Made by a program: the position numbers and the translations under genes. Source: Tritrichomonas foetus (lineage: Eukaryota > Parabasalia > Tritrichomonadida > Tritrichomonadidae). Taken from it: DNA of 64,000 nt. The stretch spans positions 1 to 64,000 of the forward strand of contig MLAK01000544.1 in NCBI GenBank assembly GCA_001839685.1, read 5' to 3'. Of this stretch, positions 1-64,000 are shown piece by piece (positions within the stretch are counted from its first letter, which is position 1; each line of letters begins with the position of its first letter). A model generated the notes under the pieces. The model was not told where the DNA came from. It made no database searches and was given only the letters and a program-made list of their open reading frames with translations.

Positions 1-344
1 ATAGCATGAATACTGCATTAATAACAGGTGTTACTGTTGGTGTTGTTGTTTTAATAATTATTGTTGTTTTGTTGATAATCTTTTTAATATATCGACATAA
101 ACGTCTTGAATATAACTCCGCAGAGAATGATTTCTCTGTAGAAATGGATGATGGTGCATTAAACATTCTTGACACAAATAATGATGCTCAAGATGCTTAT
201 AATCATTCAGATNAAAGTGATATTGGTGAGAATCCATTCATGAAAGATGATTTTATTGAAACAAATAACACATCTGACATAAATGATAATTCTGCTTCCA
301 ATAATGTTGACGATTCTCAAGTTTTCGAATCAAATTCTGAATAA
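1..344 (+). CDS. 3' end of a single-pass membrane protein gene (partial)
   Basis: The reading frame is open from the left edge of the window, so the ATG at position 6 is probably internal and the gene starts outside. What is visible is a hydrophobic segment of about 23 residues (roughly residues 8-30, rich in Val and Ile), a short basic stop-transfer patch (RHKR), then an acidic Asn/Asp/Ser-rich tail of about 75 residues. This is the layout of the C-terminal anchor and cytoplasmic tail of trichomonad surface proteins (BspA-like, Pmp-like and others), but the ectodomain that would name the family is missing. One ambiguous base (N) at 213 leaves one residue unknown. Membrane anchor is likely; family is unknown. 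Confidence 0.6.
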   Translation, partial: SMNTALITGVTVGVVVLIIIVVLLIIFLIYRHKRLEYNSAENDFSVEMDDGALNILDTNNDAQDAYNHSDXSDIGENPFMKDDFIETNNTSDINDNSASNNVDDSQVFESNSE

Positions 345-2181
345 TTAATAATTTATAATTTTATAAATTAAAAATTGAAACTACATTTGAATGTCAATGA
401 AATATATTTTCATTTTAATATATCTTTGTTCCAAAATAGTAGAAAATAAATGCAGTGTCTGAACAATAATTAATAAATATTTATTAAGGGAGGCGTTCTT
501 TTGATTGAGTGCATTTTTAGGGTTATTATTTTGAAAGAATTCTGATCGTATATTCTTGATGTATTTTCTTTTCATATGTAGAGATTTCCAAAATCTTTGG
601 TATAAATAATTATCATGCCTTTTCTAGCATAAAAATTGCTTTTTTAGATACATCAACCTTTAACTTTATATCTAATATCTTAAAACTCACTCCTAATGAA
701 TCCACAGCACCATCTATTTCATTCAAAGGAACAAGCTCACAAATTAGGTCGAATCATAGTGTAAAGATAATACTAAATATGGAATTTATATTGAAGAGAA
801 TTCATGAATGTACATTTAATTCTTTAATGAATTCTAAATCAGCAACAAATATAATGGAGATCAGGCATTACTAATACTAATATTCACAATTCTGATTCAA
901 CAAGTGTTACCAACTGAAGAAGAATCCAACAGCACCTAATTTATTCTGATCATTTACTAATTATGAAATTAATTTTATATTACTGTGTTAAATCTGGCAA
1001 AACAGCATGCTTATTTATCTTTCATCCTCGTGGATTGAGGATGATACCCTTCATCCTCGAGAATAATCAATTTCCATTTGATAGTAATACCGAAATTGGA
1101 GAATGTTGTCGTTTGAAGATTAACTCTGACAAAGAAACTAATCTTACTCTCATAAATCGTATTTTCATAAAATGAAGTTAAAACAGACACTTGTATTTAA
1201 AATATCGAAGAGATACGTGACAAATTGGCTTGAATCATCATTAACAAATCTGGAATTATCATTTATGAATGTGAGTTAAGAAATAACAACGTTGTTATAT
1301 AAAGCTAAATATGAAGTTGAGCTTTTTCAATAACTCAGAATTAACCAGTTTTCATTGATGATAAGACATATGTCACCATTACAATATGCTAAGACACTTC
1401 AAAATGAATAAATTCCTCTGCATTCGGACCAAAAGTTAAGCCAGGAATTCAATTTCGTCTTAATAAATGACCAAACTTTTCTCAATTTTTATCAGTTCAC
1501 CGTTATGCAGAAGTATAACTGTTTAATTTTTCGTTCCATTTTAATTTGATACTAAAGTCAACAACAACAACAAAACATCAAAATAACCAAAAAATCTAAC
1601 TTTTGTAAAAAGCGACTAGTTTTACAGTGAATACTTTTCGTTAATTTGACTTTTTATTTGGAAATGAACAATAATATTTATATGAAAAATGGAACTACTA
1701 ATGTCAATCAAATAAAAATACATAGACAACATGTAAAATTATTGTTGAACATTTACTAACAATGATTCTACAAGTGGAATAGCGATTATTTTAATGAAAT
1801 GTCACGAAACAGGAATTAAAGTTGGTGAAAATAACTAATTCGCCAGTAATAGCAATATTACTAATAGAATGTGATTGAATCAGAAGAACCTTTATTCATA
1901 TATAATGCGGCATTTGGTATTTCCGATAAGAAATTGGATATATCCGATCTTCTTTTCTAGCAGGAAATGGTAATTCCGACAATCGATAATCGAGTATTTA
2001 CTTCTAATTTATTCAGAAATACCATTAATTGTAACTATCAGACACAAAAGGATGCGTATTAAACATTTATTTGGCTGTTGCTCTTTTTTGGAAACTATCA
2101 GCGACAACGATATATATTCGGAGAAAAAAAAGACAAGGAAATATAATAATAACCTGCTTTAAATGAATTTAAATGAAGTAC
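345..2181. other. Gene-poor stretch with interrupted coding-like sequence
   Basis: No intact gene is supported here. On the plus strand there are open stretches that read like protein but are cut by stops and frame changes, for example about 625-870, about 1760-1840 and about 1875-1960. They are Asn/Ser/Ile-rich with scattered Cys, as in trichomonad surface proteins, and follow the tail of a membrane protein in the same orientation. A decayed surface-protein copy is possible but not proven; AT-rich spacer can imitate this. A dispersed repeat copy lies at 1605-1660. Confidence 0.35.
1605..1660 (+). repeat. Dispersed 56-bp repeat, copy A
   Basis: Aligns without gaps to 13415-13470, with about 11 mismatches in 56 positions. 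The best conserved core is ACTTTTCGTTAATT. Copy B carries an additional inverted repeat that is not seen here. The origin is unknown; a remnant of a small non-autonomous element is one possibility. Confidence 0.5.
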
Positions 2182-3948
2182 TTACTCGGTTTGCTTGAGG
2201 TTGTACTTTTCGCGTTGAAGGAGGTCGTCTTGGACAGCCTTAAGAACTTCTGCAAGGTCGTGTTCAGCCTTTGCCTGATCTTTGGCGCCAAGTTCGATGT
2301 ACCACTTGATCTTTGGTTCTGTTCCTGAAGTACGGATTGTGCATGAGCATCCGTTGTCGAGGTAGAATGTGATCATTTGTCCGCCTTGTTGTGGAAGGAG
2401 TGCCTTCTTGTCTGCTTGGGCGGAGTCGTATCCGTTTGTGATATCGCGAACGCGGGAAACGTTGAATTCTCCGATCTTGTTGATGTATGAACCATCTGGT
2501 CCACCAGTCCTCATTCTGATGAAGATGTTCTTGATGATTTCTGGGTCGTGGCAGAAGAAGAATTTGTTGTTGAAGAGGAAGTAGCCATATTTGGCATAGA
2601 TTTCATCGAGTTTGTCTGTAAGTGTCTTCTTTTCGTGTCTCATGAGGTAGTGGGCCATTTCACCGACGACGGCGGCAGTTGAGATGGCATCCTTGTCTGG
2701 GATTTCTCCTGGGATGAGGTTGAAGCCGATAGCTTCTTCGAAAGCGAGGAGGGCATGCTTTCCTTCTGCTTCGTTCTTGAGGGCACCATTACCAAGCCAC
2801 TTGAAGCCAGTCAAAGTTTCGTTATGAAGGAATCCTTCTGCCTCAGCCATCACGCGCTGGAATTGAGTTGAAACTGTGCTGCATGAGAAGACGCCAGTGT
2901 TGTGTGGATGCTTGAAGTGCTCCATCTGCCACCATGTGAGGAGGGTTCCAGTGTGGTTTCCGTGGAGAATGCGGAAGCTTCCATCCTTCTGGCGGACGGC
3001 AAGACCAACACGGTCTGCGTCTGGGTCTTGGCAGATGATGAGGTCACTTTTATGCGCGTTGGCAACTTCGATGGCCATGCGGAAGACTGGCTCGCCTTCT
3101 TCTGGATTTGGAAATGCGCATGTTGGGAAGTTGCAATCACCTTCAACTTGCTCTGGGACTGGGACGAATGGCGGAAGGCCGAATGCTTCAAATGACCAGG
3201 CGGTTGGCTTGTGGCCGACTCCGTGCATGGCGGTGTAGGTGATAACGAGGCCGGATTGCTGGGAGTTTTCATCGTGGTGGAAGCAAAGCTTTTCGACGAT
3301 CATCTTATTGTATGATTCCCTGACGCGTGAAAGTGGGTCGACGCAGAGTGGGGATGTTGCCCAGATGGAGAGGTGGTAGCCTTCCCATGGACGTCTGTTT
3401 TCTGGGGCTTGGATGGATTTGGCGATTTCGGCATCGTGTGGTTCGATGATTTGAGCACCGTTGTCCCAGTAGACCTTGTAGCCATTATCTTTGGCTGGGT
3501 TGTGGGAGGCTGTAACCATGACACCACCAGCAGCATTCAAATAGCGGATGGCATAGGCAACGTATGGTGTTGGAACGATTGTGGAGAAGAGGTAAACTTT
3601 AACACCTTTGAGGATGAAAACTGAAGCTGTGATTTCGGCGTAAAGGCGGGATCCGCGACGTGCATCATAGCCTAAAACAACACCGCGTTCTTGGAGTGTC
3701 TTTTCGCCAAGTGTTCTGAGGGCATATGAGCAGTAACCTTGAGCGGTTTGAAGGACGATACCAGCGTTTAAGTTGTTATAGCCTGGTCCCATTTCACCTC
3801 TGATACCAGCGGTACCGAAGGCTGGGCGCTTTCCGAAGTATTTCTTGAGGCCTTCTTCGTTGTCGAGAAGGGCTTCGATGGTTTTCTTGTATTCCTCGTT
3901 GGTTTCACAGGCGAGGTAGTCTAAAGCTTGCTCACGAAGAGTAGACAT
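2182..3948 (-). CDS. PGM2: Phosphoglucomutase / phosphopentomutase, PGM2 type
   Basis: A 588-residue member of the alpha-D-phosphohexomutase superfamily. It interconverts sugar 1- and 6-phosphates (or ribose/deoxyribose 1- and 5-phosphates) through a phosphoserine enzyme. All four family signatures are visible: the active-site loop TASHNP (residues 146-151, with the Ser that carries the phosphate), the metal loop DPDADR, the sugar-binding loop FEEAIGF, and the C-terminal phosphate-binding loop RTSGTEPK. The length and the GEIPDKD segment fit the PGM2/PGM2L1 branch rather than classical PGM1. Substrate preference (glucose against pentose phosphate) cannot be read from sequence. The gene is richer in G and C than its surroundings, which suggests strong expression. 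The ATG at 3948 follows a short AT-rich leader. Expected in the cytosol, feeding glycogen and nucleotide-sugar metabolism. Confidence 0.93.
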   Translation of the reverse strand: MSTLREQALDYLACETNEEYKKTIEALLDNEEGLKKYFGKRPAFGTAGIRGEMGPGYNNLNAGIVLQTAQGYCSYALRTLGEKTLQERGVVLGYDARRGSRLYAEITASVFILKGVKVYLFSTIVPTPYVAYAIRYLNAAGGVMVTASHNPAKDNGYKVYWDNGAQIIEPHDAEIAKSIQAPENRRPWEGYHLSIWATSPLCVDPLSRVRESYNKMIVEKLCFHHDENSQQSGLVITYTAMHGVGHKPTAWSFEAFGLPPFVPVPEQVEGDCNFPTCAFPNPEEGEPVFRMAIEVANAHKSDLIICQDPDADRVGLAVRQKDGSFRILHGNHTGTLLTWWQMEHFKHPHNTGVFSCSTVSTQFQRVMAEAEGFLHNETLTGFKWLGNGALKNEAEGKHALLAFEEAIGFNLIPGEIPDKDAISTAAVVGEMAHYLMRHEKKTLTDKLDEIYAKYGYFLFNNKFFFCHDPEIIKNIFIRMRTGGPDGSYINKIGEFNVSRVRDITNGYDSAQADKKALLPQQGGQMITFYLDNGCSCTIRTSGTEPKIKWYIELGAKDQAKAEHDLAEVLKAVQDDLLQREKYNLKQTE

Positions 3949-5120
3949 TTTTATGAAGTGAAGTGACCAACATTTCTAGAAAAAGTTATGTTAGATGGTC
4001 GATGATATCATAATTACTTACTGATATTCTGTAAAATTCATTAAAAATTATATTCAAACTACAGAAAATGAATTGAATCTTTGAAGAATTATTGAAAGAT
4101 TTCAACATAAAAAATGGTAGATTGAGATGAAAAAAGTGAATTTGAATTCATTTTTATAGATTATTTTGAGAATACAGTGAGTGAGACTTTTTTGTAGGAA
4201 AGAGACTATTTAGGATATCAAAAATTTCAACTCCCTTTTTTTTCAATTTAATTCAAATTCTTCAACAATGAATCTTTTTCTATAAACCGCTGCTTGATGA
4301 AAAACTCGATGAATAAGCACTACCATTCTTCGAAAAGTTATACATTTATGTATGAACAATTTGTAATCTAATAACAGAATCCATAATGTCTTAGGGGATG
4401 AAGGTTTGGAGAATATAATATCATGTGATCTGAATAAAAAATAAAGTATTTAAAAAGTTGGAATCTAAATAATGAAAGTGAAATAAAAGTTATCGTTATT
4501 CAATACCAAAATTGCTCATCACCAATCAATCATTGATATTTGAATAATAATAGTTTGAAAAGATAATCACTTATTTAGCATAAAGAAATTCCATAAATAT
4601 TTACCAAGATAATCACTTATATCATTAACAAGTCTTGGAAAATCTAAATCAGCAGAATCAAATTGTTATAAAGCTTTGCTAAGCAATTCACTTCGGTGTA
4701 GTGCTAGTCAATCTTGTCAGAAAAAAGATTTTTGTCACCTTACGAAGGATTGAAAGAGATTTATGTTTGCATCATCAGGAACCGGTTTCTATCCTTTATT
4801 AGAAAGAAAATAATGGAGAAAAGAACTGTATTAATATTCGTGTTGAAACGCTATTTGGTAATATTCTAAAGCAATTGAATATTTTGATAACATATTGAAA
4901 ATTTGAAAATCATCGTTTTGTCAAATTCTTTTGATTACATAACTTTTTTTCATGAATATCTTCACCAATCCGAACTATTTTTGACTCAATATAAGAATAC
5001 ATGATTTGATTAAAGTTTGTAATAAAAACTAGTCATTTATCTCTCGATATTTCATTCGAAATCTATATTTTATTAAATCACAGAAAAAAATAAAAAATCA
5101 GCTGATTAATGCAAACACTC
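3949..5120. other. Intergenic, no gene seen
   Basis: AT-rich spacer between the PGM2-like gene (transcribed leftward from 3948) and the 3' end of the SAM/zinc-finger gene. It contains a short direct repeat (AGATAATCACTTAT, near 4560 and 4607). No ORF or RNA gene can be supported. Confidence 0.6.
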
Positions 5121-6113
5121 TTAAAATCTATATGTTCCACCTCTAGCCACTTTACATGTTGTCATTGGCCCACGTGGTGCCGGTCTGTTATTTTCACAAA
5201 ATCTCATATGTCGCTCAGCCTGGTCCCTTCCAAATCTCCTTCCACAGTATGGACATTGCATCCTATCGTCAGGGCCGACTCTAGGAGCAGGCATCCTAAC
5301 TTTACCACCACTTTCTGCCATTCTCGCAGCACGAAGTAATCTCACCAACTCTTCATGCTCCTGAACATATTTCGGCTTTTCGCCAGGTCTTCTTGATGTC
5401 TTTGGTTTTGGCGGAGGAGATTTTGTGCCATAAACACCAGTTCCAGCAAGTCTCTGTTTTCTAGAATTAAACGGTCTCCTCCTTGATGACGAGTGTGCAC
5501 AAATAGATTCATGGACTGAAAGCCTATCAAGTGCAAATTTTCGACCACAGAATCTACAGGGCCCTCTACTATCACAGTCACCATCTTCTGGGACATCCCA
5601 TTTCATCCTCCTCCTCTTGGCGCCAGGCGGCGGCAATCTTTTTGGAAGCTCCTTTAATTGCGGCCCAGGTGTGAACATCAAATCTTTGATGTCAAAGCCA
5701 TCGTCAACTTGGCCGCCATAGCGCATTGCTCCAGTGATCCTGGGCTGATAGCAAACATTGTAATTATCGTCCTGCGGTTTCCTTCTTTGTAATGAGGCAG
5801 AAAACAATCTGTTTGTCACATTTTGTGATGATGATGTGGCTGGAGATCTTCGAACTGCTGATTTTGGTGATGCAATCCTTTTGCCAGCATCTATCGTTTT
5901 GGTGTTTCGCGGTTTGTATAGGCTTCCAACCCAACTTTGGAACGTTGCCCTGTTGGCAGCAGTAAATCCTAAATCTCTCAAATTTTTGTCGTTTAATGAA
6001 AATAACATTTTTCCAGAAATTTTATTACTTACAAATGAGGTGCCATACTTGCCGAGACCGATGTCGTATAAATGTGCCGCAACGTCGTCTGGTGTCCAAC
6101 TTTGTGGATTCAT
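5121..6113 (-). CDS. SAM domain + C2HC zinc-finger protein (ZC2HC1-like)
   Basis: A 330-residue protein. Residues about 4-70 form a SAM domain (sterile alpha motif, protein-protein interaction): WTPDDVAAHL at the start, then the GKMLFSLNDKNLRDLG segment. After a disordered basic middle there are two C2HC fingers of the ZC2HC1 type, CRFCGRKF followed by H and C near residue 205, and CPYCGRRFGRDQ followed by H and C near residue 300. ZC2HC1-type fingers are common in proteins of ciliated protists, but the molecular role is not known. The start is fixed by the SAM domain beginning right at the ATG and by the promoter-like motif 27 nt upstream. It might be a flagellar or cytoskeletal adaptor; that is inference. 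Confidence 0.85.
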   Translation of the reverse strand: MNPQSWTPDDVAAHLYDIGLGKYGTSFVSNKISGKMLFSLNDKNLRDLGFTAANRATFQSWVGSLYKPRNTKTIDAGKRIASPKSAVRRSPATSSSQNVTNRLFSASLQRRKPQDDNYNVCYQPRITGAMRYGGQVDDGFDIKDLMFTPGPQLKELPKRLPPPGAKRRRMKWDVPEDGDCDSRGPCRFCGRKFALDRLSVHESICAHSSSRRRPFNSRKQRLAGTGVYGTKSPPPKPKTSRRPGEKPKYVQEHEELVRLLRAARMAESGGKVRMPAPRVGPDDRMQCPYCGRRFGRDQAERHMRFCENNRPAPRGPMTTCKVARGGTYRF

Positions 6114-6140
6114 TCAAAAAAACGATCTTTTTACTCTTTT

Positions 6141-6150
6141 TAAACGGTCT
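6141..6150 (-). promoter_or_regulatory. AGACCGTTTA promoter-like motif
   Basis: Exact 10-mer, 27 nt upstream of the ATG at 6113 in sense orientation. The same word occurs upstream of the genes starting at 7974 and 33135. It contains CCGTT, the complement of the Myb-type core AACGG. Confidence 0.5.
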
Positions 6151-6814
6151 CTTTATATTTTATTCATTCAATTTCGTGTTAACTTTTTAAATTTATATAT
6201 GGTCTTTTATAATTTCATTATCTTCGCCAAAATAACTATTAGAAAAAAATATATTGATGTTTTAATAAAACAGCTTTATTCGATAGAAGTATATGTGTTG
6301 ATGGAAAATTTATGTAAATCACAAATTGTTTTGGCGATCTAAAAATTGGTGAAAAAACAAATATCACTAGATCAAGTGAAAATGAAAGTTTGATCTCCTA
6401 TTACATATTCCAGATTGAATACTAAGTTAAAATAACATGTACACTCCGAAACGTTAGATTGATATTTTCATTATGATTTGTAAACCTCAGAAATTTAATA
6501 ATGGAAAAACACCAAAAATTTCCAAAGGGTTGAGTTGAACGTCTTGTATTAGGTTCTCAACAAAATGCTTAAGTTGTATATCTTTACGTTAGACGACTTT
6601 GGATTTATTGCATGAATGTGACACGATATATTCACGCGATTTTTTTAACTTTGAGCAAGTTATATTACAAAGAAGCCACTTATCAATCAAAGTTATTCTG
6701 AATTAATTCATTGAATCGGAAACATAAGAAATCTCAAATATATTAATTTGACATGTTATATAAAAACTACTCAAAAAAGTGATCTGACTGTACGTTAAGA
6801 CTCAATCAATCTAA
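6151..6814. other. Intergenic, no gene seen
   Basis: AT-rich spacer between two divergently transcribed genes (starts at 6113 minus and 6815 plus). It must hold the promoter of the SANT-like gene; nothing else is recognisable. Confidence 0.6.
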
Positions 6815-7687
6815 ATGATTTCCTCTGAAGGATGTCCTACGATGTTTGAACCAACAGATGGTTTAGATCAATATTCCCAACTTGTAATGCTCACAAATCA
6901 TCGCAAAGAATCAACCAGTAATTTTACAGAAGATACCAAATTATTTCAAAACAATTGGAATGAACTAGACGATGATGCATTCCTTTACAGAAATGTACCA
7001 CACGGAACAAAAAAGAAAAATGGTTTTTGGACAGAAAATGAAATATCACATTTTATTTATCAATTGAAAGTCCAACCACCTTTTCAAAACCGATGGGGTG
7101 AATTTTCCAAATCAATACCAGGAAGAACTGGATATCAATGCCAAAAAATGTATGACGCTTTAATTGAAAGTAAGAAAATTCAACCAATCACAGAAAAATT
7201 AGATATTTATGATATTTCTGGCCAATTGTCACCTGTTTCATCACCACGAGAAGTAACACCTCCTCTTGAAGAAGAGTCGTCTGGAATGATCATAAAAGAT
7301 GAAAAGTATGAAAATTTGACTCAACCAATATCCAAATGGTCGCGAAGAATGAAAGAACCATGGAAACTTCTCAAAGAGAACAGGAAAGGTGAAATTTTGA
7401 TCTTTCCAGATGATTCAAATGAAAATGAGCCAGATTTTGAAAGCTCGAAGCTCCTGAAAGAAAACGCAAGCAATCCAATTAATTTTTTATTATTAACATG
7501 CCCAATGAAACATGAAAAGAGTGATAGATATACAAAAGCAATGCGTGAGATTCTTTCACGTAAAATTGATGGATTTGATAACATTCTCATTGAAAAGTAT
7601 TTTGCTGTTCTAGAAAATGGAGGTAAGTGTATGAATGATTTTATTGATTATGTTATTGATTTAGGTGAGGCTTTGTTTGCATATTAA
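6815..7687 (+). CDS. SANT/Myb-like domain protein
   Basis: A 290-residue protein with one helical SANT/Myb-like region at about residues 67-115: it opens with NGFWTENEI, has an aromatic in the middle (NRWGEFSKSIPGRT) and a third helix beginning GYQCQKMYDALI. This resembles a single Myb-type repeat with spaced aromatic residues. The rest is acidic and mostly disordered, with a folded-looking C-terminal segment (about 225-290, FLLLTCPMKHEKSDRY onward). Myb-type proteins are the main known class of sequence-specific regulators in trichomonads, so a nuclear DNA- or chromatin-binding role is plausible but inferred. A degenerate Myb of unrelated function cannot be excluded. Confidence 0.65.
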   Translation: MISSEGCPTMFEPTDGLDQYSQLVMLTNHRKESTSNFTEDTKLFQNNWNELDDDAFLYRNVPHGTKKKNGFWTENEISHFIYQLKVQPPFQNRWGEFSKSIPGRTGYQCQKMYDALIESKKIQPITEKLDIYDISGQLSPVSSPREVTPPLEEESSGMIIKDEKYENLTQPISKWSRRMKEPWKLLKENRKGEILIFPDDSNENEPDFESSKLLKENASNPINFLLLTCPMKHEKSDRYTKAMREILSRKIDGFDNILIEKYFAVLENGGKCMNDFIDYVIDLGEALFAY

Positions 7688-7940
7688 AGATCGCTAAACT
7701 TCATTACTTTCTCGAATTTTATTTATTAATTCTGAAGTGATTATTTCTCTTTTGATAATGACAGACAAAAACGTAGTAGTACTATGTTAGTACAGTGATT
7801 TATGAAATTTATATTAATTTATTTTGATGAATCACTCAGCTTCAAAAGGAAATTTCAATGAATTTTACTATTTTCTAATCCTGTTCAGAATTTCTTAGTT
7901 TTTCTATGAAAGATATAATCCACACTTTTCAATTCAAGAG

Positions 7941-7950
7941 AGACCGTTTA
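7941..7950 (+). promoter_or_regulatory. AGACCGTTTA promoter-like motif
   Basis: Exact 10-mer ending 23 nt before the ATG at 7974; extended match GAGAGACCGTTTATTCC. Confidence 0.55.
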
Positions 7951-7973
7951 TTCCAAAGTTAATTTTTCGTAAG

Positions 7974-8885
7974 ATGAATTTAGACCAATTTATCGAAACA
8001 GTCCGAGCTCACAAGCCTATCGAAGAACGTGACTTAATCTGCCTCTTCAGAATGGCTCAAGATGTCCTTTTCCAGGAAGGAACATTATTAAATCTTACAA
8101 CCCCAATAACAGTCTGTGGTGACGTTCATGGACAATTCTATGATGTTCTCTACCTCTTCGAAATCGGAGGTCTCCCACCAAATACAAAATATCTATTTTT
8201 AGGAGATTATGTCGACCGTGGTTATTATTCAATCGAAACCTTCGCTCTACTTCTCGCTTACAAAGTCCGCTATCCAGACAGATTTTACATGCTTCGAGGA
8301 AACCACGAATGCCGCCAAGTTAACACCCTTTACGGCTTTTATGAAGAAATTGTTCAGAGATTCGGTCACGCCGGCCCCTGGAAGCTCTGCAATGAAGTCT
8401 TTGATATGCTACCAATGGCTGCGCTTATCGACAATAAGATCTACTGCGTTCATGGTGGACTTTCGCCATCAATCAAATTAGTTGACCAAGTGGCACTTTT
8501 TGAAAGGCGTGCTGAAATTCCAAGCAGTGGTGCCATCTCTGACATTTGCTGGAGTGACCCAGAGGATATCACTGGTTGGGGGACAAACCAACGTGGTGCA
8601 GGTTATCTTTTCGGCACTCGTCCAACACAAGAGTTTTGTCACAACAACAATCTCAAGATGATCGCAAGAGCTCACCAGCTCGCTATGGAAGGCTACCAAT
8701 GGCACTTCGGTGGAAATCAATTGGTTACTGTTTGGTCAGCACCTAACTATATGTACAGATCTGGAAATAAGGCGTCTGTCATGAAAGTAAATGAAAACCT
8801 TGAATGCGAGTTTAAAGTTTTCGATGCTGTGCCAGATGATAAAAGGGTTGTACCAGAGGACAAAGTACCAGGTTACTTTGCTTGA
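7974..8885 (+). CDS. PP2A/PP4/PP6-type serine/threonine phosphatase catalytic subunit
   Basis: A 303-residue, single-domain metallophosphatase of the PPP family. It has all catalytic signatures: GDVHGQ (about residue 49), GDYVDRG (about 77), RGNHECR (about 109), HGGLSP (about 161) and the late SAPNYMYRSGN segment. Overall similarity is to the PP2A, PP4 and PP6 group. The C-terminus ends PGYFA, whereas that group almost always ends in Tyr-Phe-Leu, whose terminal Leu is carboxymethylated to control holoenzyme assembly; here the last residue is Ala. Loss of this methylation site is visible in the DNA (TACTTTGCTTGA). Which of the three paralogues it is cannot be decided by eye. Cytosolic and nuclear action is expected. 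Confidence 0.92.
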   Translation: MNLDQFIETVRAHKPIEERDLICLFRMAQDVLFQEGTLLNLTTPITVCGDVHGQFYDVLYLFEIGGLPPNTKYLFLGDYVDRGYYSIETFALLLAYKVRYPDRFYMLRGNHECRQVNTLYGFYEEIVQRFGHAGPWKLCNEVFDMLPMAALIDNKIYCVHGGLSPSIKLVDQVALFERRAEIPSSGAISDICWSDPEDITGWGTNQRGAGYLFGTRPTQEFCHNNNLKMIARAHQLAMEGYQWHFGGNQLVTVWSAPNYMYRSGNKASVMKVNENLECEFKVFDAVPDDKRVVPEDKVPGYFA

Positions 8886-9493
8886 AATTGACCAATTGAT
8901 TGGAAAAAATCAGTTGGTTTTAATTTCACTCTTTGGTTTAACCTTTTGAATTTCTTTTTTCTCATCTATCCAAAAAATAAATATTTATTTATATCCATTG
9001 AAATTTTCAATGAATTCTCTTTAATGATTAAAATTCTAATGATTCATTAATGAATTTTTTCATTCTTACCTTTCTTTTAATGTCTGCTCTTTTGGGCGAC
9101 CCGAAAATCTTATTGAGAGGAAATAAACTTAAAAAAAGAAATGAAACAAGAAAAAGAAATGAAACAAGAAAAAGAAATGAAACAAGAAAAAGAAATGGAA
9201 CAAGAAAAAGAAATGGAACAAGAAAACCATTCATCAAATTCATAAATCTAGGTACAGATTTTTGTGTGAATACATTTTCAAGCGGTATAGTTGAGATTAT
9301 CTGTCCAATATCTGAGAATTCATAGAAGAGATTGGAAGAAGAATCACAGAGTGATCACTATGAGAATGATTTTTAGAGACTTCTTCTTTCGAAATGACTA
9401 TGGATAAGGAGACACATGCGCTAAAAAATCCAAAATAAAACTCGAATAAAAGATGATTTCTTATAAGTTTTTATTTAACAAAGACATTCCCTT
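8886..9493. other. Intergenic with a short tandem repeat
   Basis: Spacer between the phosphatase and the 3' end of the calmodulin-like gene. An ORF across 9050-9325 is created by an 18-bp repeat and reads as Lys/Arg/Asn/Thr runs without domain features, so it is not called as a gene. Confidence 0.6.
9128..9228 (+). repeat. 18-bp tandem repeat, about five copies
   Basis: Unit AAAGAAATGAAACAAGAA; the last two copies carry ATGG for ATGA. The period is a multiple of three, so it reads open in several frames. Confidence 0.85.
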
Positions 9494-9949
9494 TTAAGAA
9501 GAGAGCATGAGATGGACATATTCAACATAGTCAATAATGCCATCTTTGTGAAGATCTGCCTGTGCGATCATTTCGTGGACTTCTTCCTGGCTTAGGGGCT
9601 CACCGATATTTTTCAGAATGTGTGAAAGTTCTGATGCTGCAATTTTTCCATCTTGGTCTTTATCAAAAGCGCGGAAAGCATCGAGAATTTCTTCTTCAAC
9701 GTCTCCCTGATGAACCTGTTTATCCATGATAGCGATGAATTCTTCGAACTCGATAGTTCCATTGCCTGATGTATCAATTTCCTTCATCATTTCATCGATT
9801 TCAGTGGAGGATGGATTTTGACCAAGAGATCGAAGAACCGTTGAAAGTTCTTTTGCAGTAATGTGGCCATCACCATCTCTGTCGAAAATGTTAAAAGCTT
9901 CACGATATTCAGCGAGCTGTTCTGGAGTAAAAGCTGGTTCTTTTGACAT
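9494..9949 (-). CDS. Calmodulin-like four EF-hand protein
   Basis: A 151-residue Ca2+ sensor with four EF-hands in the calmodulin/centrin arrangement. Loops begin [12 protein letters not shown] (about residue 24), [12 protein letters not shown] (about 60), [12 protein letters not shown] (about 97) and [12 protein letters not shown] (about 133). The first three have standard ligands; the fourth has His at loop position 3. There is no long basic N-terminal tail as in most centrins, and the length fits calmodulin. It differs enough from canonical calmodulin to be a paralogue. Likely partners are IQ-motif proteins of the axoneme or cytoskeleton (inference). A motif AAACGGTTTTTC about 26-37 nt upstream of the ATG resembles other promoter motifs in the window. 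Confidence 0.9.
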
Positions 9950-10165
9950 ATTTGATGCTTAAATAAAACGTGAAAAACCGTTTTTCTGTAAACGTACATT
10001 GAATCTAAATGTATTGAAATAGACACTCAATATTTAACAGAAAAGGATAATGGCACTTAATATCTTCTCGAAAAGTTATAAAAGAATTGTAAAGTTCGGA
10101 AAGTGTTGTCAACATTTGACCAAATTAATTCTGAAATTTCGTGCATCAAAAAGTTAACTTATCGT

Positions 10166-10177
10166 TCGACCAAATTT
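10166..10177 (+). promoter_or_regulatory. TCGACCAAATTT motif before start codon
   Basis: Immediately upstream of the ATG at 10179. Similar GTCGACCAAT-type words lie just upstream of the riboflavin kinase and TTC4-like starts, in sense orientation. Confidence 0.35.
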
Positions 10178-10178
10178 C

Positions 10179-10715
10179 ATGGAAGGAAATTTCTACGATT
10201 TTGCGAATTCCAATCTTCCAAGCGAGATGGAAATTGACATTCGAGCAATTTTAGCAAAAGTAAATTACGCTGATATCCCTATTATTTCGATTATCATATT
10301 TCACATTTTCGTTTTTATCGCTGCTCTTTTCGCACGGACTCATCGCGTCTATCGAGTTGTTGTTTTTGTCTTTTGTATGGTCTTTGCCCTCCTCACTGAG
10401 ACCATTGGCAAACTGATGAAGTCGAATTGGGAAAAACTTGGCTTTTCGCACGATTACTTTGACGATGATAACGTATTCTTGCTTGTATTCTTCGCCCTTC
10501 CACCAATTGTTACGTGTATTGTTTTATTATCGCACCTTGTTGGAAATATTGGAGACAGGATGATATCGAGCAGGATGTCCAGACAACAAAATGAAAACAA
10601 GAAGAAACAGAAGAAGAAGAAGAAGGTCAGCAAGAAAGAGAAGAAGGAGGAGGAAGAAGAAAATGAAGAAGAAGAAGATTCAAATGATGAAAAAGAAAAA
10701 ATAAAGACAGAATAA
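10179..10715 (+). CDS. TMEM18: TMEM18-like membrane protein
   Basis: A 178-residue protein with three predicted membrane helices (about residues 33-52, 60-77 and 103-125). It ends in a strongly charged tail, first Lys-rich (KKKQKKKKK region), then Glu-rich. The order of helices, the segment ETIGKLMKSNWEKLGF, the YFDDDNVF turn and the basic tail after the third helix match the TMEM18 family, which sits in the inner nuclear membrane in animals. The acidic run after the basic run is longer than in animal proteins. The molecular function of the family is unclear; a nuclear-envelope role here is inference. A TCGACCAAATTT motif lies at 10166-10177, directly before the ATG. Confidence 0.78.
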   Translation: MEGNFYDFANSNLPSEMEIDIRAILAKVNYADIPIISIIIFHIFVFIAALFARTHRVYRVVVFVFCMVFALLTETIGKLMKSNWEKLGFSHDYFDDDNVFLLVFFALPPIVTCIVLLSHLVGNIGDRMISSRMSRQQNENKKKQKKKKKVSKKEKKEEEEENEEEEDSNDEKEKIKTE

Positions 10716-10840
10716 ATATAAAATGTTAATAAAATATCAATATAACATAGATTCCTCTGATTTTATCATTTGAAAATATCAAAAATGTGATTTTCTATGA
10801 TAACATTCTTTTTTGTTGATGTGAATCGCTTCAATCGGCT

Positions 10841-11160
10841 TCATCAACAAACACAAACACTCATCAACAAACACAAACACTCATCAACATAANNNNNNNN
10901 NNNNNNNNNNNNNNNNNNNNNNNNNNNNNNNNNNNNNNNNNACACAAACACTCATCAACAAACACAAACACTCATCAACAAACACAAACACTCATCAACA
11001 AACACAAACACTCATCAACAAACACAAACACTCATCAACAAACACAAACACTCATCAACAAACACAAACACTCATCAACAAACACAAACACTCATCAACA
11101 AACACAAACACTCATCAACAAACACAAACACTCATCAACAAACACAAACATTCATCAACA
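10841..11160 (+). repeat. 20-bp tandem repeat (minisatellite) with assembly gap
   Basis: Near-perfect head-to-tail copies of TCATCAACAAACACAAACAC, about two before and eleven after the run of Ns at 10893-10941. Copies are almost identical, so the array is young or homogenised, and its true length is unknown because the gap lies inside it. It ends about 85 bp before the start codon of the next gene and inside its probable promoter region. Confidence 0.95.
10893..10941. other. Assembly gap (49 Ns)
   Basis: Run of N inside the 20-bp satellite. The size is probably an assembler estimate, because a tandem array of this kind is not resolved by short reads. Confidence 0.97.
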
Positions 11161-11206
11161 ACTAGTGATATTATATGTAACCACCTTTCTTCAAAAATTA
11201 TGTATC

Positions 11207-11215
11207 GACCGTTTA
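11207..11215 (+). promoter_or_regulatory. GACCGTTTA promoter-like motif
   Basis: In sense orientation 30 nt before the ATG at 11246 and downstream of the in-frame upstream ATG-less extension. It supports 11246 as the true start. Confidence 0.45.
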
Positions 11216-11245
11216 CTGAATTTTGTCCTCTCTTCATCAACTTCG

Positions 11246-12370
11246 ATGAAAAAAACATATAGTCGCAAAAATTCTTCACTAACTAATGATGATAATGATT
11301 CCGGCGATTTTTCCAATGAAGGGTATTCGCCAACCCGAAAACCATTATTTAATTCATTAAAAAGAAATTCGTCCCAAAACAATTCATATTCCAGTAGCAC
11401 GCCTCAAAAGTCCAGATCATCACACTCACGTTCGCCTAAGTCAAAGAGCCCCTGCAATCCTAAGAGCCAAGATCTTTTTAATCGATCAGTCTCGACTCTA
11501 GAAAATCGCATGCATCGACAAGATATCAGGAAACTTGACGACAAAGACGAAATTAGTTACCCCGACGATATTAAATACGAATATTCGCCAAAAATAGCGC
11601 CGAAAAATTATCGATCACCAGCCGACCGTTTGATGGAAACTTACGAGCGAAGGAAACAATTCAGAGAAGAACAACTCACACAGGAAGAAGAAAGGCTAAA
11701 AATTGAATGTCCATTTTCACCTACGTTAATTGCGAAACAAACGAAATCTCCAACATATGATAGACTAAGTCGTAGGGATACTTCGTTTGTGGAAGAGAAG
11801 CCAGAGAAGATTTCTTACATGAATGAAAAATCAAAAGAAATTGCCGACCAAATAACAACTGAAAAAATCGACATTTATGGAAGACAAATCCGAAAATTAT
11901 TTAATCAGAGAAGTTCTCCTATTGAAGAAAATAGAACAATATTACCCAAGAAAACAATCCAAGAATGTGTAATAAGACTTTCGACTGTTCGTGATCCTTA
12001 CGAAACAGAAGAAGAAGAAGAAGAACAAAATGAAGTGAAAAGATACAATAAGAAAGAGACAATGAGAATGCTCGAAGATTCCATTCGTATTGGTGCAAAC
12101 AAATCTAGAGTATATGAAGAGCCTGTTTATTACGAAAAACCAGAAATTAACGAGAGAAGCAAAGAAATTGCTAAAGTGATCGCTCAAAATGGACGAAACT
12201 TGTTTGAAGAATCAGTGAAAACAGCAGAGAATAATTTCATCAACGCCTATACAACACATAAGCATCTTGAAAAACAAGAAAATGCAGAATTTCGGTTGAG
12301 GCCAAAACAGAAGGTGAATGTTGGAAGACAGTATTATGATGAACCAAAAGATCACGAGGATTATTATTAA
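11246..12370 (+). CDS. Hypothetical basic, low-complexity protein with SPT/F-P repeats
   Basis: About 374 residues from the ATG at 11246; this start is chosen over the longer frame from 11165 because a GACCGTTTA motif lies between them. The first 120 residues are Ser/Arg/Lys-rich and disordered. The middle has CPFSPTLIAKQ and then two related blocks around NEKSKEIADQI and NERSKEIAKVI, about 120 residues apart, suggesting a degenerate internal repeat. Charged helices and a poly-Glu stretch follow. Proteins with short F-x-P motifs and charged helices are common in flagellates, but no family can be named. Function unknown. Confidence 0.7.
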   Translation: MKKTYSRKNSSLTNDDNDSGDFSNEGYSPTRKPLFNSLKRNSSQNNSYSSSTPQKSRSSHSRSPKSKSPCNPKSQDLFNRSVSTLENRMHRQDIRKLDDKDEISYPDDIKYEYSPKIAPKNYRSPADRLMETYERRKQFREEQLTQEEERLKIECPFSPTLIAKQTKSPTYDRLSRRDTSFVEEKPEKISYMNEKSKEIADQITTEKIDIYGRQIRKLFNQRSSPIEENRTILPKKTIQECVIRLSTVRDPYETEEEEEEQNEVKRYNKKETMRMLEDSIRIGANKSRVYEEPVYYEKPEINERSKEIAKVIAQNGRNLFEESVKTAENNFINAYTTHKHLEKQENAEFRLRPKQKVNVGRQYYDEPKDHEDYY

Positions 12371-12647
12371 ATTATGTGGATATTAGCTGTGTATTAAAAT
12401 AAATATGTATTCGATTTGGTGAAAGTTATTTGCCTTGTATTTCCCAAAATCATGATTTTTTTTTTAGAAAAATAATATCGATATGATTTTCTTAAATCGA
12501 TGATGAAACTACTTTTACATTCTCTTTCACAATCACAAATTAGTATATCAATGAAAGAATGTGAAGTCTTGAATAAGGAATGTGTGATAAGTTATTACCG
12601 ATAACAATCAATGAAATATTTTTCATATAACATTTCATTCAAATACT

Positions 12648-12923
12648 ATGGGAAGTTGTTGTTCGAAACAGTCATCAAATCAAGCAGGATATTCACGCTC
12701 TGGCAAGAAAGGAGAGGCAGATGATCAAAGCAAGCTTTTAGATCGTGAAAATGAAACAAACGAAGCAATTTTTCAAGTCGCTACAACACCAACTCCATTA
12801 TTGAAAGATATTAACTTTGCTGCAATTGATGAGGATGAAGATAGCGATACAGATTCATCTTCAATTGATGACGATAAAATTGAAGAACTTTTGGCTGAAG
12901 AAGAAGATAAGGCCGAAAAATAA
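12648..12923 (+). CDS. Small acylated acidic protein (MGSCC N-terminus)
   Basis: A 91-residue protein that begins MGSCCSKQ. Gly2 followed by Ser/Cys and a Lys at position 7 is a strong N-myristoylation signal, and Cys4 and Cys5 are typical palmitoylation sites, so dual lipid anchoring to the plasma or flagellar membrane is predicted. The rest is Ser/Asp/Glu-rich, disordered and increasingly acidic toward the end (about residues 62-90). There is no recognisable domain. Because the anchor signal starts exactly at the ATG, the start is well supported. It resembles small acylated membrane-associated proteins only in layout; function unknown. Confidence 0.72.
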   Translation: MGSCCSKQSSNQAGYSRSGKKGEADDQSKLLDRENETNEAIFQVATTPTPLLKDINFAAIDEDEDSDTDSSSIDDDKIEELLAEEEDKAEK

Positions 12924-13414
12924 TTTTCTCTTTTTAATTACAATGTTAATTGCCAAGGACTTATCTAGTCGAATGTTTTTCTTTTTGTAATACAAATATT
13001 TATAATAAACAGGACATTTTACGATTTTTCAATATTGATATTAACTTTTTTTTTGTTGATATATTGTTCTACTAATAAGAGACATTTATTTCCAGATATT
13101 AAAGTGAATAAATGAGCTTTGCAATGAATGAGTGAAGGCGAAAAAGTTCAAAATTTCGTTGGACGAATTTTTCGGTTATGTTTCTCGGCAACTCAATTTT
13201 AAAGTCCTTCAAGATAATAAATGTTTCACTAAGACTGAGAAAACGATGAACATCAATAATATTTACTTATCTCCTCAATGGTTCGAAATTAAAATTGGAT
13301 CATTTTCTCTTTTTAATCCCTTTTAATGATCTACTTTCCTAAATGTATATATAAATGTCATATTCTTTAATTAAACCGGGAAAAATATATCCATAACAAA
13401 TAAGAAACCGTGAT

Positions 13415-13470
13415 GTAAAGTGTGACTTGTTTTGCCGTGAACACTTTTCGTTAATTCGACCTCTCATTTG
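13415..13470 (+). repeat. Dispersed 56-bp repeat, copy B
   Basis: About 80% identical to 1605-1660 without gaps. It overlaps the left arm of an inverted repeat. Confidence 0.5.
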
Positions 13471-13493
13471 ACCCTATACGTTCACGGTAAAAC
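13429..13493. repeat. Inverted repeat, 14-bp arms
   Basis: The left arm GTTTTGCCGTGAAC (13429-13442) pairs with the right arm GTTCACGGTAAAAC (13480-13493), 13 of 14 positions, with a 37-nt loop. It could be the folded end of a small mobile element or a regulatory hairpin. Confidence 0.65.
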
Positions 13494-13708
13494 TGGTTAT
13501 ACATTTGATCAATTTCTGAAAGACAAAACTTTGTTCTTCAGTACAAGTATCAGATTTTGGATACAAACATATAGACACAATATAACCAGAAAATAAACGA
13601 AAAAATTAAAGAATGATTTATGAAGAAAATAAAATTAAAACAATTCACATTCAAATTGGTGATACCATAATTGTATCGATATATACCATATTTAATATTA
13701 ATAATTTA

Positions 13709-14110
13709 TCAGTGATTCACGAATTCTTGCATATCTCTTCTTGCAGCTTGTGCGTCTGATGAGATTTGAGAAATGAGTTCATCAACAGATTTGAAAAGAA
13801 TCATTGGACGAATTAACTTCTTAAGTTCGACTTTGATTGTAAGATCATAAATATCTTCATCGAAATCAAGAATGTGAACTTCAAATGATGGATTTTTGGC
13901 TTCGAATGTTTTATTTTTACCGACTGAAACTACACCGATTCTTGGTGGATCATCCCTAACGTGCACGATTCCTGAATATACACCGTAGTCTTCTTCGCTG
14001 ATCTCAACTGTCCACGATTCTGTTGCGAGATTTGCTGTTGCGAATCCAATTGTATGGCCACGTCCAAATCCATGGACAACAAGCCCTTCGCAATTAAATG
14101 GAAGTTTCAT
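13709..14110 (-). CDS. RFK: Riboflavin kinase
   Basis: A compact 133-residue enzyme that transfers phosphate from ATP to riboflavin to make FMN. It shows the family order: EGLVVHGFGRGHTIGFATANL at the N-terminus (glycine-rich ATP/Mg loop), GVYSG, the GVVSVGKN strand, EVHILDFDEDIYD with the catalytic Glu, and the C-terminal IRPMILFKSVDELISQISSD segment. The family PTAN motif, whose Thr and Asn bind the metal and phosphates, reads ATAN here: Pro is replaced by Ala but Thr and Asn are kept. The length is close to stand-alone eukaryotic riboflavin kinases (about 150 residues). There is no fused FAD synthetase domain. A GTCGACCAATTCT motif lies just upstream of the ATG. Confidence 0.9.
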   Translation of the reverse strand: MKLPFNCEGLVVHGFGRGHTIGFATANLATESWTVEISEEDYGVYSGIVHVRDDPPRIGVVSVGKNKTFEAKNPSFEVHILDFDEDIYDLTIKVELKKLIRPMILFKSVDELISQISSDAQAARRDMQEFVNH

Positions 14111-14122
14111 AAATAATTATGG

Positions 14123-14136
14123 AGAATTGGTCGACT
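14123..14136 (-). promoter_or_regulatory. GTCGACCAATT motif before start codon
   Basis: Sense-strand reading AGTCGACCAATTCT, about 13 nt upstream of the riboflavin kinase ATG. It is similar to sites upstream of the TMEM18-like and TTC4-like genes. Confidence 0.35.
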
Positions 14137-14453
14137 GAAATCGTCGAAAACGATAATTTTTGAGAGTGTTTTAATAACTTTTTGAAAGATACGATATTAT
14201 ATTAGATTGGTGTAAAAAATATTCATGAATGTTTAACTTTTTAATGGTTTACATGATTATCACATCATCTTTTAATTCACTTTTTGTATTTAATGCGGCC
14301 ATTTATATGTTTAAACCAATCATGAGAATTGAGAGAGAAAAATTATTGATGCAATGGAAAGTGAAGTGGAGGAATTCTTATCAGAGTTATAATTGGCCAG
14401 CTGAATTTAAAAATTTTGTTTGAATTCATTTCCTAAATTTTCATTAAATTATT
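14137..14453. other. Divergent intergenic region
   Basis: Separates the riboflavin kinase start (minus strand) from the UBX protein start (plus strand). A 64-codon ORF at 14229-14423 has no features that would support a gene. Confidence 0.5.
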
Positions 14454-15767
14454 ATGACAGATCCAAATTTTCCTTCAGGTGGAGCTCCGCCGAATCAAAA
14501 TCCACCACAGCAATATCCGCCACCCTACGGATATCCATATCCTCCATATGGATATCCTTATCCAAATATGCCACCACCCGGACAAACTGGTGCTCCTCCA
14601 GATATGAATAATTCGAACAACAATAATGGACAACAAAACGCTCCACCACAGAATTTTCCAGGCTACCCCCCTTATCCATATCCACCATATCCCTATCCTC
14701 CCCCACAGCAACAACAACAACAAGGAAACGATAATCAACAAGGACAACAACAACAACAGCCAAATCAGATGCCGCAGTATCCTTATCCGCCACCAGGATA
14801 TCCCCCATATCCATATCCGCCGTATGGCTATCCACCACAGCAAAATTCAAACAACCAACCAAATAATCAACAACAGCAAAATATGCCGCCACCATACCAA
14901 TATCCACCTCAAGCATATCCACCATATCCATATCCTCCATCATATGGCTATCCACCCCAGCAACAACAGCAACCGGTTCAGCAGCAGCAACAGCCACAGA
15001 ATAACGAAAGGATGATGTTTGATTGGGAGAGGGCGAAGTTACCTGGTCAGGGCTTCCAAAATAATTCGCCATCACATCCAATGAATCAGCAGCAACCAAA
15101 TATGAACCAGCCACCACCAGCAAAACAATCAGCATTTGATTGGGAAAATGGGGGAGCAGCACAGCCCCAAAAACCAATCGAAATTGATTGGAATTACAAA
15201 TCTGAGTACGATGTTCCTGATGTTCCGCCAGATGTAACTCGTGACCCGTCAGTTACAGCAATTTGCACAAGCCGAGCATTCGATCCTTCCACACTTCCAA
15301 AACTTGATGACTCATTTTTCAAATTATTCCCGTCAGACGCCGCTGCTGAACTTCGTGCACAAAAAATGAGAAGCACATTCCAGAAACGCGGAAACTCGAA
15401 ATCACGAGAAACATTCCGAATTAAATTCCAATTTGATGACGACAACATTTCAGATTTGTCAGTTTCAGCCACTTTTCATGTGAATGAGCTTACGTATAAA
15501 CTTTATGACTTCCTAAGTGAAGTTGTATTCATGGAAGGAACAAAATTCTTATTGCGCAATACATTTCCTGCAAAAGTGATTGCATCAGCACATAATCAAA
15601 GACTGAAAGATGTAAAAGTGACAGGAAATTGCATCCTTATAGTTAAAATTTCACATTTTACAGGCTTGAAAGATGATGTGAATACGCAATACTCAATGCA
15701 GAAGGCGGCAATCGCAGAGCAGATTCAAAAATTGGAAGCGGAGAAACAACAACCACAATCAGAGTGA
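14454..15767 (+). CDS. UBX-domain protein, TUG/ASPL-like, with Pro/Tyr/Gln-rich N-terminus
   Basis: A 437-residue protein. Residues 1-185 are almost only Pro, Tyr, Gln, Gly and Asn, with recurring PPYPYPPYGYPP-like units, a prion-like low-complexity region. Two short FDWE motifs follow (about 189 and 226). From about 285 a helical segment (FFKLFPSDAAAELRAQKMRS) leads into a beta-grasp region of about 80 residues that begins ETFRIKFQFDDDN. This order, a helix pair then a UBX-like domain, matches the C-terminus of TUG/ASPSCR1, which binds the AAA ATPase p97/Cdc48 and disassembles its hexamers. The N-terminal ubiquitin-like region of TUG is replaced by the low-complexity region. Role in p97 regulation is inferred from the family. 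Confidence 0.75.
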   Translation: MTDPNFPSGGAPPNQNPPQQYPPPYGYPYPPYGYPYPNMPPPGQTGAPPDMNNSNNNNGQQNAPPQNFPGYPPYPYPPYPYPPPQQQQQQGNDNQQGQQQQQPNQMPQYPYPPPGYPPYPYPPYGYPPQQNSNNQPNNQQQQNMPPPYQYPPQAYPPYPYPPSYGYPPQQQQQPVQQQQQPQNNERMMFDWERAKLPGQGFQNNSPSHPMNQQQPNMNQPPPAKQSAFDWENGGAAQPQKPIEIDWNYKSEYDVPDVPPDVTRDPSVTAICTSRAFDPSTLPKLDDSFFKLFPSDAAAELRAQKMRSTFQKRGNSKSRETFRIKFQFDDDNISDLSVSATFHVNELTYKLYDFLSEVVFMEGTKFLLRNTFPAKVIASAHNQRLKDVKVTGNCILIVKISHFTGLKDDVNTQYSMQKAAIAEQIQKLEAEKQQPQSE

Positions 15768-15969
15768 GTAAATGTGTATAATTTTTTATTTATTTTTGAA
15801 TTTTATGAAAGAATTCATTTCATTAATGCTTTTATGTATTGTATTGCATTATAATGAGAAACAAACAGACAAATAAGGAAAAAAAAAATACTAGTGAATC
15901 ATGAAGATGAATAAATTTAATAAACAATACTGAGTGATGTGCCACATAAACATCATTTTCAAATCCTTC

Positions 15970-17436
15970 TTAAGCAAATCTCTCAACGTGGAACTTATTC
16001 TCCGTCACAATAATCTCACTGAAGTGTGAATTTACAAATGTTCGTAATTCTGTTAGTTTCTCCGTAATCATTTGATCAGGTAACTGCTCAGATTTTGCAA
16101 CAGCATATAATTCCATATCTTTATTCTTATATACTACAATTACCTCTTTTTCGCCCCTAAACATGTATTCACCATCCACTGCATTTGTTTCCACCATTTC
16201 GCATGATTTTGCCAGCTGCCTGCATAACTCCTGCATTTTCTGTCTGGCGATTCTTGGATCAGGATCATCGAACACTTCTGGTTTCGGATCAGTGATGTAA
16301 ACCTGGCCATGAGTGATAGAATGAAGTGCCCAGCAATAGAATACATCAGGTGCACCAAGAATTGGTTTGGCGAGTTCTTCCAAATAATTCTTTTCGATTT
16401 CTCTGAAAATTGTAACAGCAGCACCATGATAAGCAACGAGACCTTGTGAATCACTACAAAGCATAACCAAGCAGTAGTCAGTATTTTTATGCTTGTTTAT
16501 ATATAAATGATGCATTGTTGAATCCCGTGCGAAAAACGGAGTCCAGGATTCGCCATTTTGGAAAGCAGGTGTCCACATTAAATCAACAATGAGTCGTAAT
16601 GATAAAGAGTCGCATGTGCAGTTACCTACTGCTAAAACTCGATTTCGTTTCATCAGCATCGATAACTTGCAGCTTGGTAAATGGTCAAAGTGACGAATAA
16701 TTGATTGTCGCATGTCTTGTCGCATATTTGAAACCGGTATAGATGGAGCAAAGATGAAAGCAGGATCTTCACTCATATTATTTACAACTCCATCCCAGGC
16801 AGGCCTGGTTCCTTCTGCGATTTGTCGGAAATCGCAAGATGGCCTTTGCGAAAGTTGATTGATGAGTGATTCGGAAAAAAGTGACAAAAATAAAGAATAG
16901 AGAAAATTCAATTGTTTGAATAAATATGAAACCGGAAGAGATGACCTGGAGACAGCAATAAACATAAAAGGCTTCTTCGGAAGGAAAACAAAAGTATGGC
17001 TGCCTGCACGGAAATGATTTAATTCTTCATGTAATGTTTCCATATGTCCTAAAATAGCGACGCATGTGCAGAGAATTGGTGAGAGCATTTGTACCGTTCC
17101 GTATCTTGAATAAACTGGTTTACCTGCATCTGTGACAATGAAGAGATGAAGCTCTTGGGAAGTCCAATCAGGTGAATCTGGTCTCATCTCAGCAATTTTG
17201 GTAGAGTCGTCAAGCCGCTCGTTTGGAATCCAGTACAGGGATGAAAGTTTCATTTGTGAGGGAATCTCTATACTCACGGGTGGTATTGGCTGAGATTTTT
17301 GAGGAAGAGACTGCGTTGCATTGTGTGAATTGACTTCTATTTCGGACTGATTAGGTATGGGAGTGCTCTCGAAGTGTTTTTCATTTGGAGTTTCGATTGG
17401 CTCATCGGTTGTTTGTGGAATTTGAAGATCACTCAT
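15970..17436 (-). CDS. MON1: Vacuolar fusion protein MON1
   Basis: About 488 residues from the ATG at 17436; an upstream in-frame start at 17499 adds 21 residues that look like translated leader. The first 80 residues are disordered. From about residue 95 there is the longin-like fold of MON1: SQELHLFIVTDAGKPVYSRYG, then HFRAGSHTFVFLPKKPFMFIAVSRS, and further longin-type domains with SCKLSMLMKRNRVLAVGNC in the middle and EGEYMFRGEKEVIV-type sequence near the end. In other eukaryotes MON1 pairs with CCZ1 as the exchange factor for Rab7 in endosome maturation and vacuole fusion. CCZ1 is not in this window. Peripheral endosomal location is expected. Confidence 0.88.
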   Translation of the reverse strand: MSDLQIPQTTDEPIETPNEKHFESTPIPNQSEIEVNSHNATQSLPQKSQPIPPVSIEIPSQMKLSSLYWIPNERLDDSTKIAEMRPDSPDWTSQELHLFIVTDAGKPVYSRYGTVQMLSPILCTCVAILGHMETLHEELNHFRAGSHTFVFLPKKPFMFIAVSRSSLPVSYLFKQLNFLYSLFLSLFSESLINQLSQRPSCDFRQIAEGTRPAWDGVVNNMSEDPAFIFAPSIPVSNMRQDMRQSIIRHFDHLPSCKLSMLMKRNRVLAVGNCTCDSLSLRLIVDLMWTPAFQNGESWTPFFARDSTMHHLYINKHKNTDYCLVMLCSDSQGLVAYHGAAVTIFREIEKNYLEELAKPILGAPDVFYCWALHSITHGQVYITDPKPEVFDDPDPRIARQKMQELCRQLAKSCEMVETNAVDGEYMFRGEKEVIVVYKNKDMELYAVAKSEQLPDQMITEKLTELRTFVNSHFSEIIVTENKFHVERFA

Positions 17437-17929
17437 CTTGTTGAAGAACTTTTTCAAAATAATCAAATTTGAATATTTTGTCCAAATTAACCTAATCACT
17501 GAGCAGGAGGGCGAATTGAATGGTCAAATTTTATCGAATATTTAGCCTTTTCGCAAAAACTCACAAAATCAATCTATCATTTCCATTTACTCAACTTCTA
17601 GTTATACAACCATATAAAAATACTCATTGTAAATCATTTTTCATTGATTTATATCAAACATGTAGCAAATGTGATTTATTCAACACATCAAATAACCAAA
17701 GTCATTCTTCTTTTCATCTAAAATAAGTAATTTATAAAATGCAATTATCAAAAGTAAAATATACACTGTCAATGAGTTGAAAGAAATAAAAATGTAATAA
17801 TGAAAAGAATAATTTATGAAAGTATGAATTCACAGATAAAAAAATAGAAGACAATACACAAAAGTGTATGTATATAGATATATCTATATATAGATTATAT
17901 TAGCTTCGCACATTTGATTGAATCTTTTT
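17437..17929. other. Intergenic, no gene seen
   Basis: AT-rich spacer between MON1 (start at 17436) and the 3' end of the calreticulin-like gene. It includes a self-complementary TATATAGATATATCTATATA near 17870-17890. No gene is supported. Confidence 0.55.
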
Positions 17930-19093
17930 TTACAATTCACTTGGCAATCTGTCATTCTGTTGACCACCACCACCAAAGACATTTTCTTGTTTCTGTTGTT
18001 GTTCACCTTTCTGTTGTGCTCGTGCATAAACAAGTCTTTCACCTTCTTGGATTGCAAAAAATGTCTCTTCCATCACTTTTTGGGAATATGCAAAATCATC
18101 AGTCACCAAAATATTATCCCAAATCGAACCTGCGACATCTTGCTCAACATCAATTCCGACAAAGCAAAGGTCTTCAGGCTTTCCGAAATGGCAGTCAGGG
18201 TTATAATCTGGATTTGGAATCATTTTTGGCTCCCAGTCACCACGAAAGGCAGGATTTGGAATTTGTCTAGGTTTCCAATCTTTTCGAAAGTCTGGGTTTG
18301 GAATCAATGGTGGTGTCCATGCTCCATTTTGTGAATCATCCCAATCGTCTGGTCTTTTGGCTGTTTCATCTGGAATGTACTGTGGTACATCTTTCAGCCA
18401 AGGAGGAGGGATATCATCAGGATCATCGATTGTGGCTGCATCTTCCCAATCTAGAGGTTTCAGTTCATAAGGATCTGGAATTTCACGTGGTTGACAATAA
18501 TTGAATGCATCCTCAAGTGTGCTTTCAATATCAGTGAAATTATCCTTCAATATTTTATAGCTTTGGTTTTTGTAAATAATCAAAGTATAAACATGACTAA
18601 ATTGATCATTGAATGCAAGAATTGGCTGCATGGTTCGATAGTCTGTTCGATTTCGAAGGACTCGGAATTCAAGATGGCGGCGGTCCCAGCCTCGGAAATC
18701 TGGTCCGAATAAAATGCTGAAGGGGGACTTCTTTGAGAATGCGTTTTGTTTGGTGGATTCTGGGAGGAGTTTTAGATAGGCCTGTCCTTTCTCGATTTTT
18801 CCTTCAAGTTTGACGCTGAATTGGAATATTAAATCTTTTCCGGTTGTATTGAAGCATTTCTTGAATTTAGAGCTGATTAAGTATTCACGTCCATCATCAA
18901 GTGTTTGGAGACCTCTTTGAAGTCGTCGGTCTGCGTAATATGATCCGGCCGAAACTCGGAATCGACCCATTAGCTTGCCAGGAGTACCTCTCGATGATTT
19001 TGTCCAACGCTTTTCCCAGCCTCGGTTGAAGTGTTCTTCGAAGTAAACCTCACTGAAGGCATGGTGAATAAATAAATGAAGAATGAAGATCAT
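17930..19093 (-). CDS. Calreticulin-like ER chaperone, atypical C-terminus
   Basis: A 387-residue protein with a short signal peptide (about residues 1-14), then the calreticulin N-domain (VYFEEHFNRGWEKRW; LQTLDDGREYLISSKF). A P-domain has the proline-rich repeats IPDPYELKPLDWED, IDDPDDIPPPWL and IPDETAKRPDDWDD, followed by GAWTPPLIPNPDF-type repeats, and the jelly-roll is completed by VAGSIWDNILVTDD. Family members are Ca2+-dependent lectin chaperones of the ER. Three features are unusual: the usual disulfide-forming pair of the lectin domain is not evident, the C-terminal acidic Ca2+-storage domain is replaced by a Gln/Gly-rich tail, and the protein ends RLPSEL rather than KDEL or HDEL. It is probably a divergent paralogue rather than the main calreticulin. 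Confidence 0.88.
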   Translation of the reverse strand: MIFILHLFIHHAFSEVYFEEHFNRGWEKRWTKSSRGTPGKLMGRFRVSAGSYYADRRLQRGLQTLDDGREYLISSKFKKCFNTTGKDLIFQFSVKLEGKIEKGQAYLKLLPESTKQNAFSKKSPFSILFGPDFRGWDRRHLEFRVLRNRTDYRTMQPILAFNDQFSHVYTLIIYKNQSYKILKDNFTDIESTLEDAFNYCQPREIPDPYELKPLDWEDAATIDDPDDIPPPWLKDVPQYIPDETAKRPDDWDDSQNGAWTPPLIPNPDFRKDWKPRQIPNPAFRGDWEPKMIPNPDYNPDCHFGKPEDLCFVGIDVEQDVAGSIWDNILVTDDFAYSQKVMEETFFAIQEGERLVYARAQQKGEQQQKQENVFGGGGQQNDRLPSEL

Positions 19094-19287
19094 TGATGAG
19101 TTTTTGAAGTATTATCTAATATGTGACCAAATAGAGCATGAAAACCCATCAAAAAATTGAGTGGCCAATTTTGAAGATTGTCATAGAATTCATTTGAAAG
19201 ATTATTGAAATCTACAGAAATTGGAGGTAAAATTGAACTCAATCATAGAAAATAATTGACCATTTAACTTTTTTTCAGATTACTTTT

Positions 19288-20127
19288 ATGAATTTCGAGC
19301 AAATCAGAGATACTCTCAAAGAGATTGCACGCGGAAGTGGTGCAATTTTAATGAAATATTTCGAAAGTGACAACCTCAACGAAGGAACTAAAGCAACAGA
19401 TGCAGATATCGTTACAGACGCCGATCTCGCAAGCGACAAATACATTCGTGAACAGTTTTCAAAGCATTTCCCAGATTTTGGCGTTATTACAGAAGAAGGA
19501 AAAAGCATTCCACCCAAAAATCCGGGCCCTGATGAATTATGGCTATGCGCCGATCCCCTCGATGGCACTACTAATTTCTCATGTAATTTACCAATCTTTT
19601 CAGTCAGTTTGGCCTGCTTAGATGTGAACTACGAGCCTGTTGTTGGTGTCATTTATGATCCAACACGCGATGAGCTCTTCTGGGCGATAAAAGGAAAAGG
19701 CTCATTCATTGAATCCCCAAGAGTCAATAAACAATTAAAAGCAAGAGAGAATACTGAACTTTTGAAATGTTTGGTTGTCACAGGATTTAATCCATCTCAC
19801 CTCACTTCTGACGATAACAACCTTCGTGAGATCACAACCATTCTACCACATGTCAGATGTTTGAGGCGCCTTGGAAGCGCTTGTTTGGACTTCTGCAATG
19901 TTGCATCTGCTCGTCTGGACTGCTATTGGGAAAAGGGCCCTCACATTTGGGATGTTGCTGCAGGTTGGCTCATTGCAACTGAAGCAGGATGTGTTGTATC
20001 ACATTATGATGGCCGTCCTTTCACACGTGAATCACTAATGGCGCCAATGATTGATGTGATTGTTGCAACACCAGCAGTTCATAAACAAATCTCAGCGCTC
20101 ATCATGGAGGCAAGAAAGGGTCTTTGA
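19288..20127 (+). CDS. Inositol monophosphatase family protein
   Basis: A 279-residue Mg2+-dependent, lithium-sensitive-type phosphatase of the FIG/IMPase superfamily. Metal-binding motifs are complete: VITEEG (about residue 69, both Glu), DPLDGTTNF (about 89-97) and WDVAAGWLIATEAG (about 221). The ATDADIVTDADLASD segment near residue 35 is also typical. The likely reaction is hydrolysis of inositol monophosphates to inositol; a related sugar phosphatase activity cannot be ruled out. The length is the usual one for the family. A TTGACCATTTAAC word lies about 20 nt before the ATG. Confidence 0.92.
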   Translation: MNFEQIRDTLKEIARGSGAILMKYFESDNLNEGTKATDADIVTDADLASDKYIREQFSKHFPDFGVITEEGKSIPPKNPGPDELWLCADPLDGTTNFSCNLPIFSVSLACLDVNYEPVVGVIYDPTRDELFWAIKGKGSFIESPRVNKQLKARENTELLKCLVVTGFNPSHLTSDDNNLREITTILPHVRCLRRLGSACLDFCNVASARLDCYWEKGPHIWDVAAGWLIATEAGCVVSHYDGRPFTRESLMAPMIDVIVATPAVHKQISALIMEARKGL

Positions 20128-20545
20128 ATTAAAATAAAAATACAAAATAAAAGTTTTAATGTAATTCAAATTTCCTTTTTTTTTCATAATACTTAAATAA
20201 GTCATTTATTAAAAATAAATTTTTAATCTAAGATTATAAAGGTTTAGGAATAATCAAAAATTTCTAATATTTTTCTTGATTTTCGAATAATTTTTTTGAT
20301 TATTTCCACGAAACTTGAAATGAGTGTCAAACTTCGATATTCTGCTATTTACTGAATATTTAGTTATAAATTCATGGAAAATCATTTTCGCGTTATTCGA
20401 CTTGAATTTCATCAAACTAACTTTCGACAAAACAAATTGATAAAAATGATTTAACTGTAAAACTATTTAATATAATTTAGAACTATATATTAAAATTAAG
20501 AAAATGGTTGGAATTAAATATAAATTTATTGTTCCAGATATACAA
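20128..20545. other. Intergenic, no gene seen
   Basis: Spacer where the monophosphatase and enkurin genes converge. AT-rich with poly-T runs; nothing is recognisable beyond 3' ends. Confidence 0.55.
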
Positions 20546-21277
20546 TTAAGATTCAGTAATGTAAACATTTTGTCTTGAGAATGTTTTGATATCTGCTTCA
20601 ATTTGGGCCATTTCTGCTTCCATGTTTTCTTTCTTCTTTCTGAAGCTGAGGTGATCCATACCGAACGATAACGATCCGTATCTTCTTTTGAGATCGTTAA
20701 GATTAGCATTGAGGCCCTCCAAGATCTCCAATCTTTCTTCCTCTGTGAGAAGGCGGCATCTGGTTTCGGAATCTTCTGGCAACATTGCTTCTCTAATTTC
20801 ATCCCAGTATGCGTTTTCGCCTTGGTATTCATCCTTAACACGCTCCAAGTATTTGGGAACCTTTCCGAAGTCTTTCTTGTCTGTATACCATGTGACTGGT
20901 TTTTCTGGATGGAGTTTTTTGGTTGTTGGCGCTTTCTTCCAGTTTTCGAGAATCAAATTCTTCTTTGGATGTGGTTTTTGTTTGGGGATTTCTTTCTGGC
21001 GTGGAACTGGTGGCTTATTTAACGTCTCTTGTCCATGCGGCATTGTTCTTTCCTTTGGGCCAAGATTTCGGCATCTGCTTCCTTTTTTGAGGTAGTCTAC
21101 TTTAGGATCCTTCCTCATGACATCATTTGGCTCACCCATTGTTCCATGTGCACGTTTTTTGACTGTTTCAAAATGGGAGGAATTAGCATACTTGCTCTTA
21201 TGCAAAGGCTCTTTTACTATCACTGGTGGTGGTTTTGGAATTAAGTTGTAGATTGTTTCCTCTTCGTCGTCAAACAT
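20546..21277 (-). CDS. ENKUR: Enkurin
   Basis: About 243 residues from the ATG at 21277. This start is chosen because the protein then opens MFDDEEETIYNLIPKP, matching the conserved enkurin opening (IYNLIP), while the upstream in-frame extension is AT-rich leader. The N-terminal half is Pro/Lys-rich; the C-terminal half holds the enkurin domain: DFGKVPKYLERVKDEY, LLTEEERLEILEGLNANLND and a final coiled coil (MEAEMAQIEADIKTF). In animals enkurin binds calmodulin and SH3 proteins and is an inner protein of the doublet microtubules in motile cilia. A flagellar role is expected here. A CCGTTAT word lies about 35-40 nt upstream of the ATG. Confidence 0.87.
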   Translation of the reverse strand: MFDDEEETIYNLIPKPPPVIVKEPLHKSKYANSSHFETVKKRAHGTMGEPNDVMRKDPKVDYLKKGSRCRNLGPKERTMPHGQETLNKPPVPRQKEIPKQKPHPKKNLILENWKKAPTTKKLHPEKPVTWYTDKKDFGKVPKYLERVKDEYQGENAYWDEIREAMLPEDSETRCRLLTEEERLEILEGLNANLNDLKRRYGSLSFGMDHLSFRKKKENMEAEMAQIEADIKTFSRQNVYITES

Positions 21278-23076
21278 GTCTGAAATAAAACTAATTAACG
21301 TACAAAAGTATAACGGAATTTCATTTAATTTTTTTTTGAATTGAGGATGAATTATTGTCATCATATTTGTTGTATAATAATTCATTATTGATTGTTATTA
21401 AATAGAATCATTTGGTAGCGAAAAGCAGTCATCTGATCACACAAAAAAGGTATTTTTGTATATGAATAAATTCTATGTCGAATAACGTTAGTAACCGAAT
21501 TTATTGACCTTGATTTTAACCAAAATTTATCATTGCACCTTCTGGGAAATGTAATCATTGATGATCAGGAATTGGATATCTATCTTAGAACTTTCTATGT
21601 TATATATCACTGCTTGTAAATTAAAATATTGAATGAAGCCAGTATTATATTCAAACTTTCTTGATGAAATTATTGGCTTAATATTATTTCCGATGAGAGT
21701 GAATATAAAGACTTGAAATTAACATTTTAACAATGTATAGATAATACATATAAAACTGTGTGATCGATTTCTTATATTTCTATCTGCGAAAAACCAAATT
21801 ATTAAAAATCAAAAAAGTATCGAATAAATAAATCCAGATATGAAGAAATGCATAGCAATACCACCACATGAATACATATACTCCAGTAAATAGAGTATAG
21901 AGCACTACTTTTTGGATCAATAAATAATGGGATAAAAAAAGAGAATAATTCAAGAAGTTCAGAGGAGAAGGTCAAAGAAAACAAATACATAAATAATGTT
22001 AACTTCGTTTTTATCAAGAAAACTTCGAAAAAAAAAATATTTTCGGATTTATTTTCCTAAGAATGAATTAAATTGTACTCTTTTACAATTTTAAATTGAA
22101 TTTAGAAAGAACAGTAATGATTTTAGAATTGACTGATCTTCAATTTATTATATTTGTGAATATGATCAAAATTTGGGTTTACATGCAAATATTCGGTTAA
22201 TCAACATATTACGATAGCATTATAATAACACCATTTTGAAAAAAGTGAGAAAGTTTGGCCAATGAAAAATAATTTGATATCATGATCTTATGGGTTGGAA
22301 TTTATATACTACCTATTATTATGAAGAAAAAGATTTTTCCATTTTTGATGGCGAGTTGTCATTTCTTCAAGAAGATTCTCTTCGAATGTCGACAAGTGAA
22401 AAAGCTGCACTTTTTGCCTAACCTTTATTTCAATCAGTTTTTTTATTATTATAATTATATTAATTATTTTCCATGGTTCATAAAAATAATTCTATTGATA
22501 TTATGTGAAAAGTAAAAAGTTAAGTGATTTCGATCGAAATCTGATTCATTTAGTTTTATGAATATTGATTCAAACCCCCTATTACATTTTATTCAAATTG
22601 ACTACAAGTGTGAAATTATGGCCAATTTCAAAATTACAATTCCTATCAAATCTACAGTTTTTTGTCCATGACGCCATTCAAAATTACACCATATGCATCC
22701 AATTATCGCTGATAGACATTCAATCATGAAAAAGTGTTGAATTAATTTTCTGCCTTGTAAACAAAATATAGTGTTACTTTCGGGTAAATTACGGAACCAA
22801 CAAGTATAGCTTTTTGTATATTTCTTATAAAAAAATATGATGCTACTTTTCTTTCTGATGACCACCTAGCCAAAAAATGGATGTTTAATTTCTCTTTGGA
22901 AATTGATAAAATAATGTATCTGTAATAATAATATGTCAATTTATGATGAACTCTAAAAAGCGAAACGATACCTTATTGTTATTTTGAATGTCCATCGTTC
23001 CAATTAGATGGAAACGGTTTATTATTGAACTTTTACGAGCGGTTTGATTGAATTTCAATAGTTATTGATCATTTAG
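21278..23076. other. Long intergenic region, no supported gene
   Basis: About 1.8 kb between divergent genes. ORFs at 21802-22017, 22282-22515 and 22602-22865 are short, AT-driven and show no domain, signal or conserved motif. Close to the GTPase gene there is AAACGGTTTATTATTG (23011-23026) and AGCGGTTTGATTG near 23037, similar to the motif seen upstream of other genes. Confidence 0.55.
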
Positions 23077-23622
23077 ATGTCAGCTGCTAAAGAGCTCAAA
23101 CTTGTCGCTGTTGGAGATGGTGCCGTCGGAAAGACATCCCTTTTGATGGTTCTCAATGAAAAGCCATTTCCAGAAAGATATGTCCCAACAATTTTCGAGA
23201 ACTACACCCAAGATGTTCAAATCAATAATCAACCATACAAACTCCACATCTGGGATACAGCTGGACAGGATGAGTACGACCGTCTCAGACCACTCAGCTA
23301 TAGTGGTGCTAACGCTATTTTACTTTGCTTCGCTCTCGATTCCAAGCAATCATTCCTTAACTTAACCGAAAGGTGGATTGGTGAAGTCAAGCATTATTGC
23401 AAAGATGCCAAAATCATTCTCATTGGAACTAAACTCGATCTTAGGCAAGCAGGAAATCCAAACCATGTTACCGATCAAGAAGCCCAAGGATTCGTTAACG
23501 AGCAAAAATGCTTCCAATTCGTCCCATGCTCACCAAAGACAGGCGAAGGAATTGATAAGGTCTTCCCTGCAGCAGCCAAGGCATGTGAAATGAAAAATAA
23601 AACAAAATGCCTTCTAATCTAA
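23077..23622 (+). CDS. Rac/Rho-family small GTPase
   Basis: A 181-residue Rho-family GTPase. The P-loop GDGAVGKTS is at about residues 13-21, the switch I effector region contains YVPTIFENY, switch II is DTAGQDEYDRLRPLSY with the catalytic Gln, the base-recognition motif is GTKLDLR (the family T/C-K-x-D) and SPKTG is the last G motif. The shortened insert helix region fits a Rac/Cdc42-like member. The C-terminus KCLLI is a CAAX box with Ile last; Leu is the classic geranylgeranyl signal, and Ile is usually tolerated, so membrane anchoring by prenylation is likely. Rac proteins drive actin assembly through the SCAR/WAVE complex; a Nap1/NCKAP1 subunit of that complex is encoded at 44508-47939. 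Confidence 0.93.
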   Translation: MSAAKELKLVAVGDGAVGKTSLLMVLNEKPFPERYVPTIFENYTQDVQINNQPYKLHIWDTAGQDEYDRLRPLSYSGANAILLCFALDSKQSFLNLTERWIGEVKHYCKDAKIILIGTKLDLRQAGNPNHVTDQEAQGFVNEQKCFQFVPCSPKTGEGIDKVFPAAAKACEMKNKTKCLLI

Positions 23623-24064
23623 AACTGCATTAAAATCTAACTGATCTTTACTTCTCGTAAAGCTTTATTTTCCTTTATATTTTCTTTTGCTCTTTTTTGT
23701 TTTTATTTGTCTCGAAGGAATCAATCGAGTTTTGGTTTTATTGTTCATAGTCAAAATTTCAGACTTTTAGCTCAATTTTGCCAATCCAAAATGGGATAAC
23801 TGTTTCTTTCTTTTGCTTTTTCGTATTCTCATAGTTCCTATTGTGATGTTTTACAATGAATAATCAATAGAAAAAAGCTATTGAGCTGTCAAATTATGTG
23901 ATCAAACCAATACCAAACTATTTTCATCGAAAAATACTGATGACCATAAAACTTGATATTATTCGACTAGCTGTATATAAAATCGAAATTTCAAGACAAA
24001 TCCTTAAAAAAAAAAATAAAGATTCAAATGAACGAAAATATTTGAAAAAAAGCACAAATAGTAT
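23623..24064. other. Intergenic, no gene seen
   Basis: Spacer where the GTPase and TTC4-like genes converge. T-rich 3' flank on the GTPase side; no further gene. Confidence 0.55.
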
Positions 24065-25333
24065 TTATTTTTCGTTAGGAACTTCAACAATCTTTGGTTC
24101 TTTAATTTTCAAGTCGTTGTGCTCTTCTTTCTGTTCTTCTTTCCTGACATTCACTTTCTCTAATTGATCTTCTGGGATTGGCTCGACTGGAACTTTTCCG
24201 GTTGGCGTGTATTTTTCTGTGATATTCAGTGACTTGGCGAACCAGCTCTTTCTGACAGCCAGATAGAGAATTGGATATCCTGGGATGACGTAATCCGGAA
24301 TCGCAAAGATTTGCCTCAAGCTGCAGTCTGGATCGATTTCGATGTTCTTTGACGCTCTTTTGGCCACTTTTCTTCCCCACTGCCATGCTGTCGAGTTGGT
24401 CTTGACGTAAATAACGGTTTCCTGAACGGTGTACCTACTTTCTGTATCCCAGGGTGCGGCCTCCACGCCTTTTGTGACGCCCGGCAGGACTTGATTGATG
24501 AGGTCCCTCAGTGGGGTTCCTTCTGAAAAGCCTTCAACAAAATCGATTTGAAGGACTTCGTCATATTCAATTGCAACTGGCCAAATAGTTTCATTTTTGT
24601 CTTCATCGAATCTCAAAGACAAATCCCAATTTCCCATCCATGTGTTTGGGAATTTCCCGATTGAAACGCCTTGCTTTTTGAAGTAGTTACTGCAGCTGTT
24701 AACTGAATCCAAATACGTTTGAACTCTTGTATTGACCGAATTCATCTGCTCCGATACAGTTTTGATAACCTCGTTGAAGCCTTTATATAATGGATCTGAC
24801 TCATCCAAGCCTTCCAGTCCGGCGTTTGCTGCAGCAAGGGCCTTATCCCAATTCGACATCCCCTGATATGCGTGAGCAGCCCTCATGAAGGCCTTCTTGT
24901 TTGTGTTGTCGTATTTGATGGCCCAGTCGGCGTCGAGCGCAGCCTTTTGATACTGCTGGAGGCCAAGCGAAACTGTTGCGCGATTTGAATGAAGAACTGA
25001 GCGGAGTTTTGGATCGGCTGGATTTTCTTCCAAACCACGAGTCCACCAATTTGATGCGGCGAGCCAGTTTTGCTTTCCACTTCGATATAATTCATTACCG
25101 AGTTCTTTGAAATGGAGAGCAAGCGAATCGTGTGTTTCATTTTCGTACATAACCGTTTGGAAACATGATAAATATTTGTCTTTGTCGATATCTTCTGGCA
25201 ATGAGTCGCGGAACATGGGATGAACCATCCAATCGTCAAAATCTTGATCGATTCCATTCATTGCGGCCTGATGGACCAAGTCGTAAGTTGCATCAATTTC
25301 ACGTTGTTCTGAGGGTGTGAGTGGTTTGGACAT
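24065..25333 (-). CDS. TTC4: TTC4/Cns1-like Hsp90 co-chaperone (TPR protein)
   Basis: About 422 residues from the ATG at 25333; the 20-residue in-frame extension to 25393 is leader-like. The N-terminus carries the family DWMVHPMFRDSLPED motif, followed by three TPR helical pairs (about residues 75-185; ALHFKELGNELYRSGK, RSVLHSNRATVSLGLQQYQKAALDADWAIKY, KKAFMRAAHAYQGM), which form a clamp for the C-terminal EEVD of Hsp90/Hsp70. The C-terminal half has the wheel-like TTC4 domain (QIDFVEGFSEGTPLRD; PGYPILYLAV) and an acidic/basic tail. Cns1 in yeast is an essential Hsp90 cofactor linked to translation factor folding. The same role here is inferred. A GGTCGACCAAAATTCG word lies about 18-33 nt before the ATG. 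Confidence 0.88.
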   Translation of the reverse strand: MSKPLTPSEQREIDATYDLVHQAAMNGIDQDFDDWMVHPMFRDSLPEDIDKDKYLSCFQTVMYENETHDSLALHFKELGNELYRSGKQNWLAASNWWTRGLEENPADPKLRSVLHSNRATVSLGLQQYQKAALDADWAIKYDNTNKKAFMRAAHAYQGMSNWDKALAAANAGLEGLDESDPLYKGFNEVIKTVSEQMNSVNTRVQTYLDSVNSCSNYFKKQGVSIGKFPNTWMGNWDLSLRFDEDKNETIWPVAIEYDEVLQIDFVEGFSEGTPLRDLINQVLPGVTKGVEAAPWDTESRYTVQETVIYVKTNSTAWQWGRKVAKRASKNIEIDPDCSLRQIFAIPDYVIPGYPILYLAVRKSWFAKSLNITEKYTPTGKVPVEPIPEDQLEKVNVRKEEQKEEHNDLKIKEPKIVEVPNEK

Positions 25334-25919
25334 GAAGAAAAAAAATAAAGCGAATTTTGGTCGACCACTGAACCATTCAATTATCATGAACATTCATAAC
25401 TTTTGAATTTGGGAAGATTTTGGAAAATTTATCGTACATTCACAAATTTTTCTGAAGTTTTCTTCACCAAAAAGAGTTTTCATCTTACCAAAGTCGCTGA
25501 AAAATGCAATATTTATTCAACGATATAATAACTATCTTGAGAAACTAATTAATTAATTCTAAACATAAAATGTGATTCAATTCCCTTTTGAATTTGTTGG
25601 CATCATTATCGATTTGAAAAGAAAGAGTGTCATTCTAATATTTCCGTTGAGACATAAATTTCTGAATACATATAGATGATTAATTCCATAATTTTAATCT
25701 ATATTTCCAATTTCAATTTTTTCGCTCAAACATCACTTCTTATTTTGCCCACATACACTTAACCTCATAATTTATTATATAAGAGCTTAAATATAACAAA
25801 AAATTGATAATCATTAATTCATGATAAAATGATAAATAAATCCTTTAATAATAAAAATAAAACATATAATCCATAATAATATGAACAATATACAGTGTGA
25901 ATATTAAATCCAACGCATT
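25334..25919. other. Intergenic, no gene seen
   Basis: AT-rich spacer upstream of the TTC4-like gene and downstream of the 7TM-RGS gene; both are on the minus strand. The GGTCGACCAAAATTCG word is at 25351-25366. Confidence 0.55.
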
Positions 25920-27224
25920 TTACACTGTATTAGAATTATTTGTATTACCGCCCGATTTTGTAGCTAAATAATCGCCACCCATCAAAAGTGTCTTCTTCTT
26001 CAAAATCTCATTTGCCCATGCCTTTGCTTTTGCTGAGCATTTGAAGTGAGGGAATTGATCGACTTGAAGAAGATATTTATTTTTCTCGAAAGCAGCGTTA
26101 AATGTTTCATTACTAATGTTTTCTTCTTTTAATTCCAAAAGTCGATTAATTTCATTTGAATCAATATTAATGTGACAAATTGCGTCATTCTCAATATATT
26201 TGCGTTTAATAATTCTGAACATTTCTTGTCGTTTTTCAGAATCTGATTCTTTTTGATATTTTTTGACAGCATCGTAAAACATGAAACCTTCTTCGCAAGC
26301 ACGCTGTGTGAGAAACTCTCTGAAAAGATCTTTTCCTTTTTTCAATTCTTCATTTGCAGGCTCCATGATTGTTTCGATTTTGTCCAGCGCTGAACCGAAG
26401 TTTACATTTGGTGGTTTAACAACGGCCAATTGAACTGGAAGCCCAAATGAAACTAAAAATGAAGCAACACATAAAATAATTCCCATAATGCTTTGGATTT
26501 CAGCCGGCTGGACTTTCGCCCATCCAAGGATGATGTATAAGCCGATGAAAACAAACCAGATAATACCAATGGCTGCTATCTCAAAGTTATAATAAAGCCC
26601 ATCATTAACTTTTCCGATGTAGTAATAAGCAACCCATAAAAAGAAACTAACAGCAATCAATAAAAATATGCACCATGCGAAAAATAATGTGGAATTAGGA
26701 GCACCATAGTGGCCTGGCCAATTCGTCTCTTCGACAATGTTTCTAACTAATCCAATTACTATTGCTATTGCCATTAAACACCAATTGAAGATGAGAAAAG
26801 CTTTGTCGGTCAAAAATTTGGGATGTCTTCGAAACCAATCCCAGAATCTCTTCGGGCATGGCTGCGTGGCGCGGTTTTCGTCTGTTAGTTCCGGGTTATC
26901 ATTGACGTTATATAAAATAATAAATCGAAGCGATCGAACTGGATATGGAATTAAATGTAATGGAATCATCAGCCAGATGAACCAGTGGTCAATAATGTTT
27001 GGAAAGTCGGCAGGCGTTAAAAGTATTTTAAACGTGAGTGATGTCATCATTCCATACTGGCCAAGAGCTGAGCAAAATATCAGCCAAGGTGCGCGATTTT
27101 TGATATAAAAGGAATTCTGGTTCTTAAAAAATAGAGCGAGGTTAAAAATAAAATAACAACTCCAGAAGATCCAAAAGGATCCAAAAAGGAGCGCATAAGG
27201 ACTGTTAAGTAAATCAAGTGCCAT
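25920..27224 (-). CDS. Seven-transmembrane RGS protein
   Basis: A 434-residue protein. The first 275 residues contain about seven hydrophobic helices (for example near 12-32, 47-66, 83-100, 140-160, 178-200, 213-235 and 240-260). A cytoplasmic RGS domain follows (about 285-410): it opens with GKDLFREFLTQRACEEGFMFYDAV, continues through the MFRIIKRKYIENDA helix, and ends with FNAAFEKNKYLLQVDQFPHFKCS. RGS domains speed GTP hydrolysis by G-protein alpha subunits. A receptor-like 7TM unit fused to RGS is known from plant RGS1 and from several protists, including trichomonads, where G-alpha subunits can load GTP without a receptor and the RGS is the control point. The ligand, if any, is unknown. 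Confidence 0.87.
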   Translation of the reverse strand: MALDLLNSPYALLFGSFWIFWSCYFIFNLALFFKNQNSFYIKNRAPWLIFCSALGQYGMMTSLTFKILLTPADFPNIIDHWFIWLMIPLHLIPYPVRSLRFIILYNVNDNPELTDENRATQPCPKRFWDWFRRHPKFLTDKAFLIFNWCLMAIAIVIGLVRNIVEETNWPGHYGAPNSTLFFAWCIFLLIAVSFFLWVAYYYIGKVNDGLYYNFEIAAIGIIWFVFIGLYIILGWAKVQPAEIQSIMGIILCVASFLVSFGLPVQLAVVKPPNVNFGSALDKIETIMEPANEELKKGKDLFREFLTQRACEEGFMFYDAVKKYQKESDSEKRQEMFRIIKRKYIENDAICHINIDSNEINRLLELKEENISNETFNAAFEKNKYLLQVDQFPHFKCSAKAKAWANEILKKKTLLMGGDYLATKSGGNTNNSNTV

Positions 27225-27364
27225 TTCGATTTTTAATGAATCCTTTCAATATATTTTTTGTAAAGTACAGAAATAAAACATTTAGAAATACGATATCATC
27301 TTCATCTTTTTGTGACGTAGTATTCAAATTCAGAACTTTTTCAATAGTATTCATTTATCAATGA

Positions 27365-29212
27365 ATGATGCGTTTTAACAAGAAATCATTGATATTTCGT
27401 CGTAAAGTTATTTTAATTCTCCTTTTTGATGTTTTTCTTGTTGGGATCCTCATATACAGCTTTTTCCGAACTAATGAAAAAATCCTTGTTGATAATAAAT
27501 CAATCAATCATATCTGCACAGCAGTATCTAATTTTTCAACAATAGGTCATAAAATTAAAATAACTTTTAACAAAAATTTAGAAACAAAAAATCCAGAAAT
27601 TATTGCATCATATTTTGCTTATGAAACAAAATCATTTGAATCATCATTATTATCACCTCCAAATAGTGCTATTAATATGGAATTTAATGGTAATACTTTA
27701 ATGTTTGAGTTTCCATTACCTTTTATTCTCAATTATTCTGGCTATTTATTATGTGTGAAAGATAATCAGTTAAAAATGCCACCATTTAATCTCCCACATA
27801 GAATTGAAGATGAATTCCTTAAATGGAAAAAACCATTAAATATTTTTATTTCAGATTTTCGAGAAGATTTTCCTTTCTCCCAATTCAAATGTCATGGTGA
27901 TAACTACATTAATCGTTGGTGTGAAGGACGAAGAATTGGAGTCTATCGAGGCGAGATTTTATTCGAAACTCCAATTCATTACCAATTTAATGAAACCTTT
28001 TTATATTTAGGATCAAGACCTCATCATGGATCATCAAAATTGTTCAATGAACCATATTTAACCAAAATGAATCTTGCTGCAAATGCAGAAGGTCTTGCTG
28101 GCCAAGATGAAACTACTTTTTTCAATTCATTAAGAGTTTCAGAAAAAACGCCAATTAGCTTTCTTTTGGATTATTTAATTCCTTTATTTATAACGATGAA
28201 AAAATGTAAAATTGATCTTAAATTGAATAACACACGATTCTTTACTCGTAATTTCAATAATTATAAATTACTTGATTTTCTATTTCCAGTTATAAAAAGC
28301 CATCCTTTGGATCTCGTCCAGAGTAAAAGTCTTATTTTGATGGATAAAGTTGTTCTTGGTTTGGTTAAATCTGATGAATTGACAAATGAGAAAAATAATC
28401 CTTTTATACATCCATTTTTCACTTTTTCATCAGAAGAAGTCAATGGATTTCGTGAATTATATTTAGATTATTATATTGAAAAATTGTCGAATTATAAAAA
28501 TGCTTTTCCAATTATCCTTGAAGATGTTCAGAACCCAATGAACAATGTTAATAATACTACTGAAGATATAACTCAAGAAGATAAAACACAAGAAGATAGA
28601 GCTCAGGAAGATGGAGCTCAAGAAGAGCAAAATGATAATGATTATGAGAATGATGATAGTGAAGATAAGAGTGATTTTATAAATATTGGAAATAACATAG
28701 TTGATAATACACAAAACATTCGCATTCTTTTTTTGATTTCTTCGAAACCAAAACGAGAAATTGTCAATTTACCAAGTGTTACTAGTATTATTCAGGAATG
28801 CAAAAACTGTACTATTCAAATCAGAGAGATCTCTGATCAAGACATTAAAAAACTCTTTAAATTGGCATTCAATGCTGACATTATTATCGGTCGTACAGGT
28901 CTTCCACTCGAAAGTGCAATTTGGATGGCACCTTCAAACCAAAATCGTCCCAAATTTTTGATTGAACTTCGGCCAAATCGTTTTTCATGTGATGACCGTT
29001 ATAAAGTTGTTGCAAATATGGCTGGTGTGAATTATTTAAGCATTATGTCGAATGATACAAAAATAACACGCAAAAATAAGGCAAAATGCTACAAACAGAA
29101 AGATGTCTGCTTTGATGAATGCTATACTTTCCTGAGAAATCTCCCGATGATGATTGATGTCATGGAGTTTTCTAAATTATGGAATGAAACGATTTCTCAA
29201 TATAATTTATGA
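27365..29212 (+). CDS. GT61-like glycosyltransferase, type II membrane protein
   Basis: A 615-residue protein with a basic N-terminus and one signal-anchor helix (about residues 16-34), so the bulk faces the Golgi or ER lumen. The middle has CHGDNYINRWCEGRRIGVYRG-type sequence, and the C-terminal third holds the region typical of DUF563/GT61 enzymes (EOGT and plant xylosyltransferases): IREISDQDIKKLFKLAFNAD, IIIGRTGLPLESAIWMAP in place of the usual HGAGL segment, then LIELRPNRF and Cys pairs. A linker about residues 395-450 is strongly acidic, with four TQED/AQED repeats. It probably adds a sugar to secreted glycans; donor and acceptor cannot be read. The His of the HGAG motif appears to be replaced by Arg-Thr. 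Confidence 0.72.
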   Translation: MMRFNKKSLIFRRKVILILLFDVFLVGILIYSFFRTNEKILVDNKSINHICTAVSNFSTIGHKIKITFNKNLETKNPEIIASYFAYETKSFESSLLSPPNSAINMEFNGNTLMFEFPLPFILNYSGYLLCVKDNQLKMPPFNLPHRIEDEFLKWKKPLNIFISDFREDFPFSQFKCHGDNYINRWCEGRRIGVYRGEILFETPIHYQFNETFLYLGSRPHHGSSKLFNEPYLTKMNLAANAEGLAGQDETTFFNSLRVSEKTPISFLLDYLIPLFITMKKCKIDLKLNNTRFFTRNFNNYKLLDFLFPVIKSHPLDLVQSKSLILMDKVVLGLVKSDELTNEKNNPFIHPFFTFSSEEVNGFRELYLDYYIEKLSNYKNAFPIILEDVQNPMNNVNNTTEDITQEDKTQEDRAQEDGAQEEQNDNDYENDDSEDKSDFINIGNNIVDNTQNIRILFLISSKPKREIVNLPSVTSIIQECKNCTIQIREISDQDIKKLFKLAFNADIIIGRTGLPLESAIWMAPSNQNRPKFLIELRPNRFSCDDRYKVVANMAGVNYLSIMSNDTKITRKNKAKCYKQKDVCFDECYTFLRNLPMMIDVMEFSKLWNETISQYNL

Positions 29213-29636
29213 ATGATATTTTACACATTATATACCTTTCTCACAATTAATGGTATATTTCTTGTTTTCGTTATTTTTTTGTATTTTTAGAAGTAAAAAT
29301 AATTTTAGATTAAATTTATTATTATTTTCATTAAATTATATGTAATGACATATCTTTTCTGAATATCCAATGAAGCAATCAAAAAATGATCAAATTGCAA
29401 ACATCAAAATATGAATATATTTCTGGTTAACTTTCATTAAATCCCTTTTGTAAGTTACCAGTTAATCGAATATTATGAAAAACCAAATTCTTGTGAGAAA
29501 TAATGATGACATGGCTGCTTTGGTATTTTTCACTTTCTGAAAGTATTGAAAAAGTCGGTGAAATATTAAAAAAATAATGAAAAAGTGAAAAATTTAAACA
29601 TAAAAAAAAATTCAATAGTTTCATCCGTTTTTCCAA
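29213..29636. other. Intergenic, no gene seen
   Basis: AT-rich spacer between two plus-strand genes; it has a CCGTTTTTCC word 10-20 nt before the CFAP20 start. Confidence 0.55.
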
Positions 29637-30215
29637 ATGTTTCGTGACAGATATCAGGCCGGTTTCTTGAATCTCTTCTATTCTGTTGGTTCCAAACCAC
29701 TCAGTATATGGGATTCTCACGTTGAAAACGGTTACATCAAGCGTATTACAGATCAAGACATTCGCAGCTGCGTTGTTGAAATTGTCAGCACAAACGTCAA
29801 TAGCACATTCGTAACGTGCCCAAAGAACCCCAAAGATGAACTTGCCATTAAATTGCCCTTCCTTGTTCTCGTCTTAAAATATCTCAAAAAATATTTTACA
29901 TTTGAAATTCAAGTCCTCGATGATATGAACATGCGCCGTCGTTTTCGTGCTTCGAACTATCAATCAAAAACGCGCGTTAAACCGTTCGTTTGCACGCTTC
30001 CAATGCGTTTAGATCCCGGATGGAACCAAATTCAATTCAACTTGTCCGATTTTACACGTCGTGCGTACGGAACAAATTACATTGAAACTATCCGTGTTAG
30101 TGTTTATGCAAATTGTCGAATCCGCCGTATTTATTTCTCAGATCGTTTATACACAGAAGACGAAGTTCCACCAGAATATCGTCTCATTCCAACTAAGGGT
30201 GAAGCTGAAGAGTAA
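29637..30215 (+). CDS. CFAP20: CFAP20 (axonemal doublet protein, BUG22/GTL3)
   Basis: A 192-residue protein that aligns from end to end with the very conserved CFAP20 family: opening [20 protein letters not shown], then [61 protein letters not shown] and [20 protein letters not shown]20 lies in the inner junction of axonemal doublet microtubules, where it links the A and B tubules, and it is needed for normal waveform and stability. Trichomonads have several motile flagella, so this role applies directly. A short acidic tail (GEAEE) is extra. Confidence 0.97.
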
Positions 30216-30818
30216 ATATCGATTTTTAATAGCATTAATTCCACATTTCTCGATTTATTTTTTGAGTCAATATTTTGTATTCATGATTTTTTGTTTATTC
30301 TTTATTAGTATCACTTTTTCTGGATTGGAACTGAAATTTCAGAGATATGAGATTGTTTTATCAGTGAAAAATAAAAATTTTTGGTAATCATATTATATTA
30401 TCTTGAGAAAGCCTTTTCTTAAGGTCTTCTTGATTTAGAAATTAAATTTTACGGAATTCATGGAGATTTTTAGATTTACCTCTGATTTAATTTCACCAAT
30501 TGAGAAATTGATTTCAATCGTTCAGAAATTTTATCAAATTGATTCATTCTAAAAGGAAATTATTTATATGCATGTACATGACAATTGTTAGAAATGAATA
30601 TTTTTCCTAAACACTGAATAAAAATTAAAGAAAGATATTTTCAAAAAAAAAATCGAAAATAGATGTTGCTTTTTATTCTATTTACCTACATATTTTTTAT
30701 TATATTATATCCTAAAAATATCTTTAGAAAATCACATTTTTTGAATCAATCACAAATATCTGTTGGAAAAGTGAAACTCATCATTAAAAGAGATGAATTA
30801 ATAGGATAAACAATTTTG
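30216..30818. other. Intergenic, no gene seen
   Basis: Spacer between the convergent CFAP20 and HP1-like genes. No ORF with protein features. Confidence 0.55.
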
Positions 30819-31394
30819 TCATTTTGGTTTTTCTTCCACTAATTTTTCTTTGCAATATTCTATGAACAAATCTTTATTTCTCAGAATTAATTCAGAATGC
30901 GGAATTTTTTGAACTTGATCTGAATCATTAAATTTAACTTTCCACGTTATAACTCCGTCCTGGTTGTTGCAACCAACAATTCTTGTAATTTTCTTATTTT
31001 GATCATTATGATAACGTTTTAATTTTGAAACCGACTCGATTTTGGGTTGTTCGGTGTTCACTACAAAAAGCAAATTGCCTTTCATGATTTGAACATGTTT
31101 TATATTCTCGCCTGAAGAATTTGAATTATCTTTTCGTTTATTTTTCGCCGGTTTTTTTGTTTTCTTCGTAGAAGTTGTCGTAGAAGTCGTTTGTTGTGCG
31201 TTTATGTTAATGTTGTTGTCGATTTTCTGCGCGAGTTTGTTGAAATTTGAAATCATTTCTTCAGGATACCAATCCCATTGAAGGGAATCATTAAATAGCC
31301 CATCATGGCTTCCCTTTACACCGGCATACCACTCTTTTATGCCATTTTCTGTTCGCGAAGCAGCGATGGCATAAACACGAATTTTTTCATTCAT
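30819..31394 (-). CDS. HP1-like protein (divergent chromodomain + chromo shadow domain)
   Basis: About 191 residues from the ATG at 31394; an 11-residue extension to 31427 is leader-like. Residues 3-55 read like a divergent chromodomain: a beta-strand start (IRVYAIAASRTENGIKEWYAGVKG), then LQWDWYPEEMISNFNKLAQK in the place of the usual W-P-E-x-L plus helix. A Lys/Ser/Thr-rich hinge follows (about 65-95). Residues 130-185 resemble a chromo shadow domain: TRIVGCNNQDGVITWKVKF, then DSDQVQKIPHSELILR and the final helix LFIEYCKEKLV. This domain order is that of HP1, which binds methylated histone H3 and dimerises through the shadow domain. Aromatic-cage residues of the first domain are only partly recognisable. 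The call rests on pattern reading and needs profile searches. Confidence 0.62.
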   Translation of the reverse strand: MNEKIRVYAIAASRTENGIKEWYAGVKGSHDGLFNDSLQWDWYPEEMISNFNKLAQKIDNNININAQQTTSTTTSTKKTKKPAKNKRKDNSNSSGENIKHVQIMKGNLLFVVNTEQPKIESVSKLKRYHNDQNKKITRIVGCNNQDGVITWKVKFNDSDQVQKIPHSELILRNKDLFIEYCKEKLVEEKPK

Positions 31395-31907
31395 GAAATA
31401 TGAAAAAAAAGTGGAGAAAAGGTTCAAAAAATACTAACTATGATAATAAAATAATTTGTAAATATAATTAATGACTCTCCTTCATTCCATACAAAAATTA
31501 ATATAATCCGATGAAAACTAATCATGTTATTGTGAATGAATTTTGGCCCAATTAATTTCTTATGTAATTATTTTTCGTTTACTTCATCTCTTCTCAATTT
31601 TAATGCTAATGGGAAATAAATTACAAATCATTCTCAAAAAATCTGGAGAAAGATTTCATTCTCAAATGCATACAACCATATAAACATTCAATAAAAAAGT
31701 TAAGATAAGTGACTCAATAAAAACTTTTATAAATTATTCAACCCTTCATCATAGTTTTTTGATTCATCATGGTATGGTTCTCAAACACAAATAAAAGGGG
31801 GAAATAATAATAATTAATCGAAATATGAATCGATTGGAAACTTTTGTAGATTTATACTTCATAATTTACGGTATTTATTAATATATTATATCATATATAC
31901 GTTTGCA
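31395..31907. other. Intergenic, no gene seen
   Basis: AT-rich spacer between two minus-strand genes; nothing is recognisable. Confidence 0.55.
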
Positions 31908-33135
31908 TTATAGCTTCCCACCTTTAGATCGAAGAAATTCAATGAGTTCTTTGTCTTGTTCTTCAGCAAGTTGAAGCGGGGTTCTTTTAGAAATAAGTCA
32001 AAACTCCATTAATAATAAAAATAAACAGTATTAAAAACAAATTACAAACAATATCAAGGGCATTGATATTAATTCCATTGATTTGAGTTAAAATTTTAAC
32101 AAGATCAAGTCTAGAATATTGTGCTGCATAATGTAGAATAGTTCTTTGGAATTTATCGATATGTTCATTAATATTATTCAATTTAGGTAAAGATAAAACA
32201 AAGTATTCAATGTTATTAGACTGAATACTCACTTTTATAGATTCGACAGAGAACGAAGTCTTTTTTAGAATAAGGTCACAAATTTCTTTTCGATTAAATT
32301 CAATTGCAATATCCAAACAATTATTGAATTTAAAACCTTTAGATTCTAACAAAGACACAATTTTTGTATTTCCACCAATTGCTGCAAATTGGGTAATTAA
32401 TGGTCTTAATTCAGCACCTTGGTTTAACAAGTATTCAAATGAATTAAATGATCCAAAAAATGCAGCAAGTTCAATCACTCGTGGTGATAATAATCTCAAA
32501 AAGCTACAAGTTTCGTAAATTGATGATGATATTGTGTCATTCAGATTATTGGTATTAATTAAAGCTGTTAATGATGATACATCATCATTTCTTAATGCAA
32601 TAGAAATAGGATTATTATTATAGCCATTTTCACGGTTTTGCTTATGTAATGTAAAATCAGAAGGAAGATTTTCTTGAATCAAAAGTGATCCTTTTACATG
32701 TTTTTCAAATGCCGCTGGCATTGCTTCTTTTATTTCAGGTGCAAAATAAATAAATGTGTTGTCATCTTTTTTAGCTGATTCAATTATACAATTTATGTCG
32801 ATTAATTTTAATTCATAAAATTTCAGTCTGATGTAATTGCATTGAGATGTTAAATTGTTCAATTCTTTTGAATTTAAAAATTGTGGTATATGTTTAGAAG
32901 CAAGTGATAGAATTGAATTAAAACATTCAATTAAAAGAGGACGACAATCAAAAGCAGATATAAGAGTTTTTAAGAAAAATCTCATATCTTCTTTAGATTT
33001 CATATATTTTGATTGAACGATTGTTACTCTTGTTTGCATTAAATTGTTTTTGGTAATATTCCAAAGTAGAGATTGTAATTTTATCATTTCATCAATGTGA
33101 GTTTTATTTTGTTGCAACACTTCATGTATGGACAT
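31908..33135 (-). pseudogene. Ankyrin-repeat protein of the trichomonad type, 3' end out of frame
   Basis: The main frame runs from the ATG at 33135 (an in-frame ATG at 33219 lies upstream of an AGACCGTTTA motif and is probably leader) to a stop at 31987. The N-terminal 190 residues are the helical region seen before ankyrin repeats in the very large trichomonad ankyrin family. Then come degenerate repeats, ending FQRTILHYAAQYSRLDLVKILTQ and ININALD. There the frame turns into hydrophobic AT-rich sequence, while another frame continues the missing last repeat: KRTPLQLAEEQDKELIEFLR, ending in a stop at 31908-31910. So about 65 nt separate the two halves. No standard GT-AG junction restores the frame. 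The choices are a pseudogene, a sequencing or assembly error, or an unusual short intron. Confidence 0.65.
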
Positions 33136-33176
33136 TTTTCTAAAGTTTAGAGAACGTTTATTTGCTGTGTTTGAAA

Positions 33177-33186
33177 TAAACGGTCT
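33177..33186 (-). promoter_or_regulatory. AGACCGTTTA promoter-like motif
   Basis: Exact 10-mer in sense orientation, 41 nt upstream of the ATG at 33135. It lies inside the longer ORF, which argues that 33135 and not 33219 is the true start. Confidence 0.5.
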
Positions 33187-33484
33187 TATTTCAATTTTTC
33201 TTACAAATTTTTCATCCAATTAAAACTTCGTTTTCTTCTCTCCATCTGACTGAAAACATGTTTTTAATAAATAACTATTTATTTTTCATCAATAAACATA
33301 TTAGAGAAAATTTGCTATTGGCAAAAACTTTCCCAGAAATAATATTTCAATTCATTTTCATAGATCTGCCAATTTTACCAAAATAGAATATATATTTGTA
33401 ATGAAATCATTTAACTCGACGATAAGAAGCCGATGAATTTTGAATTAGAACTACGGTTAGATCTATCGATCACTCATTCCCAAA
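33187..33484. other. Divergent intergenic region
   Basis: Separates the ankyrin gene (minus) from V-ATPase B (plus). GATCACTCATTCCC just before the V-ATPase ATG is loosely like the T. vaginalis initiator (TCAYTWYTCATTA). Confidence 0.4.
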
Positions 33485-35005
33485 ATGTCAAGCAACCCGA
33501 GCTCTGATGATGTTCATCAGCAGAACATCAAGGCCGCCCTCCGTGATTATATCGTTCACCCACGAATTGAATATCGTACAGTTACAAGCGTTAATGGTCC
33601 ACTTGTTATCTGCGACAACGTTAAATTCCCAAAGTATGCCGAAATCGTTCGCTTAACACTTGGTGATGGAACAGAACGTAGAGGTAAAGTTCTCGAAGTT
33701 CAAGGCGATAAAGCCGTTGTTCAAGTTTTCGAAGGTACAACAGATATCGACGTAAAGAGAACCCGTATCGAATTCACAGGTCAAACACAGCACACACCAG
33801 TTTCAACAGATATGCTTGGTCGTGTTTTCTCAGGATCTGGAGCACCACTCGACCATGGACCACCAGTTCTTGCCGACGACTTCCTTGATATCGAAGGTCA
33901 GCCAATCAACCCATACAATCGTGAATATCCAAGAGAAATGATTCAAACCGGTCTTTCAGCTATCGATGTCATGAACTCCATTGCTCGTGGTCAAAAAATC
34001 CCAATTTTCTCAGCCTCTGGTCTTCCACACAACCAGATTGCTGCCCAAATCTGTCGTCAAGCCGGTCTCGTCCAACATCGTGGAAAGGACGTCAAAGATA
34101 CATCACCAGATAACTTCGCCATTGTTTTCGGTGCTATGGGTGTCAACAAGTCAACTGCCCAGTATTTCCAACAAGATTTCGAACAATCCGGCTCTATGGA
34201 GCGTGTCGTTCTTTTCCTCAACCACGCCAACGATCCAACAATCGAAAGACTTATCACACCACGTATCGCTTTAACAACCGCCGAATATCTCGCCTACGAC
34301 CAAGGAATGCACATTTTGGCCATTCTTACCGATATGACTTCATACGCCAACGCTCTTCGTGAAGTTTCCACAGCCCGTTCAGAAGTTCCAGGACGTCGTT
34401 CGTACCCAGGTTACATGTATACCGACTTTGCCGCCATCTACGAAAGAGCCGGTCGTGTTAAAGGAAGGCCAGGTTCAATCACACAAATCCCAATCCTTAC
34501 CATGCCATCCGACGATATCACCCACCCAATCCCAGATCTTACTGGATACATCACAGAAGGCCAGATCTACGTTGATCGTCAACTCGATAACAAGCAGATC
34601 TATCCACCAATCAACCTTCTTCCATCCCTCTCACGTCTCATGAAGAGCGCTATCGGAGAAGGCCTCACAAGAAAGGACCACGGCGCCGTCTCCAACCAGA
34701 TGTACGCCTCCTACGCCCACGGCAAAGACGTTCTCGCCATGAAGGCCGTCGTCGGTGAAGAATCACTCACAGAAGACGACAAGAAGCACATTGAATTCCT
34801 CCACAGATTCGAAAACGAGTTCCTCCGCCAGGGACCGTACGAGGCCAGAAACGTCTTCGAGTCGCTCGACCTTGCATGGGAGACACTCCGTACACTCCCA
34901 AGAGAGGCCCTCAAGCGTATCGACGTCAAGATGCTGAACGAATTCTTCCCACGTGGCAAGAAGGGCGACAGCGAACATAGGGATGAAGCGAATGAAGAAG
35001 AATAA
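33485..35005 (+). CDS. V-type H+-ATPase subunit B
   Basis: A 506-residue regulatory nucleotide-binding subunit of the V1 sector, which with subunit A forms the hexamer that drives proton pumping into acidic compartments. The family features are present throughout: the N-terminal barrel ([24 protein letters not shown] opening), [17 protein letters not shown], a degenerate P-loop region ([21 protein letters not shown]), which is normal for subunit B, then [47 protein letters not shown] and [15 protein letters not shown]. The length is usual. Codon use is rich in C-ending codons compared with the spacers, consistent with strong expression. Located on lysosomal and vacuolar membranes. Confidence 0.97.
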
Positions 35006-35268
35006 GCATCTAGATTTTTTACTAAATAAAACCAATTCTCTGCTAATTCCTTTCCACTCCTTTTTTTATATTCCTTTCTTCCTTTCCATTTTGACAAGGA
35101 TTTAGTGTTTTTATGATCGACAAGCAATCCTTTTTCGTCGTTTGCATGTGTTTTTGCCAAGTGTGGATAAATATAGAAATGAGAAAATGCCAATGCTGTT
35201 TTTTCAGAAATAGGATTTCATAATATTACAGAAATGTGATTTAAAAAGCTTCCTAAAGATAACGGATA

Positions 35269-35568
35269 ATGACTGATGCAGAAAAAATTCTCGCCGATCT
35301 CGCTCGAAAAGACGGTGTTATTGGCACGGTCATATTGACAAGTGATGGTGTTCCAATTCGTTCAGATTTTCCTGAAAATGAAACAAATTTATATTCGGCC
35401 CTAGTTGCGCACTTTGTCCAGAGAACCAAAAAAGCCCTCGAGGAAATACCAGATTCAGGTGAAACAGAAGTTATCAGGATTCGCTCAAAGAAAAATGAGC
35501 TGATTGTCGCTCCATATGGAAACTTTATTTTCATCGCTGTTCAGGACCCATTCAATGTTCATAAGTAA
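35269..35568 (+). CDS. DYNLRB: Roadblock/LC7 dynein light chain
   Basis: A 99-residue protein that fits the whole roadblock fold: an N-terminal helix (AEKILADLARKDGVIGTVILTSDG), strands VPIRSDFPENETNLYS, the helix ALVAHFVQRTKKALEEI and the final beta hairpin ELIVAPYGNFIFIAVQDP. Roadblock light chains dimerise and bind the intermediate chains of cytoplasmic and axonemal dyneins. Given the other axonemal genes in the window, either class of dynein is possible. Confidence 0.94.
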   Translation: MTDAEKILADLARKDGVIGTVILTSDGVPIRSDFPENETNLYSALVAHFVQRTKKALEEIPDSGETEVIRIRSKKNELIVAPYGNFIFIAVQDPFNVHK

Positions 35569-36144
35569 TCACCTTCTCGGAATAAAGTTAGGCACCTTAA
35601 TTTGCTGCTTCACACAGATATTATATTAAAATTGATTTAAAGTTTAAAATTTCAAATATTTTTTATTACTTTTGTGTTTTCACATCTTTCTCATGTATTT
35701 AAAAAGACCTTTTATTCGGTCACTATTCTATTATTCTCATGAAAAGTAGATTTTGATCCAATCAAAATAAAACTGGTTTAAATGAGTACTCTAAAATGTA
35801 TACATTCTTTTATACGTGTATTTTCACATTTTGATTAACATTATCATTGAGAAAGCAGAGTTGATGAAAAATATATTTCAGATCACCATATAATTAATAT
35901 TATCTCTCATGGATGTTTTCAAGTGAATGCCATAGGATTTTCTTATCAATAAAATGAAGAAGTGAATATTTTTCTCAAGAAACAGTTTTAGTGAGAGTTA
36001 CTCAATTCACATCAAAATAAGAAATTGAATAGTTTATATTATTTTATTTGTGTTTGTCGAGATTGTATAGTTTATTTATATATTAATCAAACAGACCTAT
36101 TCAGTCTTTGAGAGGCAAAGGAAGGCCATTTTTCTCAAAACAAA
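35569..36144. other. Gene-free stretch and presumed 5' part of a non-coding transcript
   Basis: No ORF of note. The last part (about 36100-36144) would be the first exon of the transcript whose intron is at 36145-36249; it has no ATG between about 36000 and the 5' splice site. ACAGACCTATTCAG at 36091 is a weak relative of the AGACCGTTTATTC motif. Confidence 0.4.
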
Positions 36145-36249
36145 GTATGTAACTCTGGCTCTGATGATATTGTTCCTCTCGACTTAAACCAATTGGTGAT
36201 GTTGAAATTTAACAGCGTCTGAGCCTTCTTTCGATAAACTAACACACAG
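36145..36249 (+). other. Trichomonad-type spliceosomal intron, 105 nt
   Basis: Begins GTATGT (36145-36150) and ends with ACTAACACACAG (36238-36249). Both match the strict trichomonad intron signals; the 3' element fuses branch point and splice site and is highly specific. It is the only copy of the 3' word noticed in the window. The 105-nt length is within the known range. Neither flanking exon has a useful reading frame, so the host is probably non-coding or this is an intron in a 5' UTR. The intron encloses a C/D snoRNA-like unit. Confidence 0.8.
36157..36225 (+). ncRNA. Candidate box C/D snoRNA inside the intron
   Basis: A 69-nt unit. It has box C TGATGA at 36162-36167, a possible box D' CTTA at 36183-36186, box C' GTGATGT at 36196-36202 and box D CTGA at 36219-36222. 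Short complementary ends GGC (36157-36159) and GCC (36223-36225) would close the terminal stem. The order C, D', C', D and the size fit C/D methylation guides. The guide before D' contains GTTCCTCTCG (36172-36181), complementary to CGAGAGGAAC of the sarcin-ricin loop of large-subunit rRNA. Intron flanks of 12 nt each side fit exonucleolytic release from the debranched intron. The box C first base is C rather than a purine, and the terminal stem is short, so experimental support is wanted. Confidence 0.68.
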
Positions 36250-36898
36250 AATTCTTTTTTTTGCGACAACAAGAAAATCCATTCATTAACAAATCTTCAC
36301 CCGTAAGAAACGTTAACCATGTTGATTTTTAACTAAAAACACATTCGTGCTTCCCTGTAATGATTTTACACTTTTTTCTTTTTTTATTTACATATATATG
36401 TTCATTCATATTCGAGGATTGGCAAATCCTTTTTTTCGTTATTGAGAATGATGTATTGCCTTATTTTCTCATCATTAAAATGAATTAAAAATTAATTTGA
36501 GATTTCGAATATTTTCACAATTGTTTTTTCATCGAAATAAGGAGTGTTTCATGTGGCATTTGAAGCAATGAAAAAAAATCATTTAGCAAATCATTTCACT
36601 TGAACAAAAAGATGAATGGCGAAACAATTTTTACATTTGATTCTTCATGATGGTGTGGTGTCACTTTTGTGTTCATTTTTATAATCACCAAGTGACTTTG
36701 ATTTGTTATTGAGAAAAAAATGGCCAGGGGTTCCCCATAATAAAAAAAATATCAAAATTTCAAAATCTTAAAAATAATCACACATTTAATTTATCAGTGT
36801 AGCCGACAATAATATAAAATTAGTCGGAGAAAGAAAAAGTCGCTTGAAAAGCAACTCAATCAGCCCGCTCAGAAATATCAAGCCGAAAAAGCATTTTT
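36250..36898. other. Presumed 3' exon of a non-coding host and gene-free spacer
   Basis: Downstream of the intron, the first ATG (36318) opens only a five-codon frame. No protein gene is visible up to the 3' end of the ubiquitin-like gene. An ORF from 36844 on the plus strand is antisense to that gene and is not supported. Confidence 0.45.
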
Positions 36899-37489
36899 CT
36901 ACCAAAGTGTTGGGAGAGGCATTTCACATGGCGACTCCTCATTATTTGGCAGTACAACAGTTGGCTCAATTTTACGATTTCTCGAATTTTGAGCGAATAT
37001 CGAATAACACTGCTCGAACCTTTCGAGTAGAATCGGCCTCTCGCAGATTTTCATCATTCGAATGTCGCGGAGACGAGCAAATTCGCCAGATGTCCGGGGG
37101 TCGAGCCGCATTTTCATTCTTTCGGCCAAATTGTCGTTACTTTCACAAATGTGGGACCAAAATGACATATTCTGGTGAAATGCTTCACCTTCAATGTCAC
37201 TCTCTGATCGATTTCCGTGATTTTTTTCGTCAATTGAATTATTTCGATAATTGGGGCAGAAAAGGTGAGGTTCCTTTCGAGAAATAGCGACAATTATTGC
37301 GCCATCGGACACTTGATAAAAATTGAGAGGCTGAGATTCTGTCATTGCAAGCCCATCATAGAGCAATTCACAATCGGGATCTGGAAGGATTTTCTTAATA
37401 TCATAAACGCGCATTGATGGAGATAAACAAATCTCCCTGCGCAATGAGACGTCGGGAATGCAGACGATCACTCGGATTCTACTTGACAT
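36899..37489 (-). CDS. Protein with N-terminal ubiquitin-like domain
   Basis: A 196-residue protein. Residues 1-70 read as a ubiquitin fold: a first strand RIRVIVCIPD, second strand LRREICLSPS, helix MRVYDIKKIL, then CELLYDGLAM and LNFYQVSDGAIIVAI, which correspond to the ubiquitin strands and the DG turn. There is no Gly-Gly, so it is a fixed domain, not a modifier. The rest (about 75-196) is charged, with helical stretches (NLAERMKMRLDPRT; ILLERFEQCYSIFAQ), and matches nothing recognised. Proteins of this layout often work with the proteasome or p97; that is only a hint. The frame on the other strand across this locus is a shadow. Confidence 0.72.
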   Translation of the reverse strand: MSSRIRVIVCIPDVSLRREICLSPSMRVYDIKKILPDPDCELLYDGLAMTESQPLNFYQVSDGAIIVAISRKEPHLFCPNYRNNSIDEKNHGNRSESDIEGEAFHQNMSFWSHICESNDNLAERMKMRLDPRTSGEFARLRDIRMMKICERPILLERFEQCYSIFAQNSRNRKIEPTVVLPNNEESPCEMPLPTLW

Positions 37490-40134
37490 AAATAAAACTT
37501 CTTCCGGTTTTTCAGAAATCTCTATCAGAAATAATTGTGATGAACGATTGAATTTTTGTTTAATATCCAGATTTGAACGTAGATTGAAAGAGAGTTTTGG
37601 ATTAGATAAAATGAAATAATCTCATGATATTGATGAGAAAAATATTAAATGTTCTCCCGTTTATGATTTTAATAATTACTCTTATTTGAGGTGAGTTTCT
37701 ACTATTGTCAAGACCTGTTTCTATTATATTTTCGTTAATTCATGTAAATGTTACAGATTTTTCGATTTAACTTTTCAATTGTTTATTTGAGGGAAATTTG
37801 ACATGATAATGAAAATAATCTGAAATTCAAAGCAAAGTCGTCGTTTTACCAATTTCAAAGAAATCAATTTTAATTGAATAATCGAAGGAGTTTGATTTTC
37901 AGAGATTTTTGAATTTTCTTTGGTTGATTGAAAAATTCAATAATCCAAGATTTTATTCAACAATTTTGTAAACCGTCAAATTGAATGATTTGTTACAATT
38001 TTGAAAGCATAAAACATTCTCCTCTCTTCCGTAACGATTAGACCATGATTATGATATCTTACCAGGTGATTCCTATAATATATTCATTTACAAAATAGAA
38101 AAAATGAAATATCAAAAATTCATCTCGAATTAATGCTTCAGTGATTTCATAAACGTCTAATTTTATCATCTTTCATATGATATGTTAATGAAAAGTCAGG
38201 ATGAAAATATAAAAGTGAAAGAAAAATCACGGAATTCCTGAAAAGGAAAGGAATAATCAAGTCGAGACCATTCATTTTTTGAGAGGAGTTGATAGATTGA
38301 GTTGGATTTTTTTTCTGACATTCTTTTCAATAGCGCCGTTTATAGGAGTTTATTTGTATTCAAAAATCAAGTTATTTCATCAAATAGATTTGAAAAAGTT
38401 GTTGATCGTTTTTCTATGCAAAGAAATTTTCTTGAATAAAATTGAAAAAATGGCAACTCATTCAGAAATCTCAGAAAATAAAGAATGAATAATTTCCTGA
38501 TAAGCGGCCAAGTTTCCTCAGATTTTTCTAATCGACGATAAGAAATGATTTGATAAAATGTCTTTTCCATTAAGATCGAATAAATTCAAATCATACGGAA
38601 TCAAATAGGTTGTTTTTGTAATCTAGCATATCTGCAAAAAAGAACCATTCTATTGATTCTCTCCAAAATGGAGAAAGCTAAGTCATGATTTAGAAAAATC
38701 ACGCTTTTTCATTTATATTCAAAAATGTCTCTTGTTTTATATTATGGACATCAATAAAATGATGGAAACAGCATAAAAGGAAGTCACCCAACCATTTGCT
38801 TAGCAACGGTGATTGGAAAATGATACAAAAATGGATGAGACCTTTATATATTCTTTCTTTTGATAGATCTTGTGAGATATTATTTCTATACTGTGTATAA
38901 TAAAAGTATTTATCTGAAAGAAACTGGGATATTCATCATTAATGATTATCACAAAAAAATAACACAATATTTATGTGAAATAATCAATGTACTTGAATAA
39001 CATCATTAATGAAATGCCCCATTGAATATATAATGAGAATTATTCATGGAAAAAATATTTGACATTTTTTCTTTTGGATTTAAAAGTATTTCTCGTTGCA
39101 ATATTATTTTCTAAATGCATATTTCATATTAAACCCATTTTTATTTTGAAAAATCTTTTTATTTTTTTTCATCAATATTTTGATCAAATTTATGCAAAAT
39201 TAAAGTTGAAACAATGAAACCCTTCTGGGTTTTTATTTAAATTTAAAATTTGAAAAAAAGGTTCGAACATAAGAAATAAGAGAAATAATACATTCTCCAA
39301 AAGTTTCGGGGGAAAAATTTACTTCAAGCCTTTGATGTTGACTTTGATCTGGCTATTGAATTTCAATTTATTTAATTTAAATGAATTAATGATTTGTTTA
39401 AGATATTTCAAAGAATATTTCACTTTTTGAGAAATACGTTGATGTTAACAATATTGCTCGTTAGTTACTTTTGAAATAAATTTTAGGATTACTCTATTTC
39501 TGGTAAAATAGCGAAATAAAGTGATCAAGAACGTTAACAATTTGGTATATCTAGATTTCTCCATTTATCATGAACTACATTTGCGAAAATAATATTTCGG
39601 GTAAATTATAAAGCACCTATGATGCTATAGGTACATCAAAAGCAGTAGCATTTAGAAGGACATCTTGACATTGCCACTAAATTTAGTGATATTTTTTTAA
39701 TAAATGGTTTTTGATGAACAAAATATAGAACTCGTATTATTGCCAGATTAAGAGAGTAGTATATACGTTAATTAATTTTAACCAGGAATAATTTCCTGAA
39801 AATCTTTCTTTCGGATTCTTTTTTTCAAGATTGTAATGAATCATTTCTCATTTCAAAATATTGAAAGATCACTTTTGTGAAAATTCAAGAAAAATGAATA
39901 ATCTTTCCAAAAGAAATTTTCCGAATCTTTTTTACAGCTAATTAATTTGGAAAATGTGAATTATATGATTTAATGAAAAGAAAAGTATATGTGTCCGAAA
40001 GTGCACCTTTTATCATATTCAATTTCCGCGTGAATATCTCACAAAACTTGCACTGCTTTTGAGGCATTTTTTATCTTTTCGAAAACACAATAATAGAAAT
40101 TCACTTTCATTCATTTGACACAAAATTCAAATTG
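37490..40134. other. Long gene-free region (2.6 kb)
   Basis: The longest stretch of the window without a supported gene. An ORF at 38279-38488 lacks an ATG start and domain features. A hairpin ACCTAT-GATGCT-ATAGGT lies near 39617-39634 and a satellite-free AT-rich background elsewhere. The last 100 bases must hold the promoter of the E2F-like gene. Nothing else is recognisable. Confidence 0.5.
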
Positions 40135-40882
40135 ATGAATATTGTTCAAGTGTCTAGTCACTCTGTAACTAACATACATCATAAAACAGGAATCAAACAT
40201 AACGGTCAGCACAACAAAATGACTGATGTTTTCAGGAAAATAATTAGTAAAATGGAAAAAACATCTCCTCATAATATTTCCGTCATGAAAATTGCACGAA
40301 ATAACAACATTTCACATAGGAGAGTGTATGATTTTTTTCAACATGTTAACAACTCTTGGTGTCTGTAAAGTTATTAAAAAGGGTCAGTTAGCATGGATAA
40401 GTTTGAAGGAAGTGCATAAGGTACTTGCAAGAAATTATGAAAAACTCGAAATGTTGGCAATTTCTTCCACATTTGAAGATATTTTCATCCTTGAGCCTTC
40501 TCCATCATTAGGATCAATTGCATTAAAATTTATTGGACTATTTTTATATCTCAATGTTGATACATTATCAGTGAAACAAGTTGCTAAAGTCTTTCATGAT
40601 GGGAAAACTGATATTAAATCCTTAGAGAGAAGACTATATATGGTTTTGAACTTTTTGGAAGTAATTGATATTGTGAAACATTCCGATAGAGTAGGTCAAT
40701 ATAAATTGATTATTAATCGGGAAAGTATCCTTAACCCAGCATGGGCAATGAGACAAATCTCTCAAACTAACACTATTGGATTTACAATAGAAAGCTTATT
40801 ATCTCGTCCAAATTTATTCCATATTCGAATTATTTATGAAAACAGAAGGGAGTTATTCAAAAGAAGCTATTCCCTAAAATAA
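40135..40882 (+). pseudogene. Atypical E2F-like transcription factor, frameshifted in a T7 run
   Basis: Two overlapping frames together make one protein of about 248 residues. The first frame (ATG at 40135) carries KIARNNNISHRRVYDFF; the second continues directly NMLTTLGVCKVIKKGQLAWI. Joined, this is the E2F winged-helix core (RRxYD, then N-V/M-L and W-x). The frame change falls at the T7 run 40332-40338, where one T fewer restores the frame. A second winged helix follows: SLGSIALKFIGLFLY and SLERRLYMVLNFLEVIDIVK. Tandem E2F DNA-binding domains and no dimerisation region are the layout of atypical E2Fs (E2F7/8, plant DEL), cell-cycle repressors that bind DNA without DP. Marked as broken because the assembled sequence does not encode it in one frame; a homopolymer error is the likely reason. 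Confidence 0.72.
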
Positions 40883-41085
40883 TTTCGTTTTTTTGTTATA
40901 CCATTAAATATCTATCTTCATCCAATGATCTATTTTATCTTATATTATTATATCATTAACTTATCTCTTCATTTGATTATTTTTCTGCATGAGAAGAACT
41001 GAGAAACGCAATAGTCAAGGGAATAAAGATTAATATAATTAATTACTTTTATAACCGATACATAAGAAAATGCAATAAGGGATCA

Positions 41086-42492
41086 CTACTGTCCATTAAG
41101 CATTTCACCAATTCGAATTGCTTCTGCATCCATATCATGGTGATCAAGCTTTTTATCAAGGATAATACAGCCAAAACGATCCATTATATAATCATCATCG
41201 TCAGCGTTTTCTCCAACAGCGTATTCATAATCTTGAATAAAATTAATGAATGATAGCAATTTTTGAGAGACTTGTTCTTCCAAGTCACTAAACTGGGCTG
41301 TTATATATTTATGATCTAACAAATCTTCAATTCTTGGTCTTTCTTTTGGATCTCTTTCGAGACAGCTGCTCATAACATCCAAAAGATCGGGGAAGTCTGG
41401 CCTGTCTTCAATGAAAGGAAATTCAATTTCATAATCTGGATTAACAATTGCTTGAATTTTGCTAACCAAGTCATTTTGTGGAAATGGTGGCTGATTATAT
41501 ACAAGTTGATATAAAATGCAACCAAGTGACCAAACATCAGCAGCTCTTCCACACTTGAAAGTTCCCTTATTTTCATTCTTTTTAAGAGCTTCAGGAGACA
41601 TATAATTTAATGTTCCTACTTGTTTGGTCCTCTCAATGTTGGTTGTGTCAGCGTCAATGTCAATTGACTTTGCAATACCGAAATCAATGAGTTTGAGTGT
41701 TCCTTTAACGAATAAAAAGTTAGCTGGTTTAAGATCACCATGAACAACGTTGTTTTTGTGAACTATCTGTACTGCTTCTAGCATTTGTTGCCAGCAGAGT
41801 CTCAAAAAGTTAGGATTTACCATTTGATCTTCAGTTCGATTCTTTTCAATAAGAGAACGAAGATCAATATCACCAAGTTCAAGAACAATTGAAATTCTTT
41901 TATCGTACATATCAACTTGACTATCAATTAATTGGATGATTCTATCAGATCCTTGTAACACTTTCAAAAGGTGAATTTCATTCACAAAACTTTCTATTGC
42001 TTCTTGACTTGCTTGTGACAGATCAACAATTTTCAAAGCATATGTGTTTCCATCAGGTGCAAGTACTTTATATACTTTAGAACTACCACCTTTACCAATT
42101 TTTTGTAAAATTAAATATGGATGCTCATTCACTCGAATAATTTTGGATTCATTAAATATTTCATCTTCTTCGTATGAATATGTTGGTGAACTTGATGTTG
42201 ACGAATTAACATAGTTTTGTGGTTCTTTTGAACTTACACATCTTTGCGGCTTTTTCATCATGTAAAAAGAGATGTTAGAATTATGAATTGATCGTTGCCT
42301 GATTGTTTCTTGGTCATATATTATCTTTGAATCTCTGTTGTGAATAAATTGGCTTTCTTTCTTTGAATGAAATTTAGTCGATGGCATTTGGTTCAACGAA
42401 TAGTCGCCTTCTATCTTTGAAATAATGTTAGAACGCCAGGAGTTTTGCTCATTTGCATTTATTTCGCGTAGAGCAGACCTTTGGTGATACAT
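41086..42492 (-). CDS. MPS1: MPS1/TTK-type dual-specificity protein kinase
   Basis: About 468 residues from the ATG at 42492. The N-terminal 120 residues are disordered. The kinase domain (about 125-400) has a glycine loop IGKGGSSKVYKV, the Lys in YALKIV, then the catalytic segment VHGDLKPANFLFVKGTLKLIDFGIAKS and VGTLNYMSPEAL. The segment around DLKPANFL, GTLKLIDFGIA, together with GTLNYMSPEA, is the hallmark of MPS1/TTK kinases. The HRD motif reads HGD, as is common in this family. MPS1 starts the spindle checkpoint at kinetochores and has roles in spindle-pole or basal-body duplication. Trichomonads have closed mitosis with an extranuclear spindle, so the checkpoint role is inferred from the family. 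Confidence 0.92.
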   Translation of the reverse strand: MYHQRSALREINANEQNSWRSNIISKIEGDYSLNQMPSTKFHSKKESQFIHNRDSKIIYDQETIRQRSIHNSNISFYMMKKPQRCVSSKEPQNYVNSSTSSSPTYSYEEDEIFNESKIIRVNEHPYLILQKIGKGGSSKVYKVLAPDGNTYALKIVDLSQASQEAIESFVNEIHLLKVLQGSDRIIQLIDSQVDMYDKRISIVLELGDIDLRSLIEKNRTEDQMVNPNFLRLCWQQMLEAVQIVHKNNVVHGDLKPANFLFVKGTLKLIDFGIAKSIDIDADTTNIERTKQVGTLNYMSPEALKKNENKGTFKCGRAADVWSLGCILYQLVYNQPPFPQNDLVSKIQAIVNPDYEIEFPFIEDRPDFPDLLDVMSSCLERDPKERPRIEDLLDHKYITAQFSDLEEQVSQKLLSFINFIQDYEYAVGENADDDDYIMDRFGCIILDKKLDHHDMDAEAIRIGEMLNGQ

Positions 42493-42676
42493 TCGATTCA
42501 CTGATCAGATTTTCTAAACGTAAGGAGAATTTGAAAGTGAATAACAGTTAAGGTCAATTTAAAATCACCATCTTCGATCATGAAAAAAATGAAGTGATTT
42601 TTATTCGTCAATCACTTCATTTTTCTCCCGAAACTAAAAACAAATCATGTTTATTTTTAAATATGCTTCAAATCTA

Positions 42677-42715
<39 letters not shown>

Positions 42716-42813
42716 GAGTTTTTCATGAATGCATTAAATATCGAAATTTTGATTGATTACGTAAAACACCATTTATTCGAAAAAGAAAAAGAAAAATAAT
42801 AAAAGAGTCAAAA
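42493..42813. other. Intergenic with AT microsatellite
   Basis: Contains about 13 AT repeats at 42682-42708. No gene is supported. Confidence 0.6.
42682..42708. repeat. (AT)n microsatellite
   Basis: About 13 uninterrupted AT units in a spacer between minus-strand genes. Confidence 0.95.
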
Positions 42814-44112
42814 TTAAAGCGGTAAAACATCATTTCCATTAAAATGTTGAACTTTCGATGCTTTCCACTCTCTCACTGTGTTGTCTTTTGATGCTGTCAC
42901 AATTCTATCGCCTGCGTAGTTGAATGCGCATGTGAAAACGACATCTGTATGTCCCTCTAGTGTCTGAAGGAGCTCTCCTGTTGTTGCGTCGAAAACCCTG
43001 CTTGTGCAGTCATCTGATGCTGTCAAAACTGTTTTTCCTGTTGGATTGAACATAACCTTTCCAACCTCATCGGTGTGGCCCGTGCATGTGCAGATTTGGT
43101 TTCCTGTTGCAACAGACCATACTTTTACTGTTCGGTCTGACGAAGATGTCGCAAGTTTTGTACTATCAAGTGAAAAAGCAATAGAAATCACTTCACTGTC
43201 ATGTCCAGCCAAAACATGAAGTGTTTCAGCGGATCGAACGTCCCAAATTCTTGCGGTTTTGTCAAGCGAGCCAGTGGCGATGAGATTTCCGTTCATTGAG
43301 AAATAAGCACTACAGAGGTCAACCTTATGTCCACGAAGCGCAGCTATGCAGTCGCCACTTCGAATATCCCAGATTCTGGCTGATCTATCAAATGACGATG
43401 TGAGAAGAAGTGGCTCAGTTGGATGAAAGTCGACCGTTATAATTTCCAAAGTATGGTCCTTGAAAACTTGATCGACTTCGCCGGTCTCAACATCCCATAA
43501 TCTGGCGGTGCAATCCATCGATCCCGTTGCGAGGTATTTCGAAGTCGGATCGAATTTTGCCGTGATTACTTCCTTGACGTGGCCCGTTAAAAAGTGCTGG
43601 TTTGTGGAATCGTCGACTTTCCAAATTCCGGCCGTATGATCGAAGGATGAGGTTGCGACGAGATTTCCGTATGGTAGATTGAAACAACATGAATAAACTG
43701 CGTTTGTGTGCCCGCTGAAAGTTGCAACACTTTCACCTGTTTCTGTATTCCATACTCGGGCCGTTCTATCGTAAGAGGAAGTAACAAACCGCTCGCCCAT
43801 TTTGTTGAACTGGCAGTCTGTAATTGGCATGACGTGGGTCTGGTGGATGTGATGGAGCTTGAAATCGCTGTAGTTGATGAGTTGTTTATCCAAAATTTCA
43901 GAAAGAATAACTTTAAGTTTGCCGACATGAGTTGGTTTGAATTCGCTATTTTCGAGAGTTATTCGGTGCGCAAGGGCGGAGATATCAGTAAGTGGCGTAA
44001 TTGGTGGTAAATTGATTTGCTTTGGTTGGACTTTTCCATCAACTAAGAGATCAAGAACAAGTGCTGGTGGATAGAAAACAACATGAATGGATTTGAGTTT
44101 TGGTGCTGACAT
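42814..44112 (-). CDS. DAW1: DAW1/ODA16-like WD40 dynein assembly factor
   Basis: About 432 residues from the ATG at 44112, chosen because the family N-terminus (LKSIHVVFYPPALVLDL) begins there; a 38-residue extension to 44226 is translated leader. After an N-terminal module of about 100 residues there are eight WD40 blades, each with GH and WD-like ends, for example TSSYDRTARVWNTETGE, GSMDCTARLWDVETGE, SSFDRSARIWDIRSGD, GSLDKTARIWDVRSAE and SSSDRTVKVWSVATGN. The N-terminal YPP motif and blade sequence match ODA16/DAW1/WDR69, an adaptor that loads outer-arm dynein onto the IFT46 subunit for transport into flagella. A cytosolic and flagellar role is expected. Confidence 0.9.
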   Translation of the reverse strand: MSAPKLKSIHVVFYPPALVLDLLVDGKVQPKQINLPPITPLTDISALAHRITLENSEFKPTHVGKLKVILSEILDKQLINYSDFKLHHIHQTHVMPITDCQFNKMGERFVTSSYDRTARVWNTETGESVATFSGHTNAVYSCCFNLPYGNLVATSSFDHTAGIWKVDDSTNQHFLTGHVKEVITAKFDPTSKYLATGSMDCTARLWDVETGEVDQVFKDHTLEIITVDFHPTEPLLLTSSFDRSARIWDIRSGDCIAALRGHKVDLCSAYFSMNGNLIATGSLDKTARIWDVRSAETLHVLAGHDSEVISIAFSLDSTKLATSSSDRTVKVWSVATGNQICTCTGHTDEVGKVMFNPTGKTVLTASDDCTSRVFDATTGELLQTLEGHTDVVFTCAFNYAGDRIVTASKDNTVREWKASKVQHFNGNDVLPL

Positions 44113-44507
44113 ATTTCGGCAAAATTGTTCGAAAAAAATATCGAAATCGAAGAAATTGAGAAGCCAAACGACCGTTAAAAAAACATGATTGCAGTGCAAA
44201 TTTTTAAACGTTCTCCAAACGAACAATCATCATATCCCAATTGGATTTAATTGCATGAAATGCCGACAAGATAACATGTCGTATATAGACACAGACTCGA
44301 ACGCAGAGAAACCAGCGTCTTTTATTTATCTAATATTGTTAGAAATCATTTCAAAATCCTTCCAAAGCAATTAAAGTCACGAAAACATCCAGCAAGGAAA
44401 TTAAAATGAAATAAGGAATAAAAATAATGAAATAATGAATAAAAGATAAGTTAATATTAATCCATTTTTAAGGACCATGTGCCAAATAACCTAAAGAACT
44501 ATGTTTC
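44113..44507. other. Intergenic, no gene seen
   Basis: Spacer between two minus-strand genes; the sense-strand word AACGGTCGTTTGG lies near 44165-44177, upstream of the DAW1-like gene. Confidence 0.5.
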
Positions 44508-47500
44508 TTACTTCTCCTTCTTTTCCTTCTTGCTCTTCCTCCTCTTCTTCTTCTTATCCTTATCCTTCTTCTTTTCTTTCTTATCTTTATCTTTCTTTTC
44601 GGGTTTCTCTTTCTTCTCAGATTTCTCTCTCTTTTCGGATCTCTCTTTCTTTTCGGATTTCTCCTTCTTTTCCTTCTTCTCTGATTTTTCTTTATGTTCT
44701 TTGTGCTCCTTCTTCGATGATGGAGGTGAAGAAACTTGTGCCGCGGCTGGAGATGCGGCTGAAGATTCTTCTTCTTTAGAAGAAGTCTTTTGCTTGGCAG
44801 AATCACTCTTTGTGTACTTGCTAAGGATGGATGTATACATTGTTCTAATGTAATGATAAGAAACAGATGTTTCTAGATGTGAGTAATCTGAATAACATGA
44901 AGTACGAACCATTGTATCCAAAAGAATGAAAAGTCTGTTTCCTGGGAATTGAATCTTCTTGTTATTTTCATAGGCGCTAGTACCTGCTTTGATTGACTTT
45001 AGGGCTTGTTCGAAGAAGTCTTGATAGAAGGTAGGGACTTGATTTGGCTTAATTTTCTTGAAGTATACGCCTGCACCAACAATTACATCGACAACAAGTC
45101 CCATAAGGTGAGAATTGTCTTTGAATGCATCATGCGTTGGATCGCATTGGAAGTTGGCCCAGTACGGTGAAGAGAACATTCCAGCAAGAACGCTCTTGAA
45201 CTTAAAATCATCAAACAACTTCAAAATTCCAGAGTTATCAGAAAGACCCCTCATAAAAGCTTTATCTTGGTCTGGATTTCCTGGGGTCTCGCTTGTGAAT
45301 TTGACGAACATTTTCCTAAGTTGAATAATTGCGCTCATGTGTGTCCAAGACTTGATGATTACGTCGGCTTCGTTAATAAGGGTGCAAAGGCCAGAATTGG
45401 TCATCTCTTTATCGGAGTATATCAATTTAGATACATTTCCGACAAAGTCCTTCATGATGAAGGAAAATAAAGTGCCCAAATGCCTGTAGATGCTTGTGCA
45501 ACCAGCTGTTCCAATAATCTTGTGGAGTGCTGTCAATGCTGAAAGGGAGAGGTACTTTGATGAGGTTTCGACACCAATGAACATATCCATGGTGTTGGAG
45601 TAGTAGCACTTTGGAAGGAGCTTTAAGGCGATTTCTTCATATTTGTTGGCGTACATCTTGGCAAGAACTCCAACTTTGCCTTCGGAAATGGAAAGTTGGT
45701 CCATGGTCTCTTTGACGGCAGATTGAAAGTTGGTGATGCTGACAGAACAGAGAATCTGATAGATCCATTTGGCAGTTTGGATCTTCTTATAAAGTTGGAT
45801 TGGTGGAAGAAGATCTTCTTTTTCGATTAGGTTTTTGAGTGTTTCTTTAAGCTTGTTAACAACTTCTTGATGAGGGTTATGTTCTTCGCCACAGATGTTG
45901 ATAATGCCCATCTTTTCCAAGATTGACACCATTAAATGAATCTTATGGATGTTTATGTATGTGGATCTGTGTTGAGAGCGATTTTCGAATTGAGATTCTA
46001 CACCAGCAACACGGCATTTCGAGCTGAAAATGTTAGAAACGGACATTTGTGAGATGGAATCAGCGAATGATGTATCTTGGAGGGATTTGATGCAAGAATT
46101 GATTGATTCGATAATTTTTGATATAACCTTATCATATTGCTCAGTGAGACTCTTCTTGAGCGATGGACACTCTGCAAATGCTGCAATGTCGTATTGGAAG
46201 AAGTGCCACATTTGGAGAATGCACACTGCATAATATGAGTTGCTGTCATTGGATTCAGAAACAAGAGCGTGAAGGCTATCATCATGACACCAGTTGAAAT
46301 GAATTTGAGATAATTGCAAAATTTGGTCATATGGATCGTTATAAGTGGCCAAACGGAAGTATGTACCTGATAGGAGATGGAAAAGTGGTGCCATGTGTGT
46401 AATACCATGTTTGATAGATTGCGCATTGAATCGAACGAAAATGGAACGAATGACAGATAAACATGGGAGGAGATCGTATTGTTTTCCATTATCAAATTCA
46501 CTAATATCTACTGACCTGAGTGCAACGATAAGTTGTTCAATTTTCTGGAATTGGACAGTTGACATTGTGAAAGAGTGAACAAGGGTATCAAGATAGTTGG
46601 CATCAAATTCATGAAGGTTGTAAATGAAGAAACGCTTGATATCACCTTGGAAGCGGAGGAGGCGTGTTGTAATCTCGGTGAAATAATAAACGAGTTCGGA
46701 GATTTCTGAAGAGAAGGCTTCAAGATTTGGTCTGGCGGTCTTCACTCTGAAAGCACATTTGATTTCATAGTTGGCATAGCCAAGAAGAGCCATATATAAT
46801 GCGTACTTGCGGCATAACAACGAGGCATCAACACTTGATGCGCTCTCGTACTGCTTAAGGATGCCGGCTAACTTTCGTTGGCGGTAATCAGCCGCTGGAC
46901 GCCTTGATGTGTATGTCGATTCAAGGTTGCTGGCGAAGGAAGTGCTGAAATCGATGCGTTTGGTTTTATAAGATTTGAACGCGCTGAAGAGAGATTTAAT
47001 ATCGGCATAAATATTGGCAGTGATTTTGATGACAATCTGACGATAGCAAAGTGTGACGAATAATTCATAGAATTCGCTTTCGGTTGATAAAACCTGCATG
47101 AAAACAAGTCCAAAAATGAGGAAGGAATCGCAAAGATCAGTCATGTGCATCATTGTGAGGTACTTCAACTTGAAGAAGGTTTCTGTCGGAAGTGATGGTT
47201 CTGGCTTGTCAAGGAGGTTGAAGATCTTCCATGGAAATTGGGATGGTGAGCTGAGAAGAAGGGAGAGAGAAGGTGCAATGCTTTTGAAAAGGGACACAAA
47301 ATGAGTTTGGAGGCATTGTAATTCTTTCTCTAGAGGCTTGAGACTTTGACGTTCTTGGAGAAATTGGATAAGCTCCTTCAAACTTGGATCAGAATTTTTA
47401 CAAACCTTATCGTAAGCATATTTGTAATGAAGGACAACATTGGAAAGATCTGGGAATTGATGTAAGAAAATGTGAACCCTGACGTAGTTAGTGAAAAGAT

Positions 47501-47939
47501 CGAGAACTGGCTTAGCGTAAACGTAGTTCCACCCGAAGTCAAGATCTTGAGAATTCCGAAGGCAATTCATAAGAGCGGATTTGGCGCTGTTAGAGAAGTT
47601 CTTAACATGGTAAAGGACGTCGATAATTTGACGGAGATTTTGTCCAACTTCCTTTGCCTTATCTTCCGTATATGAGAATGGCTTTTTCTTATCTTGTTTA
47701 ATTGCTGAAGAAAAGCCTTGATATTCAGGTCTCTGTAAAGTAACGTATGCCACATTCATACCAAACAATAATCTCTTGGCGTGTTCGTTGAGTTGAATAA
47801 GAGTTTCGAGATTTGTCAGTTCATTGACGGCATCGGTGATTTCTGGAACAATCGCTTCTTCCTGCTGAGAATGATCTTCGTTATCGCTGTTGTCTCTGCT
47901 GTTATCAGCACTACTTTCAGCGCTATTGTTGCTGCTCAT
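44508..47939 (-). CDS. NAP1: Nap1/NCKAP1 (HEM) subunit of the SCAR/WAVE complex, with lysine-rich tail
   Basis: A 1143-residue, all-helical protein whose first about 1065 residues match the Nap1/HEM family in length and character: NLETLIQLNEHAKRLLFGMNVAYV, LHYKYAYDKVCKNSDPSLKELIQFL, SRRPAADYRQRKLAGILKQYE, and LSALTALHKIIGTAGCTSIYRHLG, plus DYSHLETSVSYHYIRTMYTSIL near the end. Nap1 with Sra1/CYFIP forms the Rac-sensing half of the WAVE regulatory complex that turns on Arp2/3. About 70 residues at the C-terminus are almost purely Lys, Glu and Ser (repeating KSEKKE-like units); this polybasic extension is not part of the animal proteins and could bind membranes or actin (inference). A Rac-type GTPase is encoded at 23077-23622. 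Confidence 0.92.
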   Translation of the reverse strand: MSSNNSAESSADNSRDNSDNEDHSQQEEAIVPEITDAVNELTNLETLIQLNEHAKRLLFGMNVAYVTLQRPEYQGFSSAIKQDKKKPFSYTEDKAKEVGQNLRQIIDVLYHVKNFSNSAKSALMNCLRNSQDLDFGWNYVYAKPVLDLFTNYVRVHIFLHQFPDLSNVVLHYKYAYDKVCKNSDPSLKELIQFLQERQSLKPLEKELQCLQTHFVSLFKSIAPSLSLLLSSPSQFPWKIFNLLDKPEPSLPTETFFKLKYLTMMHMTDLCDSFLIFGLVFMQVLSTESEFYELFVTLCYRQIVIKITANIYADIKSLFSAFKSYKTKRIDFSTSFASNLESTYTSRRPAADYRQRKLAGILKQYESASSVDASLLCRKYALYMALLGYANYEIKCAFRVKTARPNLEAFSSEISELVYYFTEITTRLLRFQGDIKRFFIYNLHEFDANYLDTLVHSFTMSTVQFQKIEQLIVALRSVDISEFDNGKQYDLLPCLSVIRSIFVRFNAQSIKHGITHMAPLFHLLSGTYFRLATYNDPYDQILQLSQIHFNWCHDDSLHALVSESNDSNSYYAVCILQMWHFFQYDIAAFAECPSLKKSLTEQYDKVISKIIESINSCIKSLQDTSFADSISQMSVSNIFSSKCRVAGVESQFENRSQHRSTYINIHKIHLMVSILEKMGIINICGEEHNPHQEVVNKLKETLKNLIEKEDLLPPIQLYKKIQTAKWIYQILCSVSITNFQSAVKETMDQLSISEGKVGVLAKMYANKYEEIALKLLPKCYYSNTMDMFIGVETSSKYLSLSALTALHKIIGTAGCTSIYRHLGTLFSFIMKDFVGNVSKLIYSDKEMTNSGLCTLINEADVIIKSWTHMSAIIQLRKMFVKFTSETPGNPDQDKAFMRGLSDNSGILKLFDDFKFKSVLAGMFSSPYWANFQCDPTHDAFKDNSHLMGLVVDVIVGAGVYFKKIKPNQVPTFYQDFFEQALKSIKAGTSAYENNKKIQFPGNRLFILLDTMVRTSCYSDYSHLETSVSYHYIRTMYTSILSKYTKSDSAKQKTSSKEEESSAASPAAAQVSSPPSSKKEHKEHKEKSEKKEKKEKSEKKERSEKREKSEKKEKPEKKDKDKKEKKKDKDKKKKRRKSKKEKKEK

Positions 47940-48648
47940 ATGATAACAATAACCGCTTAAAAATTAATTTTTGAAAATATTCAATTTTTGTTAATGTATC
48001 GTTGATAATCAATACCTAACAACTTCAGAAAAAGTGATGATTCATTCAAGACCTCACAAATAAAAGGTAAAGCAGCTAAAAAGTTTAAGCTTTTTGATAG
48101 AATAAATAACAATAAAGAGGCAATTGATTGAAGAGCGTTTTCCTGGAATGAAATCATTTTATCTGGTAGTTAATTTTTATTCCGTTTTTATTACATAATT
48201 TATTTAACTAATTGTTGCTATATGATTTTCGTCTTGTTTGTACTTACTATTTCTGTATATTTTGAATATTCGATTTTTCTTGGTCATGAAATTCGGTGGG
48301 AAATAGAAATTTATTTCTTATATAGTGTCTACTCTATGATTTAGATAGTATGAGAACAATATAGTCATGACCCCCGAAAATATTGTGAACTTTTTTTGAA
48401 TATGTGTCTTTTAATGTCATTTATAAACACATAAATAAATCAAATGAAATACTATTTTTTGATAAACATATCCAGGAAAAAATGCAAATATACATGTGAT
48501 TTGAAATTTCCAGATTTAAGGTTTCTTCAGATGATTAGTTTATAATGGTTTTAATTTTAAATAAATTTGAAAAGCATGCATATCAAAGCACTATTTTACT
48601 AAAAGGATAAAAGAAAAGAAATGTGATTTTTTTTATTTGAGAAAACTT
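47940..48648. other. Intergenic, no gene seen
   Basis: AT-rich spacer between two minus-strand genes. The sense word AAGCGGTTATTG just upstream of the Nap1 ATG resembles the one upstream of the Rac gene. Confidence 0.5.
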
Positions 48649-50943
48649 TTATTTTTTGGTTGGATATGGTTGAGGAACATTAATTGGGAAATTAAATACT
48701 ATTTGTGGTTTGCTTTCTTCCTCAGGTGCATCTCCAAGGAATTCAACAATTTCCATATCTGATGGGGGAATATTTGGTTCAGTTCTAGATACTCTAATTT
48801 CATCAGCTTTAATGCAACATCTAGCAATTGACGCTGCTGTATATCCTTTGCTTGTAAATGCTAGCGTATTAATCGATATTGATGGAATAAGCAAATTATA
48901 TTTTGATAGCCAATAATTCCAGAGTAGAACACGAGTAGAAAAGTTTGGTTTTGGAATTACTATTTGCTTATTAAACAGAGATGTGCATGCTTTTGGTAGC
49001 GTTGGAAATGAAGTTGTCCCTATTAATAACACTCTATCACGTGGCTTGAGTTTTCGAATATTTCTTCGAAGTTGAGCTTTGAATTTCTTTGAGGCATCTG
49101 CTCTTTTCCTTGATCCAAACATTCTATCAATATCATCAATTAAAATGACACAAGGTGCTAATGTTTTTGCTGCTCTCACAAGCATTAGTATGAGAATCCT
49201 TGGAGAAGGAGTTTCTTTTCCAACTAAGACAGATGGGGAAAAATTTAAAAATGTAGCACCTAATGCATTAATTGCAGCTAAAGCTAGTGTCGTTTTACCA
49301 GTTCCTTTGTTTCCTGCAATCAAAACACCTTTGGGAACACCTTGCAAAGTATCTCTCTGACAAGCAAAAGGCAAAACACATTCAATAATCATTTGAGATC
49401 GTATGGAGCCATACGAAGGACCTTTTTCAGGAGAGGGATCCTCATAATCAACAGGAGTGGTAAAATCATATCTTCCTATGAAATCATTAAATGTTGTTGA
49501 TGGATTATTACATGCAATTCCAAGTCCTACAAGCTGGGCAAGAATTTCTTCATCGGACATTTTGAGAGGGTCACGAACACGTTTTGCTTTCTTTTTCTTT
49601 TGTCGAGGAGCTTTAGCTTTTCTACAACGACGCATTTCGAGAACTTTTAAATTCTTTAGTTCTCGGCGAAGTTTAACTTCAACACTTTCAGCTAAATCTG
49701 GTAGCATTGATGTCCACATTTCAGTTCTAACAAGTTCTATATCAAATTCATCATTTGGTTCATGATGTATATTTTCATCAATCCATAATGAATTAAAAGT
49801 TGCAACAGATTCTTGAAGCTCTTTCACACCTTCAGGTACAATTATTTCGACTGCTTTCTTATTTCCTGCATTTGGTGCAGCTTTTGGAGCAGCCTTAGTT
49901 GCTTCTTCACCTTTTTTCTTTGGTCTTTTCTCATCAAGTTTTTGATAATATGATTCTAATTCTGGTTCTGGCATGAACTCTACTTTTTCTAGAAGCATCC
50001 TTGTAACATTCATTTTTGCTTTGATATTAGGTCCTTTTCCTGTGCTACTTTTTGTTTCATTATAAAATTCAGCGCAGAGATCATCTAACTTTCTTCGAAG
50101 GTCTACTGATTTATTATCTTCTAACCATGTTTTTGTTACTTCTTTAGCTGCTTCTAACTCTTGAGTTCGCATTTTTTCTTCCTCTTTCCTTCTTTTGACA
50201 GTTCTTTCAACTTTTTCTCTTGTTTCAGTCGATATATCATCAGGTTTCATTCCAATAATGATTTCTTCAATATCTCTCCTTCCATTTTCATGAGTTCTCA
50301 GACTGTATTTTCTCATAAAAGTTTTGATAATATTTGCCGATTTTTCTCGATCAGAAAGTTTGGCTTGCCTTGTCATCTGATCTTGCTGTTTTTGAACGCC
50401 CAATTTCATCAACGTCTCATGTCTAGCATGTCTTGCTCGTTCAACTCTTTGTATTAAAAGTGTTGCTTCTTCTAGTGTCATTGGCATTTGTTTCGTCATC
50501 TCTTGTGCTATTTTTGCTTCATCAAATTGCTTTTTAAATTTACGAATTAGATCTTCGCGCGTATAATATGCTGATCCTTCATCATCTTTTACTATTCTTG
50601 GAATGGGAATTTCAAGATCAATTGATTGCGCTTGAGCCATTATGGTTTGTGTAATTAAAGCCCAACTATTCCCTTCCCAACTTTCCAAGCTCCATATTAA
50701 TTCCAATAAACGTGTAACAGTTTTTAATAAAAGGTCTCGAATATTTATTCTTCTTTGTGTTTGAATAGTTTGATCATAACATTCTTCAAGCATTCCATAT
50801 ATTTTTAAATATTCTGAAATTAAACGTATCGAGGTTAATTGATCCATCCCTGCATTCTCTCCACTGGCTGCATCAACTTCAAGGTTGTCTTGAAGTCTAT
50901 CAATTGCTTCAAGTAGTGTTGAATGAAGTGCTTTACTACTCAT
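48649..50943 (-). CDS. DRC11: DRC11/IQCA-like AAA protein of the nexin-dynein regulatory complex
   Basis: A 764-residue protein. The N-terminal 450 residues are helical and highly charged, and contain the family segments HSTLLEAIDRLQDNLEV, YLKIYGMLEECYDQTIQTQRR, LLKTVTRLLELIW, and long coiled coils. From about 530 there is one AAA ATPase domain: Walker A AGNKGTGKTT, Walker B CVILIDDIDRMF, and a sensor region VLLIGTTSFP. A Lys-rich segment (KAPRQKKKKAKR) precedes it. This order matches DRC11 (IQCA1 in vertebrates), a distal-lobe subunit of the N-DRC that links outer doublets and controls dynein activity in motile flagella. Walker residues look intact, so ATP binding is likely. Confidence 0.87.
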   Translation of the reverse strand: MSSKALHSTLLEAIDRLQDNLEVDAASGENAGMDQLTSIRLISEYLKIYGMLEECYDQTIQTQRRINIRDLLLKTVTRLLELIWSLESWEGNSWALITQTIMAQAQSIDLEIPIPRIVKDDEGSAYYTREDLIRKFKKQFDEAKIAQEMTKQMPMTLEEATLLIQRVERARHARHETLMKLGVQKQQDQMTRQAKLSDREKSANIIKTFMRKYSLRTHENGRRDIEEIIIGMKPDDISTETREKVERTVKRRKEEEKMRTQELEAAKEVTKTWLEDNKSVDLRRKLDDLCAEFYNETKSSTGKGPNIKAKMNVTRMLLEKVEFMPEPELESYYQKLDEKRPKKKGEEATKAAPKAAPNAGNKKAVEIIVPEGVKELQESVATFNSLWIDENIHHEPNDEFDIELVRTEMWTSMLPDLAESVEVKLRRELKNLKVLEMRRCRKAKAPRQKKKKAKRVRDPLKMSDEEILAQLVGLGIACNNPSTTFNDFIGRYDFTTPVDYEDPSPEKGPSYGSIRSQMIIECVLPFACQRDTLQGVPKGVLIAGNKGTGKTTLALAAINALGATFLNFSPSVLVGKETPSPRILILMLVRAAKTLAPCVILIDDIDRMFGSRKRADASKKFKAQLRRNIRKLKPRDRVLLIGTTSFPTLPKACTSLFNKQIVIPKPNFSTRVLLWNYWLSKYNLLIPSISINTLAFTSKGYTAASIARCCIKADEIRVSRTEPNIPPSDMEIVEFLGDAPEEESKPQIVFNFPINVPQPYPTKK

Positions 50944-52871
50944 AATAGTTAAAACGTATTTTCGTCTCAGAAATTCATTGGATAAACCATTTAAAATTGA
51001 ATGTGTTTTTGATGTGAAGCATTTGATAGCCAGATATTTATTCGCTAATTAGAACACAATGCATATAATAATAATATCTACAACTTTTCTGATTGATTTA
51101 TGTGAACTTTGAAACTAGTTTACATAATATATCACTCGAAATATCAATACGAAATTATTGCTTTTAACGTATAGATTTTTCAAAGATTAGAATTATTTGA
51201 AGAAATAGAATGGTGAGTTTCAATGGTTGAGAAGGCAGAATTATTCATTTATTTTGTTTTCATAATCATCCATATGACTTTCATGAAGTGTGAATTCGAT
51301 TCTATATAGCTCAATCATTTCAAACATATGAAATATGCTCGGATGTTTCTTTGTGAAAATGTAGAATATTTCCTCACATCAGGTTCTCCGTATATGACCA
51401 GAAGCCTCTGAGAATGTCTTTTTTCGTACTTGGGTATCTTGATAGAGTGTGAATGATAGAGCTTTTTAATTATATACCACATATTAGCCTTTATTTCAGA
51501 TATAGTTAGCTTCTTCGCTCTGAATTCTGATACAAAATATGAAAATTAATTTTATATTCCACTTATTGTTTTTGGGATATATAATATCTTTTATGATGAG
51601 TTATTATACATAACATCATTATTATGTATTAGAAATCATTTTAATACAAATGAATTTTTCACTAAATAGCATAATATCATGATCCTTTCGAATTTCACAA
51701 TTTGTTTATTTTCTTTCATTACAGGTTGACATGGAGATGATGGATTTCTGGACTTCACGCTGAAATATATGAATTTTATAGTAATACATTCACAATTATT
51801 GCGAGTTTATTGAAGAAAACCAAAAAATTAATGAAATGAAACCAATTAATTCTTTTGATGCTCATAATTTGTCTAGGATTACGCAAACAATTATTAATTG
51901 TTTCACAGTTAACGCCTTAATACTCTGTGAAGTACCTTTTGAACGCAGTAATACTCTGTGAAGGACTAAAAATATATTAGATTTTTAGGATTTTTATTGA
52001 GTCATTTTTTAATTTGGATTCTTCTCAATATTTAATTAATGAATTAGAAATCATGTCAGGTATACTTTTACAGATATTTATAATTCTCCATACAGATACC
52101 ATTTTTTATTTCTCCATTTTACATCATAATTGTTGAAACCAAATTATTTCATTTTAATATTTAGAAATCTTGATGTCTAAAATCGTAATATCAGGAAATT
52201 TCGCAACATAATTTTAAACCATGAGTGTTTATTGATTATTTATCAAGTCATTTGAAAAGCACCAATTTGATATGAATTTTCCAGAAATACTCAAATTTGA
52301 TAAATTTTTATGCTGGATATTAACGAATAAATAAAAAAAAGTTTTGAGTACAATTGTAAACAGATCAATTCTGAAAAAATAAATGGTCATATAACATCTA
52401 TCAAATCCCAAAAATTTCAGGAAAATCATAAGTATATCAGACAACAGAGCGAACTTGCTCAGAAGGTAAATCTCGAAAAACACTATTCAATTGAAATTGT
52501 GAGAAAACTATACGAATTTTTGAATAAAACTATTTTATTTTTCACAAAATTTATTTCTTCTCAAAAATCTCGGAAACTTATTTTGCTTTTTCACATTTTC
52601 AAAAATGACATTTATTGTAACAACCCAACGATTAACTTTTTGCATTTTTTCATTGAGACATTTTCTCCTTTTTCACAAATAAATTGTTTACTTTATAAAT
52701 TATTCGGTACTCATTTCATTGCTTTTCTGCATACCTCCTGCAATATTTCTTCTCAATTTTTATCCATAAAATGTTCAAACATCTCAAATCTTATCATCGT
52801 TTTTCCCTCCATTCCCTCATTTTGAATATCAGTTCATAGCCAAGAAATTTGACTTCACATTTTGCTTGATA
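50944..52871. other. Long intergenic region, no supported gene
   Basis: About 1.9 kb between divergent genes. The ORF at 52499-52825 is Phe/Ser/Ile-rich without domain features and is likely chance. A two-copy tandem repeat is at 51911-51972. Confidence 0.5.
51911..51972. repeat. 31-bp tandem duplication (two copies)
   Basis: Two adjacent copies start at 51911 and 51942; both contain AACGC and the shared core TAATACTCTGTGAAG (51918-51932 and 51949-51963). Small local duplication; function unknown. Confidence 0.7.
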
Positions 52872-54245
52872 ATGGAATTACCATTTGCCGAGTCATGGAA
52901 GATCAAGATGATCGAACCAATCCGTAAGAGTACACGCCAAGAGCGTGAAGAGTGGATCAAGAAAGCCCACTACAACGTTTTTCAATTACCATCCGAAGCT
53001 GTCTATATCGATTGCATCACAGATTCAGGTACCGGCTCTATGAGCCACGGCCAATGGGCCGAAATGATGCTTGGTGATGAAAGCTATGCTGGAGCCAACT
53101 CCTTCTTCAAGCTCAAGAAGATGATCACCGACATCACAGGATTCGAATATGTTATCCCAACTCACCAAGGTCGTGCCGCTGAAAACGTTCTCTTCTCATA
53201 CCTCGTCCACGATGGCGACTGCTGCCCAGGAAACTCCCACTTCGATACCACAAAGGGTCACATCGAAGCTCGTAAGGCCATCGCCCTCGATTGCACAATC
53301 GACGAAGCCAAGGATACACAGCTTGAAATTCCATTCAAAGGAAACGTTGATGTTGCCAAGCTTGAAAAGGCATTCAATGATTACAAAGGAAAGATCCCAT
53401 TCGCCATTGTCACAATCACCAACAACACAGCCGGAGGCCAACCAGTCTCAATGAAGAACCTTCGTGAGTGCAGCGAACTCTGCAAGAAATACAATATCCC
53501 ACTCATCTTCGATTCTGCTCGTTTTGCAGAAAACGCTTACTTCATCAAAGTCCGCGAAGAAGGATATGCCGATAAGACAATCAAGGAGATCTGCAAGGAA
53601 ATGTTCTCATATGCCGATGGTATGACAATGTCCGCCAAGAAGGACGCTATCGTCAACATGGGTGGTTTCATTGCCACAAGGAAGCAAGACTGGTACGAAG
53701 GCGCCAAAGGATTCTGCATCCAATTCGAAGGCTACCTTACTTATGGTGGAATGAGCGGCAGAGACATGAACGCACTTGCTGTCGGCCTCGACGAAAACAC
53801 TGAATTCCATAACCTCGAAACACGTATCAAGCAAGTCGAATACCTTGCCAGGCGTCTTGACGAATTCGGAATCCCATACCAAAGACCAGCTGGTGGCCAT
53901 GCCATCTTCATCGATGCTCCAAAGGTCCTCACACACGTTCCAAAGGAGGAATTCCCAGCCCAAACACTTACAATCGAACTTTACCTCGAAGCTGGTATCC
54001 GTGGATGCGAAATCGGTTATCTCCTTGCCGATCGTGACCCAGTTACACACGAAAACCGCTTTGGTGGAAATGATTTCCTCAGACTCGCCATCCCAAGAAG
54101 AGTTTACACAAACAATCACATGGATGTCATCGCTGTGGCCCTCAAGAACGTTTTCGACCGCCGCGAAAGCATCACTCACGGAGTCAAGATCGCTTGGGAA
54201 GCACCAATCTTACGTCACTTCACAGTCCAATTAGAACGTCTTTAA
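52872..54245 (+). CDS. tnaA: Tryptophanase (beta-eliminating lyase)
   Basis: A 457-residue PLP enzyme of the tryptophanase/tyrosine phenol-lyase family (from the ATG at 52872). Tryptophanase splits L-tryptophan into indole, pyruvate and ammonia. Family features include IDCITDSGTGSMS, PTHQGRAAEN, the ITNNTAGGQPVS segment, the DSARFAENAYFIK strand and the PLP-binding Lys in MSAKKDA. The C-terminus LRHFTVQLERL and the GYLLADRDP segment favour tryptophanase over tyrosine phenol-lyase. Substrate choice cannot be fully proven by eye. Trichomonads excrete indole and their tryptophanase is a known candidate for transfer from bacteria. The gene is visibly richer in C-ending codons than the flanks; this also occurs in V-ATPase B here, so it marks high expression rather than recent transfer. 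Confidence 0.93.
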   Translation: MELPFAESWKIKMIEPIRKSTRQEREEWIKKAHYNVFQLPSEAVYIDCITDSGTGSMSHGQWAEMMLGDESYAGANSFFKLKKMITDITGFEYVIPTHQGRAAENVLFSYLVHDGDCCPGNSHFDTTKGHIEARKAIALDCTIDEAKDTQLEIPFKGNVDVAKLEKAFNDYKGKIPFAIVTITNNTAGGQPVSMKNLRECSELCKKYNIPLIFDSARFAENAYFIKVREEGYADKTIKEICKEMFSYADGMTMSAKKDAIVNMGGFIATRKQDWYEGAKGFCIQFEGYLTYGGMSGRDMNALAVGLDENTEFHNLETRIKQVEYLARRLDEFGIPYQRPAGGHAIFIDAPKVLTHVPKEEFPAQTLTIELYLEAGIRGCEIGYLLADRDPVTHENRFGGNDFLRLAIPRRVYTNNHMDVIAVALKNVFDRRESITHGVKIAWEAPILRHFTVQLERL

Positions 54246-54612
54246 ACAGGATAGTGTGATACTTTTTTCTTTTTCGTTATTTTTATCTTTTTTTTTTGTA
54301 TAATTTTCAGGATTCGTTTCATGCTATGTTCAATGAAATGAATGACTCTATCCATAGTTATTCGAAATCCCATGATTTCCACACTTTTCTCCAACTCCAT
54401 CAAATATTCACATCACAATAGTTTATCCTTGAACAATATGAAAAAGTTGTTCTCACATTGAAAGTTAACACCAACTCTCAAATTGAGAGTCCCAATCAAA
54501 CCTATTCAAAACAAATTCACCATTTTTTGATTTAAATCACCCATACAAAAAGTTCTCCAAAATATAACGTCTTTTTGTGAGACTTACGAAAATTTTCAAA
54601 AGATTCTTTTTG
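54246..54612. other. Intergenic, no gene seen
   Basis: Spacer between two plus-strand genes with a T-rich 3' flank after the tryptophanase; TTTTTGATG at the end includes the next start codon. Confidence 0.5.
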
Positions 54613-56115
54613 ATGTCTTCCTCGTCTCAGGAAGAGTCAGCTCCCAATGATCAATCAAATAACGAAGGAAAATTGACGGCAACAACCGATGCAATTGCCG
54701 AAGCTCTTGCACGTAATGTCGATACGGGCACATCTCCTTGCCCACCAGATGAAGAGTACCAATATGAAGAATACGAAATAGAAGAGTACGAAGAGGAAGA
54801 AGAAGACGGAAAAGAAGGTAATTCTAATGGAAAGTCAAAAACCAATAATTATGCCCAAAAGTCACCAAACAAAGGTTCACCAACTTCAACAAAATCAGGA
54901 AAAACATCTACTCGAAGTTCGCCGAATAAAGACACGTTTATGACCCAAAATACAGCTTTATACGATTCTCAAACTTCAACGAGTTCAAGTCGAAGCCCAA
55001 GTCGATCAAGTCCAAACTCCAACGGAAAAGGTTCAACATTTGGGAAATCTAATAATCGAAATTACAGTAAGTCAAAAGTCCCGCCATTAAATAAATCATA
55101 TAATTTAGGCCAACAATCAAATGATGCTGATAAAGCATTGGACCTCCTTATCCGTGATGGAGTGATACCTTCTAGTGATTGTCGGGAGCCTGTTTTAAAC
55201 GCAATTAATCGGAAAAAGATTGAAGCCTTATTTCATGCAGATTATGAATCAGCAGAGGTCTACGAAAATGCAGCACAGACAATTTTAAATAGTGAAGTTG
55301 AAAGTGCACTTGCTAATCGTGATAGCCACCAACAAAAGCTGCGGGAAAATCGAAATCACATTCTAAAGAAAAAATTAAAAGACACAGAAGAAAAATATCA
55401 AAAGAAAATTCAGAGTAATTCGGAAGAGTGCGAAAGAAGACTCGAGGAAGCTGAGAGACTCCAACAAGAAGAAATAGAGCAATTTAAAGAGAATTGGAAA
55501 AATCCTGAGTATATTAAACAATACTGTAAACCTTCAGCAAAAATGCTCCAATTAAGATACGTTGAAAAAAAGCTAGCTTTAACAAAACGTTATTCGGATG
55601 CAGTCATGCAAAGAAAGATTGGAGATCGTCAACAGCAAATTGAGCAAGAAAATATTCAAAAAAATCTCGAAATACAAATGAAAACAGATTTCACTAAAAT
55701 GAGAGAGCGACATAAAGCAGAAATAGAAAGAATTGAATTTCATTATGATCAAATGAATTCTGGTCTTGAGGCGCGAATGAAAAGAGAGCTGGCTTCAATT
55801 CAATTTGCTATGAAACAAAACAGTGAAATTAGACAACCTGACGTAATGAGACAAAAATGGAGAATGGCCAGCACGGGCCAATTAAAATCACCTCAAACTT
55901 CCCTTCCAACACCTCGTACCAAACAAAAGTTAGATAAGTTCAAGAATGAAAGAAATGTTCAAATTGTGGTGAATCCTTTCGATGACAGCCAACTTGGAAA
56001 ACTTCCTGTTTCATCTTTCCGTTCAGCTAAGAGGCAGGGAATCGGACTTTCGACTGCACGCTCGAGATCAAGCATGGGATCTCGATCCAGATTTCCAAAT
56101 TTGAATCATTCATGA
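54613..56115 (+). CDS. Hypothetical coiled-coil protein
   Basis: About 500 residues from the ATG at 54613; the in-frame extension to 54577 adds 12 residues. It is organised as a disordered acidic and Ser/Thr/Asn-rich first third (with a poly-Glu patch and SPNK-type repeats at 75-145), a short helical block (ALDLLIRDGVIPSSDCREPVLN, about residues 175-195), a long coiled coil (about 220-405; heptad-like Glu/Lys/Gln sequence), and a basic Ser/Arg tail. Such proteins are frequent in the trichomonad cytoskeleton. It matches no family that can be named; function unknown. Confidence 0.72.
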   Translation: MSSSSQEESAPNDQSNNEGKLTATTDAIAEALARNVDTGTSPCPPDEEYQYEEYEIEEYEEEEEDGKEGNSNGKSKTNNYAQKSPNKGSPTSTKSGKTSTRSSPNKDTFMTQNTALYDSQTSTSSSRSPSRSSPNSNGKGSTFGKSNNRNYSKSKVPPLNKSYNLGQQSNDADKALDLLIRDGVIPSSDCREPVLNAINRKKIEALFHADYESAEVYENAAQTILNSEVESALANRDSHQQKLRENRNHILKKKLKDTEEKYQKKIQSNSEECERRLEEAERLQQEEIEQFKENWKNPEYIKQYCKPSAKMLQLRYVEKKLALTKRYSDAVMQRKIGDRQQQIEQENIQKNLEIQMKTDFTKMRERHKAEIERIEFHYDQMNSGLEARMKRELASIQFAMKQNSEIRQPDVMRQKWRMASTGQLKSPQTSLPTPRTKQKLDKFKNERNVQIVVNPFDDSQLGKLPVSSFRSAKRQGIGLSTARSRSSMGSRSRFPNLNHS

Positions 56116-56492
56116 TTGTTAAAAAGGCAAAGGAAAATTAAATTTATGGAAAAAAGAAAAGAAAAAGAAAAACACGCGTTTGAAAAAAAGAATATTATTT
56201 TATTTGTAAACATATTATACATTATTTAGAGATTTCTTTGTTTTTTTTAAAAACTTTTATTTCTTTACATATGTTACATGATGATGTAAAGAATAATGGT
56301 TTTCCACCTCTCATTCATTCCTTTTTATTCGTTTTTTTTTCATGGTGAATCTCTATTCTACTTAAGACTCAACATAAACACAAACAGAAAAAAATATAAA
56401 ACAAATTAACTAATATACACAATTTAATATAACATAAATAACAACAACTTTTTTTTCTTCTATCAATAAAACATAAATAAACAAAACAATTT
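56116..56492. other. Intergenic, no gene seen
   Basis: Spacer between convergent genes, with poly-T and poly-A tracts. No gene. Confidence 0.55.
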
Positions 56493-57515
56493 TTAACTTC
56501 CTCTAGTAATCACCTGCTGCAAAAATGGATGCTTTAGTGCATCAATCGCCGTAATTCTCTTGCTTGGACATGGCTCCAGCATTTTCCCCAGTAAGTCATA
56601 AACTGAATCAGGTAACTTTAATTCAAATATATGAGGATTGTAAGCTATAACGATTAATTTTATGTCTGTGTTTTTGGTTTCATAAGGGAATTTCACTTTT
56701 CTATTACATTCTGCAGCTGCTTCATGAATTCTTTGGGTTCCCAAGATACTTGCTATTTGTCCAAGTGTCATAAGATCGTCAGTATTACTGAAAAAAGGGT
56801 ATCTGCGTGTGAGAATTGACAAAAGAATAACACCAGCACTCCAAACATCAACCACTGAAGTAATTTTTTCTGATCTCATTAATAATTCAGGCGCTCGATA
56901 AGAAATTGAGCCAGATGAAATAAATTCCATCGGCTTTTGATTTTCTGAATTTTTTGGATTCATTAAATCTTGCTCAAGACATGGATTTTCAGAGTGTGAA
57001 ACGTTTTCTTCATTTGGATTGGATAAATAACGACTAAATTGAAACCCTATTAATTTGCCTTGTGAGTTTGATGGATTAAATAAATAATTTGACGGTTTCA
57101 CATCAAAATGCGCAATATTTTTCCTATGGAGATACGCAAGAGCATTCATGAGCCCATTAATATACCAATATACTGCAACATTATTAAATTTGTTAATTAT
57201 TGTTGGAAGAGGCTTGTTTTCAAAGTAGGGAAGAATCATATAAAAAATTATATTATTATTACTTTTTTTGATGAATATTTTTCGTGCTGAAATTATATGT
57301 ACGTTGTTACATATTCGAAGCATTTTGAATTCATGAAAAAACCGTTGTGGCGTCATGTTCCAATACAAAGTTTTCATCGCATATTGATTTCCGCTTCTTT
57401 TGTATTTCACGAGAGATACTGTAGATGAAGAGCTATGCGTAATTTCACTGACAATTTCAAATAGGTCGGTAATTTCTCCTTGAATCTCTTCAGCTACATC
57501 GCTTTTTTCATTCAT
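56493..57515 (-). CDS. CDC7-like protein kinase homologue, predicted pseudokinase
   Basis: A 340-residue protein with a full-length kinase fold. Affinity to CDC7 (the DDK kinase that fires replication origins) is seen in HFDVKPSNYLFN (CDC7: HRDVKPSNFLYN), the activation-segment end SISYRAPELLM, and especially VVDVWSAGVILLSILTRRYPFF followed by DDLMTLGQIASILGTQRIHEAA, which matches CDC7 closely. The long CDC7 kinase inserts are absent. Three catalytic features are damaged: the glycine loop reads ITHSSSSTVSLV, the HRD Arg is Phe, and the DFG motif is replaced by GFQ (LIGFQFSRY), removing the metal-binding Asp. The Lys in YAMKTL and the catalytic-loop Asp remain. It is likely inactive or very atypical. 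It lies next to ORC1 on the same strand. Confidence 0.82.
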   Translation of the reverse strand: MNEKSDVAEEIQGEITDLFEIVSEITHSSSSTVSLVKYKRSGNQYAMKTLYWNMTPQRFFHEFKMLRICNNVHIISARKIFIKKSNNNIIFYMILPYFENKPLPTIINKFNNVAVYWYINGLMNALAYLHRKNIAHFDVKPSNYLFNPSNSQGKLIGFQFSRYLSNPNEENVSHSENPCLEQDLMNPKNSENQKPMEFISSGSISYRAPELLMRSEKITSVVDVWSAGVILLSILTRRYPFFSNTDDLMTLGQIASILGTQRIHEAAAECNRKVKFPYETKNTDIKLIVIAYNPHIFELKLPDSVYDLLGKMLEPCPSKRITAIDALKHPFLQQVITRGS

Positions 57516-57526
57516 TCACCATTAAA

Positions 57527-57536
57527 TAAACGGCCA
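57527..57536 (-). promoter_or_regulatory. TGGCCGTTTA promoter-like motif
   Basis: Sense-strand variant of AGACCGTTTA, 11 nt before the ATG at 57515; extended match CCGTTTATTTA. Confidence 0.4.
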
Positions 57537-57707
57537 CAATTGAAAAGGAAGAAATTTCGTCTTCAACATAAAATATTTTTCGAATTAAATCACATAAATA
57601 GATTGATGAGATAAGATTTCATATTGTTGTAAAATATTTAAAAGAAATCTTTCAATGTGAAATATCTATAAAATTTTATTAAAATATAATCAGCTAGAAA
57701 AGTATAA

Positions 57708-59420
57708 TTATTCATAACTGATCTCAGAAGCAGGTAGAAACTGCTTCAATTCTTCAGATTTAGACAAATAGAAGATTAATTCTTGATCGAACGTTTGTAG
57801 TGAGATTGAAGATCCTGCATTAATTGGCCCTTCTTTTGTTGATTTTATAATATTCATTCCAATGAGTTGATCAGCAATCATAATGAATTGATAATTTGGA
57901 ATTGGAATATATTCCAATTGTTTTGTGATCTTCATTGCTCGATCATTCACTTCCCGAATGGACACAGCCGATTTTTGACCAATTTTTATGGCTTGTAAAA
58001 GCGCTGTTAAGACAATTTTCTGTAAATTAGTTAACTGTTCCAAAATCGCTTTTGCTTGAATTGACTGAACCTGTCTGAGAGCAATATTCATTTCTTGCAT
58101 AGATATTTTTGATTTTGGATCTTTATGTATATCAATTGCTCGTTTACATGTTTCAAGTGCTTTTCTTGCATCACCACCATTTCCTGAAATTGCTCTTGAA
58201 CACAAATTAATTGATGATTCTTCAAATACATCAAGCCCATCAACACGAGAATTAATGATTTCTTTCAGTTGATCATGTTTATAAGCAAAGAACTTCACGC
58301 TAGATCTTCCCATTCTCGATGCAATCTTTGGCTTGAGTCTTGATTCAAGATCCATCAAGTTTGCAACAGCAATTACGATAAATTTGGCACGTGGTAAAGA
58401 TGACCATTCCAATAAACAATAAAGTTCATTTTGTTGTGGTGTTAAAAGAACATCAATCTCATCAACAAGAACGACAATATAGAAAGGTGATGTTTCAGTC
58501 GTAAATGTATCATTTAGAGCACGTTGTGCAGTTGTTGGATTAACTATTTCGAAGTTAAGCATTCTCCATAGTTCACTATATATTTCACGTGGTGATTCAA
58601 GTCTTAAACAATTAATTTCATAGAATTGAAATTCAGGAAGTTCACCATTTAACCTTTTAGCAGCCATTCTACGCATGACTTCACGAACTACTAAGGTTTT
58701 ACCAGTTCCAGGAACTCCAGACAGGTAGAGACAACCGCCAAGACCTTTTCGATCAAGAAAACCAGTGATTGTTTTTTCTACTTTATCAATTTCTTTTTCT
58801 CGTCCTGAAACTGAAGTTACAAAGTTTAACTGAAGTCGTGCTCGTGCCATATCAAATTTTGTATTTCCTGAAACTGTTTCTATCTCGCATTCTGTTTCTC
58901 TCAACAATCGATTTAATGTTGATAATGCGACAAATTCTTGTCTTCTGCGAATAAAACCACGATTACAGAAGAATTTATCTGTTAATATATTTGGCTCTTT
59001 ATTCGCATTTCCACCAAGTGGATCTGGATTATCATATATTGTGATTGGTGCTTTTAAGGAATCTAGTGGAATTATATCAACTCCTTCTGTTAGTACTAAT
59101 TCACGTTTTAATAAATAACTCTGTGCTTCTTCATTAAATTCATATCGACGCGAATACCAAATGATTTTGACAAATTTATTTTTTTCTTTATCTTCATACA
59201 TTTCCCTAATCTGTCCAACGTACGTATCATCAACTTCATCAGTAAGAATCAAAACAGAATCGCCTTTTTGAACCACATAATTATCGATTTGGGCTTTCGT
59301 ATAATACCTATTTCCATCAACACCTAAGATACCTTTATCGAGATATATTGGTTCAGGAAAATCAGTTTGTTTGATTTCAGCTACTGTGAGTTCCTTCTTC
59401 TTCTTTTGTTTGTTTTTCAT
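57708..59420 (-). CDS. ORC1: ORC1-like origin recognition protein (BAH + AAA)
   Basis: A 570-residue protein. Residues about 40-135 form a BAH domain (VVQKGDSVLILTDEVDDTYVG; FVKIIWYSRRYEF). The AAA ATPase domain follows (about 215-430): Walker A SGVPGTGKTLV, Walker B IVVLVDEIDVLL and the sensor region IVIAVANLMDLESRLKPKIASRMG. Then come ORC/Cdc6 helical and winged-helix regions to the C-terminus (TNLQKIVLTALLQAIK). A BAH domain joined to Orc/Cdc6 AAA is the layout of ORC1, the origin recognition complex subunit that binds ATP and nucleosomes. Its neighbour at 56493-57515 resembles CDC7, another initiation factor; the link may be chance. Confidence 0.9.
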   Translation of the reverse strand: MKNKQKKKKELTVAEIKQTDFPEPIYLDKGILGVDGNRYYTKAQIDNYVVQKGDSVLILTDEVDDTYVGQIREMYEDKEKNKFVKIIWYSRRYEFNEEAQSYLLKRELVLTEGVDIIPLDSLKAPITIYDNPDPLGGNANKEPNILTDKFFCNRGFIRRRQEFVALSTLNRLLRETECEIETVSGNTKFDMARARLQLNFVTSVSGREKEIDKVEKTITGFLDRKGLGGCLYLSGVPGTGKTLVVREVMRRMAAKRLNGELPEFQFYEINCLRLESPREIYSELWRMLNFEIVNPTTAQRALNDTFTTETSPFYIVVLVDEIDVLLTPQQNELYCLLEWSSLPRAKFIVIAVANLMDLESRLKPKIASRMGRSSVKFFAYKHDQLKEIINSRVDGLDVFEESSINLCSRAISGNGGDARKALETCKRAIDIHKDPKSKISMQEMNIALRQVQSIQAKAILEQLTNLQKIVLTALLQAIKIGQKSAVSIREVNDRAMKITKQLEYIPIPNYQFIMIADQLIGMNIIKSTKEGPINAGSSISLQTFDQELIFYLSKSEELKQFLPASEISYE

Positions 59421-59653
59421 TTGGGGTATTTGACCACATGTTTGAATATTTGACCATAATTACGTTTAAAATTTTTCTTCATCAAGGAAGTTGACCAATT
59501 TTTTGTGATTTCTAAGAATTCCGAAGTCCTAAAAATTACAATAACTAAATCAAAATGTATTTATAAAAAATAAATACATAAAAAACGTAATATATCTAAT
59601 AAATGTATTTTATTATAATTAATATTCGCATGATTTTCCATAATTCACATAAA

Positions 59654-60658
59654 TTATTTCGTATTATTTGTTGATGATGGGGTACTCATTGGTAGTAGTT
59701 CAGTTTTTGGTGCTTTTTTCATTTTCAAAAGTCCATACCAAAGTGATCCAAAAGTTGTCACAACAATCCCAAAAATATTCGTCATTGTTATCTTTTTATC
59801 AAAAATAATTACTGACAATATTATTGTAAGAACTTGTTTCACACATCCAACAATAGTCACCGTCAGTGGTGAAGTGTGAAAAGTTGCAAGAAAATTAGTT
59901 AAATTCAAAATGAATGCAAAAACACCAGAAATTAAGCATCCAATTATTCCTAAAAATGAGCCTTCATAAGTTTTACTATCAACCATACTTTTATTTTCTC
60001 CTGTTAGTAGAATCAAACCAAACATTTCAATAGCCGCTATCGGTGACATTCTTTGTAATAAATCAAAAGAATGTAATTCGTAATTTCCAGTTAATGATAA
60101 TTTCACTGAAATTGATTTTGCTGCACTTAAGAAGCATCCAAAAACTGTTACAAATAATCCAAACTTTGTTAAATTGATTTCTCCAAAACAACTAAAAGCA
60201 ACACCAATACAAACTACAAAACAAGAGAGATAATGCCATTTTGAAAACTTTGAATTTAAAAAAATCACACTTAAAATCATGGTTATCATTGGAATGATAG
60301 CTCGAACAATTTGAACGAATGCAACTGAGCAATATCTTATTGAAACATTTCCAAATATAATATTCAATGCAAATAAAAAAGACAAATTAATAATTCTCTT
60401 CATTATTGTATTGTCATAATCTGGCCTTGCTTGAATTGCAATTTGTTTTTCAGATGGATTATAATGGAAACAACATGTCATAATAAATGATAAAAATGTA
60501 CTTGTTGCCATATGGATAAAAGATAATGAAATTGGAAATTTAAATTTATTAAATTCCATAATACTTTTGTTCAACAGAGTAAGTGATACATTTAATATAA
60601 ACCAAAGAGATATGTAAAGCCTGGAAGGATGAAAAACATATTTTGCAAGCTTTTTCAT
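59654..60658 (-). CDS. TPT-family sugar-phosphate/nucleotide-sugar transporter
   Basis: A 334-residue membrane protein with about ten helices across its length. It starts with a short cytoplasmic tail and ends in a basic tail with MKKAPK, a Lys-rich end common in Golgi transporters. The opening NVSLTLLNKSIM, the central FGNVSIRYCSVAFVQIVRAIIPM, and the late SPLTVTIVGCVKQVLTIILS segment are family signatures of the TPT/drug-metabolite transporter superfamily (triose-phosphate, GDP-mannose and UDP-sugar carriers). It probably exchanges a nucleotide sugar for the monophosphate in Golgi or ER; the substrate is not readable. It could serve the GT61-like enzyme encoded in the same window. Confidence 0.88.
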   Translation of the reverse strand: MKKLAKYVFHPSRLYISLWFILNVSLTLLNKSIMEFNKFKFPISLSFIHMATSTFLSFIMTCCFHYNPSEKQIAIQARPDYDNTIMKRIINLSFLFALNIIFGNVSIRYCSVAFVQIVRAIIPMITMILSVIFLNSKFSKWHYLSCFVVCIGVAFSCFGEINLTKFGLFVTVFGCFLSAAKSISVKLSLTGNYELHSFDLLQRMSPIAAIEMFGLILLTGENKSMVDSKTYEGSFLGIIGCLISGVFAFILNLTNFLATFHTSPLTVTIVGCVKQVLTIILSVIIFDKKITMTNIFGIVVTTFGSLWYGLLKMKKAPKTELLPMSTPSSTNNTK

Positions 60659-61699
60659 CTGAAATTTATCGCATCTTTCAAATTTTGATCTTCAAAATTA
60701 TTTGTATCGGAGAATAATGGAAATCTAATTCACCAATTATATAAAAGTGACAAAAAAATGAATTAAAAATCTTCAAAGCTAATTTTTTTAGTTACATTGC
60801 ATACACCATAATCTTGTCGAGGAAATAAACTGGATGTAAAAAATCAGTTTCGAGCAGACCTTGTGAATTATTCAAAAAAATGACCGAATCGATAAAGCAA
60901 TTCCTCAATTTCACACTCCAGGATTTACATATAAACAAATAAAACCACACTACACGTTGGATCAGATCGAATTTGCATTGTTTTAACAGGCAATTATCAG
61001 AGAGTTTGTCGAGGAAAATATTATTAGCTATTTGGATGCAAATGCAATATCAACCCCCTATATTTCAAATGCCGAATTCGCCACAAAAAGATAAACCAGT
61101 TTAAATATCACAGTTTGTCACCAAACAATACTGAACATAACAGAAATAAATCAGGTTTGCTTCTCATAACTTTACAAAAAATGTCATATTCAATTTTCCA
61201 TCGATTTCCTTCAATTTTTCCACTTCCCCGTTTTTTTTCATTCAAACACAAACCTGATTTTTTTGCATCCGAGATAATTTCTGCTCTTATTCAAATATTT
61301 TTCAAAATATTGAATAAATTGAGAATAAATAAATCTTTTTTTTGATAGAATTTTCGAGGAAATAACGTTTTTTCATTCAAAAAACATTTTTGTCGCATTT
61401 CTTAGAGAAATCATAAGAATCGAAATTACTGATAATTTTCTTTTTATATATATAATATTATTTATTTACATTTATAATAAAAGAAATACTAAATTATTTT
61501 AGAAGAATTATTAATAGAAGTTTACATTATAACAAGATAAAGCATAAATAATCATAGCTAAAATTCCAATGATGAATTAATTAAATACATTTGAATATGT
61601 AAATGATGGATAAATTGACAAGAATAAAGGTGAATGCATTTTAATAATTGAAGTTCTCAAATTCTGGATATTCAAATTGAAATAAAATAATATCGATAA
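60659..61699. other. Gene-free spacer between divergent genes
   Basis: About 1 kb. An ORF at 61115-61345 lacks domain features and has AT-driven composition. No gene is supported. Confidence 0.5.
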
Positions 61700-63979
61700 A
61701 TGGGATGTGGAAACACAAAAGTCGCACCAACACCCCATAAAATGCGCGGACTAACAACAACAACATTTACAGAAACCGAAACAAACAATAACGAAGCCTT
61801 TACATTTCAAGAAATTGCCGAATCTTATGAATTTTTGGTGAATAATTGTAGTGCTGTTAAATGCCCGCCAGGATCTGTTCCAGTTGTTTGCCTTAGTGAA
61901 GACTCAATTCCCGTTGTTATGGCATCGCTTTTAATTGAAAAAAATATTCACACTGGAATTTTTATGCCATTTATTGCAGCTGCCATGAAGAAAACTGGCC
62001 GTATTATTTGCTTTGGTCATATTAATTTACTGAATAGAACATTCTTCAATTCATCCGATACAGCATTAATTATAAATAATGCGCTGTTGTGGTTGAATGG
62101 AAAAAAAGCTCTAACCAATCCTATATATTTTTTGGGTTTTCCAAATTCTTATCATAATGAGCTAAAAGCGTGCTTTCAACCACATGGAATGAGAATACAT
62201 TTTGAATCCGAAATTAACGAGACGAGTTTAAAGGAACAAACATATATTTTAATTCCTTCATTTTTTGACATTAAAAACAGAACAAATTTGAAACATTTAA
62301 AAGAATTTTTTAAGAAAGGTGGTGGAATTGGAATTTTTTATGTTCCCCAACAAGGAACTTCCCCACAAGATGCACCAATGAATCGTTTTTTAATGAAGTT
62401 TGGTTTATCGTTTACTTTTTGCTCATTTTCAGACGAGTTTGGATCATCAATGACTGTAACTGTTCATGATAGTTATGATGCAGCGAAAAAATATACTTTT
62501 GATAATCTTGTTTATCAATTTGATGCCATGATAAATGCAGAAAATAGAAATAATAATTTTATTGATGAAATTATAACAACTTTACGTTATTATGTCATAG
62601 TTTCTGGACGTAAACAGATTCATTTAATTAATCATTTGGTTAATTTATGTTGGGATTTTTTAGAGAAAACTAATTACAAATCTGAAGATGGAAAAATTTG
62701 TCCAACAGTTTTACATTCCATTATAGTTGTTCTTATGCAGGAGCTTTTTGCGAAACAACCAGTCGATCGAATCAAAGCAGCAGCTGATGCAACAATTTTC
62801 CCTGGTATTCCTTCAAATGCCGAACCAACAACTCTTACAATGGAAATTGAATTATTAGAAGAAAGTTTAATTTCAACTGGACTTTGGTTACTTCCAGGAA
62901 TGATTGCAGAGATAGATATCGATATAAATGATTTGCCAATTAATCTTCAACTACAAGTTGGTGCACATACTTTATCATTGCTGAATAAACCAGGACCCTG
63001 GAAACGATGGCCAATGCCTTGCTCTGCTTTTGATATACTTCGACCAAAAACACTTTTCTCATCACATTTTGGAGGTATAATTTATCTAGCTGTTGGCAAG
63101 CTTCATCATCCCGAAATTGACCATGAAAATGATAATCAAATTCATCATGAAATCAGCCATGAAACTAATCATGAAATTAATCATGAACTCGGAATGAAAC
63201 GCATTATCAAACTCACATTTGACAAGGTATGCTTCTATCCTTTGGTTTCATATTTAGATAAAAGCACATATGAAAAAACACGAAAATTCGACACACAATG
63301 GGGTGAATTAGTTTCGAAGTCAATTATCTTCACATTACCAACAAAATATTTACAACAAATTGACGATTTTGATAAAACATTTGCTCACATTGAATCGTTT
63401 ATGACAGAACTTGTTCAATATATGGAATATGAATTAGTCCGACCATATAGAATTGTTTTTGATGTCGAATTGATTGATGATCAGCCCGTTCCAAGATATC
63501 CGATCATGTTATTAGAGTCCGATATTAACGATATTTTATTTGTCCATGATAAACCAACTCCTGGCCTTTTTAGAGCATTAATGATGTTAGCTATGGTTTC
63601 TTTACGTGATGATTGCTTTGAAATTAATACTGAAAAAGCTCTATCAGCTTTTGTTGCAGCGCAAATCTTCAAAAAAAAGTTTTCATTTTTTGATCCTCTT
63701 GACAAGCCGCTTGTTGATTATCCAATATTGTTTAAAGAACTCTGGCTTATTCACATGCAAATAAACGATAAGATTATTCCTGAAATTATTCACAAATCCC
63801 AAAAGCCAGACTGCTTAACTTTCGAAGTTCCACAAGATCGCTGGATTCAATTCGTCAGAGATTTATGCGATTCAGCTAAATTCAATTTTGCATCAATTTT
63901 AGATAAAGCAAGACCAATTCCGCTTAATGTAGCTAGCGTATTGGAATCGTTGAAGAACCCTCCACCTTTGGAATATTAG
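61700..63979 (+). CDS. TCAF-like protein with inactive M60-type domain, N-acylated
   Basis: A 759-residue protein that begins MGCGNTK: Gly2 and Cys3 form a myristoylation plus palmitoylation signal. The N-terminal 280 residues form a Rossmann-like region (VVCLSEDSIPVVMASLL; GGIGIFYVPQQGTSPQ). The central block (about 390-470) has the M60/enhancin-family beta-sandwich pattern: STGLWLLPGMIAEIDI, then GAHTLSLL, WKRWPMPC and HFGGIIYLAVG. A helical part follows (ESFMTELVQYMEYELVRPYRIVFDV). M60 enzymes carry a zinc motif HExxH soon after the YPIM segment; here that site reads GLFRALMMLAMVS, with no HExxH. The closest layout is TCAF/TRPM8-associated proteins, which carry this domain. A short His/Glu-rich insert (HEI/HETN repeats) lies near 475-495. 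Confidence 0.72.
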   Translation: MGCGNTKVAPTPHKMRGLTTTTFTETETNNNEAFTFQEIAESYEFLVNNCSAVKCPPGSVPVVCLSEDSIPVVMASLLIEKNIHTGIFMPFIAAAMKKTGRIICFGHINLLNRTFFNSSDTALIINNALLWLNGKKALTNPIYFLGFPNSYHNELKACFQPHGMRIHFESEINETSLKEQTYILIPSFFDIKNRTNLKHLKEFFKKGGGIGIFYVPQQGTSPQDAPMNRFLMKFGLSFTFCSFSDEFGSSMTVTVHDSYDAAKKYTFDNLVYQFDAMINAENRNNNFIDEIITTLRYYVIVSGRKQIHLINHLVNLCWDFLEKTNYKSEDGKICPTVLHSIIVVLMQELFAKQPVDRIKAAADATIFPGIPSNAEPTTLTMEIELLEESLISTGLWLLPGMIAEIDIDINDLPINLQLQVGAHTLSLLNKPGPWKRWPMPCSAFDILRPKTLFSSHFGGIIYLAVGKLHHPEIDHENDNQIHHEISHETNHEINHELGMKRIIKLTFDKVCFYPLVSYLDKSTYEKTRKFDTQWGELVSKSIIFTLPTKYLQQIDDFDKTFAHIESFMTELVQYMEYELVRPYRIVFDVELIDDQPVPRYPIMLLESDINDILFVHDKPTPGLFRALMMLAMVSLRDDCFEINTEKALSAFVAAQIFKKKFSFFDPLDKPLVDYPILFKELWLIHMQINDKIIPEIIHKSQKPDCLTFEVPQDRWIQFVRDLCDSAKFNFASILDKARPIPLNVASVLESLKNPPPLEY

Positions 63980-64000
63980 TTTTGTGACACCTATATATTA

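Follow-up and report, generated by a model that had tools for sequence, protein, structure and literature searches.

Box C/D snoRNA-like units recur in predicted introns at small parabasalid loci that appear to be non-coding

Box C/D snoRNAs are stable small RNAs bound by fibrillarin, Nop56/58 and 15.5K, and intron-borne snoRNAs are known from animals and plants. In this pathway the excised intron is debranched and then trimmed up to the core that is covered by snoRNP proteins. The loci described here resemble the intron-encoded C/D snoRNAs of animals in that a C/D unit lies within a predicted spliceosomal intron, and they resemble hosts of the UHG/GAS5 type in having one snoRNA per intron and apparently non-coding hosts. 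They differ from animal hosts in that they are very small, have one known intron in 10 of 11 cases and belong to an intron-poor parabasalid, and in that the snoRNA occupies most of a 95-120-nt intron. The closest introns described in related organisms are the type A introns of Trichomonas vaginalis, for which a consensus was given in a 2025 intron census (PMC12316389). The census counts 63 intron-containing genes in T. vaginalis and 81 in T. stableri, besides putative 'inactive' intron sequences, and type A UTR introns of about 100 nt occur in Prp18 and Lsm3. The window intron shares with type A introns the GTATGT-like 5' end, an ACTAA branch site continuous with the 3' splice site (here ACTAACACACAG) and a length within their range of 56-196 nt. 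It differs in its content, as no snoRNA is reported within type A introns in the main text of the census, where the word snoRNA does not occur and 'small nucleolar' occurs twice (in a general remark on 5' UTR introns and in a reference title). The census, in the parts that concern us, left open the role of UTR introns, and in 2011 it had been judged 'highly unlikely' that Trichomonas has snoRNAs within introns (PMC3228867). Among the matches listed from open-licence PMC papers, none reported intronic snoRNAs in parabasalids in its title or the start of its abstract. As far as these literature searches reach, three things are new: that the arrangement occurs here, how large a part of the consensus introns it makes up and how compact its geometry is.

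The window, by which we mean the whole 64,000-nt stretch of DNA analysed, contains the features collected in Table 1. An earlier note had described a C/D snoRNA-like unit nested in a trichomonad-type intron, and direct reading of the sequence found all of its motifs at the positions it gave. The unit is flanked by 12 nt on each side within the 105-nt intron, and its inner order is GGC-TC-TGATGA...CTGA-GCC. Boxes C and D lie near the ends, with a C in place of the purine before box C, and the GGC/GCC terminal stem adjoins them. GTGATGT is present as the note listed it; the likelier box C' is ATGTTGA, since this motif is retained on contig C648, where the paralogue lacks GGTG before it. The reading of the whole as a C/D snoRNA-like unit within a trichomonad-type intron is well supported by its recurrence, the 5' splice sites at newly found loci, antisense matches to rRNA, the sub-threshold resemblance of some units to Rfam families and the paralogue pair. 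We consider it very probable that a small non-coding host gene with a spliced 105-nt intron gives rise to a C/D snoRNA of about 69 nt guiding rRNA 2'-O-methylation. The host gene would be transcribed, its single U2-type intron would be spliced at GTATGT and ACTAACACACAG, and after debranching the excised intron would be shortened from either end as far as the box C/D core. In the window copy (contig C154) as in the C648 copy, the D' guide would pair with the sarcin-ricin loop of LSU rRNA, to which it is antisense. We infer splicing, trimming and methylation likewise for the other snoRNA loci, and the inference of the earlier note that carrying the snoRNA is the reason for the intron is plausible.

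Table 1 Features of the snoRNA-like unit, its intron and its neighbourhood in the window.
Feature	Position	Strand	Remark
Predicted spliceosomal intron, 105 nt	36145..36249	+	Both end motifs and genome recurrence
5' splice site GTATGT	36145..36150	+	Read directly
ACTAACACACAG, combining branch site and 3' splice site	36238..36249	+	Read directly
Box C/D snoRNA-like unit, GGC 36157-36159 to GCC 36223-36225	36157..36225	+	
Box C TGATGA	36162..36167	+	Preceding base C, not purine
Putative D' guide ATTGTTCCTCTCG	36169..36181	+	Antisense to sarcin-ricin loop, LSU rRNA
Degenerate box D' CTTA	36183..36186	+	C648 paralogue has CTGA
GTGATGT	36196-36202	+	Read directly
Probable box C' ATGTTGA	36199..36205	+	Kept in C648 paralogue
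D guide TTGAAATTTAACAGCGT	36202..36218	+	Two A/G changes relative to C648 paralogue
Box D CTGA	36219..36222	+	Read directly
AAACAGACCTATTCA	36089..36103	+	Conserved with C648 paralogue
GGCCAT upstream element	36124..36129	+	Present in 5/11 host loci
Approximate exon 1, apparently non-coding host	36104..36144	+	5' end approximate
Exon 2 start	36250..36349	+	Drifts relative to paralogue
Roadblock/LC7 gene	35269-35568	+	Neighbour on one side of the unit
Frame of 196 aa, ATG start	36899-37489	-	Neighbour on the other side; no Pfam match
Frame of 147 aa, TTG start	36844-37287	+	Overlaps minus-strand 196-aa frame

Genome scans covered a 63.7-Mb parabasalid assembly, with the reversed pattern as the control. 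The assignment to parabasalids follows from the V-ATPase B subunit encoded in it, which is 93% identical over 96% to that of Histomonas meleagridis, the best named match among the 120 listed. The pattern GTATGTN{60,90}ACTAACACACAG was found at 7 places against 0 for the control, and all seven carried C/D-like boxes, some in variant form. With the looser pattern GTATGTN{60,90}ACTAACNNNCAG (78-108 nt), in which boxes were not asked for, the count was 12 against 5; C/D units were present in 11 of these places, the exception being C745, with neither a C/D unit nor a clear frame. A search for boxes C and D and the 3' splice motif, with no 5' site asked for, gave 9 places against 1, of which six were known and three were new (C306, C509 and C966). 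GTATGT was present at all three new loci, 17, 20 and 18 nt before TGATGA, respectively. Altogether at least 12 introns with a C/D unit were identified in 11 host loci. GTATGT occurs in 12/12 of them, having been part of the search for nine, and TGATGA together with CTGA occurs in 9/12 units (variants in C387a, C387b and C723), both boxes having belonged to the pattern that yielded C306, C509 and C966. The GTACGT variant of the 5' site was found at 0 places in the genome scan against 2 for its control. One host, on contig C387, has two introns with one C/D unit each, separated by an exon of 119 nt (L003:1501-1819); the second intron ends in the 3' motif ACTAACATTCAG, and its unit resembles SNORD74.

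Single motifs of this kind are common in AT-rich DNA, and exact ACTAACACACAG occurs at 17 places against 11 for the reversed pattern, as would be expected if splice-like and box-like motifs had met here by coincidence. The strict TGATGA/CTGA signature at suitable distances appeared in 11 of 2000 shuffles of the window intron and in 13 of 18262 overlapping 87-nt segments of the window (the locus itself counted in), and it was passed by six of the nine introns known first. A sequence-only model built from nine introns found 36145-36249 as its sole place in the window, a self-match by construction. The earlier note had judged coincidence unlikely, and the recurrence, the spacing, the antisense guides, the terminal pairing and the out-of-sample test together reject chance, which we regard as very improbable.

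The units are placed within their introns at nearly fixed distances. Box C lies 16-18 nt from the 5' splice site in 9/12 units (20, 21 and 27 nt in the others), and from box D to the ACTAAC branch motif there are 14-19 nt, also in 9/12 (21, 23 and 29 nt in the others), compared with about 50 nt from box D to the branch point in mammals. Among the first nine units both flank lengths increased together (Pearson 0.89; Spearman 0.62, P 0.08), and those with the longest 3' flanks (C387a, C723 and C909) had the most terminal pairs. Flanks paired better with their own than with permuted partners (P 8e-5 for nine units and 4e-4 for twelve), the terminal stem being weak in C648, C459 and C387b. One reading of this geometry is that the folded snoRNA brings both splice sites to a constant distance; the same was proposed for structured introns of T. 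vaginalis in a passage of PMC6679479.

The two end motifs were also found at genes of other kinds. Among the 17 exact ACTAACACACAG places, eight end introns bearing C/D units, two (L014 and L015) were assigned to neither class, and seven precede open frames without C/D boxes (L008, L012, L013, L017, L018, L019 and L021). GTAYGT lay within 260 nt upstream at L008 only; it was absent from this range at the other six places, where splicing would call for an intron of greater length or a different 5' site. Pfam searches with six of the seven frames matched five: kinase twice (the match at L013, E 9e-4, being below the Pfam cut-off), DHHC, NIF and the initiator-binding domain (IBD). The frame at L008 had no Pfam match. 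The same families, namely kinase, DHHC, FCP1/NIF and IBD, carry type A introns in T. vaginalis according to Table 1 of PMC12316389. A scan for longer introns with GTATGTN{100,130}ACTAACNNNCAG (118-148 nt) gave three places against two for the reversed pattern: C909, which bears a C/D unit, C176 and C954. When the flanks (150 nt on each side) were joined at C176 (L160), the sequence HCKAGLGRTGT was restored, which we take to be a phosphatase-type motif, and joining at C954 (L162) gave an open frame; the 3' motif is ACTAACATTCAG at both. Because these two coding frames open once joined, the motif pair, with ACTAACATTCAG as a 3' variant, behaves like splice sites in this genome. No H/ACA class was seen among longer introns, as the places found with the longer pattern are the C/D-bearing C909 and two coding-gene introns. 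A search for the debranching-enzyme family gave no match, nor did its controls.

These observations bear on whether GTATGT and ACTAACACACAG are instead end-processing signals of an independently transcribed snoRNA gene. A precedent exists in Giardia, where a 12-nt 3' processing motif is conserved among ncRNAs and recurs in trans-spliced introns (PMC3510501). However, both motifs fit the type A consensus of trichomonad introns as given in the census (PMC12316389), the pair with ACTAACATTCAG interrupts two coding frames that are open when joined, and the distances are near-fixed, with the unasked 5' motif present at 3/3 new loci. We therefore consider end-processing quite improbable and retain the spliced intron as the preferred reading.

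The window copy and its C648 paralogue have in common the splice motifs, boxes C and D, and AAACAGACCTATTCA upstream. All 13 bases of the sarcin-ricin guide (13/13) are kept, the D guide has two A/G differences, and exon 1 and exon 2 drift between the two copies. The conservation of boxes and guide with drifting flanks that the earlier note had proposed to look for in related genomes is therefore seen between paralogues of one genome rather than across species. AAACAGACCTATTCA is possibly the promoter or start of the host gene. Within the 110 nt that precede the intron, GGCCAT is present at 5/11 hosts, compared with 0.67% of 892 AT-rich segments of the window, and [AG]GCCA at 8/11 hosts, compared with 8.7% of 1723 window segments. 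Since GGCCAT was picked as the best 6-/7-mer, its P value needs to be discounted for thousands of words; it is perhaps a promoter element of the snoRNA host genes. No Trichomonas-type Inr site recurred consistently when the sequence upstream of the hosts was scanned.

Host frames were read over 150 nt on each side at 8/11 hosts (all but C306, C509 and C966). Frames across the C154 junction were short, and no long frame crosses it; at C459 one frame stays open on both sides of the junction, over 49 and 41 codons. Judging from the sequence, the window host exons appear to lack conserved coding capacity. A further possibility is that the intron belongs to the 5' UTR of an unannotated downstream coding gene, with the snoRNA as a passenger. 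UTR introns have been reported in T. vaginalis and T. stableri, according to the census (PMC12316389), and some hosts (on C387, C459 and C993) are followed at a distance by frames on the same strand. A 110-codon frame at C648 opens 44 nt past the intron, its first Met standing 18 codons before the frame end, and in the window the plus-strand 147-aa frame lies downstream of the intron. Against this, the longer same-strand frames start several hundred bases downstream (in the 7/11 hosts examined), and trichomonad 5' UTRs are short; the 147-aa frame overlaps the longer minus-strand ATG frame, and the frames across the C154 junction are short. We regard the 5' UTR reading as unlikely and prefer a small host gene that is itself non-coding.

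Covariance-model scoring, which the earlier note had suggested, gave C/D families on the window unit, none of them at the gathering score. The best match was snoR20a with 24.1 bits against a gathering score of 42, and the six matches of the window intron up to E 5 comprised five C/D families on the unit and one lncRNA model on the opposite strand. At the gathering score there was no Rfam match in the window or for any unit. Rfam models are made family by family, with none for the class, so scores below the cut-off do not exclude a C/D snoRNA. A scan of ten loci, which hold 11 units in 30,249 bases, gave 21 matches up to E 10; nine were on predicted units and on the correct strand, and twelve were elsewhere. 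The nine cover 5/11 units (C387b, C509, C648, C723 and C966), the other 6/11 having no in-place match up to E 10, and two out-of-place snoRNA matches reached 30 and 29 bits, equal to or above most in-place scores.

Several of these resemblances extend to the guides. C509 searched alone (131 bases) matched SNORD29 (RF00070) with E 7e-5 and shares with it AGCUCACU adjoining box D', with a score below gathering (31.2 vs 48 bits). C723 searched alone matched SNORD31 (RF00089; E 0.003) and Giardia GlsR4 (RF02473; E 0.018). The guide GCCGCCCCAGUC is common to both families and C723, and the ACGGC segment before box D of GlsR4 is also found in C723, which differs from them in scoring below their gathering cut-offs and in lying within a predicted intron. 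C966 searched alone matched SNORD18 (E 0.012), and C387b matched SNORD74 (E 0.19). Shared guide letters are visible in the SNORD31 and SNORD18 alignments.

For the antisense test, the reference consisted of 9-mers common to at least 3/4 LSU or at least 4/5 SSU sequences, drawn from E. coli, archaeal rRNA and one eukaryotic SSU from a bacterial MAG. The interiors of 5/12 units were antisense to such conserved 9-mers and 0/12 were sense; dinucleotide shuffles of the interiors gave a mean of 0.34 and reached five in 0/2000 sets. The five matches cover three targets: C154, C648 and C459 all match the sarcin-ricin loop, C993 matches SSU GCAAGGCTGAA and C909 matches LSU GAGCTGGGTT. The interiors of C306, C509 and C966 had no antisense match to the conserved 9-mers. 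This box-free test replaced a guide-wise one (6/18 vs a mean of 0.29), which was biased because some D' boxes had been chosen with the target in mind.

The window guide ATTGTTCCTCTCG is antisense to the sarcin-ricin loop as CGAGAGGAAC in archaeal LSU and CGAGAGGA in E. coli. It may be weak in the window copy, because box D' is degenerate (CTTA); for the C648 paralogue, the D+5 rule would place methylation on the G that corresponds to E. coli G2661. For the D guide of the window copy no target was found in the rRNA comparison, and C142, C387a and C306 had no trusted rRNA target. The D' guide of C723 forms 11 pairs (1 G-U) with E. coli 23S, its D+5 position falling on G2251. The D' guide of C993 also pairs over 11 bases (2 G-U) near E. 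coli 23S G1510, which was set aside for the conserved SSU match. No guide gave a longer match to E. coli than these two. Guide tests against E. coli only are weak, as 28-79% of shuffled guides reach 9 pairs.

Taken more widely, we think it possible, with the chances slightly below even, that a large fraction of the consensus introns still present in this lineage, and perhaps in the group, is kept for guide RNAs, that one guide set directs 2'-O-methylation within the sarcin-ricin loop and that dedicated one-intron genes of non-coding type tie the supply of snoRNAs to the spliceosome. If true, this would help to explain why a spliceosome is retained in a nearly intron-free genome. Should the arrangement hold in Trichomonas, retained introns would gain a concrete function, and ribosome biogenesis would depend on splicing.

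Some of the sites concerned can be set beside modifications described elsewhere. We take yeast Gm2619 to be E. coli 23S G2251, Gm1126 to be 16S G902, Cm2197 to be the second C of CUGUC, Am2946 to be A2577 and Cm2948 to be the base after G2578, equivalences that go by position numbers and not by a computed alignment. The yeast positions 3025 and 3027 are presumably those of the sarcin-ricin loop. Neither number occurs in the text of PMC8307265, whose yeast list contains, in the part relevant here, Gm2619 (snR67; 'Ec, H'), Gm1126 (snR41), Cm2197 (snR76), Am2946 (snR71) and Cm2948 (snR69). The SNORD91 site G4618 is placed in H95 in a passage of PMC12288042, and Tetrahymena TtnuCD32 is described in part of PMC6315972 as complementary to the base of the sarcin-ricin stem without methylating it.

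The organism's own rDNA was not found in the assembly with three patterns for the LSU sarcin-ricin and SSU core motifs: one gave a single place that was not rRNA-like by eye, another gave 88 places against 117 reversed, and the third gave none. Since these motifs were not found, rDNA seems to be missing from the assembly, and the targets accordingly are judged from rRNA of archaea and E. coli together with a single eukaryotic SSU. Among the contigs of bacterial MAGs, one (L084:1188-4122), binned with Chlamydiae, has eukaryotic rRNA comprising SSU, 5.8S and part of the LSU, and four others (L047, L059, L073 and L089) carry archaeal rRNA, pointing in each case to contamination or misbinning.
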